NCBI GenBank assembly: GCA_020621405.1
Contig: JAHRYN010000002.1
Location: 547,676 to 611,675, forward strand
DNA from: Betaproteobacteria bacterium
GTDB lineage: Bacteria > Pseudomonadota > Gammaproteobacteria > Burkholderiales > Rhodocyclaceae
Length of the DNA stretch: 64,000 nucleotides
Reading direction: 5' to 3'
Shown: positions 1 to 64,000 of the stretch, piece by piece
How positions within the stretch are numbered: position 1 is the stretch's first letter
Layout of the letters: every line of letters begins with the position of its first letter
Translations under genes and position numbers: made by a program
Notes under the pieces: generated by a model
Seen by the model: only the letters and a program-made list of their open reading frames with translations
What the model was told of the DNA's origin: nothing
Database searches by the model: none

Positions 1-3034
<3,034 letters not shown>

Positions 3035-3048
3035 CGCTGGAGACCCAC

Positions 3049-3579
3049 TTGAGCCACTCCCGGTCCTTTCCCGCCTCACCGTCGCGCCGCAGCCTGCTGG
3101 CCGCCGCCGGCAGCGCGTCGCTGCTCGCGGCCTGCGGTTTCCACCTGCGCGGCGTACGCGACCTGCCGTTCTCGTCGCTGTACATCAACGCCAACAAGTA
3201 TTCGGAACTGACCGCGCAGATCCGGCGCGCGATCACCGCCCAGACGCATACGCAGGTGGCGGACGAGATCAAGGCGGCCGATGCGGTGCTGGACATCACC
3301 GAAAACCGGACCGAAAAGGTGATTCTCAGCCTGAACTCGGCCGGTCGCGTGCGCGAGTACCAGCTGCGCCAGCGCTTCTCGTTCAAGGTGCGTACGCCGG
3401 ACAACGACGAGATCGCGCCAGTGGCCACCATCGAGGTGCGGCGCGACCTCAATTACAGCGACGCCGAAGTGCTGTCGAAGCAGGAAGAGGAACAGCTGCT
3501 GTTTACCGAAATGCAGGCGGACGTGATCCAGCAGCTGCTGCGCCGGCTGCAGTCCATCGGCAACAAGAAGAAGGGCTGA
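3049..3579 (+). CDS. lptE: LPS-assembly outer-membrane lipoprotein LptE
   Basis: Partner of LptD in the outer-membrane translocon that inserts lipopolysaccharide. The start is a TTG at 3049, supported by GGAG at 3039-3042 six bases upstream and by its place directly after leuS; no ATG fits. The product is 176 aa. The signal peptide carries SRRSLLAAAG, which resembles a twin-arginine motif. It ends in the lipobox LLAAC with the modified Cys at residue 29. The mature protein starts CGFHLRG, a hallmark of LptE. holA begins 8 bases after the stop, so the genes are probably co-transcribed. Confidence 0.92.
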   Translation: MSHSRSFPASPSRRSLLAAAGSASLLAACGFHLRGVRDLPFSSLYINANKYSELTAQIRRAITAQTHTQVADEIKAADAVLDITENRTEKVILSLNSAGRVREYQLRQRFSFKVRTPDNDEIAPVATIEVRRDLNYSDAEVLSKQEEEQLLFTEMQADVIQQLLRRLQSIGNKKKG

Positions 3580-3587
3580 ACGCCGGC

Positions 3588-4592
3588 ATGGCACTGCGCC
3601 CGGAGCAGCTCGACAGCCATTTGAAGGGCACGCTGTCGCCGCTGTACGTGCTGCACGGCGACGAGCCGCTGCTGGTGATCGAGGCGGCGGACGCGATCCG
3701 TGCCGCCGCGCGCGCGCGCGGCTATGGCGAGCGCGAGGTGCTGGTGGTCACGCAGTACTTCAAGTGGTCGGCGCTGGCCGAAGCCGCCGGCAACATGTCG
3801 CTGTTCGGCGGCGACAAGCTGATCGACCTGCGCATTCCGACCGGCAAGCCGGGGCGCGAGGGCGGCGATGCGCTGACGCGCTACGCGGCCAACCCGCCGG
3901 CCGGCACGATCACGCTGGTGACCCTGCCGCAGATGGACTGGAAGGCGAAGAAGAGCGCCTGGTTCGTCGCGCTGGCGGAAGCCGGTGTCGAGATGGAATT
4001 GAACGCGCCCGGGCTGGACCGCCTGCCGGCATGGCTGGCCGGCCGCCTCGCGCGCCAGCAGCAGTCGGCGCCCGCCGAGGCGCTGGAATTCATGGCCGGC
4101 CACGTCGAAGGCAACCTTCTGGCCGCCAATCAGGAGGTGATGAAGCTCGCGCTGCTGCACCCGCCCGGCGAACTGACGCTGGAACAGGTGCGCAACGCGG
4201 TGATGGACGTCGCCCGCTACGACGTCGAGGACCTGCGCCAGGCCTTGCTCGCCGGTGACGGCGCGCGCGCCAGCCGGCTGCTCGACGGTCTGCGCGCCGA
4301 AGGCGTGGCCGCCCCGCTGGTGCTGTGGATCATCGTCGCCGAGCTGCGGGTACTCGCCGCCGCGCGCGCCGAGATGGACGCCGGCCGCAGCGCCGACGAC
4401 GCGCTGGCCGCGGCGCGCATCTTCGGCGCCCGCCAGTCGCCGTACCGCCGCGCGCTCGGCCGTCTGTCGTCGGCCGCCACACGCACCGCGCTGATGCAGG
4501 CGGCGCGGCTCGACCGCATGATCAAGGGCGTCGCACGCGGCGATGTCTGGGACGAATTCCTGCAGATCGCGCTGCGCCTGTGCGCACGCTGA
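3588..4592 (+). CDS. holA: DNA polymerase III delta subunit
   Basis: The 334-aa delta subunit of the clamp loader opens the beta sliding clamp and belongs to the DnaX complex. The N-terminal part has [16 protein letters not shown] and the clamp-binding region [15 protein letters not shown], both typical of HolA. The C-terminal collar domain contains [15 protein letters not shown]. Length fits the family (about 330-345 aa). It follows lptE by 8 bases in the conserved leuS-lptE-holA order. Confidence 0.95.
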
Positions 4593-4710
4593 CTGTGCAT
4601 TGCGTCAAACCGGTGGCACAGCGCGGCGCTTTCTGCTTTCATCCGCCTTTGCCCGCAGTTTTCGCCGCGCCCTCCCCGTTACGCGCGGCCCCAGCCTTTC
4701 AGGACACGAG

Positions 4711-5967
4711 ATGGACATCAAGGACTACATGCAGACGCTGGGCCGCCAGGCTCGCGCCGCCTCGCGCATCGTCGCGCAGGCATCGACCCGGGACAAGAAC
4801 GAGGCGCTGACGCGCATCGCCGCACTGCTGCGCGAGCGCGCACCGCAGCTGCTCGAAGCCAATGCCGCCGACGTCGAGGCGGCACGGGCCAACGGCCTGG
4901 ACGCGGCAATGATCGACCGCCTGACGCTGAGCGCGAAAGGCGTCGAGGCGATGGCGCAGGGGCTGGAGCAGGTCGCCGCCCTGCCCGATCCGGTCGGCGA
5001 GATGACCGACTTCAAGCGCCGGCCGACCGGCATCACCGTGGGCAAGATGCGCGTGCCCCTGGGCGTGATCGGCATCATCTACGAGGCGCGGCCGAACGTG
5101 ACCGCCGACGCGGCCGCGCTGTGCCTGAAGAGCGGCAACGCCGCCATCCTGCGCGGCGGCTCGGAAGCCGCGCGCTGCAACCAGGCGGTCGCGGCCTGCG
5201 TGCGCGAGGGACTGGTCGCGGCCGGACTGCCGGAAACCGCGGTACAGGTGGTCGACACCACCGACCGCGCCGCCGTGGGCGAGCTGATCACGATGCCGCA
5301 GTTCGTCGACGTGATCGTCCCGCGCGGCGGCAAGGGGCTGATCGAACGCATTTCGCGCGAGGCGAAGGTGCCGGTGATCAAGCATCTGGACGGCAACTGC
5401 CATGTCTACATCGACGAATTCGCCGACGACGACAAGGCGGTGCGCATCGCCGACAACGCCAAGACGCATCGCTACGGCACCTGCAACACGATGGAGACGC
5501 TGCTGGTGCATGTCGCCGCAGCACCGCGCGTGCTCGGCCGGCTGGCCGACATCTACTTCGGCAAGGGCGTCGAACTGCGCGGCTGCGCGCGTGCACGTGC
5601 GCTGGTGCCGGCGATGAAGGTGGCGACCGACGAGGACTGGGGCACCGAATATCTGGCGCCCATCCTCGCGGTGCGCATCGTCGACACGCTCGACATGGCG
5701 ATCGAGCACATCAACACCTGGAGCTCGCAGCACACCGATGCCATCGTCACCGAGAACCACACGCGGGCGATGCGCTTCATCCGCGAGGTCGATTCGGCAT
5801 CGGTCATGATCAACGCCTCGACCCGCTTCGCCGACGGCTTCGAGTACGGCCTGGGGGCCGAGATCGGCATCTCGACCGACAAGATCCACGCCCGCGGCCC
5901 GGTCGGGCTGGACGGTCTGACCAGCCAGAAGTGGGTGGTGCTGGGCGACGGCCAGGTGCGCAGCTGA
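4711..5967 (+). CDS. proA: gamma-glutamyl phosphate reductase
   Basis: Second step of proline biosynthesis: NADPH-dependent reduction of gamma-glutamyl phosphate to glutamate semialdehyde. The product is 418 aa, normal length. The catalytic Cys sits in [11 protein letters not shown] at residue 258, and [11 protein letters not shown] is also characteristic. The frame is open upstream to 4543, but the family N-terminus [15 protein letters not shown] fixes the ATG at 4711, with AGGA at 4701-4704 as ribosome binding site. There is a 118-base gap after holA, so it may have its own promoter, though I do not see a clear one. Confidence 0.96.
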
Positions 5968-6031
5968 GACGCACATGAACAGTCCGGCGACGGCACCGTC
6001 GGCATCCCGTCACCAGCGGCCGGCACGCTGA

Positions 6032-6628
6032 ATGGCTGACAGCTTCCTGTCGGCCAGCATGCTGCTCCTGCTGCTGTTCGACCCGTTCGGCAACGCACCG
6101 GTGATGACGGTGCTGCTCAAGGACGTGCCGGTAGAGCGCCGCCGGCGCGTCATCCTGCGCGAGTGCTTCGCGGCGTGGCTGGCGCTGGTGGTGTTCATGT
6201 ACGCCGGCGAATCGGTGATGCGCGTGCTGCAGCTGTCGCAGACCTCGCTCGGCATCGCCGGCGGCGTGCTGCTGTTCCTGATCGCGCTGCGCATGATCTT
6301 CCCGCAGCCGGACGGCGTGTTCGGCGAGTGGGCCGGCGGCGAACCCTTCATCGTGCCGCTGGCGATTCCGCTGATCGCCGGGCCGTCGGCCATGGCGATG
6401 GTGATGCTGCTGGTGTCGCGCGAACCCGAGCACTTCTACACGTGGATGGGCGCGATGAGCGCCGCCATGGCAGTCACCACGGTCGTGCTGCTGGCCGCCG
6501 GGCCGCTGATCCGGCATCTGGGCGAACGCGGCACGGCAGCGCTGGAGCGCCTGATGGGACTGTTGCTGTGCGCGATCGCTGTCGAAATGCTGCTGGCCGG
6601 CATCCGACGCTTCGCCGAGTCGCTGTAA
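6032..6628 (+). CDS. MarC-family integral membrane protein
   Basis: A 198-aa multi-pass membrane protein of the MarC (UPF0056) family, with about six hydrophobic segments. Recognisable signatures are LFDPFGNAPVMTVLL near the N-terminus and FIVPLAIPLIAGPSAMAMVM in the middle, both typical of MarC/YhgN proteins. The physiological function of the family is not established. It lies 64 bases after proA on the same strand and ends just before the convergent antiporter gene. Confidence 0.85.
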   Translation: MADSFLSASMLLLLLFDPFGNAPVMTVLLKDVPVERRRRVILRECFAAWLALVVFMYAGESVMRVLQLSQTSLGIAGGVLLFLIALRMIFPQPDGVFGEWAGGEPFIVPLAIPLIAGPSAMAMVMLLVSREPEHFYTWMGAMSAAMAVTTVVLLAAGPLIRHLGERGTAALERLMGLLLCAIAVEMLLAGIRRFAESL

Positions 6629-6644
6629 CCGAATCCCTGTCGCC

Positions 6645-8312
6645 CTACAGCGCCCGGGCGCTCTCCGCCGTCACCCGGCGCGCCATGCCGCGCGCGATCT
6701 CGTTCTCGCCCATGACCGTGTAGGTGGCGCCGCGCCCTTCCAGATGGACCAGTTCGGCATCGGTGTAGGCGCGGGCGACGATTTCGAGGTCGGGATTGAG
6801 CTGGCGCGCACGTTCGATGATCTGCCCCGCTTCCAGCGCATCCGGAATGGCGATCAGCAGGTAGCGGGCGTGGGCGATGTTGGCCGCCTGCAGCATACCC
6901 GGCGCCGCACCGTTGCCGTACAGCGCCGGAATGCCGTCGGCGAGCAGCGCGTCGACCACTTCGGCGTGATCCACGATCACCACCACCGGCAGGTCCTTTT
7001 CCTGCAGCGCCAGCACGATGCGGTGGCCAACGCGGCCGAAACCGACCAGCACCACATGGCCACCGGCCGGCATCGCCACTTCGGGCCGGACATCACGCAG
7101 CACGGCCCTGCCCTCGCGTGCGTCCAGCCATGGCTTGAGCCGGTCAAGCACGACGAACAGCAGCGGATTGAGCAGGATGGAAAAGATGGCGCCGGCCAGT
7201 ATCAGATCGCGTCCGGTGGCCGGCAGCAGGCCCAGCGACAGGCCGAGCGAGGCGATGATGAAGGAGAACTCGCCGATCTGCGCCAGACTGGCCGAGATGG
7301 TCAGCGCGGTACCCAGCGGATGGCCGAAGGCACGCACGATCAGCGCCGCCGCAATCGATTTGCCGACCACGATGATCAACACGGTCGCCAGCACCAGCCA
7401 GGGCTCGCGCACCAGCACCGACGGGTCGAACAGCATGCCGACCGACACGAAGAACAGTACGGCGAAGGCGTCGCGCAGCGGCAGCGACTCTTCTGCCGCA
7501 CGGTGCGACAGCTCCGATTCGCTGAGGATCATGCCGGCGAAGAAGGCTCCCAGCGCGAACGACACGCCGAACACATAGGCCGATCCGAGCGCGAAGCCGA
7601 GCGCGATCGCGAGCACGGCCAGCCGGAACAGTTCGCGCGAACCGGTCGCGGCGATGCGTTCGAGTACCCACGGAATCAAGCGCCGGCCGATCACCAGCAT
7701 CACGACGACGAAGGCCACGACCTTGCCCAGCGTGAGCGCCAGCGCTGCCAGCAGCGCACCGCCCGACAGCGTTTCGCCGGCACCGCCGAGCAGGCCGCTG
7801 AATGCCGGAATCAGCACCAGCGCCAGCACCATGGCGATGTCCTCGACGATCAGCCAGCCGACCGCTATCCGGCCGCGCTGCGTTGTTTCGAGCCGACGTT
7901 CCTGCAGCGCGGTGAGCAGCACGACGGTACTGGCGACCGACAACGCCAGCCCGAACACCAGTCCGGCGCCGGGGGACCACCCCATGAACCAGGCCATGAC
8001 CATGCCGAGCAGCGTGGCGATGGCGATCTGCACGACGGCGCCGGGAATGGCGATGCCTTTCACCGACATCAGGTCCTTCACCGAAAAGTGCAGGCCGACG
8101 CCGAACATCAGCAGGATGACGCCGATTTCCGCCAGCTCCTGCGCCAGTCCGGCATCGGCCACGAAGCCGGGCGTGAACGGCCCGACCGCGATGCCGGCCA
8201 ACAGGTAGCCGACCAGCGGTGGCATGCGCAGACGCTGCGCCAGCGCGCCGAAGATGAAGGCGAGCACGAGGCCACCGACGAGCGTGGTGATGAGTGGCGT
8301 GTGGTGAGGCAT
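6645..8312 (-). CDS. ybaL: YbaL-type cation:proton antiporter (CPA2) with TrkA-N domain
   Basis: A 555-aa inner-membrane monovalent cation:H+ antiporter. The N-terminal two thirds form a Na+/H+ exchanger-type membrane domain of about 12 segments, with PLVGYLLAGIAVGPFTPGF near the start and VGWLIVEDIAMVLALVL in the middle. A cytoplasmic Rossmann-type TrkA-N domain follows, with the nucleotide-binding loop VLVGFGRVGHRIV. The whole sequence is strikingly close to Escherichia coli YbaL, including the C-terminal TVMGENEIARGMA. I see no KefF/KefG-like ancillary gene next to it. It is 131 bases downstream of the FecR-domain gene on the same strand. Confidence 0.9.
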   Translation of the reverse strand: MPHHTPLITTLVGGLVLAFIFGALAQRLRMPPLVGYLLAGIAVGPFTPGFVADAGLAQELAEIGVILLMFGVGLHFSVKDLMSVKGIAIPGAVVQIAIATLLGMVMAWFMGWSPGAGLVFGLALSVASTVVLLTALQERRLETTQRGRIAVGWLIVEDIAMVLALVLIPAFSGLLGGAGETLSGGALLAALALTLGKVVAFVVVMLVIGRRLIPWVLERIAATGSRELFRLAVLAIALGFALGSAYVFGVSFALGAFFAGMILSESELSHRAAEESLPLRDAFAVLFFVSVGMLFDPSVLVREPWLVLATVLIIVVGKSIAAALIVRAFGHPLGTALTISASLAQIGEFSFIIASLGLSLGLLPATGRDLILAGAIFSILLNPLLFVVLDRLKPWLDAREGRAVLRDVRPEVAMPAGGHVVLVGFGRVGHRIVLALQEKDLPVVVIVDHAEVVDALLADGIPALYGNGAAPGMLQAANIAHARYLLIAIPDALEAGQIIERARQLNPDLEIVARAYTDAELVHLEGRGATYTVMGENEIARGMARRVTAESARAL

Positions 8313-8408
8313 GGTGCGTGCGGGGTCCGGTAGCGAATGAGTTGTCCAGACCAGACATCAGGCCGCAGACGAGGTTCGCGCCGCGGCGCACTTCGTGCGG
8401 CATGGCTA

Positions 8409-8429
8409 CGCGCCGGACGAACCGGCGCG
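8409..8429 (-). terminator. GC-rich hairpin downstream of the FecR-domain gene
   Basis: An 8-bp inverted repeat (CGCGCCGG / CCGGCGCG, 5-base loop) lies just after the stop of the FecR-domain gene. No T-run follows on the minus strand, so it is at best a weak or Rho-assisted terminator. Confidence 0.3.
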
Positions 8430-8443
8430 CAGGATGCTGTGCC

Positions 8444-9847
8444 CTAGATGCCGGGTGCGACGTTCGCGCCGCGCGTGAAGACGGCTGCGCCGCTGACCTT
8501 GCCGATGCCGCCCACACCGCTGTCGAAGCCATACACCAGGCCGGCGCGTTCGGCTGCCGGGCCGGCGAAGAAGCCGTTGAAGCTGCCGCTGGGCGGGCTG
8601 TTCGCACAGCCGGAGCAGGAACTGAAGGCACCGGCGAACGAGGCGTTCGCGCTGTTGATCGAACCGCTGCCGGTCACACCGAAGGTCACCGCACTGACCG
8701 TGACCCCCATGTTCACGCTCATGCTGTAGTTGGTGAAGTCGGCAGTCATCGATCCGGTGACCGCGCCGCCGGGGGCACCGCCTGCGGTCGTCGGCACGGT
8801 CGCGCCGCTCAACGCGTAACTGGCGGTCACGCCGCCGAGCGCGGCAAGGTCAGGCGTCGGCACGCCGACCACATAGTGCAGATTCTCGATCGCGTCGCCG
8901 CTGCAGCTGAAACCGGTGCAATCCGCAACGGCCCAGCGCCCCCAACCGATGATGCCGTCCTGATGCGACTCCTGCACCGTCGTGGTTTCCAGCAGGCCGC
9001 CGTCGCCGTCATCGGCTGATTTCAGTGCACCGCTGACGATCTGCGCAGTCACGTTGTGCAGCGTCACCGTGCCGCCATATCCACCGTACTGGTCGCCGTA
9101 ATCACCATAGACGTAGTAACCGCTGCCGGACTTAAGTTCGGGCGGCGGCAGATCCTTCAGCGCGGTCAGCGTGCCGTCGGACATGCGGTCTTCGGTCATC
9201 GTGAACATGTTGTCGTCACGCAGCAGCGGCGGAATGCCTTCGAGTTTCGACGGCGGCTGAGGCGGCAGATCGGTCTTCACCTCGATGATGACCGGCATCG
9301 TGTTCTCGTTCGCCACGTAGGCGCTCTCGCCATCCGCCACGGTCAGGCAGCCGGCGTCGTTGCAGACGTCGACCGCACCGTCGCCGGTGGTGACGTTGAT
9401 GCTGTTGCCGTAGGCGACCGAGAATTCGGTGCCGCGGATGCCGATGGTCGCCACCGACGTGGTCAGCTTGTAGTTGCTGCGATTGACCTTGCCGACCAGC
9501 CCGGTGATCGTGCGCAGCCCGCCCTTGATCAGACTGAAGAAGCCGCGGTCCTCGGCCGGCTTGCCGGCGTAGGCGTACTTGTCGATGCGGAACTGCGTCT
9601 GCGGCTGCAGCGATACGAAGGAACCGTCGGTGAAGCGCATCTGGGCACGACCGCTGCCGGTATCGACGGTATCGCCGCTGGCCAGTTCGGTACCGCGGGC
9701 AACCACGCGGCTGCTGCCGTCGGCGGCGAGCGCGCGCACGTCACCCACCGAGAATTCGATGCGGGCCGCGCTTTCGGCGAAGGCGGCCAGGGGAAAGGCC
9801 AGCGCGATGGCGAGTGCCAGGCGGTTCGGTCTGAAGGTCTGCGACAT
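8444..9847 (-). CDS. secreted FecR-domain protein with possible C-terminal TbpB-like beta-barrel
   Basis: A 467-aa protein with a Sec signal peptide (cleavage likely after AAFA, residue 24). Residues of about 30-150 form a FecR-type domain, with VGDVRALAADGSSRVV and the signature VATIGIRGTEFSVAYG. This is not the iron sensor FecR itself: there is no cytoplasmic anti-sigma part and no sigma factor gene nearby. The last 100 residues are Gly/Ala/Ser-rich with alternating hydrophobic strands. They contain SGSFNGFFAGPAAERAGLVYG, which recalls the small C-terminal barrel of transferrin-binding protein B and other Slam cargo. It starts 9 bases after the Slam-like gene, so the two are almost certainly one operon. 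The barrel assignment is an inference. Confidence 0.72.
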   Translation of the reverse strand: MSQTFRPNRLALAIALAFPLAAFAESAARIEFSVGDVRALAADGSSRVVARGTELASGDTVDTGSGRAQMRFTDGSFVSLQPQTQFRIDKYAYAGKPAEDRGFFSLIKGGLRTITGLVGKVNRSNYKLTTSVATIGIRGTEFSVAYGNSINVTTGDGAVDVCNDAGCLTVADGESAYVANENTMPVIIEVKTDLPPQPPSKLEGIPPLLRDDNMFTMTEDRMSDGTLTALKDLPPPELKSGSGYYVYGDYGDQYGGYGGTVTLHNVTAQIVSGALKSADDGDGGLLETTTVQESHQDGIIGWGRWAVADCTGFSCSGDAIENLHYVVGVPTPDLAALGGVTASYALSGATVPTTAGGAPGGAVTGSMTADFTNYSMSVNMGVTVSAVTFGVTGSGSINSANASFAGAFSSCSGCANSPPSGSFNGFFAGPAAERAGLVYGFDSGVGGIGKVSGAAVFTRGANVAPGI

Positions 9848-9856
9848 GGCGATCTC

Positions 9857-11182
9857 CTAGAACGTGCGGCGCACGGCGAACTGCGCGACGCCGCGGCGAT
9901 AGTCATCAATTTTCAGCGTCGATTCGTTGCGGATCAAGGTCACCGACGGCGTCAGCTGCCAGGCGTCGGTGAGCGCATAGGTCACGCCGAGCGACAGCGT
10001 CATCAGGTCGTCCTCGCGCGTGGCCAGGAAGACCGGGTCAGGTTGCTGGTACTCGCGCGATTCGTGCGCAAAGCTGCCGAACAGCATCCAGTTGCGGTCG
10101 AACTGGTGCTGCGCGCCGAAACGGACACCGATCAGGTCGTTGCCGGCGATATCGACACCGGACGGCAGCGCATTCTGTCCGATCTCCCGGCCAAGATAGA
10201 AACTGCCATACAGCATGGTCTGGCCATTCGGCAGCACCACGGCGTGGCCCAGGCCGAACAGCGTCCGGTTCGCGTCCCGCACGTCGTTGCCACCCTCGTA
10301 GCGCAGGCGGGCGTGCTGTGCGAACACCGTGGTCTGATTGCGCGCATCGTGCGTGTGCTGCCACTGCAGGCTCAGGCCGCTGTAGTCGCGCAGCTTGCTG
10401 TTGTCGACTTCGAACAGACCGAGCTGCAGCACCGCGGTCACCCGGTTGGCGCCGCGCGTCCATGCCGCGCCGGCATAGCCGTCCAGTGCATCGGTATCGA
10501 AACGGGACTCGCCGAAATTGAAGCGTGCGGCACCGCTCGCCCCGCCGACGACGGCCCATTCCCGGCTGACCGGAATGCGCGCATTGACGCCACCGGACAG
10601 CGCCGAGAACCAGGCGTCACGGCGCTTGCTGCTGCCGCTCAGCCGGAAATCGCCGAAGCCGGGCACAGCCACCGCACCGTCCGCAGTCGCGCTGTTTACG
10701 TTGGAGTCGCGTCCGACGGCCGCTTCTATGTAGCCGCCGAACGTGGATTTGCTGGCTTCGGGCGCGCGCTCGATGGCCGACAGCAGCCGGTCGATCGAGG
10801 CCGCCACCTCCGGCGGCAGCTTCTGGCTGCGCACTGCCTGCAGTTCGCGCCGGGCGCCGGCCGATTCGCCCAGTTCCATATAGGCGCGTCCGATTTCGGC
10901 GCGCGCGCGCGCATTGTCCGGCTGCACTGCCAGCACGCGCTCGAGCGCGAACACCGCCAGCGTGTGTCGACCGGTTTCGAGCGCCGAGATGCCCAACAGC
11001 AGGTCGAACTGCGGATCGCCGGCACGTTCGGATTCCTGCGGCGCCAGCAGTGCGTAGGCCGCGGCGAAGCGTCCGGCCTCGACGTGCGCGGCGGCCTGCT
11101 CGGTCGCCGATTGCGCAAACACCGCCGGACTGCCCAGAAACAGTGCAAACGCCAGCGGCCCAAGTACTTTCAGTGCGCTCAT
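9857..11182 (-). CDS. Slam/DUF560-like outer-membrane protein (TPR plus beta-barrel)
   Basis: A 441-aa protein with a signal peptide ending near AVFAQS. A TPR-like helical region follows (about residues 25-150; repeats such as AHVEAGRFAAAYALL and LERVLAVQPDNARARAEIGRAYMELGE). The rest is about 290 residues of amphipathic beta-strands ending in Phe (VRRTF), as expected for an outer-membrane barrel. This architecture matches surface lipoprotein assembly modifiers (Slam, DUF560), the translocons of type XI secretion. I chose the ATG at 11182 because GGGGAGG lies just upstream; an in-frame start at 11248 lacks such a site. Its downstream partner encodes a secreted FecR-domain protein, a plausible cargo. 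Confidence 0.75.
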   Translation of the reverse strand: MSALKVLGPLAFALFLGSPAVFAQSATEQAAAHVEAGRFAAAYALLAPQESERAGDPQFDLLLGISALETGRHTLAVFALERVLAVQPDNARARAEIGRAYMELGESAGARRELQAVRSQKLPPEVAASIDRLLSAIERAPEASKSTFGGYIEAAVGRDSNVNSATADGAVAVPGFGDFRLSGSSKRRDAWFSALSGGVNARIPVSREWAVVGGASGAARFNFGESRFDTDALDGYAGAAWTRGANRVTAVLQLGLFEVDNSKLRDYSGLSLQWQHTHDARNQTTVFAQHARLRYEGGNDVRDANRTLFGLGHAVVLPNGQTMLYGSFYLGREIGQNALPSGVDIAGNDLIGVRFGAQHQFDRNWMLFGSFAHESREYQQPDPVFLATREDDLMTLSLGVTYALTDAWQLTPSVTLIRNESTLKIDDYRRGVAQFAVRRTF

Positions 11183-11385
11183 GCAGCCTCCCCGATGCCG
11201 AAACAAATGGCAACCAATATTGAAAACGACATCATCATCACACTTCAATGTTTAAAAAACAATAGCTTGCACGGCATTTCTATCGTGAATTCCGGAACTG
11301 GAATGTCCTCAGACGGCTCGAGTCCAGCAATATCGGTGCCGCCCGACGGATAATTGCCGCCCCGCGACGACCTACGGAGACCTCC
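11183..11385. promoter_or_regulatory. divergent intergenic region with AT-rich patch
   Basis: This gap separates the divergent Slam-like and chalcone-isomerase-like genes. About 11205-11285 is markedly AT-rich against a GC-rich background, including a TTTAAAAAACAATA run, as expected for promoters. I cannot identify a confident -35/-10 pair for either direction. Confidence 0.35.
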
Positions 11386-11970
11386 ATGTCACCACGCGCA
11401 CTGGCGCTCGCCTTCGCACTGCTGTGCATTCCGCCGGCCAGCCAGGCGCTGGAGGTCGAAGGCATCCGCTTCGAACCGGTCACCCGTGTGGCCAACACGC
11501 CGCTGCAACTCAACGGTGCCGGCCTGCGCGGCCGCTCGATGCTGAAAGCCTATGTCGTCGCGCTGTACCTGAGCGCACCGGCAGACAGTCTCGACAGCGC
11601 CATGGCAGTACCGGGCGCCAAGCGCATCGAAGTCGTGCCGCTGCTGGAACTGTCGGCCTCGCTGTTCAACGATCCGCTGGTCAAGGGCATGAAGAAGAAC
11701 ATGCCGCCAGCCGAATTCGAAGCCATGCAGCCGCGCATCAGGACTTTCTCGGACAACATCCTGGCGATCGGCGACCTGAAGAAGGGCAGCCGGATCGCGC
11801 TCGAGTGGCTGCCGGGGCGCGGCACACGCATCACGATAGACGGCCATGAATCCGGCGAGATGGTGGAAGGCGAAGATTTCTTCCGCAGCCTGCTGTCGAT
11901 CTGGCTCGGCGCGCGCCCGACCCAGGAAGATCTCAAGGACCATCTGCTGGCCGGCAAGCCAACCCGCTGA
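11386..11970 (+). CDS. periplasmic chalcone isomerase-like protein
   Basis: A 194-aa protein with a signal peptide (cleavage near ASQA, residue 21). The mature part has LEVEGIRFEPVTRV, LQLNGAGLRGRSMLKAYVVALYL and the C-terminal FFRSLLSIWLGARP. These are features of the bacterial chalcone-isomerase-like family found exported in many Proteobacteria. The bacterial proteins are usually assumed not to be flavonoid isomerases, and the true role is unknown. GGAG sits upstream of the ATG. ogt follows after 5 bases. Confidence 0.8.
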   Translation: MSPRALALAFALLCIPPASQALEVEGIRFEPVTRVANTPLQLNGAGLRGRSMLKAYVVALYLSAPADSLDSAMAVPGAKRIEVVPLLELSASLFNDPLVKGMKKNMPPAEFEAMQPRIRTFSDNILAIGDLKKGSRIALEWLPGRGTRITIDGHESGEMVEGEDFFRSLLSIWLGARPTQEDLKDHLLAGKPTR

Positions 11971-11975
11971 CGGAC

Positions 11976-12497
11976 ATGACGGATCAGGCAATGACCGACT
12001 GGGACGCGGTACTCGACGCATCGGGCTTCGCGCTCGGCATCGCCACCGCAGGCGACCGGCTGTCACGCATCGAATTCCTGCCCGTGCAGCCGGCACGGCC
12101 GGCGCGCAACGCACTGGCGGCAGAAACCGTGCAACAGCTGATCGCCTATCTGGCGGACCCGCGTCACCGCTTCGACCTGCCCTGCGACCCGGAAGGTACG
12201 GCGCATCAGCGAAAGGTGTGGCAGGTCATGCTGGACATCGAGCCGGGACACACGCTGACCTATGGCGATGTGGCGCGCCGCATCGGCAGCTCGCCACGCG
12301 CAGTCGGCGGCGCCTGCGGCGCCAATCCGCTGCCGGTGGTGATTCCCTGCCACCGCATTGTCGCCTCGGGCGGCGCGCTGGGCGGCTTCGCGCATTCGAC
12401 CCACGGCTTCCTGCCTGGCATCAAGCGCTGGCTGCTGGCGCACGAGGCCGCCGGAGGCGGCTTCACGCTGACGGCGAGCGACCCCGTTCTATCGTGA
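11976..12497 (+). CDS. ogt: methylated-DNA--protein-cysteine methyltransferase
   Basis: Suicide repair enzyme (173 aa) that moves the methyl group from O6-methylguanine to its own Cys. The active site is PVVIPCHRIVASGG, preceded by the helix-turn-helix part YGDVARRIGSSPRAVGGACGANP and followed by GGFAHSTHGFLPGIKRWLL. The size without an AdaA domain fits Ogt. The start could also be the ATG at 11991; neither has a strong ribosome binding site. The 3' end overlaps the convergent folB gene by 35 bases. Confidence 0.92.
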   Translation: MTDQAMTDWDAVLDASGFALGIATAGDRLSRIEFLPVQPARPARNALAAETVQQLIAYLADPRHRFDLPCDPEGTAHQRKVWQVMLDIEPGHTLTYGDVARRIGSSPRAVGGACGANPLPVVIPCHRIVASGGALGGFAHSTHGFLPGIKRWLLAHEAAGGGFTLTASDPVLS

Positions 12498-12822
12498 CCC
12501 CCACCTGACGGACGTCTTTCATGATGCCGGTCTTGGCGATCGAAATCTTGACCCACGACGCGCGGAAGTCCTCGAGCATCATGCTGATCAGGAATTCGCC
12601 CAGCGTTTCCAGCAGATTGAAGTGGCGCATGCCGAGTTCGGTGCGGATGCGCTTGACCACCTCGGCGTAGTCGATGGTGTCGTTGATGTCGTCGTTCTGC
12701 GCCGCCGCGTCGGGCACGCCGAAGGTCATGCTGATTTCAAGCTGCTGCGTGTGCGCACGTTCGCGCGCATAGATGCCGACCGACGCCGTGACCTTCATGC
12801 CTTCTATGAATATGCAGTCCAT
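12463..12822 (-). CDS. folB: dihydroneopterin aldolase
   Basis: Folate biosynthesis enzyme (119 aa) that converts dihydroneopterin to hydroxymethyl-dihydropterin and glycolaldehyde. FolB features visible are the N-terminal MDCIFIEGMKVTASVGIYARE, the central INDTIDYAEVVKRI, and NLLETLGEFLISMML. It is divergent from plsY, a frequent neighbour, and overlaps the 3' end of ogt. Length is typical. Confidence 0.93.
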   Translation of the reverse strand: MDCIFIEGMKVTASVGIYARERAHTQQLEISMTFGVPDAAAQNDDINDTIDYAEVVKRIRTELGMRHFNLLETLGEFLISMMLEDFRASWVKISIAKTGIMKDVRQVGVTIERGRSPSA

Positions 12823-12885
12823 GTCTCGCTTGCTGTCCGTGTCGAACTAGAATGGCCGGATTCTACGTCCGACCCGCCGCACACC

Positions 12886-13500
12886 GTGAATACCGCTTCC
12901 AGTACCGCCATCGTGATCGCCCTGGGCTACCTGCTGGGCTGCATCCCTTTCGCCGTCATCACCAGCCGGATGTTCGGGCTGGCCGATCCGCGCAGCTACG
13001 GCTCGGGCAACCCTGGCGCCACCAATGTGCTGCGTTCGGGCAACAAGGTGGCGGCGGTACTGACGCTGCTCGGCGATGCGCTCAAGGGCGTGGCGGCCGT
13101 GCTGCTGGCACGCTGGCTGGACATGGGTGACGGCACGGCCCTGTTTGCGGGCGTGGCGGCCTTCGTCGGCCACGTGTTTCCGGTGACGCTGGGATTTCGC
13201 GGCGGCAAGGGTGTTGCAACGGCCGCCGGCGTCATGCTGGCCGCCGTGCCCGCAGTCGGCCTGACCGCGCTGGGCGTATGGGTGCTGGTTGCGGTACTCA
13301 CCCGCTACTCGTCGCTGGCGGCGCTGCTGGCCGCCTGCAGCGCCCCGGTCAGCGGGCTGCTGTACACCCACTCCGCGACCATCTGCGCTGCGCTGGCGGC
13401 GATGTCCGGTCTGCTGATCTGGCGTCATGCGGACAATATCCGGCGTCTGATGAACGGCACCGAAAGCCGCATCGGCGGCAAGAAGACCTCCACCAGCTGA
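12886..13500 (+). CDS. plsY: acyl-phosphate:glycerol-3-phosphate acyltransferase
   Basis: First acylation step of phospholipid synthesis, using acyl-phosphate from PlsX. The 204-aa inner-membrane protein has about five membrane segments. Its conserved loops are GSGNPGATNVLR, FRGGKGVATAAGV and the C-terminal RHADNIRRLMNGTE. The frame is open upstream to 12622, but homology begins at the GTG at 12886 (NTASSTAIVIALGYLLGCIP). The ribosome binding site is weak. It is divergent from folB. Confidence 0.92.
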   Translation: MNTASSTAIVIALGYLLGCIPFAVITSRMFGLADPRSYGSGNPGATNVLRSGNKVAAVLTLLGDALKGVAAVLLARWLDMGDGTALFAGVAAFVGHVFPVTLGFRGGKGVATAAGVMLAAVPAVGLTALGVWVLVAVLTRYSSLAALLAACSAPVSGLLYTHSATICAALAAMSGLLIWRHADNIRRLMNGTESRIGGKKTSTS

Positions 13501-13527
13501 CGATGGGATGCGGCGGCTGGATGCGCC

Positions 13528-14553
13528 TCAGGCCGAGCCGGTGCCGATTTCGTCCAGCGGCCAGCGCGGCCTGACCGCGATCACGTGATCCTGCGCGGCC
13601 GTCGCCAGCCCTGCAGCCAGCCGTTGGGCGCCGGCAAACGCGATCATCGCGCCGTTGTCGGTGCACAAGGCCAGCTCGGGATAGAACACGCGACCGCGCC
13701 GCTGCGCCAGCTCGACATCGAGCCGGCTGCGCAGCCGGCGATTGGCGCCGACACCGCCGGCCACCACCAGCTGGTTCAGCCGTGTCTGGCGCAGCGCCGC
13801 GAGCGACTTGCCGACCAGCACATCGACCACCGCTTCCTGGAACTCGGCGGCCAGATCGGCGCGCCCCGTGTCGTCCAGCCCCTTGTTGGCCGCATTGAGC
13901 ACTGCGGTCTTCAGGCCGGAAAAGCTGAAATCCAGATCACCGCTGCCGAGCATCGGCCGCGGCAGCCTGATGCGACCGGCCTGACCCTGCTCCGCCAGTG
14001 CCGCCAGCACCGGCCCGCCCGGATAGGGCAGCCCGAGCAGTTTGGCCGTCTTGTCGAAGGCTTCGCCGGCCGCGTCGTCCAGCGTCTCGCCCAGCAGTTC
14101 GTAGCAGCCCACCGCCGAAACGCGCATCAGCTGCGTGTGGCCGCCGGACACCAGCAGCGCCACGAAGGGATAGACCGGCGGATCCGCCGACAGCAGCGGC
14201 GACAGCAGATGGCCTTCGAGGTGGTGGATGGGGATGGCCGGGCGCCCCAGCGAAAACGCCAGCGCTTCGGCAAACGCAGCACCGACCAGCAGCGCACCCG
14301 CCAGCCCGGGACCGGCGGTGTAGGCCACTGCGTCGATCTCGCCGGCCGCGATGCCGGCTTCGGCGAGCACCTGGCGGTACAGCGGCACGACACGCCGCAC
14401 ATGGTCGCGCGACGCCAGCTCCGGCACTACGCCGCCATAAGCCTGGTGCAGGTCGATCTGCGAATGCACGGCGTGGGCGACCAGTCCGCGCTGGTCGTGA
14501 TAGAGGGCGAGCCCTGTTTCGTCGCAAGACGATTCGATGCCTAGAATCCACAT
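13528..14553 (-). CDS. tsaD: tRNA N6-adenosine threonylcarbamoyltransferase
   Basis: Catalytic subunit of the complex that makes t6A37 on ANN-decoding tRNAs, working with TsaB/TsaE/TsaC. The N-terminus is [14 protein letters not shown]; the metal-binding HHLEGH motif has His111 and His115. VSGGHTQLM and [13 protein letters not shown] are also typical. The product is 341 aa. An in-frame ATG nine bases upstream (14562) is possible. It is divergent from rpsU, a very common arrangement. Confidence 0.96.
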
Positions 14554-14588
14554 GGAACGCATTGTACTGGCGCAGGCGAAGATCGGGC

Positions 14589-14617
14589 TTGGCAGCCGGG
14601 CCGACCCCGGATATACT
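14589..14617 (+). promoter_or_regulatory. sigma-70 promoter of rpsU operon
   Basis: TTGGCA (14589-14594) and TATACT (14612-14617) are separated by exactly 17 bases. This is a strong housekeeping-type promoter reading toward rpsU. The predicted start of transcription is near 14624. Confidence 0.72.
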
Positions 14618-14634
14618 CGCCGGCTTTCCGTTAT

Positions 14635-14663
14635 GCGTTCACTGCATTCGAGTCAGTGAACGC
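14635..14663 (+). promoter_or_regulatory. perfect 10-bp hairpin in rpsU leader
   Basis: GCGTTCACTG (14635-14644) and CAGTGAACGC (14654-14663) form a perfect inverted repeat with a 9-base loop. It begins about 11 bases into the predicted rpsU transcript and ends 7 bases before the ribosome binding site. It could be a leader structure controlling S21 synthesis or a DNA operator in the tsaD-rpsU divergent region; the sequence does not decide. Confidence 0.5.
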
Positions 14664-14681
14664 GCCATTGAGGGCTGTTGC

Positions 14682-14894
14682 ATGCCGGGTATTCGCGTCA
14701 AGGAAAACGAGCCGTTTGAAGTTGCCATCCGCCGCTTCAAGCGCACCATCGAAAAAGCAGGCACGCTGACCGAACTTCGCTCGCGCGAGTTCTACGAAAA
14801 GCCCACCGCCGAGCGCAAGCGCAAGCTGGCTGCGGCCGTGAAGCGCCATCACAAGCGGCTGCGCAGCCAGACCCTGCCGCCGAAGCTGTACTGA
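14682..14894 (+). CDS. rpsU: 30S ribosomal protein S21
   Basis: Small basic ribosomal protein (70 aa) of the 30S platform, near the anti-Shine-Dalgarno region of 16S rRNA. The sequence [20 protein letters not shown] and the Arg/Lys-rich C-terminus ending KLY are diagnostic. The ATG at 14682 has GAGGG at 14670-14674, seven bases upstream. It is the first gene of the macromolecular synthesis operon (rpsU-yqeY-dnaG-rpoD) and is followed by a strong terminator. Confidence 0.97.
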
Positions 14895-14941
14895 TCGCCG
14901 GTTTCCTGCGCCGGTAACGCTGCGCGCAGGCTACGGGAACG

Positions 14942-14990
14942 AAAAGCCGGAAACGCCAAGGCCACGGGCCGCAGGCGTATCCGGCTTTTT
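14942..14990 (+). terminator. intrinsic terminator between rpsU and yqeY
   Basis: AAAAGCCGG (14942-14950) pairs with CCGGCTTTTT (14981-14990), with further inner pairing (ACGCC with GGCGT, GGCC with GGCC). The right arm ends in a T-run. As in the E. coli rpsU-dnaG-rpoD operon, a partial terminator here would let S21 be made in excess over primase and sigma factor. Confidence 0.8.
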
Positions 14991-15025
14991 GTGTTGATTG
15001 CCCCTTCACACGCGAGCAAACGCCA

Positions 15026-15478
15026 ATGGGCCTGAAGGAACAGATCAGCGAAGACATGAAGACCGCGATGCGTGCGAAGGACAGCGCGCGTCTGGGCACC
15101 ATCCGCCTGCTGCTGGCCGCGATCAAGCAGAAGGAAGTCGACGAGCGCATCACGCTTGACGACACCCAGGTCACGGCCGTGATCGACAAGATGCTCAAGC
15201 AGCGTCGCGACTCGATCAGCCAGTTCGAGAGCGCCGGCCGCCAGGATCTGGTCGATGCCGAAAAGTTCGAGCTGGACGTGCTGACTGCCTACATGCCGCA
15301 GCAGATGGACGCTGCCGAAGTGGCTGCGGTCATCGCCGAGGTGATCGCCACAGTCGGCGCCACCGGCCCGGCCGACATGGGCAAGGTGATGGGACCGCTG
15401 AAGGCGAAACTGGCCGGCCGCACCGACATGGCGCAGGCATCGGCACTGGTGAAGGCCGCACTCAGCGGCGGCAACTGA
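15026..15478 (+). CDS. yqeY: GatB/YqeY domain protein
   Basis: A 150-aa cytoplasmic protein consisting of a GatB/YqeY (tRNA-amidotransferase C-terminal-like) domain. It begins MGLKEQISEDMKTAMRAKD and has VLTAYMPQQMDAAEV and a final GRTDMAQASALVKAAL, typical of the family. A role with amidotransferase or tRNA is presumed from the domain only. It is regularly found between rpsU and dnaG. dnaG starts 12 bases later. Confidence 0.9.
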   Translation: MGLKEQISEDMKTAMRAKDSARLGTIRLLLAAIKQKEVDERITLDDTQVTAVIDKMLKQRRDSISQFESAGRQDLVDAEKFELDVLTAYMPQQMDAAEVAAVIAEVIATVGATGPADMGKVMGPLKAKLAGRTDMAQASALVKAALSGGN

Positions 15479-15490
15479 CCGGGTGCGGGC

Positions 15491-17257
15491 ATGATCCCGC
15501 AGTCCTTCATCCAGGAACTGCTGAACCGCGTCGACATCGTCGACGTGGTCGAACGTCACGTCCCGCTGAAGAAGGCCGGCGCGAACTTCCAGGCCTGCTG
15601 CCCCTTCCACAGCGAAAAATCCCCGTCATTCACGGTCAGCCCGACCAAGCAGTTCTATCACTGCTTCGGCTGCGGCGCGCACGGCAGCGCCATCGGCTTC
15701 CTGATGGAATATTCCGGCCTGCCCTACCCCGAGGCGATCGAGGAACTGGCGCGTCAGGCCGGCATGACGGTGCCGCGCGAGGACTTCACACCGGAGATGG
15801 CGCAGCGCCGCCAGCAGGCGGCTTCGCTGACCGACGTGATGGGCCGCGCCGCCAGTCATTACAAGCAGCAGCTGAAGAAAAACCCGCGTGCCATCGAGTA
15901 CCTGAAGGGGCGCGGACTGTCGGGAGAAATTGCGGCGCGCTTCGGCATCGGCTACGCGCCGGACGGCTGGCAGGGACTGCGCGACGCCTTCGACGACTAC
16001 GAGGCGGAAGCTCTGAACGAGTGCGGCCTGGTGATCGATGCCGAGGCATCGGAAGGTCAGACGAAGGGCCGGCGCTACGACCGCTTCCGCGACCGCATCA
16101 TGTTTCCGATACTCGACGCGCGCAACAACGTGATCGGTTTCGGCGGCCGCGTACTCGACAAGGGCGAGCCGAAGTATCTGAACTCGCCGGAAACACCGCT
16201 GTTCTCGAAGGGGCGCGAGCTGTATGGTCTGACGCAGGCGCGCGCCGCCATCCGCGACGACGGCTTCGTGCTGGTGGTCGAGGGCTATATGGATGTCGTG
16301 GCGCTGGCCCAGTTCGGGGTCTGCAACGCGGTCGCTACGCTCGGCACGGCCACCACCGCCGACCACATCCACAAGCTGTTCCGGCAGACCGACCGCATCG
16401 TATTCTGTTTCGATGGCGACCGCGCCGGTCGCAAGGCGGCGTGGCGTGCGCTCGAATCGGCGCTGTCGGAGTTGAGTGACGGCCGCAGCACGTCCTTCCT
16501 GTTCCTGCCGCCCGAACACGATCCCGACAGCTTCGTTCGCGAGCAGGGCGCCGAGCGCTTCCGGCAGATGGCGCTCGCGTCGCAGCCGCTGAGCGAATAC
16601 CTGCTGCACGAGCTGGAAGCGCGTTGCGACACGCGCAGCGCCGAAGGCCGCGCCCGCTTTGTCAACGAAGCCAGGCCGCTGGTGACGCAGGTACCTGCGG
16701 GCGCACTGCGTACGCAGCTGCTGCATCTGCTGGCTCCGGCGGTCGGCCTTTCGGCACAAGAGCTGGCCGAGGCCTGCGGACTGCGCATACCGCGTGCCGG
16801 AGCGCGCATCGCGCATGCGCCGGCAGCCGCGCCGCGCACCGCACCGTCATCGCCGGCGCGCAAGCTGCTGTGCATCCTGATGCAGCGCCCGGCACTGAGC
16901 GCGCGCATCGGACATCTGGAAGATATCGACGACGACCCGTGGCTGCGGGCGGTTCAGGCGATTGCGGATTGCGTCGAACACGGCGACGTCGAAGGGGGTG
17001 GACCCGCTGCGCTGATCGAATTCTTCCGCGACAGCCCGCACGGCCCGCTGATGAAGGAAGCCGCCGCCAGCACGCTCGAGGACATGGCGGAGGAAAGCGC
17101 ACTGCCTCACATGTTCGACGACACGCTGCTGCATCTGCGCCGGTCGGGAATTTCGAAGGCGATCAAGCGTCTTACTGCACTGAGCAGGCAATCGGGCCTG
17201 AGCGCGGCGCAGCAGGAAGAGCTGAATCGTCTGATCAAGGAAAAGGCGGGGACTTGA
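15491..17257 (+). CDS. dnaG: DNA primase
   Basis: A 588-aa primase that makes RNA primers at the replication fork. The N-terminal CHC2 zinc finger shows Cys37, His40, Cys58 and Cys61 (CPFH ... CFGC). The catalytic core has the TOPRIM motifs VVEGYMDVVAL and FDGDRAGRKAA. A C-terminal DnaB-interacting domain follows after a Pro/Ala-rich linker near residue 450. Length and order within the rpsU-yqeY-dnaG-rpoD operon are as expected. Confidence 0.97.
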   Translation: MIPQSFIQELLNRVDIVDVVERHVPLKKAGANFQACCPFHSEKSPSFTVSPTKQFYHCFGCGAHGSAIGFLMEYSGLPYPEAIEELARQAGMTVPREDFTPEMAQRRQQAASLTDVMGRAASHYKQQLKKNPRAIEYLKGRGLSGEIAARFGIGYAPDGWQGLRDAFDDYEAEALNECGLVIDAEASEGQTKGRRYDRFRDRIMFPILDARNNVIGFGGRVLDKGEPKYLNSPETPLFSKGRELYGLTQARAAIRDDGFVLVVEGYMDVVALAQFGVCNAVATLGTATTADHIHKLFRQTDRIVFCFDGDRAGRKAAWRALESALSELSDGRSTSFLFLPPEHDPDSFVREQGAERFRQMALASQPLSEYLLHELEARCDTRSAEGRARFVNEARPLVTQVPAGALRTQLLHLLAPAVGLSAQELAEACGLRIPRAGARIAHAPAAAPRTAPSSPARKLLCILMQRPALSARIGHLEDIDDDPWLRAVQAIADCVEHGDVEGGGPAALIEFFRDSPHGPLMKEAAASTLEDMAEESALPHMFDDTLLHLRRSGISKAIKRLTALSRQSGLSAAQQEELNRLIKEKAGT

Positions 17258-17285
17258 AAGAGCCGGACTCAAGCCCTAAAACACG

Positions 17286-17291
17286 TATAAT
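17286..17291 (+). promoter_or_regulatory. candidate -10 box before rpoD
   Basis: A perfect TATAAT sits in the 166-base gap between dnaG and rpoD, about 130 bases before the rpoD ATG. No good -35 box lies 16-18 bases upstream. An internal rpoD promoter here would be biologically reasonable, but the evidence is this hexamer alone. Confidence 0.35.
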
Positions 17292-17423
17292 GACGGGTTT
17301 TCCCTGTCAAGCGTCGTCGCTGCAAACCGGTTTTGCTGCGGCGCACGATGCGGACTATTGCGCAGGCGGACGGTGCCCCGATGTCGGATGCGCCGTTGGT
17401 AACACGCAGATCTGAGGATATAC

Positions 17424-19446
<2,023 letters not shown>

Positions 19447-19499
19447 GATCCGTGTGACACTGCACCTGACGTGACGGACGCCAACAGGGAGGACGTACT

Positions 19500-19931
19500 G
19501 TGAAGACCATCGCTCAGGTGATTGAAGGGAAGACGGCTCCGATCGCAACGGTCGAAGCCGGCAGCACCGTACTCGACGCGCTGAAGCAACTGGCGATACA
19601 CAATATCGGTGCCGTGCTGGTAACCGAAGCCGGTTCCCTGGCCGGCATTTTCTCGGAGCGCGACTATGCGCGCCGGGTGGTGCTGCAGGGCCGGACATCG
19701 GCCTTCACGCCGGTACGCGACGTCATGACCGCAAAGCTGGTCCACGTGACGCCGCACTGCACCGTCGAAGAGGCGATGCAGCTGATGACGGACCGGCGCG
19801 TCCGGCACCTGCCCGTCCTCGACGATGCCGGCACACTGGTCGGCATCGTGTCGATCGGCGACATGGTGAAGGAAACCATCGCCTACCAGCAGTTCCTGAT
19901 CGCCCAGCTCGAAGCCTATATCACGACCTGA
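19500..19931 (+). CDS. CBS-domain pair protein
   Basis: A 143-aa soluble protein made of two CBS domains (about residues 8-62 and 72-128), which usually bind adenine nucleotides. Typical strings are GAVLVTEAGSLAGIFSERDY and HLPVLDDAGTLVGIVSIGDMV. The start is a GTG at 19500 with a strong GGGAGGA at 19487-19493, six bases upstream. No effector domain is fused, so the function is unknown. It follows rpoD by 53 bases and may be transcribed with it. Confidence 0.88.
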   Translation: MKTIAQVIEGKTAPIATVEAGSTVLDALKQLAIHNIGAVLVTEAGSLAGIFSERDYARRVVLQGRTSAFTPVRDVMTAKLVHVTPHCTVEEAMQLMTDRRVRHLPVLDDAGTLVGIVSIGDMVKETIAYQQFLIAQLEAYITT

Positions 19932-19943
19932 AACGGTCGTCGG

Positions 19944-21104
19944 TCAGAGCTCGCAGCACACCAGCGGCACGCGCATCTCGTCGCTGCTGGTGCCGCCGTG
20001 CACGCCAATCAGACGATGCCGGCGCTCGTCGGGCATCGTGTCACGCAGCGTCCAGTCGGCCTTCATTTCCAGCGTGTAATCACCCAGCCGTTCGCGCAGA
20101 TGCGGATGCACCGCTCCGGGACCGAAACGGCCGGCTGCCAAGAGTTCCGACGACGGCCACGCCACACAGGCATGTTCCAGTGCCTGCAAGCCGCGCTCGA
20201 AATTCCCTGCCCGACCGGGTTTCACATGACAGAACACGGCACGCCGCTCGCCCGACAGCGGCCCGTCCAGACAGTCCGCGAACTCGGGAAAGTCCTCGAT
20301 CTCGATCAGACGCTGCGGCGGTGCATCGATGAAACCGTGATCCGCCGTCACCAGCAGCAGCGCCCCGCTGCCCGCCACGGACAGCGCCCACCGCCCGAGA
20401 GCCTCGTCCAGCGTGCGCAACAGTGCGCGAGCCTCGGCTGACGCTGTGCCGCGCTTGTGCGCGCAATGATCGAAGTCCGGCCAGTAGGCATAGACATACG
20501 AAGGCGGAGCAGGTGCGCGCAACGCCCGGTGCATCGCGTCCAGCATGCCGCCAACGCCGCTGTATCCGGTACGTCGGGCGCCGACGCTGTGCCGAAGATT
20601 GAAGGGTGAATCGACGATCTCGTCCGGCGATATCACCTGCGACGATCCCGGCAGCGACGCAAACAGCGGCGGCACGCGGCAGACCTGCGCCAGCACCTCG
20701 TCCTGCGTGCACGGCAGATCGCCACCATCACGCGCCGCGACCGGCAGGATGGCCAGCGTGCGCCCGTCGAGTCCCGCCTCGGAAAATCGCACGTGCCAGC
20801 CGGTCAGCCCGTGCGCGGCCGGAGCCTTTGCCGTCATGAAGGTCGTGATCGCTGCAGCCGTCGTCGATGGAAACACCGACGTCAGCGTCGCAGTCAGATG
20901 GCGGCGCAGGAAGCTGCCTTCCGGCAGCAGATCCAGCTGCGCCATGCCGACGCCGTCGAGCACCAGCAGGACGACGCTGCGCGCCGCATGCCAGCGGGAC
21001 GTGTCGACATCGCGCAGCCCGGCCCCGCCGGCCGCTCCGCCACGCGACGAAACCACGCTGTCCATCAGATCGAGAATCGACCCGCCTTCAAAATCCGGCC
21101 ACAT
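19944..21104 (-). CDS. alkaline phosphatase superfamily (nucleotide pyrophosphatase/phosphodiesterase-like) protein
   Basis: A 386-aa protein with no signal peptide. Family hallmarks are the metal-binding VVLLVLDGVG (Asp50), the nucleophile region FPSTTAAA (Thr81 likely), DFDHCAH, and TADHGF. The C-terminal GVHGGTSSDEMRVPL is typical of NPP-type members. The true substrate cannot be read from the sequence. It converges with the CBS-domain gene (12-base gap). The DNA upstream leads to the tRNA gene. Confidence 0.8.
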   Translation of the reverse strand: MWPDFEGGSILDLMDSVVSSRGGAAGGAGLRDVDTSRWHAARSVVLLVLDGVGMAQLDLLPEGSFLRRHLTATLTSVFPSTTAAAITTFMTAKAPAAHGLTGWHVRFSEAGLDGRTLAILPVAARDGGDLPCTQDEVLAQVCRVPPLFASLPGSSQVISPDEIVDSPFNLRHSVGARRTGYSGVGGMLDAMHRALRAPAPPSYVYAYWPDFDHCAHKRGTASAEARALLRTLDEALGRWALSVAGSGALLLVTADHGFIDAPPQRLIEIEDFPEFADCLDGPLSGERRAVFCHVKPGRAGNFERGLQALEHACVAWPSSELLAAGRFGPGAVHPHLRERLGDYTLEMKADWTLRDTMPDERRHRLIGVHGGTSSDEMRVPLVCCEL

Positions 21105-21262
21105 CGCCCCTCCCTGTCAGCCAACCCTCCGCAGGAACCCGAATCCCCCCCCCGTTTGATATAGTACCGCTCCCTTCCGAGGCCACCGGCCGTCCGGATG
21201 AGTCAGCGGATTCAGCCCTCCCGGTCGCCGGAGAATTGCGCCGCACAGATACGAAAAAACCG

Positions 21263-21282
21263 ACCGGCGCTGAAGCGCCGGT
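21263..21282 (-). terminator. hairpin with T-run on the minus strand
   Basis: ACCGGCGC / GCGCCGGT with a TGAA loop, preceded on the plus strand by AAAAAA (21253-21258). Read on the minus strand this is a stem followed by a T-run, so it would stop leftward transcription entering from beyond the tRNA gene. Confidence 0.4.
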
Positions 21283-21305
21283 ACGCAGCACACGCAAAGT
21301 TTGCC

Positions 21306-21384
<79 letters not shown>

Positions 21385-21390
21385 TCAAAG

Positions 21391-21423
21391 CAATGGGCCA
21401 ACCCATTTGGGGTTGGCCCATTG
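21391..21423 (+). terminator. intrinsic terminator of the tRNA gene
   Basis: A perfect 14-bp stem (CAATGGGCCAACCC with GGGTTGGCCCATTG, 5-base loop) starts 6 bases after the tRNA CCA and is followed by TTCTTCTGTTT. It is a strong stem with a moderate T-run. Confidence 0.8.
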
Positions 21424-21893
21424 TTCTTCTGTTTCATGTAGCCACGGTGTAGCCAGATTCCGTTGACAGCCACGAAGTTGTCGCATCGGCGACTCGACAG
21501 ACGCACGGAAGGGGACAAATGAATCCCCCGGAATCTCAAGTACACGGCGGCCTTTTGGCTTCCTGCTGGAACGGGACGATCTCCGATGTTCCGAGGGCAT
21601 CTTGTCGACGAAGCGCGAAAAGGCGCGATCACCAATACCGACAAACGAATTTGCCCTGTGGTGGTCCCCAAGGACAAAGCGCCCCGCCCATTCAGACAGA
21701 GGCTTTGCCCTTGATTCAGTCACAAGGGCCGTGATTCGGTCCGTGCGATTGCCACCGCACGATCACCGATGCGAAAACATCCTCCGGACGCGAAGACTGA
21801 CTTCCAGCACCCTGCAGAGGCAGTACACCGCCACATTCCCGCGCGGTCATTCCGGGATCGTGTCACACACCACGGGTCTCTCGGGGCCGAAAA
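21424..21893. other. non-coding or decayed stretch downstream of the tRNA
   Basis: About 470 bases with no gene I can support. Overlapping short frames exist on both strands (up to about 110 codons), but none shows a recognisable domain, a good ribosome binding site or codon use like the neighbours. Composition is less GC-rich than the surrounding genes. A decayed mobile-element insertion at the tRNA 3' end is possible, but I see no integrase and no convincing att repeat. Confidence 0.35.
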
Positions 21894-22274
21894 TCACTCC
21901 TTGTCGAGAACGACAGTGACTTCTTCGGGGTAGCGATACATGGCACCGGTGATCATGTCGGTGATCCCTAAGTCCAGCAGCACTCCGGTCACCCCTGCGC
22001 CCGTGGCACCACTGACGACTCTGGATGTTTTCTGTACATAGCCCGGTGCCGCACAGACGACGATGATGTCGTCCTTGTCCTTTCCGACCTGGATCGTATT
22101 GGATGTCGTACTGATGCTTCCAAGCTTGCCATCCCCGACACGAGTGATGTCGCACTTCGATTCCTTGGGCTCAAGTTTGAACGCAATGATCTGTTGCGTT
22201 CCCTGCGTAACGGTCGCGCAGCCGGGCAGAAGTGAAGCCGCCGCAAGCACAAGGAAAGTACCGTGTAATTTCAT
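21894..22274 (-). CDS. putative small lipoprotein
   Basis: A 126-aa protein with signal peptide MKLHGTFLVLAAASLLPGC; the lipobox LLPGC puts the lipidated Cys at residue 19. The mature part begins CATVTQGTQQ, contains a PEGA-like segment (VVCAAPGYVQKTSRVV) and a Gly/Ala-rich hydrophobic stretch (GATGAGVTGVLLDLG). This pattern is common in proteobacterial envelope lipoproteins of unknown function. I use the ATG at 22274, which has AGGA six bases upstream; an earlier in-frame start at 22292 would spoil the signal peptide. Base composition is less GC-rich than the neighbours, suggesting acquired DNA. Confidence 0.75.
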   Translation of the reverse strand: MKLHGTFLVLAAASLLPGCATVTQGTQQIIAFKLEPKESKCDITRVGDGKLGSISTTSNTIQVGKDKDDIIVVCAAPGYVQKTSRVVSGATGAGVTGVLLDLGITDMITGAMYRYPEEVTVVLDKE

Positions 22275-22590
22275 TGCCAATCCTTTTTCCAATTGTCGGA
22301 TCCGCGATTTTTCGGAGCACCGAGCCTGCCGCTTTGCAGACAGGTCGATGCATTCGGGCCTCCGGGTCGCGGCGGATGGTAGTCGATGAAATTTTCTGGC
22401 CCCTTCACGCAGCCATTGGGATTACGACCTTATGACTACGAACTCCTCCGCGAGCATCTTGCGACAGCCCACTCTCCATAGGCCAAGTGTTGCGACGCTT
22501 TGATCACCGTCAAGCCTTGGCCCGAGTGTGCCGTCAGACGTGACGCGTTGCGGCACACTTCATGAACGGACGATTCGGGCGGGATAAATC
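22275..22590. other. intergenic region without recognisable gene
   Basis: About 315 bases between divergent genes. It is AT-richer than average, especially 22275-22320 and 22385-22440. It presumably contains promoters for the lipoprotein gene and the metallo-beta-lactamase-fold gene, but I see no clear hexamer pair, operator or hairpin. Confidence 0.3.
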
Positions 22591-23361
22591 ATGGCAGTCG
22601 AGCTCTACAACGATGGCAGGCATGTCTGCCTCGCCTTCTACGATCTGGTCGACGAGACCGCGGACCACGCGGTGCAGAGCAACCAGTTCCTCGTGGTCGA
22701 TGACGGGCACGGCGCTCTGATCGATCCCGGTGGCAACATGACCTACACTGGGCTGATGATGGGCATGCAGCGTCACTTCCCGTCGAAGGACCTCGACCTG
22801 ATCCTCGCCTCGCACGCAGACCCGGACATCATTGCGTCGATGAACAAGTGGATGGTCTCGACCTCGTGCAAGGTCATGATCTCCCAACTGTGGACGCGCT
22901 TTCTGCCGCACTTCACCAGCGGCCGCGACTACACGTCGCGCATCGTCGGCATTCCGGACGAAGGCATGCGCATTTCGCTCGGCGGCAGCGAAATGCTGGC
23001 GCTGCCCGCCCACTTCATGCATTCGGAAGGCAACTTCCAGTTCTACGATCCGGTATCGAAAATCCTGTTTTCCGGCGACATGGGCGCATCGATGATCGAC
23101 CAGCGCGACGCATCGTTGCCGGTGGCCGACTTCGATGCACACGTACCACGGATGTTCGGCTTCCACCGGCGCTACATGGTGGCGAACAAGATCTGTCGCT
23201 ACTGGGCGAACATGGTGCGCACGCTGGACATCGACATGATCGTGCCGCAGCACGGCGCCCGTTTCGAAGGGCGCGACATGGTCAATCGCTTCGTGGACTG
23301 GATCGAAAACCTGCCGTGCGGCGTCGACCTGATGACGCAGTCGCAGTACCGGGCGCCCTGA
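22591..23361 (+). CDS. metallo-beta-lactamase-fold protein resembling diiron oxygen-binding/flavodiiron domains
   Basis: A 256-aa cytoplasmic protein with a metallo-beta-lactamase fold. The metal motif reads HADPDI rather than the hydrolase HxHxDH. Further ligand candidates are HFMHSEGNFQFYD, LFSGDMGASM and the late His in VPQHGARF. This ligand pattern is that of flavodiiron-type and ODP (oxygen-binding diiron) proteins, not of beta-lactamases. No flavodoxin or rubredoxin domain is attached. The start ATG at 22591 has only a weak GGGA upstream. An O2 or NO-related role is inferred from the motif only. Confidence 0.72.
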   Translation: MAVELYNDGRHVCLAFYDLVDETADHAVQSNQFLVVDDGHGALIDPGGNMTYTGLMMGMQRHFPSKDLDLILASHADPDIIASMNKWMVSTSCKVMISQLWTRFLPHFTSGRDYTSRIVGIPDEGMRISLGGSEMLALPAHFMHSEGNFQFYDPVSKILFSGDMGASMIDQRDASLPVADFDAHVPRMFGFHRRYMVANKICRYWANMVRTLDIDMIVPQHGARFEGRDMVNRFVDWIENLPCGVDLMTQSQYRAP

Positions 23362-23421
23362 CGGCGCATCGGCGTGATGTGACGTCAAGCCTGGTCACAA
23401 ATCCAAAGTTCGCCGTATCAC

Positions 23422-23438
23422 TGTCGGATCTATTGACA
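23422..23438 (+). promoter_or_regulatory. TGTC-N9-GACA inverted repeat upstream of a sigma-54 promoter
   Basis: TGTC (23422-23425) and GACA (23435-23438) form a short dyad 66 bases upstream of the -24 element of the PEP-CTERM gene. That is a suitable place for an NtrC-type activator site. Only eight positions are specified, so chance occurrence is possible. Confidence 0.3.
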
Positions 23439-23503
23439 CACCTGTTGGCAATCCCGTGCGGCAGCGGTCCAAGCCTTTGGTTTTATTTATCAAATCGGAA
23501 GCT

Positions 23504-23519
23504 TGGCATGGAAAATGCT
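23504..23519 (+). promoter_or_regulatory. sigma-54 (-24/-12) promoter of PEP-CTERM gene
   Basis: TGGCATGGAAAATGCT matches the RpoN consensus TGGCACG-N4-TTGCW, with the invariant GG and GC dinucleotides separated by exactly 10 bases. Transcription would start near 23530, about 57 bases before the ATG of the PEP-CTERM gene. Confidence 0.72.
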
Positions 23520-23586
23520 CGCTGATTGCGGCGTGTATTTTCGTGATGCCCCTTCACAAGTCACTCGCAAAAACGGAGACAACAGC

Positions 23587-24540
23587 ATGAATACCCGGAA
23601 AAGCGCAGCAGCGCATGGCCTGCACAACCGCGCGCTTGCGGAATGCGCCTTGCTGGCTCTCTTCACCACGTTAACGCTCGGGTCGAATACGGCCGTTGCC
23701 GCGACCTAAGCAAGCGTTCAGATAGATGGCATTGACGGCGGCCTGGTAAACAAGTCGAGCACGCTCGCCAACGACCCGGTCGCTCTGGGCGGGACCGGCA
23801 CGGGCGTCCGTGGCGGCACGACATCCGCGTCCGCAGCCGCAAGCGCCACCGAGGGCCTGATCATCGTTGACACCTCGGCTGCCAGCACCGCGATCAGCCA
23901 CATCAACAGCACGACGTCTGCCAACGCCTACGCGACCGCCAGATGGTCCGACGTGATCACCATCGACGCCGGAGCACTCAACGGAAATTTCGGCTATGTC
24001 AATGCATTGATCGACGTCAGCGGCGGCATCGGAGGCATGGCGAGTCCGGTCACCAACTACGGCGAGAGCAGCGACGCGAACATGCGGATTTCCGTTTACG
24101 GCCCAGGCTACAGTACCGGTCCCTATCCAACGGTCTTTTCGGCCACCGCGTCCGGCGCGCCCGGAAATTCCAGCACCAGCGCCATCGATCCGATCACCGA
24201 TCTGATCGTAAGAATCCCGGTCGTCTTCGGATACGGCACCACCATCGGATTTCAGCTTGAGGCCTTCTCGAAGGCCACCACCAACACCTACTTTTCAAGC
24301 AGCGGTGACATCGATGCGAAGGCCGGCACGGTAGCGTCGCTGAGATGGGCAGGTATCACAGGGGTATTCCGGAACGATGATTCGGCACTCACGAATTTTG
24401 CGGTGAGGTCGGAATCCGGGCTTGACTACAGCGTGGCGGTTCCGGCTCTGGCCGTTCCCGAACCTTCCGTCATTACGATGCTTCTGGCGGGACTGGGGAT
24501 TCTCGGAGTGGCTGCGCACCGTCGTCGCGAAGCGACGTGA
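23587..24540 (+). pseudogene. PEP-CTERM exported protein interrupted by an in-frame stop
   Basis: The ATG at 23587 (GGAG at 23575-23578) opens a 40-residue signal-peptide region ending AVAAT. Codon 41 is TAA (23707-23709). The same frame then continues open for 276 codons to 24540. It reads first as a Ser/Thr/Ala/Gly-rich secreted domain and then as the PEP-CTERM sorting tail VPEPSVITMLLAGLGILG followed by HRRR. PEP-CTERM proteins are handled by exosortase and usually reach the cell surface or extracellular matrix. One base change (for example CAA or GAA to TAA) explains the interruption. It could be a recent pseudogene, a sequencing error, or readthrough. A sigma-54 promoter lies upstream. 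Confidence 0.8.
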
Positions 24541-24693
24541 TTTCCGGAAGCCCGATGAATGCCGTGATTCGCGGCTCATCGGACGGGACAAGGCCGGGAT
24601 CGGATTGAATGCAGGCTCTGTTGCAGTCAGTACTGATCCCGGCAGTAACCCGATCTTCACCAACCCGCCGCGCGCGGACGTCCAGACGGCACT

Positions 24694-25038
24694 TCAGCGC
24701 CCCTCTACTTCCAGCGCGTTGTCGACGTGACGTACGCCGGGCACTGCCATGGCGGTCTGCAGTGCGCGCGCCAACTGCGCTGCATCGAGCACGACGCCGG
24801 ACAAGGTGACGTGGCCGTCGCGTGCCGCCACGGCCACATAGCTTCCCTGCATGCCGTCGTCGGCGCCCAGCGCGGCCTTGACCTCGTTCTGCAGCCCGCG
24901 GTCGCGATCTTCGGTCACCGGTTCCTGCTTGCTCGCGGCGGTGACACTCGCCAGGCCCGCGGCCTGCGCCGGGGTGCAGATGGAATAGGCGATCGCGGTC
25001 GTGGTCAGTACGGTGGCGATGGTGTGACGGGTAATCAT
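24694..25038 (-). CDS. periplasmic BON-domain protein
   Basis: A 114-aa protein with a signal peptide (cleavage near AQAA) and one BON domain (about residues 50-112). The domain reads LQNEVKAALGADDGMQGSYVAV, then ARDGHVTLSGVVLDAAQLARAL, then VPGVRHVDNALEV. BON domains are thought to bind phospholipid or envelope surfaces, as in OsmY. I chose the ATG at 25038, which has AGGAGA upstream. Its promoter is an excellent -24/-12 element, and it lies just downstream of the GlrR-like activator gene. Confidence 0.85.
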   Translation of the reverse strand: MITRHTIATVLTTTAIAYSICTPAQAAGLASVTAASKQEPVTEDRDRGLQNEVKAALGADDGMQGSYVAVAARDGHVTLSGVVLDAAQLARALQTAMAVPGVRHVDNALEVEGR

Positions 25039-25092
25039 GGCGGGTCTCCTCTGCCGTTGTCGGGTGCGCGGCGATGCCGGCGTGATGTGTTC

Positions 25093-25108
25093 AGCACATG
25101 CCGTGCCA
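25093..25108 (-). promoter_or_regulatory. sigma-54 (-24/-12) promoter of BON-domain gene
   Basis: On the minus strand the sequence is TGGCACGGCATGTGCT, matching TGGCACG-N4-TTGCW with one mismatch in the core and correct GG-N10-GC spacing. Transcription would start near 25082, about 44 bases upstream of the ATG. Confidence 0.8.
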
Positions 25109-25231
25109 AAGCACACATCCCTTGTTTTTCAATGACCTGCAACCACTCCAGCGACGCATCCGTCGTGCTCCAGCGACGCCCGGGCTGCGGCACGCCGTCA
25201 AAGCCTGCAATGCCGCCGGCCGACGCTGTCG

Positions 25232-26604
<1,373 letters not shown>

Positions 26605-26608
<4 letters not shown>

Positions 26609-27051
26609 CGCGGCACGGCACGTGTCGGCGCACGCGCCGGCAAGCGGCGCTCGATGTCGGCCAGTGCATCGACCTTGCGTTGCAGATCCTCGCCGCGTTG
26701 CTGGCTGTCCTTGAGCTGCTGGCCGGTGCGTTCGAGCTGCTGCGTCAGCCGCAGGTTGGCGGCGTCCAGCCGCTGGCGTTCGGTCACCTGATCCAGCAGC
26801 GCACGCGCATACGGATGCAGCGCACGCGACGCATCATCGCCGGCGGCCAGCAGTGCCTCGAGCAGCGTGCGTGCGCGCGCCGGATTGCCGGTGCGCGGAT
26901 GCGCCGCCTGTATCGCCTGCTGCAGCTGACGTTCCGCCGCATCGCTGCGTGGCTCGACCGGCGCCGGCGGCGCAGGCGTCGGTGACGCCTTCGGGGGCGA
27001 CGCACAGGCGCCGAGTCCCAGCGCAAGCGTGACGATCATCGATCGCAGCAT
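26605..27051 (-). CDS. qseG: QseG-like outer-membrane lipoprotein
   Basis: Small lipoprotein (about 148 aa) between the kinase and regulator genes, as QseG (YfhG) is in E. coli, where it signals to the kinase. Lipobox LGAC follows a short hydrophobic stretch. The mature part has a Pro-rich linker (SPTPAPPAPVEP), then helices with coiled-coil character (LRLTQQLERTGQQLKDSQQRGEDLQRK, split here for length at residue-level reading). The start is uncertain: ATG at 27051 gives a compact lipoprotein signal, while an ATG at 27078 overlaps the kinase gene. The symbol rests on synteny and size more than on sequence. Confidence 0.75.
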
Positions 27052-27067
27052 CGGCGTACGGAAAAAA

Positions 27068-28465
27068 TCAACTGGCATGGGGCAGCTCTATCCTGAAGTG
27101 GGCGCCGCGCTCGGATGGCATGACGATGGCACGGCCGCCATGGGCGGCGATGAATTCGCGCACGATGGCCAGACCGAGTCCGTTGCCCTTGTCCGGCCGC
27201 GGTGCGCGGCGACTGCCGCAGAAGAAGGGTTCGAATATGCGCTCGACGTCTTCCGGCGCCACGCCCGGCCCCTCGTCCAGGCAGTCGATGCAGGTGCCCT
27301 GTTCGTCGGAACTCAGTTCCAGGCGCACCGTGCCGCCATGCGGACTGAATGCGATGCCGTTGGTCACCAGATTGCTCAGCGCGATGCGCAGCTTGGCCGC
27401 ATCGCCACGTACCGGCGGCGCGTAGCCGGACACGACCAGCTGCACGTCCTTGACCCGCGCCTGCAGCTTGAGGTCAGCGGTGACTTCGCGTACCAGCGCA
27501 CGCAGCGCTGTCGGGCGCAGTTCTAGATGGCGCGCGTCGAATTGGGTGGCGTTGTAGCCGATCAGCTGTTCGATGCGCTCCTGCAGCGCGCGGGCATTGG
27601 TATCGAGAATGCCGCTGACTTCCAGCTGTTCGCCGTTGAGCCGGCCGAGCACACCGTCCTGCAGCAGCGCGATGCCTTCGCGCAGCGAGGCCAGCGGTGT
27701 CTTCAGTTCGTGCGACACATGGCGCAGCACGCGGTTGCGGTGCGCCTCGAGGTCGGCCAGGCGCTGGCGCAGCCATTCCAGCCGCTCGCCGAGCAGGCGC
27801 AGGTCGGCCGGACCACCGACCGACACCGGCGCGGCATAACTGCCCTCACCCAGCCGCGTGATGGCGCGCGCCACGGCCTTCAGCGGCCGCAGTATCCACC
27901 AGCCGGCCGCCAGCGCCAGCACGAGTGCCAGCAGTACCGCCGCCAGCACATGCCGGGCCAGCTGGTCGCGGCTGCGATCCAGCGTGTCGAGCAGTTCGGC
28001 GCTGTGCCGGTCGATGTGTTCGCGCACGCGCGCCGCGATCAGGTCGTTCAGCCCGGACAGCTCCGCCTCCGGCGGCGTGGCGGCATCGTCCGCAGCCAGC
28101 GGATCGAGCCCGCCACGCATCTGCCCGGCGAGTTCGCGCCAGCGCGCAATGACCGGCGTGGCCGGCAGCCCCCCCTCGATCACGCCCAGTGCCGCAAGCG
28201 CCTGGGTGTGCGCGTCGTCAAACCGTTCGCGCAGCGCCGGATCGCGCAGCACCGCGTACTGACGGGCACTGCGCGTCATGTCTATCGTGCGTTCGTCGAT
28301 CTGCTGCACCGCCGCCGACAGCCTGAGCGCGACGGCGCCGCCGTCGCGGCTGGCCTGTGCGAAGTCCTGCAGCATCATCCAGCCGCTCGCCGCGGCCGCA
28401 CCGAGCACACCGGCGATCAGCAGCACGGTCGCCAGCAACGTCGTGCGGAAGGAAAAGTGCGCCAT
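27068..28465 (-). CDS. glrK: GlrK/QseE-like sensor histidine kinase
   Basis: A 465-aa inner-membrane kinase. Membrane segment 1 is at about residues 8-28 and segment 2 at about 171-192, with a 140-residue helical periplasmic sensor between them. A HAMP domain follows, then HisKA with His252 in RHVSHELKTPL. The ATP-binding domain has the motifs NLVTNGIAFSP, DEGPGVAPED and GNGLGLAIV. It heads the kinase-lipoprotein-regulator operon and would phosphorylate the GlrR-like protein. In enterobacteria the system senses envelope stress. It is divergent from the bactofilin gene. Confidence 0.88.
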   Translation of the reverse strand: MAHFSFRTTLLATVLLIAGVLGAAAASGWMMLQDFAQASRDGGAVALRLSAAVQQIDERTIDMTRSARQYAVLRDPALRERFDDAHTQALAALGVIEGGLPATPVIARWRELAGQMRGGLDPLAADDAATPPEAELSGLNDLIAARVREHIDRHSAELLDTLDRSRDQLARHVLAAVLLALVLALAAGWWILRPLKAVARAITRLGEGSYAAPVSVGGPADLRLLGERLEWLRQRLADLEAHRNRVLRHVSHELKTPLASLREGIALLQDGVLGRLNGEQLEVSGILDTNARALQERIEQLIGYNATQFDARHLELRPTALRALVREVTADLKLQARVKDVQLVVSGYAPPVRGDAAKLRIALSNLVTNGIAFSPHGGTVRLELSSDEQGTCIDCLDEGPGVAPEDVERIFEPFFCGSRRAPRPDKGNGLGLAIVREFIAAHGGRAIVMPSERGAHFRIELPHAS

Positions 28466-28567
28466 GGGGAAGGTTCCGGTGTCGGGGTGACCGAGTCTAG
28501 GCAGCGCCGGCCGCCGCCGCGGTAAGGCTCGGTAAGCAAATGCAACAGAACGTTAAATCCATGTACC

Positions 28568-28585
28568 CGTCGTTACCCGGCGACA
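28568..28585 (+). promoter_or_regulatory. possible GlrR-type site upstream of bactofilin gene
   Basis: CGTC-N10-GACA, one mismatch from TGTC-N10-GACA, 154 bases upstream of the bactofilin -24 element. It has the same form and orientation relative to its promoter as the site near the BON-domain gene. It lies in the 341-base divergent region between glrK and the bactofilin gene. I see nothing else in that region besides the sigma-54 element. Confidence 0.3.
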
Positions 28586-28738
28586 CGCCGGAAACCCCGT
28601 GCGAGCAGTGTCCTGAAGCCGGCAACGCGCCGGTGCGTCGGGTACCGGCGACGGCTGGCCGCATGAATCGATGACCGGAAGGCGGGCCGGACGGCGCGTC
28701 CCACTCCAGATCATTGATTGCAAGCGACTTATCGAGAC

Positions 28739-28754
28739 CGGCACGGCACTTGCG
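28739..28754 (+). promoter_or_regulatory. sigma-54 (-24/-12) promoter of bactofilin gene
   Basis: CGGCACGGCACTTGCG matches the RpoN consensus TGGCACG-N4-TTGCW except for the first and last positions, with exact GG-N10-GC spacing. Transcription would start near 28765, about 42 bases upstream of the bactofilin ATG. Confidence 0.75.
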
Positions 28755-28806
28755 AAGTCGGTGTTCCCGGTGCACCAGTCGGCCCGGATACCTTCAAGGA
28801 GAAGAC

Positions 28807-29421
28807 ATGTTCAACAAGCCCGGCCTGTTCCCGAAAAACGCTGAATCCCCCGGCACGCGAACCATACGTCCGGCCGCCGGCATGCCGGCGCAGTCCGCTC
28901 ACCTGCCGCCGCCAGCCGGCACAGCACCGGCAATGTCGCCGGCACGCGACGCGCCACCTGCCTCGCTCACGCCGTCGCCTTCGGCGCCGGCGATCACCGA
29001 GGCGGCACGACCGGCCGACATGCCCGAACATGGCAGCCGCCTGATCGTCGGCCCGGACGTGAAACTCAAGGGCGCGGAAATCCTGGACTGCGACACGCTG
29101 GTGGTCGAGGGACGGGTCGAGGCGACCATGGACAGCCGGGTCATCCGCATCGCCGAACACGGTGCGTATTCGGGCACCGTCGGCATCGATGTCGCGGAAA
29201 TCCGCGGTCAGTTCGACGGCGAACTGACTGCGCGCAAGCAGCTGATCGTGCACGCGACCGGGCGCGTCAGCGGCAAGATCCGTTACGGCTCCATCCTGAT
29301 CGAGGAAGGCGGCGAAATTTCAGGCGACGTGCAGTCGCTGTCCGGCGCCGGCAAGGTCGCTGCAAAACCGGCGGCACGGGAGGCCGACGAGGTGCGGCCG
29401 CTGACCGCGCTCGCCGGCTGA
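28807..29421 (+). CDS. bactofilin-family cytoskeletal protein
   Basis: A 204-aa protein. The first 75 residues are a Pro/Ala/Ser-rich disordered tail. Residues about 78-185 form the bactofilin beta-helix domain (SRLIVGPDVKLKGAEI, DTLVVEGRVEATMDS, EIRGQFDGELTARKQLIV, VSGKIRYGSILIEEGGEISG). Bactofilins polymerise without nucleotide into filaments and often scaffold cell-wall or polar functions. The ATG at 28807 has AAGGAG at 28796-28801. An upstream in-frame start (28714) lies before the sigma-54 element and is unlikely. Confidence 0.88.
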   Translation: MFNKPGLFPKNAESPGTRTIRPAAGMPAQSAHLPPPAGTAPAMSPARDAPPASLTPSPSAPAITEAARPADMPEHGSRLIVGPDVKLKGAEILDCDTLVVEGRVEATMDSRVIRIAEHGAYSGTVGIDVAEIRGQFDGELTARKQLIVHATGRVSGKIRYGSILIEEGGEISGDVQSLSGAGKVAAKPAAREADEVRPLTALAG

Positions 29422-29432
29422 GCCCGGCACAT

Positions 29433-29453
29433 CCCCGCCGGTTCAGGGCGGGG
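29433..29453. terminator. GC hairpin between convergent bactofilin and efflux genes
   Basis: CCCCGCC and GGCGGGG with a 7-base loop lie between the two convergent stops. No T-run follows in either direction, so terminator function is doubtful. Confidence 0.25.
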
Positions 29454-30897
29454 TCGGTTCGCTCCGTCCCTGCCCTGCAGACGGCTCACCCCAGCCGCCG
29501 CCGAGCGCGGCGTACAGATTCACCACTTCAGCCAGCTGCGCCTGACGCGTGCGCACCAGCGCCAGCGATGCTTCATTGGCGGTGCGCTGCGCATCCAGCA
29601 CTTCCAGATAGCGTGAATAGCCGGCGTCGTAGCGCTTCTGCGCCAGCACCAGGCTGCGTGTCGCGGCATCCACCTGGGCCTGCAGCGCCGTGGCGCCCTG
29701 CGCATACTGCGCCGACGCGACCAGCGCATCGCGCACGTCGGTAAAGGCACTGCGTACCGCGGCGATATAGCCCGCCAGCGCCTGCTTCTGCTGCGCACTC
29801 GCCTGATCGACGCGCGCACTGCGCTTGCCGGCGTCGAACAGCGGCAGGTCGAGACCGATGCCCAGCGACCAGATGTTGGCCGGGCCGCTGAACAGGTCGG
29901 ACAGTTCGCGGCTCTGCGAGCCATAGTTGCCGGTCAGCGAAATCGACGGATACAGCGCCGCCTTCGCCACGCCGATCTGCGCGTTGGCGGCGGCCAGTTC
30001 GGCTTCCGCCTGCCGGACGTCGGGACGCGCATCGAGCAGCGACGACGGCAATCCGGCCGGCGGCAGTGGTGGCAGAGGCAGGTTGCGCAGGTCGCCCGGC
30101 GCGATGGCCAGATCGAGCTGGCCGGTCAGCAGGCCGAGCTGGTTTTCGGCGATGCCGCGGCTGCGCGCCAGATCGGCGATCTGCGCCTCGATCGCGGCAA
30201 CCGCGCCGCGCGCCTGTTCAACTTCCAGATCAGAGGCCAGGCCACGCTGCGCACGCGCGCGCAGGATGTCGACGTTGTCGCGACGGGTGGCCAGCGTATC
30301 GCGCGACAGCGCAAGCTGCGCGTCGAGCGCACGCAGGTTCAGATAGCTGCCGACCAGCTGGCTGACCAGCGTCAGTTCGACCGTGTCCTTCGCATAGCGC
30401 GTGCCGAGCGCCTGCGCGCGGGCGGCTTCGCTGGCGCGCCGCAGCTTGCCCCAGAAATCAAGTTCGAACGAGGTCGAGATCGAGGTCTGGAAATTCTTGC
30501 GATACAGCGGCGCCCCGGCCGGCACCGGCGCGCCGACACCGCTGATGCGCGACCGGCTGGCCGCAGCACCGAGACCGACGTCCGGAAACAGCGCCGCGCC
30601 AACTTCGCGCAGCACGCCGTCAGCCTGCTCGATGCGGGCGGCGGCACGCTGCACCGAAGTGTTTTCGACCAGCGCGCGGTCGACCAGCGCGTTGAGCTGC
30701 TCGTCGTTGAACTGCTTCCACCAGCCGCGCGCAACAGCGGCACCGGGCGCAGCGTCCTGAGCGGCAGCGTAGCGCTCAGGCAGCGCAACCGTCGGGCGCG
30801 CATAGTCCGGACCGGTCATGCAGCCGGACAGCAGCAGCGCGGCGGCCAGCGTTGCCAGCACGGGACGGAAGGGGCTTTGCAGCGGGATCATGTTCAT
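29443..30897 (-). CDS. RND efflux outer-membrane channel lipoprotein (OprM/NodT family)
   Basis: A 484-aa outer-membrane factor of a tripartite pump. The signal peptide ends in lipobox LLSGC (Cys near residue 26), and the mature protein begins CMTGPDYARP, typical of OprM relatives. Two tandem TolC-like repeats are visible, with FELDFWGKLRRASEAARAQ in the first and LDLPLFDAGKRSARVDQA in the second. The ATG at 30897 overlaps the stop of the RND pump gene (ATGA), indicating coupling. It is the last gene of the adaptor-pump-channel operon. Confidence 0.93.
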   Translation of the reverse strand: MNMIPLQSPFRPVLATLAAALLLSGCMTGPDYARPTVALPERYAAAQDAAPGAAVARGWWKQFNDEQLNALVDRALVENTSVQRAAARIEQADGVLREVGAALFPDVGLGAAASRSRISGVGAPVPAGAPLYRKNFQTSISTSFELDFWGKLRRASEAARAQALGTRYAKDTVELTLVSQLVGSYLNLRALDAQLALSRDTLATRRDNVDILRARAQRGLASDLEVEQARGAVAAIEAQIADLARSRGIAENQLGLLTGQLDLAIAPGDLRNLPLPPLPPAGLPSSLLDARPDVRQAEAELAAANAQIGVAKAALYPSISLTGNYGSQSRELSDLFSGPANIWSLGIGLDLPLFDAGKRSARVDQASAQQKQALAGYIAAVRSAFTDVRDALVASAQYAQGATALQAQVDAATRSLVLAQKRYDAGYSRYLEVLDAQRTANEASLALVRTRQAQLAEVVNLYAALGGGWGEPSAGQGRSEPTPP

Positions 30898-33800
30898 TGC
30901 GCGACCTCCCCGGCATGGCGCACCGCAGCCTTGCGGCCGCTGAGCCAGCTGTAGAACAGCGGGATGAAGATGGTGGCGACGAAGGTGGCGGCCAGCATGC
31001 CGCCGAACACGCCGGTGCCCATCGAACGGCGCGCTGCCGCACCGGCGCCGGTGGCGATCACCAGCGGCACCACACCGAGAATGAAGGCCAGCGCCGTCAT
31101 GCAGATCGGGCGGAAGCGCAGCCGTGCCGCCTCGAGCGACGCCTGCACCGCAGTCATGCCTTCCGCCTGCTTCTGCGCCGCGAATTCGACGATCAGGATG
31201 GCGTTCTTCGCTGCCAGTCCGACCAGCACGACCAGACCGATCTGGAAGTAGATGTCGTTCGGCATGCCGCGCATCCACACCGCCAGCAGCGCGCCGAGCA
31301 CGGCAAACGGAATGGCGAGGATGACCGCCAGCGGCAACGACCAGCGCTCATACTGCGCGGCAAGGATGAGGAACACCATGATGATGCCGAATGCCATGGC
31401 GATCACCGAGGTCATGCCGGTGCGTTTCTCCTGGTAGGCCTGTCCGGTCCATTCGAGACTGTAGCCGGCCGGCAGCACCTCGCGCGCCACCTGTTCGACG
31501 ACGTCGATCGCCTCGCCCGAACTGTGCCCCGGTGCCGAATTGCCGAGCACCTTGGCGGCGACGAAGCCGTTGAAGCGCTCGACCATTTCCGGTCCGACGA
31601 TGGTCTTCACCGTGATCACCGCCGACAGCGGAATCATCGCGCCGGTACTGGCGCGCACATACGGCTTGCCGAGATCTTCCGGATTCATGCGGTAGGCCGC
31701 GTCGGCGCTCAGCTGCACCTTGTAGGTCTTGCCCGAGCGGTTGAAGTCATTGACGTACAGCGTACCCATGGTCGCCTGCAGCGTGGCGTACACCGCGTCG
31801 AGCGGAATGCCCAACGACAGCGCCTTCGGCTCGTCGACCTCGACCGCGAGCTGGGGTGCGGACACGCGGAAGAAGCTGTTGAGGCCGGTGAGTTCGGCGC
31901 GCGCGCGCAGCGCATCGAGCAGCTGACCGGTGATGGCGGCCAGCTTGCGGGCGTCGGCATCCTCGCGCGCCTGCACATAGACCTCGAAACCGCCGGCCGT
32001 GCCCAGCCCCTGGATGGGCGGCGGATTGAAGATCAGCCCCATGCCGTCGGTCAGCTTCATGCCTTCGGCGGCGATCTTCTTCTGCAGGTCGTCGGCATTG
32101 GTCGTGCGCTCGCGCCACGGCTTCATGACGACGAAGGTCATCGCCACGCTGGCGCGGTTGTTGCCGGTGATGAAGTCCATGCCGCGCACCATGAACACGT
32201 TCTCGACCGCCGGGTCGTCGTTGATCATGCGGCGCAGCTTTTCGAACGACTCTTCGGTGCGTGCCGCCGACGCGCCATCGGGCAGCGTGACGAAGCCGAA
32301 CAGATAGCCCTGGTCCTCGGACGGCACGAAACCGCCGGGCACCAGACGGAACAGGTAGCCGGCGCCGGCGAACAGCAGGCCGACCACCAGCACGCCGATC
32401 AGGCCATGCCGCAGCGTCAGGCCGACGGTGCCGGTATAGAGCCGGGTCAGCCAGTCGAAGCCGCGGTTGAATGGCCGGAACAGTTTCGACTCGCCCTCGT
32501 GACCGTTGAGCATCAGCGCGCACAGCGCCGGCGTCAGCGTCAGTGCGACCACGCCGGAAATGGTGACCGACACCGCCACCGTCGCGGCGAACTGCTGGTA
32601 GAGCTTGCCGGCGATGCCGCCTAGAAAAGCCACCGGAATGAACACCGCGTCGAGCACCAGCACCATCGCAACCAGCGCACCGGATGTCTCGCGCATCGCC
32701 TCGAACGCGGCTTCCTTCGGCGTGCGGCCGAATTCGCGCATCTGGCGCTCGACGTTCTCGAGCACCACGATGGCGTCATCGACCACGATGCCGATCGACA
32801 GCACCATCGCGAACAGCGTCAGCGTATTGATCGAGAAGCCGAAGGCCCACAGGCCGGCGAAGGTGCCGATCAGCGACACCGGCACCGCGATCAGCGGAAT
32901 CAGCGTCGCGCGCCAGCTCTGCAGGAACACGAACACCACCAGCACGACCAGTATCGTGGCTTCGGCCAGCGTATGCGTCACCTCGCGGATCGACTCGCTG
33001 ATGAAGCGCGTGGTGTCGTTCGGGATGATGAATTCCAGGCCTTCCGGCATGCGCGTCGACAGCTCGGCCAGCTTGGCGCGCACCGCCTTCGCGGTTTCGA
33101 GCGCGTTGGCGCCCGACTGCAGGTAGAGGCCGATGCCGGTGACCGGCGTGCCATTGACCTTGGTCGTGCGGTCGTAGCTTTCGGCGCCGAGTTCGATGCG
33201 CGCGACATCCTTCAGCCGCACCACGCCGGAAGCGCCGTCGGCACGCAGGATGATGTTCTCGAATTCCGGGATGGTCAGCAGCCGGCCCTTGGCGCTGACC
33301 GTGTAGGTCAGCTGCTGGCCGTTGGCCACCGGCTCCTGCCCGATGCGGCCGGCCGCATTCTGCGCGTTCTGCACGCGGATCGCCGCCGCGACATCGGTGG
33401 TCGTGATGCCCAGGCGCGCCATCACGTCCGGCTTCAGCCAGACGCGCATCGCGTACGGTGAGTCGAAGGTGAGCGCATCGCCGACGCCGGGCAGCCGGCG
33501 CAGTTCGTCGAGCACGTTCACCGACACGTAATTGCTCAGGAACAGCGTGTCGTACTCGCTCTTGCTCGACTTCAGCGCGGCGATCATCAGCAGGTTGTTC
33601 GAACGCTTGCGCACCACCAGCCCGCTGCGCCGCACGTCTTCCGGCAGCCGCGACTCGGCCACCGAAATGCGGTTGTTCACGGCAATCAGCGCGGTGTCGG
33701 GGTTGGTGCCGACCTCGAAGGTGAGCGTGATGCTGACCGTGCCGTTCGAGGTCGACGTCGAATTGAAGTACAGCAGGCCCTCGATGCCCGACAACTGCTC

Positions 33801-33998
33801 CTCGATCGGCGCGGCCACGGTGCGCGCCAGCGTTTCGGCATTGGCGCCCGGATAGGTCGCGGTGACGATGACGGTCGGCGGCGAAATCTCCGGATACTGC
33901 GCGATCGGCAGCGTCAGCGACGCCACCAGGCCGGCGATGATGATGACGATGGAGATGACGCCCGAAAAGATCGGGCGGTTGATGAAGAAGCGGACCAT
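30894..33998 (-). CDS. RND multidrug efflux transporter (HAE1/AcrB type)
   Basis: A 1034-aa inner-membrane proton antiporter that pumps drugs through the adaptor and channel. The N-terminus MVRFFINRPIFSGVIS, PIAQYPEISPPTV and the duplicated 12-segment topology are those of the HAE1 family. The proton-relay acidic pair is in SIGIVVDDAIVVLENVER. Length is standard. It sits between the adaptor and the channel genes, 12 bases after the adaptor stop. The sequence does not reveal the substrates. Confidence 0.95.
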   Translation of the reverse strand: MVRFFINRPIFSGVISIVIIIAGLVASLTLPIAQYPEISPPTVIVTATYPGANAETLARTVAAPIEEQLSGIEGLLYFNSTSTSNGTVSITLTFEVGTNPDTALIAVNNRISVAESRLPEDVRRSGLVVRKRSNNLLMIAALKSSKSEYDTLFLSNYVSVNVLDELRRLPGVGDALTFDSPYAMRVWLKPDVMARLGITTTDVAAAIRVQNAQNAAGRIGQEPVANGQQLTYTVSAKGRLLTIPEFENIILRADGASGVVRLKDVARIELGAESYDRTTKVNGTPVTGIGLYLQSGANALETAKAVRAKLAELSTRMPEGLEFIIPNDTTRFISESIREVTHTLAEATILVVLVVFVFLQSWRATLIPLIAVPVSLIGTFAGLWAFGFSINTLTLFAMVLSIGIVVDDAIVVLENVERQMREFGRTPKEAAFEAMRETSGALVAMVLVLDAVFIPVAFLGGIAGKLYQQFAATVAVSVTISGVVALTLTPALCALMLNGHEGESKLFRPFNRGFDWLTRLYTGTVGLTLRHGLIGVLVVGLLFAGAGYLFRLVPGGFVPSEDQGYLFGFVTLPDGASAARTEESFEKLRRMINDDPAVENVFMVRGMDFITGNNRASVAMTFVVMKPWRERTTNADDLQKKIAAEGMKLTDGMGLIFNPPPIQGLGTAGGFEVYVQAREDADARKLAAITGQLLDALRARAELTGLNSFFRVSAPQLAVEVDEPKALSLGIPLDAVYATLQATMGTLYVNDFNRSGKTYKVQLSADAAYRMNPEDLGKPYVRASTGAMIPLSAVITVKTIVGPEMVERFNGFVAAKVLGNSAPGHSSGEAIDVVEQVAREVLPAGYSLEWTGQAYQEKRTGMTSVIAMAFGIIMVFLILAAQYERWSLPLAVILAIPFAVLGALLAVWMRGMPNDIYFQIGLVVLVGLAAKNAILIVEFAAQKQAEGMTAVQASLEAARLRFRPICMTALAFILGVVPLVIATGAGAAARRSMGTGVFGGMLAATFVATIFIPLFYSWLSGRKAAVRHAGEVAQ

Positions 33999-34010
33999 GG
34001 CTGCGCTCCT

Positions 34011-35186
34011 TCAGGACTTTGACGGTGCAGCCGGAGAAGGCGCGGGGGCCGCCTCACCCGGGGCATGCGGCGCCACCGCGGCGCCGGGGCGCAGCTTGAT
34101 CAGGTTGTCGACGATGACGCGGTCACCCGGCTTGAGTCCGTCGGTCACCACCCAGTCCTTGCCCTGCCACTGACCGAGCTTGACCGGTCGCGGCTGGACC
34201 TTGTCTTCCGCACTGGCCAGCATGACGACTGACCCGCCTTCGGTCTGCATCACGGCAGACTGCGGCACCAGGAACACATTGTCCTGCTCGCCGGCGATCA
34301 CGCGCGCCCGTAGGAACTGGCCGGGCAGGATGCGTCCGTCGGCATTGGCGAATTCGGCCCGCATTTCCAGCGTGCCCAGCGTGAGGTCGATGCGGCTGGC
34401 GGAAAAATTGATGCGCCCGCGCTGCGGATGGAGCGTGCCGTCCGGCAGCTGCAGTTCGACTTCGCGCAGCTTGCGCACCGCGGCGCGGCCACCGGGCACT
34501 TTTGCCAGATCGCCATCGGACAGGCTGAAACGCACCCAGATCGGGTTGATCTGCACGATCGAGGTCAGCAGGCTGTCGCTGCCGGCATTGACCAGCGCAC
34601 CCTCCGACCGGGCACGACCGGTCATGCCGGCCACCGGCGCCGTCACGCTGGTGTAGGACAGGTTCAGTTCGGCCTGCCGCACCGCCGCCTCGGCCGACTT
34701 GACCGCCGCCTTCGATACCGCGCTGGCCGAGCGCGTGTCGTCGAATTCCTTCTGGCTGATCGCGCGTTCGGCCACCAGCCCCTGCAGGCGCTGCAGTTCG
34801 CGCGTCGTCTGCTCGTCGACCGCCTGCGCTTCGCCCAGCTGGGCCCGCGCCTGGGCCAGCGCGATCTCGAACGGCGCGCGCTCGATCCGGAACAGCAGCT
34901 GACCGGCCTTGACTGGCTCGCCCTCCTCATACATGCGCTTCTCGAGGATGCCGCTTACCCGCGCCCTGACTTCGACTTCGCGCACACCCTCGGCCCGCGC
35001 GACGGCCTCGATCACCAGCGGTGCGCGTACCGGCTCGGCCTGGATCACCGTAACCGGCACGGCCGGCGGTGCTGCCGCCACAGCCTGCGAAGGCTTGTCG
35101 CCGGAACAGCCGGTACCACACAGCGTTGCCAGCAGCAGCGAAACCAGCGTTGCAAAAGAAAGGGATGATGCGTGGTGGCCAGCCAT
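34011..35186 (-). CDS. RND efflux periplasmic adaptor lipoprotein
   Basis: A 391-aa membrane fusion protein. The signal peptide ends in LCGTGC, so the mature protein is probably lipid-anchored. Barrel-sandwich halves are ARVSGILEKRMYEEGEPVKAG and TAPVAGMTGRARSEGALV, flanking an alpha-hairpin of about 60 residues. The C-terminus is Pro/Ala-rich. I place the start at 35186 (AAGGAG upstream) because the in-frame extension to 35273 crosses the promoter and lacks a signal-like N-terminus. It is the first gene of the efflux operon. Confidence 0.93.
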   Translation of the reverse strand: MAGHHASSLSFATLVSLLLATLCGTGCSGDKPSQAVAAAPPAVPVTVIQAEPVRAPLVIEAVARAEGVREVEVRARVSGILEKRMYEEGEPVKAGQLLFRIERAPFEIALAQARAQLGEAQAVDEQTTRELQRLQGLVAERAISQKEFDDTRSASAVSKAAVKSAEAAVRQAELNLSYTSVTAPVAGMTGRARSEGALVNAGSDSLLTSIVQINPIWVRFSLSDGDLAKVPGGRAAVRKLREVELQLPDGTLHPQRGRINFSASRIDLTLGTLEMRAEFANADGRILPGQFLRARVIAGEQDNVFLVPQSAVMQTEGGSVVMLASAEDKVQPRPVKLGQWQGKDWVVTDGLKPGDRVIVDNLIKLRPGAAVAPHAPGEAAPAPSPAAPSKS

Positions 35187-35214
35187 TGACGGGTTCTCCT
35201 TGACTCGGCCTGCA

Positions 35215-35242
35215 AGTATATACACGCACGAATGTTTGTAAA
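35215..35242 (-). promoter_or_regulatory. efflux operon promoter overlapped by AcrR/TtgR-like operator
   Basis: On the minus strand, TTTACA (35237-35242) and TATACT (35215-35220) are 16 bases apart, giving a good sigma-70 promoter. The spacer and both hexamers lie in an imperfect dyad at 35217-35240. It matches the E. coli AcrR operator at about 17 of 24 positions and shares the TACAAACA half with TtgR-type operators. A TetR-family repressor bound here would block the promoter. No tetR-type gene is next to it. Confidence 0.6.
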
Positions 35243-35278
35243 TTTCGGGGCGCCGGATCAGTCCGGCTCGCACTCAGG

Positions 35279-36670
35279 TCAGGCGGACGTCCCCGCTTGC
35301 GGCGCCGGAGTCGACGGGTCGTCCAACCCGGCGGGCTCGACGAAGCCCTGCATGCGCCGTCGCACCATGTGGATGTGCGCGCGCAGCTGGTAGTAGTAGT
35401 CGGCGTGTGACAGCGGCACGGTGATCCGGCTGACCGCCAGCTCGATGCGGTCCAGATCGTCCAGCCACTCCGCTATCGGACGCCGGGAATCGTCCTGCAG
35501 CGCCTGGCGCTCAAGATCCTTGAGTTCGCCATACCAGCGATACAGCTTGCTGCGTACGCGCCAGACGTACAGCTGCGGCAGTATCTTGAACAGCGGTACC
35601 GCCAGGGCCAGCAGCGGCACCAGCAGCACGATCATGCGGTCGAGCAGGTTGGCGATCGAGAACGGCAGATAGCGCTGCAGGAAGGGCGGGCCAACCTCAT
35701 GGAAACGGGCGGCGCGCGGATGCAGGGCGAAGTCGCCACCATCCGCCTTCGGAAATTCGCCGGGACGCTGGAACACCGTCGCTTCGGCGTGCGCCTGCTT
35801 CATCGCGCCCAGCATCAGGTCGATCAGCGCCGGATGCGTATCCTCGCGCGCCACGATGTAGGCCTGCGTGGCCACCAGCGAAATGTCGCGCGGCGGAATG
35901 TCGCGCACGAAGTCGATCGCGCCGCGCGGCAGCGTCAGCATGCTCAGGTGCGGAAAGCGGCGCGCGTAGGCGGGCGCCTGCGCCATGCTCATCAGCGAGA
36001 TGCCTTCGGAGTAGAGCAGCGACCATACGGTGGCCGAATGCACTGCCCCGACCACCACCAGCGCGTCGATGCGGCGTGCCAGCAGTGCAGCCACGCCGGC
36101 CGTGCCCCCCAGCGGCTTGAGCAGCTTCATGTCGTCGGTCAGCGCATGGGCGGCCAGCAACTGCAGCGCCAGATAGCGCGTGCCGCTGCCTTCGACACCG
36201 ATGCCGATGCGCATGCCCTTCAGCTGATCCAGCCGTTCCAGACCCGGGCGCCCGCGATAGAACACCCACACCGGCTCGTAATACACCGAACCCAGCGACA
36301 GCAAGCCCGGAGGTCGGCTGTCGACGCTGCCGCCCTGCACAAACGCGAAGTCGACCGGCTGCTCCGGATCGGCAAGGCGTTTGAGGTTTTCGATCGAGCC
36401 GGCGCTGGTCAGCAGGTTGACGCTGACGCCGAAGGGCTCGATCAGCGGCCGGTAGCGCGCGCAGAAGGTTTCGTAGGCCGACCCCTCCGCGCCGCAGGAC
36501 ACGGTGGTCTGATCCGGAGGGGCCGGCTTGATGTAGCGCGCCGCGAACCAGAAACCCGCTCCGACGATCAGCAGCACCGGCAGTGCCAGGGCGAACATGT
36601 CACGGAAGGACAACTGGCGCAGCCAGTTGCGCAACGTCGAGGCGCGCAGCGTGTAGGGCTCAGGTTTCAT
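35279..36670 (-). CDS. membrane-anchored TAXI-family solute-binding protein
   Basis: A protein of about 463 aa. An N-terminal membrane anchor at about residues 25-45 (FALALPVLLIVGAGFWFAA) precedes a TAXI-type periplasmic binding domain with GAEGSAYETFCARY, SIENLKRLADPEQPVDFAFVQ-like and GVEGSGTRYLALQLL elements. A second membrane segment near residue 340 (MIVLLVPLLALAVPLF) leads to a cytoplasmic helical tail. No TRAP permease (DctQ/DctM) gene is adjacent. The start is uncertain: ATG at 36670, or TTG at 36700; neither has a strong ribosome binding site. Domain layout suggests sensing rather than simple uptake, but that is inference. Confidence 0.82.
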   Translation of the reverse strand: MKPEPYTLRASTLRNWLRQLSFRDMFALALPVLLIVGAGFWFAARYIKPAPPDQTTVSCGAEGSAYETFCARYRPLIEPFGVSVNLLTSAGSIENLKRLADPEQPVDFAFVQGGSVDSRPPGLLSLGSVYYEPVWVFYRGRPGLERLDQLKGMRIGIGVEGSGTRYLALQLLAAHALTDDMKLLKPLGGTAGVAALLARRIDALVVVGAVHSATVWSLLYSEGISLMSMAQAPAYARRFPHLSMLTLPRGAIDFVRDIPPRDISLVATQAYIVAREDTHPALIDLMLGAMKQAHAEATVFQRPGEFPKADGGDFALHPRAARFHEVGPPFLQRYLPFSIANLLDRMIVLLVPLLALAVPLFKILPQLYVWRVRSKLYRWYGELKDLERQALQDDSRRPIAEWLDDLDRIELAVSRITVPLSHADYYYQLRAHIHMVRRRMQGFVEPAGLDDPSTPAPQAGTSA

Positions 36671-36815
36671 TTTGCAAACAAGCTCGTGCAGGACGCGCAA
36701 TTCCCTAAAGTCTGAAGGATGCGCGTCCGTTACCCTTCAATGACGGTTCGGACGAAAAGGCTGTCTACCCCGCCTCGTCCAGAAAAAACAATCCCTGCAC
36801 ACGGAGTGCGCCTGA

Positions 36816-37853
36816 ATGAATGTTGTAGTCGTTGACGATGCGCAGGTAAATCTCGTCCTGATGTCTGCCCTGCTGGGCAAGCTGCCGGACTGCACACCGT
36901 CGTGCTTCCTTTCGCCAGGCGAAGCACTCGAACACTGCCTGAACGAAGATCCCGATCTGGTCATCGTCGATTACATGATGCCTGACATGGACGGCATCGA
37001 GTTCATCCAGCGCTTCCGTGCCCATCCGGCCCGCACGCAGACGCCACTCCTGATGGTCACTGCCGACCACGAACGCGAGGTGCGCTATCGCGCGCTGGAA
37101 TCGGGCGCCAACGATTTTCTGACCAAACCGCTCGACCGCATCGAATTCACGTCGCGCGTCAAGAACATGCTTTCGCTGCGCCGCAGCCAGGTCGCGCTGG
37201 CCAATCATGCACGCACGCTGGCCGACGAAGTCCGCCACGCCACCGCCGAAATCTTCGAGCGCGAGCGCGAAACCCTGAACAAGCTGGCGCGCGCCGCGGA
37301 ATTTCGCGACCCGGAAACCGGCGCCCACATCATCCGGATGGCGCATTTTTCGTCGCTGATCGCGCGCGAGATGGGCCTGGACCGCGACCAGCAGGAGGCG
37401 CTGCTGATCGCCGCCCCGATGCACGATGTCGGCAAGCTCGGCACGCCCGACCACATCCTGCTCAAGCCGGGAAAGCTCGACTACGACGAATTCGAAATCA
37501 TGAAGCAGCATGCCTCGATCGGCTACGAAATCCTCAAGGATTCCGCCTCGCCCTTCATGCAACTCGCCGCCACCATCGCACTCAGCCACCACGAGAAATT
37601 CGACGGCTCAGGCTACCCGAAGGGCCTCACCGGCGAGAACATTCCGGTGGTCGGGCGCATCGTCGCTGTAGCGGATGTGTTCGACGCACTGACCTCGCCG
37701 CGTCCTTACAAGACCGCTTGGGAAGTGGACCGGGCGAAGGCCTTCCTGCTGGACGGCCGCGGCCAGCATTTCGACCCGCTGTGCGTCGACGCACTGCTTG
37801 CCTGCTGGAGCGAAGTCCTGGACATCCGCGACCGCTTCCGGGACGGGGACTGA
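36816..37853 (+). CDS. RpfG-like response regulator with HD-GYP c-di-GMP phosphodiesterase domain
   Basis: A 345-aa cytoplasmic regulator. The receiver domain (about 1-120) has Asp52 in VIVDYMMPDMDG. A helical linker leads to the HD-GYP domain (about 150-340), with His203-Asp204 in PMHDVGKLG and Gly-Tyr-Pro at 266-268 in KFDGSGYPKGL. ADVFDALTSPRPYK follows. All catalytic residues I can check are present, so it should degrade cyclic di-GMP. The hybrid kinase gene begins 3 bases after its stop and is its probable partner, as RpfC is for RpfG. Confidence 0.92.
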   Translation: MNVVVVDDAQVNLVLMSALLGKLPDCTPSCFLSPGEALEHCLNEDPDLVIVDYMMPDMDGIEFIQRFRAHPARTQTPLLMVTADHEREVRYRALESGANDFLTKPLDRIEFTSRVKNMLSLRRSQVALANHARTLADEVRHATAEIFERERETLNKLARAAEFRDPETGAHIIRMAHFSSLIAREMGLDRDQQEALLIAAPMHDVGKLGTPDHILLKPGKLDYDEFEIMKQHASIGYEILKDSASPFMQLAATIALSHHEKFDGSGYPKGLTGENIPVVGRIVAVADVFDALTSPRPYKTAWEVDRAKAFLLDGRGQHFDPLCVDALLACWSEVLDIRDRFRDGD

Positions 37854-37856
37854 TCG

Positions 37857-40958
<3,102 letters not shown>

Positions 40959-40974
40959 TCACGCTGCCCCGGAT

Positions 40975-41616
40975 TCAGACGCCGCTGCGTCGATACACCA
41001 CACAGCCGAGAAAACCGATGCCGGACAGCATCAGTGCCCAGGCGCTGGGTTCGGGCACGGCACTGATCGACACGTTGTCGAGCGCAGTCGTCTCGACCAC
41101 GCCCGAGATGTACTCGCCACGGATCCGCAGGTGGTCCACCGCACCCAGCACGCCCTGAAGCTGCTCCGCACTGGCCGCTGCACCCGACAGCGATCCGACG
41201 TGCCAGCCCGGTGCGGTCAGTGACACTGCGTAGTCGGTCCAGTCGGCACCGGGATTCGCCGCGTTCTGGAACACCAGCGTCAGACCGCCGCCGACCAGGA
41301 CGACGTCCGGATCGTCACGCCACTCGGGCGTGGTCGGGGTCAGCCGCTGGCTGTAGCGCAGCGTGCCGCCGAAGTAGGACGACAGGTTGCCCAGGAAGGC
41401 GGAAGGCGCCTCGAAGAAGAAGCTCTGGCTCGACGGATCGGTGAACCGGATGTAGCCCGATTCATGCACCACCGAATAGGGCGTGCCGACCGAATCGTAG
41501 GGGGGATTCAGATCGACCACCGACCAGCCCTCGGCGCCATTGTCGAAAGTGCTCGACGGACCGGCGAGGGCCGCCAGCGGAACAAGGGACAGCACCAGCA
41601 TCAACGATCGCATCAT
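40975..41616 (-). CDS. PEP-CTERM exported protein with laminin-B-like domain
   Basis: A 213-aa protein with signal peptide MMRSLMLVLSLVPLAALAG. The central domain (about 22-185) has TFDNGAEGWSVVDLN, YFGGTLRYSQRL and HLRIRGEYISG. This matches the pattern of laminin B (IV) domains found in bacterial surface proteins. The C-terminal exosortase signal reads VPEPSAWALMLSGIGFLG and ends in YRRSGV. It is expected at the cell surface. It converges with the hybrid kinase gene (16-base gap). No sigma-54 element is visible upstream, unlike the other PEP-CTERM gene. Confidence 0.85.
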   Translation of the reverse strand: MMRSLMLVLSLVPLAALAGPSSTFDNGAEGWSVVDLNPPYDSVGTPYSVVHESGYIRFTDPSSQSFFFEAPSAFLGNLSSYFGGTLRYSQRLTPTTPEWRDDPDVVLVGGGLTLVFQNAANPGADWTDYAVSLTAPGWHVGSLSGAAASAEQLQGVLGAVDHLRIRGEYISGVVETTALDNVSISAVPEPSAWALMLSGIGFLGCVVYRRSGV

Positions 41617-41724
41617 CGGCCTCCGGGCTTCGTGTTTTAGAAGCCTCGACCTTAGACCCGCCGCGATCGCCGGAAACGGAAATTCCGCACAGTGCAGTGC
41701 AGCTTGTCGCCCCCGGCAGCAGAC

Positions 41725-42123
<399 letters not shown>

Positions 42124-42144
42124 GATGTGGCCTCGTGACAGTGT

Positions 42145-42921
42145 TCAGGGCGCGACGATGCGCCCGGGGTGGTGTGCGCGCAGTTCGCGGCGCGCCGATT
42201 CGAAGCCGGGCAGGATGTCCGCCACGATGTCCCAGAACGCACGCGAGTGGTTGAGTTCCTTCAGGTGCGCAAGTTCGTGTGCGATCACGTAATCGATCAG
42301 CGCCGGCGAGAAATGGATCAGCCGCCAGTTCAGGCGGATCACCCCTTGCGCCGTGCACGAGCCCCACAGCGTGTTGGCGGAACTCAGCACGATGCGTGAC
42401 GGCAGCACGCCGATGCGCGCTCCCAGTTCGTTGGCACGCTGCGTGAAGCGGGCGAGCGCCTCCTGCTGCAGGAAGGCGCACACCGAATCGCGCACGCGGT
42501 CATGGTCGGCGTCGGCCGGCAGCGGCAGGCGCAGCGCACCGCTGTCGACCAGCGGGCGGGCACAGGTATCGCCCAGCCGCAGCGTCACGTTGCCGCCCAG
42601 CCAGGGCAGATGCCCGCCGTCGCGCCAGTCGGAACGCACCGGCGCGCGACGCGCGCGCACTTCACCGAGCTTGGTGAAGATCCAGCGCTGCTTCTCGCGC
42701 AGCGCCTCCTCGATCTGCGGCATGGTCACCCAGTGCGGCGCGGTCACCCGCAGCCCGGACTCGCCGATCGAAAAACCGATGGAGCGCCGGCGCGAACGAC
42801 GCAGCGCGTACTCGACTATCTGCTGACCGAGAACGATGTGTCGGCCGCGCACCCGCGGCGCGACGTTGTCCGGCATGTCGAGCGCCAACTCAAGCTGCTG
42901 CGGGCAATGGCTTTGATTCAT
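42145..42921 (-). CDS. YgjP-like (DUF45/M48-type) metallopeptidase
   Basis: A 258-aa protein with the zinc motif HELAHLKELNHSRAFW, the HExxH plus downstream His pattern of the YgjP family. LRRSRRRSIGFSIGESGLRV near residue 40 and LWGSCTAQGVIRLNWRL are family signatures. The substrate is unknown. I start at the ATG at 42921, where the QLELALD string resembles family N-termini. This overlaps plsC by 32 bases; a start at 42876 would avoid the overlap. Confidence 0.85.
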   Translation of the reverse strand: MNQSHCPQQLELALDMPDNVAPRVRGRHIVLGQQIVEYALRRSRRRSIGFSIGESGLRVTAPHWVTMPQIEEALREKQRWIFTKLGEVRARRAPVRSDWRDGGHLPWLGGNVTLRLGDTCARPLVDSGALRLPLPADADHDRVRDSVCAFLQQEALARFTQRANELGARIGVLPSRIVLSSANTLWGSCTAQGVIRLNWRLIHFSPALIDYVIAHELAHLKELNHSRAFWDIVADILPGFESARRELRAHHPGRIVAP

Positions 42922-43633
42922 AGTGATGCGGGAAAAGTCTGCGCATTTCACCTTCGATCCAGGCCTGAGCCTGCCCGTTGATCTGTTCCGCCGTCAAGTC
43001 CTGCGTCGCGATCGCCGGGCCGATGCTGACGACGATCTCGCCGGGATACTTCAGGAAGGCATTGCGTCGCCAGAAGTCGCCAGCATTGTGGGCGATCGGC
43101 ACGACCGGCGCACCGGTGGCATGCGCCAGCCGCGCACCGCCTATCTTGTAGCGATGCGTCTGGCCCGGCGCCATGCGCGTGCCTTCGGGAAACACGGTCA
43201 CCCAGAAACCCTGATCGAGCAGCACGCGCCCCTGTTCCTCGACCTGCGCCAGCGCGTCACGACCGGCCGAGCGGTCGATCGCGATCGACGGCATGCAGGC
43301 CAGACCCCAGCCGAAGAACGGAATGCGCAGCAGTTCCTTCTTCAGCACGAAGGCGACCGGCGGCAGGATGAGCTGCAGGCTCATCGTTTCCCAGGCCGAC
43401 TGATGCTTGCACAGCACGACCGCACTGCGCGCCGGCAGGTTCTCGGTGCCGATGACGCGGTAGTGCAGCCCGACGACGAAGCGCAGCGCCAGCATGGCCA
43501 GGCGCGTCCAGCCGCCGATGATGCGGTAGCGCAGGTGCGGCGGCAGCGGTCGCACCAGGATGGCGATCAGCGCGAACGGCGGCGTGATGATGATCAATAC
43601 GACGAAATACAGGATGGAGCGCAGGAGGATCAT
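42890..43633 (-). CDS. plsC: 1-acyl-sn-glycerol-3-phosphate acyltransferase
   Basis: Makes phosphatidic acid from lysophosphatidic acid at the inner membrane (247 aa). Motif I appears as CKHQSAWET (H-x4-E in place of the classical H-x4-D, a variant common in betaproteobacteria). Motif III is FPEGTRMAPG and motif IV APVVPIAHNAG. One or two N-terminal membrane segments are visible. Its ATG overlaps the gmhB stop. Confidence 0.9.
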   Translation of the reverse strand: MILLRSILYFVVLIIITPPFALIAILVRPLPPHLRYRIIGGWTRLAMLALRFVVGLHYRVIGTENLPARSAVVLCKHQSAWETMSLQLILPPVAFVLKKELLRIPFFGWGLACMPSIAIDRSAGRDALAQVEEQGRVLLDQGFWVTVFPEGTRMAPGQTHRYKIGGARLAHATGAPVVPIAHNAGDFWRRNAFLKYPGEIVVSIGPAIATQDLTAEQINGQAQAWIEGEMRRLFPHHYESKPLPAAA

Positions 43634-44175
43634 CAGTCGGTCGCCACCGTGAGCGCGCGCACCAGCGCGGCAAGATTGTCATGGATTCGGGTGCCGGCCG
43701 GGAGATCAGGATCGGCTTCGGTCCTGGCGCCCTTGCCGGTACGCACGAGTACCGGCTGACCGCCCGCCGTCACTGCCGCCTGCAGGTCGCGCAGGCTGTC
43801 GCCGACGATGGGTACGTCGGCCAGATCGACGTTGAAGCGTTCGGCGATCTCCAGCAGCATGCCGGCCTTCGGCTTGCGGCAGGCACATTTCGAATCGGCC
43901 GCGTGCGGGCAAAAGAATATGGCGTCGATGCGCCCGCCGGCCTGGGCCAGCGTGCGGTGCATCTTTTCGTGGATGGCTGCCAGCGTGTCCATGTCGAACA
44001 GCCCACGCCCGACACCAGACTGGTTGGTCGCGACCACCACGCGCCAGCCCCACTGGTTCAGCAGCGCGATCGCCTCCATCGACCCTTCGATCGGACGCCA
44101 CTCCGCCGGCGACTTGATGAAGTGCTCGGAGTCGTAGTTGATGACGCCGTCACGGTCGAGGATGATCAGTTTCAC
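43633..44175 (-). CDS. gmhB: D-glycero-beta-D-manno-heptose 1,7-bisphosphate 7-phosphatase
   Basis: HAD-type phosphatase (180 aa) in ADP-heptose synthesis for the LPS inner core. Motif I is LDRDGVINYDS, motif II is VATNQSGVGRG, and the zinc loop CPHAADSKCACRKP is characteristic. IVGDSLRDLQAA is motif IV. It lies between glyS (4 bases upstream) and plsC (overlapping), an arrangement common in betaproteobacteria. Confidence 0.94.
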   Translation of the reverse strand: MKLIILDRDGVINYDSEHFIKSPAEWRPIEGSMEAIALLNQWGWRVVVATNQSGVGRGLFDMDTLAAIHEKMHRTLAQAGGRIDAIFFCPHAADSKCACRKPKAGMLLEIAERFNVDLADVPIVGDSLRDLQAAVTAGGQPVLVRTGKGARTEADPDLPAGTRIHDNLAALVRALTVATD

Positions 44176-44179
44176 CGGA

Positions 44180-46288
44180 TCAGTCCCTGATCTCGAGCTT
44201 CGAGATGTCGGCCACCGCGTTCATCGCGGCCGCCACCTGGGCAAGCAGTGCCAGCCGGTTGGCGCGTATGCGAACGTCGTCAGCATTGACCATCACGTCG
44301 TCGAAGAAGCGGTCGACCGGCACACGCAGCCCGGCCAGCGCGCGCAGCGCTTCGGCATAACGGCCGCCGTCCAGATCGGCGCGCAGCACCGGTGCAATGG
44401 CCGCAAGCGCGGCGTGCAGGTCGCGCTCCGCCGCTTCGACGAACAGCGATGCATCCACCTCGGGGCCGGCGCCCTCTTCCACTTTGCGCAGGATGTTGAC
44501 GATGCGCTTGTTGGCGGCGGCCAGCGACTGCGCCTCCGGCAACGACGAGAACGCGACCACCGCGTCTAGCGTGGCCGGCACCAGATCGATGCGGGTCGGG
44601 CGCTGCGCCAGCACGGCGTCGATGACCCGGGCATCGTGTCCGGCATCCTTCAACAGGTTGCGCAGGCGTTCGTGCATGAAATCGAGCAGCTGCGCCGCGA
44701 AATTCGCGGCATCGCCAGCGCCGACCTGACCGGCACGGAAGCCGCCACCGGCGAAGGCGATCAGCTCGGCGAGGTCGAGCGGCAGCGACGCTTCCATCAG
44801 TATGCGCAACACGCCGAGCGCGGCGCGGCGCAGTGCGAACGGGTCCTTGTCGCCAGTCGGTATCTGGCCGATGCCGAAGAAGCCGGTCAGCGCATCGATC
44901 TTGTCGGCCAGCGACACGGCGCAGGCGATGGCGCCTTCCGGCAATGCATCACCGGCGAAGCGCGGGCGGTAGTGCTGCTCGATCGCAGCGGCCACGGCAG
45001 GTGCCTCGCCGTCGTGCTGCGCGTAGTAGCGGCCCATCACGCCCTGCAGTTCCGGGAACTCGCCGACCATGTCGGTCAGCAGGTCAGCCTTGGCCAACAG
45101 GCCGGCGCGTGCGGTCTGCACCAGATCGGCATTCAGCCGGCCGGCGATTTCGGTCGCCAGACGCTGAACGCGCATCACGCGGTCGAACTGGCTGCCCAGG
45201 CGGTTGTGATAGACCACCGACTCCATCTTCGGAATGCGCGCGGCCAGCGGCGTCTTCTTGTCCTGCTCGAAGAAGAAGCGCGCGTCCGACAGGCGGGCGC
45301 GCACCACGCGTTCGTTGCCGGACACGATGTTGTGCGCGTCGTCGACCTGCATGTTCGACACCACCAGGAATCGGTTCAGCAGCTTGCCGTTCGCATCGAG
45401 CAGCGGGAAATACTTCTGGTTGGCCTTCATCGTCAGGATCAGGCATTCCTGCGGCACGGCCAGGAATTCCGGTTCGAACTGCGCGACGTACACGACCGGG
45501 TATTCGACCAGCGCGGTGACCTCGTCGACCAGCGCCGCGTCATCGACGTGATGCACGCCGCTGCCCAGTTCGGCGCAGGCACGCGCGAGGCGCTCTACGA
45601 TCAGCGCGCGCCGCGCGTCGAACGAGGCCATGACGGCGCCACGCTCGTACAGCGTGCGCGCATAGGCGTCGGCGCTGTCGATCGACACCTCGCCCTCGCC
45701 CATGAAGCGGTGGCCGCGCGTGCTGCGGCCCGACGCGTGGCCGAAGGCCTGTCCGGGAACGATGCGTTCGCCATGCAGCATGACTAGACCATGCACCGGA
45801 CGAACGAACTGGAAGTCGCAGTCGGACCAGCGCATCAGCTTCGGGATCGGCAGCTTCTTCAGCGCGTCGAGCACGATGCCGGCCAGTACCTCATCGAGCT
45901 GCGCGCCCGGTACGGTCATGGCGTAGAACAGCGTCTCGCTCTTGCCGTCCATGCGCCGTGTGAACTGCGAGAGCGCGTCGGCCGGTATGCCCTTGGCCTG
46001 AAGCTTCTTCAGCAGCGCCGGCGTGGCGGCACCGCTGGCGTCGAGCGCGACGGCAACCGGCATCAGCTTTTCATCGACCACGGCGTCCGGCGCACTGGCC
46101 GCAACGCCCTGCACGGTCAGCGCCAGACGGCGCGGACTGGCAAAGCGGTCCATGCGCGCATCGGCGGCGACCAGCTTGCGCTCGACCAGCGCCTTGAACA
46201 CCGCGTCGGCAAACACCTCGCCCAGACGCGACAGCGCCCTGGGCGGCAATTCTTCGGTCAGCAGTTCGACCAGCAATGTGGCTTGCAT
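44180..46288 (-). CDS. glyS: glycyl-tRNA synthetase beta subunit
   Basis: A 702-aa subunit of the heterotetrameric GlyRS, involved in tRNA recognition. The N-terminus [19 protein letters not shown] is diagnostic, with [13 protein letters not shown] following. TRGHRFMG and the C-terminal anticodon-binding region ([11 protein letters not shown]) are also typical. The frame is open to 46378, but homology fixes the ATG at 46288. glyQ lies 56 bases upstream on the same strand. Confidence 0.97.
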
Positions 46289-46344
46289 ACTCGTTCCAGA
46301 ACCCGCCGGCGCCCGCTGGACACCGGCCGGAAAACAGATGGATG

Positions 46345-47295
<951 letters not shown>

Positions 47296-47325
47296 GGAAC
47301 CAGACCAAGTGGGAAAGGCGGGATT

Positions 47326-48792
47326 TTACCGGCTCGCCTTGCGACGCACCATCGCAATCGTTCCGCACAGCAGTGCGAGCAGCACGACCGGCACATTGCC
47401 CCAGCGCATGAAGGGCGTCAGGCCATGGTAGCCGGACAGTTCAACGCGCAATGCGGCGCGCTGGAACGGCGGCAGCGCTGCGATGACGCGACCGTCCGCA
47501 CCGATGGCCGCGGTCATGCCGGTATTGGTCGCCCTGAGCATCGGCCGGCCGAGTTCCAGCGCACGGATGCGCGCGATCTGCAGATGCTGCGGCTGGGCCA
47601 GCGAGTCGCCGAACCAGGCGGTGTTCGACACATTGACCAGCAGCGTGGCGTCGCGCGCGGCGGCGATCAGTTCCTCGCCGAACACGTCTTCGTAGCAGAT
47701 GTTGATCGCCACCTGCTCGCCGGCCAGCGCCAGCGGCGGCTGGACCGGCGCGCCGCGTCCGAAGTCGGACATCGGGATCGACAGCAGCTGGAGCGTCCAC
47801 GCGAACAGCGGCGGCGTGAATTCGCCGAAGGCAACCAGATGCGACTTGCTGTAGCGGGCGTCCGGCTGGCCCAGCGCCACAGCGCTGTTGTAGTAGTGCG
47901 GAACGCCATCGGCATCACGGCCGACCGTGATCGCACCCATCAGCACATCGCGGCCGGTACGCCGGAGTTCGGCCAGCCAGCCCGGATCGATCCGGTCGAG
48001 TTCGAGCGGCACCGCAGTCTCCGGCAGCACGACCAGATCCGCCGGCCAGGCACGCGCCAGATCGAGGTAGGCATGCATCGAATCGGGCAGATGCTCCGGC
48101 ACCCACTTCATGCTCTGTTCGACATTGCCCTGCAGCAGGCTCACGGTCAGCGTGCGGCCGACCGGTTCGGTCCAGCGTACCTGCCCCAGCAACGCACCAC
48201 CGGCCAGCACACCGACGGCGGCCAGCAGCGCCGGACGCAGCGTCAGCCGGCGCACCACCACCGCGGCCAGCAGGCCAGCCAGCAGCGCGGCCATCCAGCC
48301 GGCGCCATGCACACCGAGTACCGGCACATAACCGGCCAGCGGGCTGGGCACCGTCTGCGCATAACCGCTGGCCAGCCACGGAAAGCCGGTCAGCAGCGTG
48401 CCGCGCAGCCATTCGGTCAGCACCCAGGCGCTGGCGAACAGTGGCGCGAACAGCCAGCCAGCCGGTCGCAGGCGGCGCTGGATCGCGCACGCAAATGCGG
48501 GAAACAGCGACAGGTAGGCACAGAACAGGAAGGTGGCGAGCAGCGAGATCGCGATCGGCATGCCGCCGAACTGGTGCAGGCTGACATGCACCCACGACAC
48601 GCCGGCAAGGAACCAGCCGAGGCCGAACACGAAGCCGGTCAGCGCGGCGGCGCGCGCATTGCAGCGATCGATCAACCACAGCAGCACCGCCAGTGCGAGC
48701 ACCGGCAGAACGAACAGTCCGAACGGTGCGAAACCGCCGACCGCAAGCACGCCGGCCGCAGCAGCTGCGGCCAGCCGCACGGCCGGTCTCAT
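47326..48792 (-). CDS. lnt: apolipoprotein N-acyltransferase
   Basis: Adds the third acyl chain to lipoproteins in the inner membrane (488 aa). The N-terminal half has about six to seven membrane segments. The nitrilase-type periplasmic domain has the catalytic Glu in VLPETAVPLE, Lys in RYSKSHLVAFGE and Cys in INICYEDVFG. A final membrane segment precedes the C-terminus. Its ATG overlaps the corC stop (ATGA), matching the conserved ybeZ-ybeY-corC-lnt order. Confidence 0.96.
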   Translation of the reverse strand: MRPAVRLAAAAAAGVLAVGGFAPFGLFVLPVLALAVLLWLIDRCNARAAALTGFVFGLGWFLAGVSWVHVSLHQFGGMPIAISLLATFLFCAYLSLFPAFACAIQRRLRPAGWLFAPLFASAWVLTEWLRGTLLTGFPWLASGYAQTVPSPLAGYVPVLGVHGAGWMAALLAGLLAAVVVRRLTLRPALLAAVGVLAGGALLGQVRWTEPVGRTLTVSLLQGNVEQSMKWVPEHLPDSMHAYLDLARAWPADLVVLPETAVPLELDRIDPGWLAELRRTGRDVLMGAITVGRDADGVPHYYNSAVALGQPDARYSKSHLVAFGEFTPPLFAWTLQLLSIPMSDFGRGAPVQPPLALAGEQVAINICYEDVFGEELIAAARDATLLVNVSNTAWFGDSLAQPQHLQIARIRALELGRPMLRATNTGMTAAIGADGRVIAALPPFQRAALRVELSGYHGLTPFMRWGNVPVVLLALLCGTIAMVRRKASR

Positions 48793-49646
48793 CCGGCAGC
48801 GGGCGCCGGGCTGGCGGGAACGATGCGATCGACCATCAGCGTATGCACGCGCCGGCTGTCGGCGCGCAGCACGGTGAAGCGCAGGTTTTCGACCTCCACC
48901 GTCTCGCCGCGCTTGGGCAGGCGACCGAGCTGATGAATGACCAGACCGCCTACCGTATCGAAGTCGTCGTCGTCGAATGTGGAGCCGAAGGCCGCGTTGA
49001 AATCCTCGATCTCGGTCGCGGCCTTGACGCGGTAGCGCCCGGCCTGGTCGATGCGGATGTTGTCGGCCGATTCGTCGAAGTCGTATTCGTCTTCGATGTC
49101 GCCGACGATCTGCTCCAGCACGTCCTCGATGGTGACCAGTCCGGCCACGCCGCCGTATTCGTCGACGACGATGGCCATGTGGTTACGACTGGCGCGGAAT
49201 TCGCGCAGCAGCACGTTGAGCCGCTTCGATTCGGGGATGAACACCGCCGGGCGCAGCATCTCGCGCAGCGAATCGTCGTGCCCCGACAGCAGGCGCAGCA
49301 GATCCTTGGCCAGCAGGATGCCGATCACGTCGTCACGGTTGTCGCCGATGACCGGAAAGCGGGAGTGGGCGGTGCGCAACGCAGTCTGGACGATCTTGTC
49401 GAGCGGATCGTCGATGTCCACGCAATCCATCTGGGCACGCGGAATCATGACGTCGCGCACCGGCATGTCGGACACCTGCAGCGCGCCTTCGATGATGGAG
49501 AGGGCGTCGGCGTCCAGCAGATTGCGCTCGAAAGCGGAGTGGAGCAGCACCAGCAGTTGTTCCCGGTCCTCCGGCTCACGCATCAGCAGATGCGTCAGAC
49601 GTTCGAGAAAACCGGGGCGCGGCAGCGATGAGGAACTACTGTCCAT
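48789..49646 (-). CDS. corC: CorC/YbeX-family CBS and transporter-associated domain protein
   Basis: A 285-aa cytoplasmic protein. Two CBS domains (about 65-190; VSDMPVRDVMIPRAQMDCV at the start) are followed by a CorC_HlyC transporter-associated domain (about 200-280; GGLVIHQLGRLPKRGETV). E. coli YbeX has been linked to Mg/Co efflux and to ribosome metabolism. I start at ATG 49646 (MDSSSSSLPRPGFLERL); the longer frame to 49709 lacks family similarity at its N-terminus. A 115-base gap separates it from ybeY upstream, with nothing recognisable in it. Confidence 0.92.
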   Translation of the reverse strand: MDSSSSSLPRPGFLERLTHLLMREPEDREQLLVLLHSAFERNLLDADALSIIEGALQVSDMPVRDVMIPRAQMDCVDIDDPLDKIVQTALRTAHSRFPVIGDNRDDVIGILLAKDLLRLLSGHDDSLREMLRPAVFIPESKRLNVLLREFRASRNHMAIVVDEYGGVAGLVTIEDVLEQIVGDIEDEYDFDESADNIRIDQAGRYRVKAATEIEDFNAAFGSTFDDDDFDTVGGLVIHQLGRLPKRGETVEVENLRFTVLRADSRRVHTLMVDRIVPASPAPAAG

Positions 49647-49761
49647 GCGGAACTGCGGAAACGAACACAGCGGCAGTGTAACCCGGCAAACGTTCCAGTT
49701 TCGCGTCACGCAGGCGTTTCAGCGACACGTCCGGCAAGGTGGCTACGGCAGCCGGGCGGTT

Positions 49762-50235
49762 TCAGTCGCCCGCGGAGTGGCTTCCAGCCTCGCCGACATA
49801 GGGATCGGCGACACCCTGAGTGGCGAGAATGATGCGCTCCTCGGCTTCCATTTCGTCGGCGTCGGCGTCGGACGTTTCATGGTCCCACCCCTGCAAATGC
49901 AGCGTGCCGTGCACGATCAGATGGGCCGCGTGGTCGGTGAATGGCTTGCCCTGCGCCTGCGCCTCGTCTGCCAGCACCGGCTGGCAGACCACCAGATCGC
50001 CCGCCAGATGCACGCCCTGCTCGTACGGAAAGGACAGTACGTTGGTGGCGTAGTCGCGGCCGCGGTATTCGAGGTTGAGCGCGCGCGCCTCGACGGCATC
50101 AACGAAGCGGACCGTGACGTCGGCGCGAACCACCACGTCCGGGTCAAGCGCCGCACGCACCCAGCGCTTCACGTCGTCGCGCGACGGACAGGCTTCGCGC
50201 GCGCAACCGTACTGCACCGACAGGTTCAGCCGCAT
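49762..50235 (-). CDS. ybeY: endoribonuclease YbeY
   Basis: A 157-aa metal-dependent RNase for 16S rRNA 3'-end maturation and ribosome quality control. The zinc motif is [16 protein letters not shown] (three His). [13 protein letters not shown] is the other signature. Its start overlaps the ybeZ stop by one base, showing tight coupling. Confidence 0.95.
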
Positions 50236-51218
50236 CAGGTACGCGGCCCCCTGCGCAAGGCTTCCTCCGCATCACGCTCGGCTTCGAAACGCTCGTAGGC
50301 CGACACGATGCGGGCCACCAGCGGATGGCGCACCACGTCCTCGGCCAGGAAGTCGGTGATGGCGATGCCACGCACGTCGCGCAGGATCTTGCGCGCCTCG
50401 CCCAGACCGCTCTTGTGACCGCGCGGCAGGTCGACCTGGGTCAGGTCACCGGTGATCACCGCCTTCGAACCTATGCCCATGCGCGTCAGGAACATCTTCA
50501 TCTGCTCCGGCGTGGTGTTCTGCGCCTCGTCCAGGATGATGAAAGCGTTGTTCAGCGTGCGGCCGCGCATGTAGGCCAGCGGCGCGATCTCGATCACCTG
50601 ACGCTCGAAAGCGCGCGCCACGCGTTCGAAACCCATCAGGTCGTACAGCGCGTCGTACAGCGGTCGCAGATAGGGATCGACCTTCTGCGCCAGATCGCCC
50701 GGCAGGAAGCCCAGGCGCTCGCCGGCTTCGACCGCGGGGCGGGTCAGCACGATGCGCGCGACGGTTTCGCGCTCCAGCGCATCGACCGCACTGGCGACCG
50801 CCAGATAGGTCTTGCCAGTACCGGCCGGGCCGATGCCGAAGGTGATGTCGTGGTCCTGGATCTGCCGCAGGTAGGTGATCTGCCGCGGCGTGCGGCCGTG
50901 CAGATTGCTCTTGCGCGTCAGCAGCGCCGGCGCGCCCTGCTCCGGCTGGCTGCGGTTTGCCAGCTCGATCAGGCCGAGCTGGATCACATCCACGCTCAGA
51001 TGGTCTTTTGCCACGCCGTAGAAGTGACGCAGTGCGGTCACCGCCCGCTGCGACTGCGCCGCTTCGCCGCTGATCCGGAAGCGGTCGCCACGGCGGGCGA
51101 TCTCGACGTCGTACGCGGCTTCGAGCTGGCGCAGGTTCTCGTCAAGCACGCCGCACAGATTGGCCAGCCGCGTGTTGTCCAGCGGCTCGAGCACCAGTTC
51201 CAGCGGCCGCGCCTTCAA
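50235..51218 (-). CDS. ybeZ: PhoH-like ATPase YbeZ
   Basis: A 327-aa ATPase that works with YbeY. The N-terminal KH-like part (about 1-90) is followed by the PhoH domain. Walker A is [11 protein letters not shown] and Walker B region is [36 protein letters not shown] is a sensor-like signature. Its ATG overlaps the miaB stop. The miaB-ybeZ-ybeY-corC-lnt order is conserved across Proteobacteria. Confidence 0.95.
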
Positions 51219-52585
51219 ACGCTGGCCACCAGGGGAGCCGTGCCGGATGCTTCGCGCGTCACGGCTTCGCCGCGCAGACTGTGCGGTAGCGCAGCCTCGA
51301 TGCGCACGTCGATGAAGTGTCCGATCAGACGCGCCGGCCCGGCAAAATTCACCACGCGATTGTTGTCGGTGCGGCCCGCAAGTTCGTTCGGATCCTTGCG
51401 CGCATGGCCTTCGACCAAGATGCGCTGCACCGAACCGACCATGGACTGGCTGATTGCCTGCGCCTGTTCCTCGATGCGTTTCTGCAGCCGCGCAAGCCGG
51501 GCCAGCTTGACGTCCTGCGGCGTGTCGTCGGCCATGTCAGCCGCCGGCGTTCCCGGGCGGGCGCTATAGACGAAGCTGAAACTGTTGTCGAAACCCACAT
51601 CCTCGATCAGCTTCATCGTCCGTTCGAAATCCTCTTCAGTCTCGCCCGGGAAACCGATGATGAAGTCGGAACTGAGGGACAGGTCGGGTCGGGCCGCGCG
51701 CAGCCGGCGCACCACAGCCTTGTATTCGATCGCGGTATAGCCGCGCTTCATCGCTGCCAGCACCCGATCCGAGCCCGACTGGACAGGCAGGTGCAGCTGC
51801 GACACCAGCTTGGGCAGCCGCGCGTAGGCATCGATCACCCGCTGCGTCATTTCGCGGGGATGCGAGGTGGTATAGCGGATGCGTTCGATGCCTGGAATGT
51901 CATGCACGCACTCCAGCAGGAAGGCGAAATCGCCCATCTCGTCCGAATCCTGGCTGATCGGCGCGCGCCAGGCATTCACGTTCTGCCCGAGCAGCGTCAC
52001 TTCCCTGACACCCTGAGTGGCGAGCGTCGCCACCTCGGTCAGCACGTCCTCGAGCGGGCGCGACACTTCCTCTCCGCGGGTATAGGGAACGACGCAGAAG
52101 GTGCAGTACTTGGAACAGCCTTCCATGATCGACACGAAGGCACTCGCGCCTTCGACCCGGGCCGGCGGCATGTGATCGAACTTCTCGATCTCCGGGAAAC
52201 TGATGTCGACCTGCGGCCGGCCGCTGGCACGACGCTTCGCGATCAGGTCGGGCAGGCGGTGCAGCGTCTGCGGACCGAACACGATATCGACATACGGCGC
52301 ACGCTCGACGATGGCCGCACCTTCTTGGCTGGCAACACAGCCGCCGACTCCGATCAGCAGGTCAGGGTTTTCGCGTTTCAGGTGCTTGACGCGGCCGAGG
52401 TCGTGGAACACCTTTTCCTGCGCCTTCTCGCGCACCGAGCAGGTATTGAACAGGATGACGTCGGCGTCCTCCGGGCGGTCGGTCTGGGTCAGGCCTTCGG
52501 AGGCACCCAGTACGTCGGCCATCTTGTCCGAGTCGTACTCGTTCATCTGGCAACCAAAGGTCTTGATGTAGATCTTGCGGCTCAT
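51215..52585 (-). CDS. miaB: tRNA-2-methylthio-N6-isopentenyladenosine methylthiotransferase
   Basis: Radical-SAM enzyme (456 aa) that adds the methylthio group at A37 of UNN-reading tRNAs. The N-terminal UPF0004 domain has Cys12 in [20 protein letters not shown] and VGGCVAS, which bind the auxiliary cluster. The radical-SAM cluster is [14 protein letters not shown]-terminal TRAM domain follows. The frame is open to 52717, but homology starts at [11 protein letters not shown]. Confidence 0.96.
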
Positions 52586-52613
52586 CGAATGGAAGTGCTT
52601 CCTGCTTTCATGC

Positions 52614-52928
52614 TTACTGTTTGGGCGCCGGCAGGTCTTCTTCGTCCGACGACAGTACCCAGACGCGGAAGAGGTCGCCGTTGGCGTCGAGCTGATAGCG
52701 GACCGGCCGCTCGGCATTGATCATCACCGGCAGCACGATGCGGTTGTCGGCCGAACGTATCTGCGCGCCCGGCGCCAGCCTGAATTCGTACTTGCCGACC
52801 TTGGCCACGCCATTGTGCGGTGGCTGCATGGTCGCGCTGATCGCATCCTCCGGAATGGCACGCAACTGCGCAGACACGAGCGACGGGCAGGCGATCAGGA
52901 CGAGGATGGAAAGGGCGATTGCACGCAT
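52614..52928 (-). CDS. small secreted protein of unknown function
   Basis: A 104-aa protein with a clear signal peptide ([20 protein letters not shown], cleavage before QLRAIP). The mature part (about 84 aa) includes [20 protein letters not shown] and [20 protein letters not shown] do not recognise a named domain. The start is the ATG at 52928; the in-frame extension to 53060 runs through the rpoH control region and is unlikely to be coding. It lies 28 bases upstream of miaB and may be co-transcribed. Confidence 0.72.
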
Positions 52929-53053
52929 CGACGGCGGATGTAAATCCCGGTTACGAATCCGTGGATTGTAGCCTGCGCCAACCCGAACCCCAAGCCGGGC
53001 CTGAATTCCGCGCCGGTCATTGCTCACTGGAGCACGGGGAACCCTTTCGATCG

Positions 53054-53080
53054 TTAGCACTCAGAGGCGAGGAGTGCTAA
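53054..53080. promoter_or_regulatory. CIRCE element (HrcA operator) upstream of rpoH
   Basis: TTAGCACTC (53054-53062), nine bases, GAGTGCTAA (53072-53080): a perfect match to the CIRCE inverted repeat bound by the heat-shock repressor HrcA. It ends 25 bases before the rpoH ATG, so HrcA would block rpoH transcription or its early elongation. Confidence 0.95.
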
Positions 53081-53105
53081 TGTTGCACACAGGGAGGAAT
53101 AGATC

Positions 53106-53993
53106 ATGACCCACGCTCTGACAGTTCCGAATTTGCCGGCGCCCGGTGCGCTGGGCAATATCGATAGTTACATACAAGCTGCAAACCGCGTTCCGCTGCT
53201 TACCGAGGAGCAGGAACAGTCGCTCGCGCGCAGTTTCCGCGACGAGGAAGATCTGGATGCCGCACGCGCACTCGTCATGTCGCACCTGCGCCTGGTGATC
53301 GCGATCGCCCGCGGCTACCTCGGCTACGGCCTGCCGCACGCCGATCTGATCCAAGAAGGCAATATCGGCCTGATGAAGGCGGTCAAGCGCTTTGACCCGG
53401 ATCGCGGCGTCCGGCTGGTGTCGTTTGCGATCCACTGGATCAAGGCTGAAATCCACGAGTACATCCTGCGCAACTGGCGCCTGGTCAAGGTCGCGACCAC
53501 AAAGGCCCAGCGCAAGCTGTTCTTCAACCTGCGCAGCCTCAAGCAGAGCAGCAACACGCTGAATCCGGCCGAAGTGCGGGAAGTGGCAAAGACGCTGGGC
53601 GTGAAGCCGGAAGAAGTGGTCGAGATGGAAACCCGGCTGTCGGGTCAGGACGTGGCGCTGGAAGGCAGCAACGACGACGACGACCGCGAGGGCGCACGCA
53701 TGGCCCCGATCAACTGGCTGACCGACAGCGCGGCCGAGCCGCTGGAAGTGATGGAAGCGGCGCAGAACATCCGACTGCGCGAGGAAGGTCTGCAGTCGGC
53801 CCTGGCCTCGCTGGACGACCGCAGCCGTACCATCGTGCAGCGCCGCTGGCTGGTTCAGGATGGCGATGCCGCCACGCTGCATGAACTGGCGGCCGAATAC
53901 GGCGTGTCGGCCGAGCGCATCCGCCAGATCGAAGTCAAGGCGATGCAGAAAATGAAGGCTGCGATGCACCGGCAGATGGAGATTGCCGCCTGA
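53106..53993 (+). CDS. rpoH: heat-shock sigma factor RpoH (sigma-32)
   Basis: A 295-aa alternative sigma factor directing heat-shock transcription. Region 2 reads [21 protein letters not shown]. The RpoH-specific box appears as QRKLFFNLRSLKQ. The region 4 helix-turn-helix is EYGVSAERIRQIEVKAM. GGGAGGAA lies six bases before the ATG. A perfect CIRCE element in the leader predicts HrcA repression, linking the two heat-shock circuits. A strong hairpin terminator follows. Confidence 0.96.
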   Translation: MTHALTVPNLPAPGALGNIDSYIQAANRVPLLTEEQEQSLARSFRDEEDLDAARALVMSHLRLVIAIARGYLGYGLPHADLIQEGNIGLMKAVKRFDPDRGVRLVSFAIHWIKAEIHEYILRNWRLVKVATTKAQRKLFFNLRSLKQSSNTLNPAEVREVAKTLGVKPEEVVEMETRLSGQDVALEGSNDDDDREGARMAPINWLTDSAAEPLEVMEAAQNIRLREEGLQSALASLDDRSRTIVQRRWLVQDGDAATLHELAAEYGVSAERIRQIEVKAMQKMKAAMHRQMEIAA

Positions 53994-54012
53994 AGCAGCG
54001 AACGCGCAGATG

Positions 54013-54040
54013 AAAAAGGCGACCCGCGGGTCGCCTTTTT
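54013..54040. terminator. bidirectional terminator between rpoH and the SCO gene
   Basis: A perfect 28-base palindrome: A5-GGCGACCC followed by its complement GGGTCGCC-T5. The symmetrical A and T runs let it act for rpoH (+) and for the convergent SCO-to-ctaA operon (-). Confidence 0.88.
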
Positions 54041-54064
54041 CATGCACATCATCTTTCGTACGCG

Positions 54065-54655
54065 TCAATTGCCGGCAGGATTCAGCAGCGCCCTGAGGTC
54101 GTCGGCCATGTTCTTCGGCGTCTCGCCATGACGAATGAACAGCCGCAACCGGCCCTGCGTATCGTGTACATAGGTGCCGGCAGAGTGGTCCAGCGTGTAC
54201 TGGCCTTCGCTCGTACCCGGCACCTTCTGATAGAACACCTTGTATTCCTTCGCGACTGCCGCCGTGGCGGCCGCATCGCCGCGCAGGCCGACGAAGGACG
54301 GATCGAACTTCGGCACATAGTTCGCCAGCAGTTCCGCCGTGTCGCGCTCCGGATCGACCGTGACGAACAGCACCTGGACCTTCGCTGCATCGGCACCGAG
54401 CAGGGTCAACGCCTGCTTCATGCTGGCCAGGCTGGTCGGGCAGACATCCGGACAGTGGGTGTAGCCGAAGAACAGCGTGACCAGCTTGCCCTTGTAGTCG
54501 GCCAGCGTGCGCGGCTGACCGGCATGGTCGGTCAGCGCGAAACCGTGACCATACTCTGCACCAGTGACGTCGATGCTGTGGAAGGTCGGCCCCGACTTGC
54601 TGCATCCGGCCAGCCCCGCAAGCAGCAGGGCGGCCAGGAAAGGTCGGCGGTTCAT
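54065..54655 (-). CDS. SCO1/SenC-family copper-binding lipoprotein
   Basis: A 196-aa thioredoxin-fold protein that delivers copper to the CuA site of cytochrome oxidase. The N-terminal lipobox is LAGC (Cys18). Copper ligands are the CPDVC pair in [13 protein letters not shown] and the His in TLDHSAGTY. It is the last gene of the SURF1-ctaA-ctaB-SCO group; its start overlaps the ctaB stop. Confidence 0.92.
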
Positions 54656-55551
54656 AACTGGACGTAGTGGTCGACCAGCAGTGCTGCGAACAGCAACGAC
54701 AGGTGATAAAGCGAGAAGCGGAAGGTGCGCTTGGCCAGATCATCCGAGTAGGCACGCATCAGGCGCCAGGCGTAGGCCATGAACATGCCGCCCAGCACGA
54801 CTGCCGCAGCCAGATAGATCCAGCCGCTCATGCGCGAGGCAAAGGGCAGCAGCGTGACTGCGAACAGGATGATGGTGTAGAGGAATACCTGCAGCCGCGT
54901 GTATTCGGCTCCATGAGTCACCGGCAGCATCGGCAGTCCGGCCTTCGCATATTCCTGCGTGCGGTAAAGCGCAAGCGCCCAGAAGTGCGGCGGCGTCCAG
55001 GCAAAAATGATCAGGAACAGCAGCAGCGCATCGGACGACACCTCGCCGGTGACCGCCGCCCATCCCAGCACCGGCGGCATCGCGCCGGAAGCACCGCCGA
55101 TCACGATGTTCTGCGGCGTCGCCGGTTTCAGGAACACCGTGTAGATCACCGCATAGCCGATGAAGGTGCCAAGCGTCAGCCACATCGTGAGCGGATTGAC
55201 CCACTGGTAGAGCGTGGTCAGCCCTGCCCCACCGACCACGCCAGAGAAGGCGAGCGTCTCGAGGGAATTCACTTCACCGCGCGGCAGCGGCCGAGCGCGC
55301 GTACGTGCCATCACCGCATCGATCTTCTGCTCGACCAGGCAATTCACCGCAGCCGCAGCACCCGCCACCAGTGCGATGCCCACGGTCGCCGCCAGCACCA
55401 CGCCCATCGGCGGCAGTCCGTGCGGCACGGCCAGGAACATGCCGATGACCGCGCAGAACACGATCAGCGACACCACCCGCGGCTTGGTCAGCTGAAGGTA
55501 GTTGGCCAGCCTCAGCGAGAATGGCTGGATATCAAGCCGCAGGGCTTTCAT
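54652..55551 (-). CDS. ctaB: protoheme IX farnesyltransferase (heme O synthase)
   Basis: Inner-membrane prenyltransferase (299 aa, about nine membrane segments) that makes heme O from heme B. Signature motifs are [21 protein letters not shown]-type (the NxxxDxxxD region) and [27 protein letters not shown] begins the membrane domain. It sits with ctaA, which uses its product. Confidence 0.95.
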
Positions 55552-55570
55552 GGATCACTCCGGAATGGCG

Positions 55571-56548
55571 TTACTGCGCAGACGCGCGGACGCGGTAGTT
55601 TATCAGTACCAGCAGGATCACCAGAGCCGCCGCACCGCCGTTGTGTGCCGCCGCCATCGGCAGCGGCAGGCTGAACCAGACATTGCCGATGCCGAGCAGG
55701 AACTGGCAGGCCAGCACGGCGAGCAGGGCACCGCCTAGAGCCGTGTAGCCGGACCGGCGCAATGCGAATCCGAGCGCACCGAGCACAAGTACCGCGATGA
55801 CGGCACCGACACGGTGCATCCAGTGGATTGCCGTCAGCGCCTCTATGGTCAGCGTACCGCCCTCGGCATCCACACCGAGCTCACGCACGATGTGAAAACC
55901 GTTGCGGATGTCCATCTCGGGCACCATCTCGCCACGGCAGGTCGGCAGGTCGGAACAGGCCAGTGCGGCGTAATTGGTGCTGACCCAGCCGCCGAGCGAT
56001 ATCTGGGTGGCGAGCACGACGAAGGCCAGCGCAGCGAACAATCGCAGCGAGGATCCGGCGGATCGCCGGGATGGCGCCAGCGTGCGTGCATACAGGCTCA
56101 CCAGCAGGCCGAGCACGGTCAGCCCGCCGATGAGGTGACCGGTAACGATGGCCGGTTTGAGCAGCATGGTCACTGTCCACTTGCCGAACATCGCCTGCAG
56201 CAACACGACACCGATCAGCAGCGTCGCCAGCAACGGCGATGCGGCGGGATCGCGCCGGTTGCGCCAGGCGAGAACGGCGATCGACACGATGCACAGGCCG
56301 ACGATTCCTGCGAAATAGCGATGGACCATTTCCTTCCATGCCTTGGCAAAGGTGACCGGTCCGGACGGATTCGCTTCCTGCGCAGCGGAAATGTGCTCCG
56401 ACGCATGGATCACGCTGACATGACCGTAACAGCCGGGCCAGTCCGGGCAGCCGAGACCGGCATCGGACAGGCGCACGTAGGCACCGAGCACGATCAGGCA
56501 GAAAGCCATCGCCACGGTGGCCAGCAAAAGAGTTCTGTAAGTCTTCAT
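55571..56548 (-). CDS. ctaA: heme A synthase (COX15/CtaA)
   Basis: A 325-aa inner-membrane oxygenase that converts heme O to heme A. It has eight predicted membrane segments; GAYVRLSDAGLGCPDWPGCYG is a family hallmark and the conserved His residues occur in MVHRYFAG, VTGHLIGG, IHWMHRVG and AAAHNGGA. Its ATG overlaps the stop of the upstream gene by one base. Confidence 0.95.
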   Translation of the reverse strand: MKTYRTLLLATVAMAFCLIVLGAYVRLSDAGLGCPDWPGCYGHVSVIHASEHISAAQEANPSGPVTFAKAWKEMVHRYFAGIVGLCIVSIAVLAWRNRRDPAASPLLATLLIGVVLLQAMFGKWTVTMLLKPAIVTGHLIGGLTVLGLLVSLYARTLAPSRRSAGSSLRLFAALAFVVLATQISLGGWVSTNYAALACSDLPTCRGEMVPEMDIRNGFHIVRELGVDAEGGTLTIEALTAIHWMHRVGAVIAVLVLGALGFALRRSGYTALGGALLAVLACQFLLGIGNVWFSLPLPMAAAHNGGAAALVILLVLINYRVRASAQ

Positions 56549-57105
56549 CAGCCCAGCCTCGAATACTTCATAAGACGTTGAAAATCCTTGATCATCTTTT
56601 TGGGATCGGGATCATCCGGGTAGCGCATCATGACCTGTCCCAGCGGATCGACAAGATGGATCGCGCGCGGATGTGCCGGATCATGCGTGAACGCAGCCAG
56701 CGTCGCCGTTCCCGCCGCTTTCACGACATACGTTCCCTCGATGGCGTCGATCAGCTTGGCCTGGGGCTGTGTCGCATCGCTGATCAGCCAGACGCGCTGG
56801 ATGCGCTCCTGATCCTCGCCCTGCGCCTTGCGCACCTGACGCATGAAATACAGCGACTGTTCGCAGTGCGCGTCGCAGGCGCCGCCTTCGGCCAACACCA
56901 GCGTCCACCGTCCCTTGAGTTTCGCGAATTCGAACGGCTCGCCCTTCACCGTTGTCAGCGACTCCTTGGGCAGGTTCTGCGGAGACAGAAGCTGTCCGTA
57001 ATTCACCGTACTGTCGGGGCGCCAGAAAAAATACAGCGCGTAGGACGCAACCAGCGGAAGCACGCATATGAGCCCCAGCAGAATCATTGTTTTTTTGCCG
57101 TTCAA
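56548..57105 (-). CDS. oxidase-associated membrane-anchored SCO-like protein
   Basis: A 185-aa protein with an N-terminal membrane anchor (MILLGLICVLPLVASYALYFF) and a thioredoxin-like domain. GRWTLVLAEGGACDAHCEQSL resembles the SCO fold but has a Cys-x3-Cys without the SCO surroundings. VDPLGQVMMRYPDDPDPKKM is typical of this betaproteobacterial oxidase-cluster family. The start is probably the TTG at 57105: GGGAG lies five bases upstream and the codon overlaps the SURF1 stop. An ATG at 57087 is the alternative. A redox or copper role in oxidase assembly is inferred. Confidence 0.8.
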   Translation of the reverse strand: MNGKKTMILLGLICVLPLVASYALYFFWRPDSTVNYGQLLSPQNLPKESLTTVKGEPFEFAKLKGRWTLVLAEGGACDAHCEQSLYFMRQVRKAQGEDQERIQRVWLISDATQPQAKLIDAIEGTYVVKAAGTATLAAFTHDPAHPRAIHLVDPLGQVMMRYPDDPDPKKMIKDFQRLMKYSRLG

Positions 57106-57824
57106 GACTTCTCTCCCGTTTTCTTCATCGCTGCGACAACCCCTGACACAGCCGTCACCAGTGCAAAGAAGTACCACTGGACCATATAGATGATGTGCTT
57201 CTCGACACCGAATTCCGGCCTGACGTCATCGCGGCGGATGCCGTCATCCGCCTTGCTCGTCTGGTCGAGAATGAAGGGGGCAAGAGCGAGCCCGCTTGCC
57301 TTGGCCACGCGTTCGACCGTCACGTTCTGCCACACCCGGGCTTCGACGGATTCCGCAGACAATTCGACGAATCTGGGTTGCGCCGGCATCACGACGCCCT
57401 CGACATGCTGCCGCCCCGGCGGTGACACCACAGCCGGCAGATCACCCCGCACGGCGCCCTGCTTCACCCAGCCGCGATTGACCAGCACGCAGCGCGTCGC
57501 CGTCTGGCAGAGCGGCATGAAGATGCCGTACCCCGCCTGACCGTCCCGGACTTCGTTGTCGGCGTATATCAGCGTCTCGGTTCGCCACTGACCGTCGACT
57601 GCAGCCCTTGCGAACTCCGACGGAGGCGTCGCCCCCCACTCGGTAAGATCCACTGCCGGCTGCTTCTGCAGCTGCTCATAGGCGTCGACCAGGCCCTGCT
57701 TGTAGCGCGCGCGCGCAGTCTGCCACTGCGCCGCTGCGAGCGTCACGAGGATTACCGTCACGCAAACCAGAGCAGGCCAGAAGCGTACGACGAAGGTGCG
57801 GCGGGCGAAATCGAACTGGGTCAT
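57102..57824 (-). CDS. SURF1-family cytochrome oxidase assembly protein
   Basis: A 240-aa protein with one membrane segment at each end (WPALVCVTVILVTLAAA; YFFALVTAVSGVVAA) and a periplasmic domain between, the SURF1 layout. Signatures are GYGIFMPLCQ, RCVLVNRGWV and the C-terminal KHIIYMVQWYFFA. It helps heme A insertion into subunit I. The frame is open to 58118, but homology starts at MTQFDFARRTF. It is divergent from the DUF2909 gene. Confidence 0.92.
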   Translation of the reverse strand: MTQFDFARRTFVVRFWPALVCVTVILVTLAAAQWQTARARYKQGLVDAYEQLQKQPAVDLTEWGATPPSEFARAAVDGQWRTETLIYADNEVRDGQAGYGIFMPLCQTATRCVLVNRGWVKQGAVRGDLPAVVSPPGRQHVEGVVMPAQPRFVELSAESVEARVWQNVTVERVAKASGLALAPFILDQTSKADDGIRRDDVRPEFGVEKHIIYMVQWYFFALVTAVSGVVAAMKKTGEKS

Positions 57825-57875
57825 TGCACAAAGGCGTCCGGGGTACACTGGACACCTTGAAAAAGGAATCGTTTG

Positions 57876-58070
57876 ATGCGCTATCTCGTAATCTTCATGC
57901 TGGTGACCGTGATCGCCAGTTTGGGCTCGGCCTTGTTCTTCCTGTTCCGCGACACCGGCAACTCCAGCCGCATGCTGCGCTCTCTTGCCATCCGCGTCGG
58001 CCTGTCGATCGCCCTGTTCATCTTCCTGATGGTGAGCTATCGATTCGGTCTGATCACCGGAAAGCTCTGA
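57876..58070 (+). CDS. twin-transmembrane DUF2909 protein
   Basis: A 64-aa protein with two membrane helices (YLVIFMLVTVIASLGSALFFLF and LSIALFIFLMVSYRFGLI, joined by a polar turn with RDTGNSSRM). This is the DUF2909 pattern regularly found beside SURF1 in betaproteobacteria. The ATG at 57876 follows AAGGA by eight bases. Function unknown; association with oxidase assembly is by neighbourhood only. Confidence 0.85.
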   Translation: MRYLVIFMLVTVIASLGSALFFLFRDTGNSSRMLRSLAIRVGLSIALFIFLMVSYRFGLITGKL

Positions 58071-58164
58071 CACCCGGCACCCTGCGGGGTGCCATGAAAG
58101 TGCTCTCACTCTCGGCACGCAGCAGTTATCGCGCGCATGAATCCGGATCTACCCACGAAAAAAA

Positions 58165-58185
58165 GCGCCGCACTATGTGCGGCGC
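58165..58185 (-). terminator. terminator of the ctaC-ctaE operon
   Basis: GCGCCGCAC and GTGCGGCGC with a TAT loop. A7 lies on the left side on the plus strand, so a minus-strand transcript leaving ctaE meets the stem and then T7. T-rich sequence on the right also allows function for the convergent DUF2909 gene. Confidence 0.85.
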
Positions 58186-58254
58186 CGAGTATTTATTTTT
58201 TAAGGGCTCTTGTTTGATACCGGCCCACTCTCCTCCTCGCTAATCCGGTTCCAA

Positions 58255-59121
58255 TCAAATCCAGTACACAACCACGAACAGTAGCAGCCAGACGACGTCA
58301 ACAAAGTGCCAGTACCAGGCTACTGCTTCAAATCCGAAATGGTTCTCCGGGGTGAAGTGTCCCGCGAAGACCCGGCACAGTATCACGATCAGCATCGTTG
58401 CACCAATAGTGACGTGAAAACCGTGGAAACCGGTCAGCATGTAGAACACCGAGCCGAAGATGCCGGTCGTCAGCTTGACGTTCAGCTCGCTGTACGCGTG
58501 CATGTATTCGAAGATCTGCAGACTCAGGAAGATCAGGCCGAGAGCGATCGTCAGCAGAAGACCCAGCTTGAGCTGACCACGCTTGTTGTGCAGCAGACCG
58601 TGGTGCGCCCAGGTCAGCGTTGCGCCTGAAGTAAGAAGCAGCAGCGTGTTGATCGCCGGAATGCCCCATGCACCCATCGGGGTGAACGGGTCACCGTCGT
58701 AGGCAGGGCCGGGATTGGGCCAGAGATTGGTGGCACCGGGCCAGAGCAGTGCCTGATGCTCAAGCGAGGCCAGGTCGGGAATCGCCAGCACGCGGGCATA
58801 GAACAGCGCGCCAAAGAAGGCCGAGAAGAACATGACTTCCGAGAAGATGAACCAGCCCATGGCCCAGCGGAACGACATGCCGACACGCTTGTTGTAGAGC
58901 CCGCCTTCCGACTCGTGCGCAACCTTGCCGAACCAGATGTACATCATGTAGAACAGTACGAGCAATCCGGCCCCGAGCACGTAAGGACCGGCGTTGAAGC
59001 TGTTCACGGTGAGGACGAAGCCGCTGGCGAAAAGCAGCAATGCGAGCGAACCCGTGATCGGGTAGGTCGATGGCGCAGGGACGAAGTAGTAAGGGGCCTG
59101 TTGTGGCGTATGCGAGCTCAT
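58255..59121 (-). CDS. ctaE: cytochrome c oxidase subunit III
   Basis: A 288-aa integral membrane subunit with seven membrane segments. WAMGWFIFSEVMFFSAFFGA contains the conserved Glu; GFHGFHVTIGATML and AVAWYWHFVDVVWLLLF are diagnostic. It is the last gene of the structural oxidase operon and is followed by a strong terminator. Confidence 0.96.
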   Translation of the reverse strand: MSSHTPQQAPYYFVPAPSTYPITGSLALLLFASGFVLTVNSFNAGPYVLGAGLLVLFYMMYIWFGKVAHESEGGLYNKRVGMSFRWAMGWFIFSEVMFFSAFFGALFYARVLAIPDLASLEHQALLWPGATNLWPNPGPAYDGDPFTPMGAWGIPAINTLLLLTSGATLTWAHHGLLHNKRGQLKLGLLLTIALGLIFLSLQIFEYMHAYSELNVKLTTGIFGSVFYMLTGFHGFHVTIGATMLIVILCRVFAGHFTPENHFGFEAVAWYWHFVDVVWLLLFVVVYWI

Positions 59122-59148
59122 TTATGGTTTTCCTTCCTGTTTATTCTC

Positions 59149-59337
59149 TCAAACGATACTTATCAGAATTCGAACACCCACGATCAACGTGATCACGAAA
59201 AGGGCTGCCGCCACAATGCCCGTGATGATAACTTGCAACGGCGTCAGCGACGCCGTCGCAGATTCATGATTCTTCTTGCCGCGAATTCCGGCAAAAGCCG
59301 ACAGCACGGTCACCACGTTCTTGATGAAGTTGGCCAC
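59149..59337 (-). CDS. DUF2970 small membrane protein
   Basis: A 62-aa protein. The N-terminal part has VVTVLSAFAGIRGKK, and one membrane helix follows near the C-terminus (VIITGIVAAALFVITLIVGV). This matches the DUF2970 family found in betaproteobacterial oxidase operons. The gene overlaps the end of ctaG by 28 bases. Function unknown. Confidence 0.82.
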   Translation of the reverse strand: MANFIKNVVTVLSAFAGIRGKKNHESATASLTPLQVIITGIVAAALFVITLIVGVRILISIV

Positions 59338-59933
59338 TGCTTCAACCCCCCCGGTACAACGTCAGCCGACTTGGCTGCTGCAGCCGAAGCTCCCGGCACT
59401 TCGAAGAACGTGTAAGACAGCGTGATCGTACTTATATCCTTCGGCAAGGACGGGGAAACCAGGAACGCGATTGGCATTCTTCGCGTTTCTCCGGCCGCCA
59501 GCGTTTGCTGCCTGAAACAGAAGCATTCCAGCTTCTGGAAATACTGCATCGCAGACGGCGGCGTATAGCTCGGAATGGCCTGCCCGGTTATCGCCTCACT
59601 GCGGGTATTCGAAACTTCGTACTCCACGGTCGCCACTTCACCCGGGTGAACGACTACCGAACCATTCACAGGTTTGAAATTCCACGGCAGCTTGTGCAGA
59701 TTTGCATCGAATTCGACGGTCACGCTGCGTGAACTGTCGACCTGCGTATTCAGCGGAATCGTACCTTCATCCTTGTTCAGGTTATTGACGTCCAGCACTT
59801 GACACAGCTTGTCGTAGAACGGCACCAGCGCATAACCGAAGCCGAACATCAGCGCGGCGGAAATCATGAGCCGGATCAGCGTCGAACGATTCAGGCGATC
59901 GGTGCGTGACTCGCCCTGAAACGACTGGGTCAT
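59310..59933 (-). CDS. ctaG: cytochrome c oxidase assembly protein CtaG (Cox11)
   Basis: A 207-aa copper chaperone for the CuB site of subunit I. One N-terminal membrane helix (MISAALMFGFGYALVPFY) precedes the periplasmic domain. The copper motif is KLECFCFRQQTL. The C-terminal VSPSLPKDISTITLSYTFFE is typical. I start at ATG 59933, which overlaps the stop of the tiny upstream gene (ATGA). Confidence 0.93.
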   Translation of the reverse strand: MTQSFQGESRTDRLNRSTLIRLMISAALMFGFGYALVPFYDKLCQVLDVNNLNKDEGTIPLNTQVDSSRSVTVEFDANLHKLPWNFKPVNGSVVVHPGEVATVEYEVSNTRSEAITGQAIPSYTPPSAMQYFQKLECFCFRQQTLAAGETRRMPIAFLVSPSLPKDISTITLSYTFFEVPGASAAAAKSADVVPGGLKQWPTSSRTW

Positions 59934-60040
59934 TGACCGGACATCCCGTAACGAAGCAGGAACATCACGAACACCGACACTGCTGCCGCCGCCAGCCACA
60001 ACGCCGTACGGACGTTGCGGCGGCGAAGATCATCATCCAT
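59930..60040 (-). CDS. cytochrome oxidase small assembly protein
   Basis: A 36-aa protein, MDDDLRRRNVRTALWLAAA then one membrane helix ending MSGQ. It lies between ctaD and ctaG, where betaproteobacteria keep a tiny single-helix assembly protein with an RRxNxRTAL-like motif. A start at 60061 (43 aa), overlapping the ctaD stop, is also possible. Its stop overlaps the ctaG start, so it is part of the operon. Too short for many gene finders. Confidence 0.72.
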   Translation of the reverse strand: MDDDLRRRNVRTALWLAAAAVSVFVMFLLRYGMSGQ

Positions 60041-60057
60041 CACTGTCACGCGTGAGT

Positions 60058-61644
60058 TCATTTGATGACCGGCGGCGTTTCGAAGGTGTGATGCGGGGCC
60101 GGCGACGGCACCGTCCATTCCAGACCTTCGGCACCATCCCAGGGCTTGGCGGAAGCCTTCGCTCCGCCGCGGATGCACTTCAATGCGACCACGAGGAACA
60201 CCAGCTGCGAAATACCGAAACCAAACGCACCGATCGACGAGATCTTGTTGAACTCTGCAAACTGCAGCGCGTAATCCGGAATACGGCGCGGCATGCCAGC
60301 CAGACCCAGGAAGTGCTGCACGAAGAAGGTCATGTTGAAGAAGACGATCGACAGCCAGAAGTGCAGCTTGCCGAGCTTTTCGTCGTACATGTGACCCGTC
60401 CACTTCGGCAGCCAGTAGTAGGCACCTGCGTAGGCAGAGAACAGCGCACCAGCCACCATCACGTAGTGGAAGTGGGCCACGACGTAGTAGGTGTCATGCA
60501 GTTGCACGTCAACCGCCGTCATCGACAGCACCAGACCGGAAAATCCGCCGAGCGTGAAGAGGAACAGGAAACCGATCGAGAACAGCATCGGGGTTTCGAA
60601 TGTCAGCGAACCGCGCCACATCGTGGCCACCCAGTTGAACACCTTCACGCCGGTCGGAATCGCGATCAGCATGGTTGCGAACATGAAGTACAGCTGGCCT
60701 GCAACCGGCATGCCCACCGTATACATATGGTGTGCCCACACGATGAAGGACAGGATGGCGATCGAGGATGTCGCGTAGACCATCGACGCGTAACCGAAAA
60801 GCGGCTTGCGCGAGAAGGCCGGGATCACCTGAGAAACGACGCCGAAGGCCGGAATCGCGATGATGTACACCTCGGGGTGACCGAAGAACCAGAAGATGTG
60901 CTGGTACAGGACCGGATCACCGCCACCGGCCGCATTGAAGAAGCTGGTACCGAAATGACGATCGGTCAGGATCATCGTGACCGCACCGGCGAGAACCGGC
61001 ATCACGGCAATGACCAGATACGCGGTGATCAGCCAGGTCCAGCAGAACAGCGGCATCTTCATCAGCGTCATGCCCGGCGCACGCATGTTCAGGATCGTGG
61101 TCACGATGTTGATCGAGCCCATGATCGACGAAATGCCGAGAATGTGCACCGCGAAGATCGCCATATCCATGCCCATGCCCATCTGGACGGTCAGCGGCGG
61201 ATAGAGCGTCCAGCCCGATGCAGCAGCACCACCCGGCACGAGCAACGAGGTGCTCAGCAGGATGGCCGCCGGCGGCAGCAGCCAGAACGACCAGTTGTTC
61301 ATGCGGGCAAATGCCATGTCCGACGCGCCGATCATCAGCGGAATCATCCAGTTCGCGAAGCCGACGAAGGCCGGCATGATTGCGCCGAACACCATGATGA
61401 GGCCGTGCAGCGTCGTCATCTGGTTGAAGCGGTCCGGATCGACCACCTGCAGGCCGGGCTCGAACAGCTCGGCACGGATCACCAGCGCCATGATGCCGCC
61501 GACGATGAACATTGCGAAACTGAACCACAGGTACATCGAGCCGATGTCCTTGTGATTGGTGGTTGTCACCCAACGCATGATGCCGCTGGGCTGGTCATGT
61601 GCGTGGTCGTGCGCGTGGTCGGCACCGCCCGGAATCGCAGCCAT
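60058..61644 (-). CDS. ctaD: cytochrome c oxidase subunit I
   Basis: Catalytic subunit (528 aa, 12 membrane segments) with heme a and the heme a3-CuB centre. FWFFGHPEVYIIAIP holds the CuB His, the D-channel Glu and the cross-linked Tyr, marking an A-type heme-copper oxidase. WAHHMYTVGM supplies the other CuB His, and VAHFHYVMV the heme ligands. A His-rich N-terminus (DHAHDHAHD) is unusual but harmless-looking. It is followed by the small assembly gene. Confidence 0.97.
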   Translation of the reverse strand: MAAIPGGADHAHDHAHDQPSGIMRWVTTTNHKDIGSMYLWFSFAMFIVGGIMALVIRAELFEPGLQVVDPDRFNQMTTLHGLIMVFGAIMPAFVGFANWMIPLMIGASDMAFARMNNWSFWLLPPAAILLSTSLLVPGGAAASGWTLYPPLTVQMGMGMDMAIFAVHILGISSIMGSINIVTTILNMRAPGMTLMKMPLFCWTWLITAYLVIAVMPVLAGAVTMILTDRHFGTSFFNAAGGGDPVLYQHIFWFFGHPEVYIIAIPAFGVVSQVIPAFSRKPLFGYASMVYATSSIAILSFIVWAHHMYTVGMPVAGQLYFMFATMLIAIPTGVKVFNWVATMWRGSLTFETPMLFSIGFLFLFTLGGFSGLVLSMTAVDVQLHDTYYVVAHFHYVMVAGALFSAYAGAYYWLPKWTGHMYDEKLGKLHFWLSIVFFNMTFFVQHFLGLAGMPRRIPDYALQFAEFNKISSIGAFGFGISQLVFLVVALKCIRGGAKASAKPWDGAEGLEWTVPSPAPHHTFETPPVIK

Positions 61645-61696
61645 GTTGATCTCCTGAAAAATCTAGAAAGTTGACTGAACGTTCAGAGAGGGCCGC

Positions 61697-62842
61697 TTAC
61701 TCGCGGGCCATCTTGATGTCCGACGGTTGGATGACTTCGCCGGTCGCATTGCTCCAGCTGTTGCGCGTGTAGGTGATTACCGCGGCAAGCTCCGTATCGC
61801 TGAGACGCCCCTTGAATGAGGCCATCGCAGTGCCCGGGCGGCCGTTCAGCAGCACCTTGATCTGCTCGTCCTGCGGACCCAGCACGACCTTCGAGCCATC
61901 AAGCGGCGGGAATGCCGGCGGCAGGCCCTTGCCATTGGCCTGGTGACAGGCGGCGCAGTTGGCGGCAAAAACCTTTTCACCACGCGGTGCGAGTTCCGGC
62001 AGGGCATAGACCTTGTTCGGATCATCCGCCGCGGCAGCCATTGCCTTTTTCTTGCCGTCGACCCATGCCGCGTAGTCCTCTTCGGAGACGACCTTGACAA
62101 CAATCGGCATGTAGCCGTGTTCCTTGCCGCACAGCTCAGCGCACTGGCCACGGAAGGTACCGGTGCGCTCCGCACGGAACCACGTATCGCGAATGAATCC
62201 TGGGATCGCATCCTGCTTCACCGCCAGAGCGGGCACCCACCATGCGTGAATCACGTCACCGGCGGTCGTCAGTACGCGGATCTTCTTGCCGACCGGAACC
62301 ACCAGCTCGTTATCGACTTCAAGGAGGTATTCGCCGCCCTTTGACGCCTCGTTCCGAATCTGCGGCTGCGGCGTCGATAGGTTGCTGACGAAGCTGATGC
62401 CCTCGCCGGCCCCCTTCAGATAGTCATAGCCCCATTTCCACTGGTAACCCGTGACCTTGATCGTGATGTCGGGGTTGCTCGTGTCGCGCATTGCAAGAAT
62501 GGTCTTGGTCGCGGGCCACGCCATGCCGAGCAGGATGAACACCGGGACGATGGTCCACAGAATTTCAACCGTCGTGCTTTCGTGGAAGGTTGCAGCCTTG
62601 TGGCCGGCCGACTTGCGATGCACGAAGACCGACCAGAACATGACGCCGAACACGGCAACGAAGATCACGCCGCAGACGATGGTCATCATCAAGTGCAGGT
62701 CGTACACCTTGTGACCGAGCTCGGTGGCCGGCTCCTGCAGGTTGAATTTCATCTCGGCCCGGACCAGCCCGGACAGCAGAGACAAACCCATTGCCGCACA
62801 CGCCCGACGGGCGATGAGCAAGCCACCTCTTGTTTGCGCCAT
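61697..62842 (-). CDS. ctaC: cytochrome c oxidase subunit II with fused cytochrome c domain
   Basis: A 381-aa subunit. A signal peptide (about residues 1-29) is followed by two membrane helices (about 48-73 and 94-115). The CuA domain has ligands His199, Cys234, Cys238, His242 and Met245 (GQCAELCGKEHGYM). A C-terminal class I cytochrome c domain carries CAACH at 296-300 and a probable axial Met340. This fusion defines caa3-type oxidases. The 46 bases upstream are AT-rich and probably contain a promoter, but I see no clean hexamer pair. Confidence 0.95.
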   Translation of the reverse strand: MAQTRGGLLIARRACAAMGLSLLSGLVRAEMKFNLQEPATELGHKVYDLHLMMTIVCGVIFVAVFGVMFWSVFVHRKSAGHKAATFHESTTVEILWTIVPVFILLGMAWPATKTILAMRDTSNPDITIKVTGYQWKWGYDYLKGAGEGISFVSNLSTPQPQIRNEASKGGEYLLEVDNELVVPVGKKIRVLTTAGDVIHAWWVPALAVKQDAIPGFIRDTWFRAERTGTFRGQCAELCGKEHGYMPIVVKVVSEEDYAAWVDGKKKAMAAAADDPNKVYALPELAPRGEKVFAANCAACHQANGKGLPPAFPPLDGSKVVLGPQDEQIKVLLNGRPGTAMASFKGRLSDTELAAVITYTRNSWSNATGEVIQPSDIKMARE

Positions 62843-62888
62843 AGTGCAACCCCAGATATATGTTGTGATTGATTCTGAAACAGCGATT

Positions 62889-63419
62889 CTAAAACCGTTT
62901 TTCCCGCAGCCTGACTGTCAGCTCCCGCGCCAAGGACGCCCTGCCATCCTCGTCGAGATAGCGCCCGACAACAATCTGGCGATCACGACAACGCACGACA
63001 ACTTCGCAACCCGGCCCCGCCCTGCAGGTTTCCACATTGGCCCATGCAGGCACAAATTCGTACCTGCTCAGCTGCGCCCCTTCACACACTTCCACCAGCA
63101 GACATTCATCGTTCAGCTGAATGCGTTCGAAGTCACCGACACGCCGCCCATAAGCGATGAAGGCAATTGCGAGCGCTCCGATTTCCAGACCGGCAAACGG
63201 CACCACCCACAAAGCTCCCATCACCGCCCAAGCAGTAGCAATCAGAAGCGACAACGCCGCAGTGACCAGAAAAAAGGTCCAGAGCTGGCGCGGCGTCATG
63301 GAACAGTTACGACGCGCAACGATACTGAAGTCGCCGGAGCGGCTGGACACGTCGGACACTGGACCTGACTCGGAAGGTTGCTCCCCTGATACGGCTTCTG
63401 CTGGCCGCATAGCCGCCAT
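62889..63419 (-). CDS. DUF2244 membrane protein
   Basis: A 176-aa protein. Residues 1-38 are polar. Two close membrane helices follow (about 47-65 and 70-90; WTFFLVTAALSLLIATAW and VPFAGLEIGALAIAFIAYG). The C-terminal domain has ERIQLNDECLLVEV and ELTVRLREKRF. This is the DUF2244 layout commonly found upstream of cytochrome oxidase genes. Function unknown. It could be the first gene of the oxidase operon. Confidence 0.82.
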   Translation of the reverse strand: MAAMRPAEAVSGEQPSESGPVSDVSSRSGDFSIVARRNCSMTPRQLWTFFLVTAALSLLIATAWAVMGALWVVPFAGLEIGALAIAFIAYGRRVGDFERIQLNDECLLVEVCEGAQLSRYEFVPAWANVETCRAGPGCEVVVRCRDRQIVVGRYLDEDGRASLARELTVRLREKRF

Positions 63420-63480
63420 AAGCTAGCACAGCGACGAGGGCTAATCAACAAGACTTGACGTGGATCAACCTCTGGCGCGC

Positions 63481-64000
63481 TCAATTCAGGCGGGCCAGCA
63501 GCGTCCGGTGAATCCCGCCAAAGCCTCCGTTGCTCATCACCAGAACATGATCTCCGGCGCGCAATTCGGCAACCAGCCCGTCCAGCAGTTCGGGCAGCGC
63601 CGAAGCGACGTGCGCGCGCGTGCCGAGGGGCTTCAGTGCCTCGGCCGCATCCCATCCGAGTGCCGCTCCGCCCAGACAGAAAGTTACATCGGCGCCATCC
63701 AGCGCGGCAGGCAGCCGCGCCTTCATGACACCGAGCTTCATCGTGTTCGACCGCGGCTCGATCACCGCAACGATGCGGGAAGACCCGACTTCCGAACGCA
63801 GGGCCCGGATGGTTTCCTCGATGGCCGTCGGATGATGGGCGAAATCGTCATAGACCGTCACACCCGCTGCTGCACCGACGCGTTCGAGACGGCGGCAGAT
63901 GCCCTTGAAACGCTCGAGCGATGCCAGCGCCTGTTCCGGCCGGACTCCGGCATGCCGGGCCGCCAGCATCGCAGCCAGCGCATTGTTCGCGTTGTGGGTG
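63481..64000 (-). CDS. mpl: UDP-N-acetylmuramate:L-alanyl-gamma-D-glutamyl-meso-diaminopimelate ligase, C-terminal part
   Basis: Peptidoglycan-recycling ligase that joins the recovered murein tripeptide to UDP-MurNAc. Only the last 172 codons are in the window; the 5' part lies beyond the right edge. Visible features are THNANNALAAMLAARHAGV, the Mur-ligase C-terminal motif VYDDFAHHPTAIEETIRALR, AVIEPRSNTMKLGV and VMSNGGFGGIH. These favour Mpl over MurC. Confidence 0.9.
   Translation of the reverse strand, partial: THNANNALAAMLAARHAGVRPEQALASLERFKGICRRLERVGAAAGVTVYDDFAHHPTAIEETIRALRSEVGSSRIVAVIEPRSNTMKLGVMKARLPAALDGADVTFCLGGAALGWDAAEALKPLGTRAHVASALPELLDGLVAELRAGDHVLVMSNGGFGGIHRTLLARLN

What the first reader, a model, noticed from the sequence alone, without database searches (positions are those of the whole stretch)
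23504..28754. Three sigma-54 promoters cluster around a GlrK-QseG-GlrR-like system: a local envelope regulon
Strong -24/-12 elements precede a PEP-CTERM gene (23504-23519), a BON-domain periplasmic gene (25093-25108, minus strand) and a bactofilin gene (28739-28754). The sigma-54 activator operon lies between the last two. I find no comparable element before the other genes whose upstream regions I examined. The best-known GlrR targets in enterobacteria are the glmY sRNA and rpoE. Here the targets would be a cytoskeletal scaffold, a phospholipid-interacting protein and a surface protein, suggesting a different envelope-remodelling response.
Basis: partly seen in the sequence, partly recalled or inferred. 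Interest (0 to 1): 0.72.

Follow-up and report, generated by a model that had tools for sequence, protein, structure and literature searches.

The report
GlrR switch driving neighbouring envelope genes
A bacterial stress-sensing switch, known in E. coli for turning on a small RNA, here appears to turn on the two envelope genes on either side of it, and related bacteria often keep the switch sites but change the genes they drive; the third gene named in the finding seems to belong to a different, already described switch.

Summary
Alone they are weak evidence: they rank 2nd, 1st and 9th in the window, and the consensus is not enriched over a reversed control genome-wide. Comparison settles it.

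The sites before the BON and bactofilin genes are conserved in 12 of 12 and 13 of 13 genomes of the genus (Methyloversatilis by its named relatives). Each has an upstream pair of TGTC-N10-GACA palindromes, the enhancer GlrR/QseF uses at E. coli glmY. Enhancer plus promoter flanks glrK-qseG-glrR in 31 of 36 genomes examined (44 in 38.5 kb of flank, 6 in 334 kb elsewhere). The driven gene varies: BON, bactofilin, glycine-zipper, EF-hand.

The PEP-CTERM site is different. It has the PrsR-type box described by Haft 2006, shared with 13 of 51 other PEP-CTERM genes of this genome. The gene is absent from 12 of 12 congeners and has an in-frame stop after its signal peptide.

So a local GlrR envelope regulon of two genes is supported; the third gene is not. 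No experiment supports it yet. New variant of a known kind.

The parts
27068..28465 (-). glrK/qseE-like sensor histidine kinase (HAMP, HisKA, HATPase_c)
   Evidence: Pfam; best solved structure 9m08 chain C, E 9.9e-55 over residues 10-462, from an entry whose chain A is 'Quorum-sensing regulator protein G'; columns of the QseG-contact arginines R70 and R73 are R in 33 of 33 and 31 of 33 genomes covered, window included
26605..27078 (-). qseG-like outer-membrane lipoprotein
   Evidence: Lipobox cysteine invariant in 14 of 14 aligned; profile's top three PDB matches are an 'outer membrane lipoprotein' (9m06) and two QseG chains, all weak, E 0.025-0.063; Pfam YfhG lipoprotein below cut-off
25232..26608 (-). 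glrR/qseF response regulator, sigma-54 activator
   Evidence: Best NCBIfam model GlrR, 612.8 bits, under its cut-off; 57.9% identity to E. coli GlrR, HTH segment RNRTEFY shared
25227..25244 (-). Distal GlrR-type UAS of the BON promoter, CGTCGCGTCCTGACGACA (7/8 to TGTC-N10-GACA); overlaps the 3' end of glrR
25161..25178 (-). Proximal GlrR-type UAS of the BON promoter, CGTCGCTGGAGCACGACG (6/8)
25093..25108 (-). sigma-54 -24/-12 promoter of the BON gene, TGGCACGGCATGTGCT
   Evidence: Best of 1301 sites in the window; GG and GC aligned in 12 of 12 genomes of the genus that have the gene
24694..25038 (-). BON-domain protein with signal peptide-like N-terminus (114 aa)
   Evidence: Pfam BON 7.1e-14; behind glrR in 11 of 12 congeners
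28568..28585 (+). Distal GlrR-type UAS of the bactofilin promoter, CGTCGTTACCCGGCGACA (7/8)
28636..28653 (+). Proximal GlrR-type UAS of the bactofilin promoter, CGTCGGGTACCGGCGACG (6/8)
28739..28754 (+). sigma-54 -24/-12 promoter of the bactofilin gene, CGGCACGGCACTTGCG
   Evidence: Weak by sequence alone (rank 9); GGCAC and TTGC aligned in 13 of 13 genomes of the genus
28807..29421 (+). bactofilin (204 aa)
   Evidence: Pfam Bactofilin 1e-16; divergent from glrK in 12 of 12 congeners
23422..23438 (+). PrsR-type box (Haft 2006 motif 1-like), TGTCGGATCTATTGACA, 65 nt before the promoter; not part of the GlrR system
23504..23519 (+). sigma-54 -24/-12 promoter of the PEP-CTERM gene, TGGCATGGAAAATGCT; assigned to the PrsR regulon, not to GlrR
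23587..24540 (+). PEP-CTERM gene interrupted by TAA at 23707-23709; probable pseudogene or sequence error

Best explanation
[quoted passage not shown] An envelope signal passes through the lipoprotein QseG to the kinase GlrK, which phosphorylates GlrR. GlrR binds a pair of TGTC-N10-GACA palindromes (66 and 68 bp apart here) lying 52-153 bp upstream of a -24/-12 promoter, and remodels sigma-54 RNA polymerase there. That switches on a small secreted BON-domain protein (just downstream of glrR) and a bactofilin scaffold (divergent from glrK). Shown here by computation: the operon, the promoters, the enhancers, their conservation and their resemblance to E. coli glmY. Inferred: binding, phosphorylation, activation, and that the output remodels the envelope. 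The PEP-CTERM gene with the third promoter belongs to the separate PrsK-PrsR regulon and is probably not functional in this sequence.
For: Gene order bactofilin/HK/QseG/GlrR is kept in 12 of 12 congeners, with BON behind glrR in 11 of 12. Both promoters are conserved in the genus. A UAS of at least 7/8 lies upstream of 26 of 26 promoters found downstream of glrR and of 15 of 15 bactofilin promoters; letter shuffles give 1.5 and 1.1 on average, and other spacers from 6 to 14 give at most 6 and 5. Composite UAS plus promoter: 44 in 38.5 kb of glr flanks, 6 in 333.7 kb elsewhere of the same loci, 31 of 36 genomes in at least one flank. YGTCG-N8-CGACR occurs 7 times in the window against 1.35 expected (0 of 100 shuffles reach 7), and 4 of the 7 are the two pairs. 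E. coli K-12 glmY has the same UAS three times and a -24/-12 site; the GlrR HTH segment RNRTEFY is shared by E. coli and this genome, while the genome's PrsR differs. In genome G022 a bactofilin sits directly behind glrR under such a promoter. Class-wide, with wider limits, 18 of 36 glr loci have the element in a flank (19 in 46.0 kb against 10 in 236.7 kb elsewhere).
Against: No expression or binding data. In the window the palindromes are degenerate (7/8 and 6/8 in each pair) and the bactofilin -24/-12 site is weak. The UAS alone is not enriched in the genome (67 against 72 for the control), and 15 of 15 such places fetched elsewhere in the genome have no promoter beside them. The composite patterns barely exceed their reversed controls in total (43 against 35, and 25 against 24, in 13 genomes). 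5 of 36 genomes have no element within the flanks scanned (one has it 568 bp away, one contig ends at glrR), and 18 of 36 loci of the wider class lack it. GlrR scores below the NCBIfam equivalog cut-off and QseG below the Pfam cut-off. 3 of 51 PEP-CTERM genes also show a GlrR-like UAS with a loose promoter. Thresholds were set after a first look, and the UAS shuffles keep base composition only.
Confidence: 0.85

Rival explanations
1. All three promoters form one GlrR envelope regulon.
For: All three have -24/-12 elements and lie within about 5.3 kb around glrR. 3 of 51 other PEP-CTERM genes show a GlrR-like UAS with a loose promoter (shuffles 0.1).
Against: The PEP-CTERM promoter is not among the TGTC-N10-GACA composites of the window but has the 17-nt PrsR-type box at the described spacing; a PrsR above cut-off is encoded; the gene has no match in 12 of 12 congeners.
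Confidence: 0.05
2. Sites 25093 and 28739 are sigma-54 promoters driven by another sigma-54 activator; GlrR is only a neighbour.
For: The PrsR model matches 52 places in this genome (receiver or sigma-54-activator proteins), so other candidate activators exist.
Against: The UAS matches the E. coli GlrR/QseF enhancer and lies beside glrR in many families, and the GlrR HTH segment is conserved with it.
Confidence: 0.07
3. The elements are chance matches in a GC-rich genome.
For: Pattern counts do not exceed reversed controls genome-wide; the bactofilin site scores like several other window sites.
Against: Alignment of both promoters across the genus, spacer-specific UAS and positional enrichment.
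Confidence: 0.02

Closest known systems
GlrK-QseG-GlrR (QseE-QseG-QseF) of Escherichia coli and other Enterobacteriaceae
   Same: Same three genes in the same order; same HTH segment; same enhancer TGTC-N10-GACA (published as TGTN12ACA, PMC6075780, passages read) with a -24/-12 promoter; a direct target adjacent to the operon (glmY there).
   Different: Predicted targets here are two protein genes, BON and bactofilin; no GlmY match nearby and no such site before rpoE. Two UAS per promoter here, three at glmY.
PrsK-PrsR regulon of PEP-CTERM genes (Haft 2006, PMC1569441; pepA of Aquincola tertiaricarbonis, PMC9850573; passages read of both)
   Same: The PEP-CTERM promoter of the window has a motif 1-like box (17 nt), a 65-nt spacer and a -24/-12 site, as described (spacer mean 62.8, SD 10.6).
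   Different: A separate regulon with a different box (TGTCG-N7-TTACA); the window gene is interrupted, and its box ends TTGACA instead of TTTACA.
qseEGF loci across Pseudomonadota (mBio 2025, PMC12691602, passages read)
   Same: Reports the three-gene locus in Betaproteobacteria and the conserved QseE-QseG interface.
   Different: The passages I read concern QseE, QseG and their complex; they do not describe targets outside enterobacteria.

Membership tests
GlrR/QseF | Receiver + sigma-54 activator AAA+ + Fis-type HTH | tested here: met
   (HTH_8 at E 2.4e-4, 21.2 bits, just below its 22-bit cut-off; the other two far above)
GlrR/QseF | NCBIfam equivalog NF011695 above cut-off | tested here: not met
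   612.8 bits against 763, though by far the best of 108 models (next 406.8)
GlrR/QseF | HTH segment and enhancer of the E. coli protein | tested here: met
   (that RNRTEFY is the recognition helix is my reading, from no call)
GlrR/QseF | Operon with QseE-type kinase and QseG-type lipoprotein between them | tested here: met
   Order seen in the window; an ORF was picked between kinase and GlrR in 35 of 36 genomes (no kinase in the G020 stretch), and in G022 the automatic choice took what looks like a wrong frame
QseG | Pfam PF13942 (YfhG lipoprotein) or clear structural homologue | tested here: inconclusive
   15.5 bits against cut-off 27; 5 of 14 members match at E<=1, best 2e-5; top PDB profile hits 9m06 'outer membrane lipoprotein', 9m08 and 7x6f QseG, E 0.025-0.063
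GlrR regulon of enterobacteria | glmY next to the operon | tested here: not met
   No GlmY match in window 20000-32000 at E<=5
GlrR regulon of enterobacteria | sigma-54 promoter at rpoE | tested here: not met
   No site scoring >=9 and no UAS >=7/8 in 600 bp upstream of the RpoE gene at C12:514185
GlrR regulon of enterobacteria | Transcription depends on GlrR phosphorylation and RpoN | not testable with these tools
   needs mutants; RpoN itself is encoded
PrsR regulon (PEP-CTERM promoter) | 17-nt motif 1 ending TTTACA, 32-92 nt before a -24/-12 site, and PrsR in the genome | tested here: met
   TGTCGGATCTATTGACA, spacer 65 nt, last six letters one off; PrsR above cut-off; 13 of 51 other PEP-CTERM genes share it, shuffles 0.08

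The most novel reading that the evidence does not exclude
Across the Gammaproteobacteria in the broad sense (betaproteobacteria included), GlrR is a local activator: the enhancer-promoter cassette stays beside its operon, while the gene it drives is exchanged (BON, bactofilin, glycine-zipper membrane proteins, small EF-hand proteins, and in enterobacteria the sRNA glmY). glmY would then be one lineage's occupant of an old slot, and the ancestral output of the system would be a small envelope protein rather than amino-sugar control.
Probability: 0.5. Interest if true: 0.65.

Novelty: new variant of a known kind. Interest (0 to 1): 0.52.

Why it matters
GlrR/QseF is known mainly through glmY, rpoE and virulence in enterobacteria. 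A portable rule (TGTC-N10-GACA pair plus -24/-12 beside the operon) predicts its targets in many families at once and points to envelope proteins as a recurring output. It also gives bactofilin and BON genes a predicted activator, and it separates two sigma-54 regulons (GlrR and PrsR) that lie side by side here and use look-alike boxes.

Tried and rejected
Rejected: one regulon for all three genes (PrsR box instead). Rejected: the -24/-12 motif or the UAS alone as a genome-wide predictor (not above reversed controls; 0 of 15 fetched UAS places have a promoter beside them; the further places were not examined). Looked for distant GlrR targets with two composite patterns in 13 genomes (9 of the genus, own included, and 4 of the order): totals 43 against 35 and 25 against 24 for the reversed controls; the bactofilin promoter is hit in 9 of 9 and the BON promoter in 7 of 9 genomes of the genus; the remaining recurrent matches look coding by eye, so no further target is claimed. 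Looked for an rpoE or glmY link: none.

Papers. Searched for GlrR with bactofilin or BON (20 of 25 listed), QseF with regulon or betaproteobacteria (6 of 6), QseF/GlrR with OsmY or EF-hand (12 of 74), bactofilin with RpoN (15 of 702) and with sigma-54-dependent response regulators (none held). In the listings shown, and in the passages or section opened, I saw no report of GlrR driving bactofilin, BON or EF-hand genes; unlisted papers and most subscription journals were not seen. In Francke 2011 (PMC3162934) the words GlrR, YfhA and bactofilin do not occur.

Rows dropped. Of 61 genomes searched with GlrR the 36 with a match at E <= 2.3e-163 (own included) were studied; the other 25 had only matches of 1e-104 or weaker. 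The downstream count (26 of 36) covers loci with a -24/-12 site scoring >=11 within 300 bp; the bactofilin count (15) covers loci with a divergent bactofilin beside glrK. One search counts G046's element, 568 bp beyond glrR, as 'elsewhere'. One search uses wider limits than (UAS 40-230 bp, flanks 700-800 bp), and 10 of its 36 loci gave no kinase hit, so their upstream flank was not tested. In the PEP-CTERM comparison the window gene was set aside (51 of 52 tested), and 3 of the 51 were cut by the end of the fetched stretch.
Full report
What was checked. The three elements are present as described. With an approximate -24/-12 matrix (weights recalled) they are the 2nd, 1st and 9th best of 1301 GG-N10-GC sites in the window. 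Markov-simulated sequence gives 0.73 sites scoring at least 15 per 64 kb (2 observed) and 5.7 scoring at least 12 (9 observed). The consensus with two mismatches is no more frequent in the genome than its reversal (615 against 715). Sequence alone therefore supports the BON and PEP-CTERM sites modestly and the bactofilin site hardly at all.

Anatomy. On the minus strand lie a sensor kinase (27068-28465), a lipoprotein (26605-27078), a sigma-54-activating response regulator (25232-26608) and, 193 bp further, a BON-domain gene (24694-25038). A bactofilin gene (28807-29421) runs divergently from the kinase. The regulator's best NCBIfam model is GlrR (612.8 bits, under the equivalog cut-off of 763) and it is 57.9% identical to E. 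coli GlrR. The kinase's best solved relative is 9m08 chain C (E 9.9e-55), from an entry whose chain A is named as QseG. The arginines that bind QseG in the enterobacterial kinase (PMC12691602, passages) are R in 33 of 33 and 31 of 33 genomes covered at those columns, window included. The lipoprotein is QseG-like by position, lipobox (14 of 14) and weak profile matches.

Conservation in the genus. The nearest named relatives of the kinase are Methyloversatilis (8 of the 9 loci at 72-79% identity are so named, the ninth a 'Gammaproteobacteria bacterium' bin). In 12 of 12 congeners the order bactofilin / kinase / QseG / GlrR is kept, and BON follows glrR in 11 of 12. Alignments show the GG and GC bases conserved before BON (12 of 12 genomes with the gene, window included) and GGCAC with TTGC before bactofilin (13 of 13), against poorly conserved surroundings.

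The enhancer. The same alignments showed palindromes TGTCG-N8-CGACA. Counted systematically, TGTC-N10-GACA with at least 7 of 8 letters lies upstream of 26 of 26 promoters found within 300 bp downstream of glrR and of 15 of 15 bactofilin promoters. Letter shuffles give 1.5 and 1.1, and no other spacer from 6 to 14 exceeds 6 and 5. Often there are two, mostly 65-69 bp apart. In the window the pairs are 25161-25178 with 25227-25244, and 28568-28585 with 28636-28653. They are degenerate (7/8 and 6/8 each), but YGTCG-N8-CGACR occurs 7 times in the window against 1.35 expected, none of 100 shuffles reaching 7. The published QseF site is TGTN12ACA (PMC6075780, passages), and the same scan of E. coli K-12 finds three perfect palindromes and a -24/-12 site at glmY. 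The HTH segment RNRTEFY is shared by E. coli GlrR and all 36 genomes but two (RNRTDFY in G014 and G051), and differs in the genome's PrsR.

Position and cargo. The 36 genomes are the own one and 35 relatives, out of 61 searched, with a GlrR match at E <= 2.3e-163. Enhancer plus promoter occurs 44 times in 38.5 kb of glr flanks and 6 times in 333.7 kb elsewhere of the same loci; 31 of 36 genomes have it in at least one flank. Of the five without, one (G046) has it 568 bp beyond glrR and one contig (G016) ends at glrR; G033, G041 and G056 have none. The driven genes differ: BON in the genus, G020 and G049; divergent bactofilin in the genus, G023 and G049; bactofilin directly behind glrR in G022; glycine-zipper proteins in G014, G044 and G047, and below cut-off in G031; an EF-hand protein in G024; CxxCG membrane proteins without a Pfam match in G035, G046 and G058, with a similar unscanned one in G060; an unassigned membrane protein in G021. 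In G052, G057, G017 and G029 I could not name a convincing gene, and G051 has an unscanned secreted-looking protein. In a class-wide sample (140 genomes, 35 with a match at E <= 1e-130, own genome included; 36 loci fetched from the other 34), 18 of 36 loci have the element in a flank under wider limits (19 in 46.0 kb against 10 in 236.7 kb elsewhere). Small EF-hand proteins recur there (five above cut-off: G164, G169, G129, G174, G198), and a BON protein lies divergent from the kinase in G083. The negative half matters: either the rule is not universal or some of these regulators are not GlrR orthologues.

How local. Two composite patterns searched in 13 genomes exceed their reversed controls only slightly in total (43 against 35, 25 against 24), but the bactofilin promoter is hit in 9 of 9 and the BON promoter in 7 of 9 genomes of the genus; the other recurrent matches look coding by eye. 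None of 15 UAS-only places fetched elsewhere in the genome has a promoter beside it. The gene for RpoE has no such site within 600 bp. This fits a two-promoter regulon but does not prove it, because the patterns are strict.

The PEP-CTERM gene. The genome has 52 PEP-CTERM matches, 50 over the cut-off, and a PrsR over its cut-off. Haft 2006 described a 17-nt motif ending TTTACA about 63 nt before a -24/-12 site (passages). Such a box (at least 8 of 10 letters) plus promoter precedes 13 of 51 other PEP-CTERM genes here, against 0.08 in letter shuffles; 3 of the 51 upstream regions were cut short. The window gene has TGTCGGATCTATTGACA 65 nt before its promoter, the only such composite in the window at the limits used. 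Against a clean separation, 3 of the 51 PEP-CTERM genes also have a GlrR-like UAS with a loose promoter (shuffles 0.1); the two boxes resemble each other. The window gene has no match at E <= 1e-8 in 12 of 12 congeners; the only one among the 20 relatives searched is in G041 (32% identity). Its frame has a TAA directly after the signal peptide-like start. Since the rpoD gene of this window is also frameshifted and no match in the genome reaches the RpoD cut-off, a sequence error cannot be excluded.

Verdict. The system is a known kind; the targets, and the exchange of cargo around a fixed enhancer-promoter cassette, are what is new here as far as the searches named in Tried and rejected show.

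Noticed in passing
window 17424-19457: rpoD (housekeeping sigma factor) is split by a frameshift near codon 475, and no match in the genome reaches the RpoD cut-off (best 303.9 of 354 bits, the second piece of this gene). For an essential gene this suggests an assembly error.
   Followed up: partly
window 23707-23709: In-frame TAA right after the signal peptide-like start of the PEP-CTERM gene; pseudogene or sequence error.
   Followed up: partly
L033, L035, L036, L042, L043 (five congeners): GlrR reads GAFSGA instead of GAFTGA in the loop that contacts sigma-54 (role recalled); the window protein has GAFTGA. G021 and G016 also read GAFSGA.
   Followed up: no
L051, position 1957 when oriented with glrR on +, about 1 kb before the kinase: Two perfect TGTC-N10-GACA palindromes and a -24/-12-like site outside the scanned flanks in G024; no obvious gene identified behind it.
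   Followed up: partly
window 28934-28951: A further TGTC-N10-GACG palindrome inside the bactofilin coding sequence; probably chance.
   Followed up: no
L050, L054, L061 (behind glrR): A recurring small membrane protein with a CxxCG motif, with or without a glycine zipper; the three named here have no Pfam match at the limits used, so it may be an undescribed GlrR-linked family.
   Followed up: partly
window 22591-23361: ODP-family metallo-beta-lactamase-fold gene; an ODP homologue lies beside BON in 8 of 12 congeners, so the PEP-CTERM gene looks like an insertion between them.
   Followed up: no
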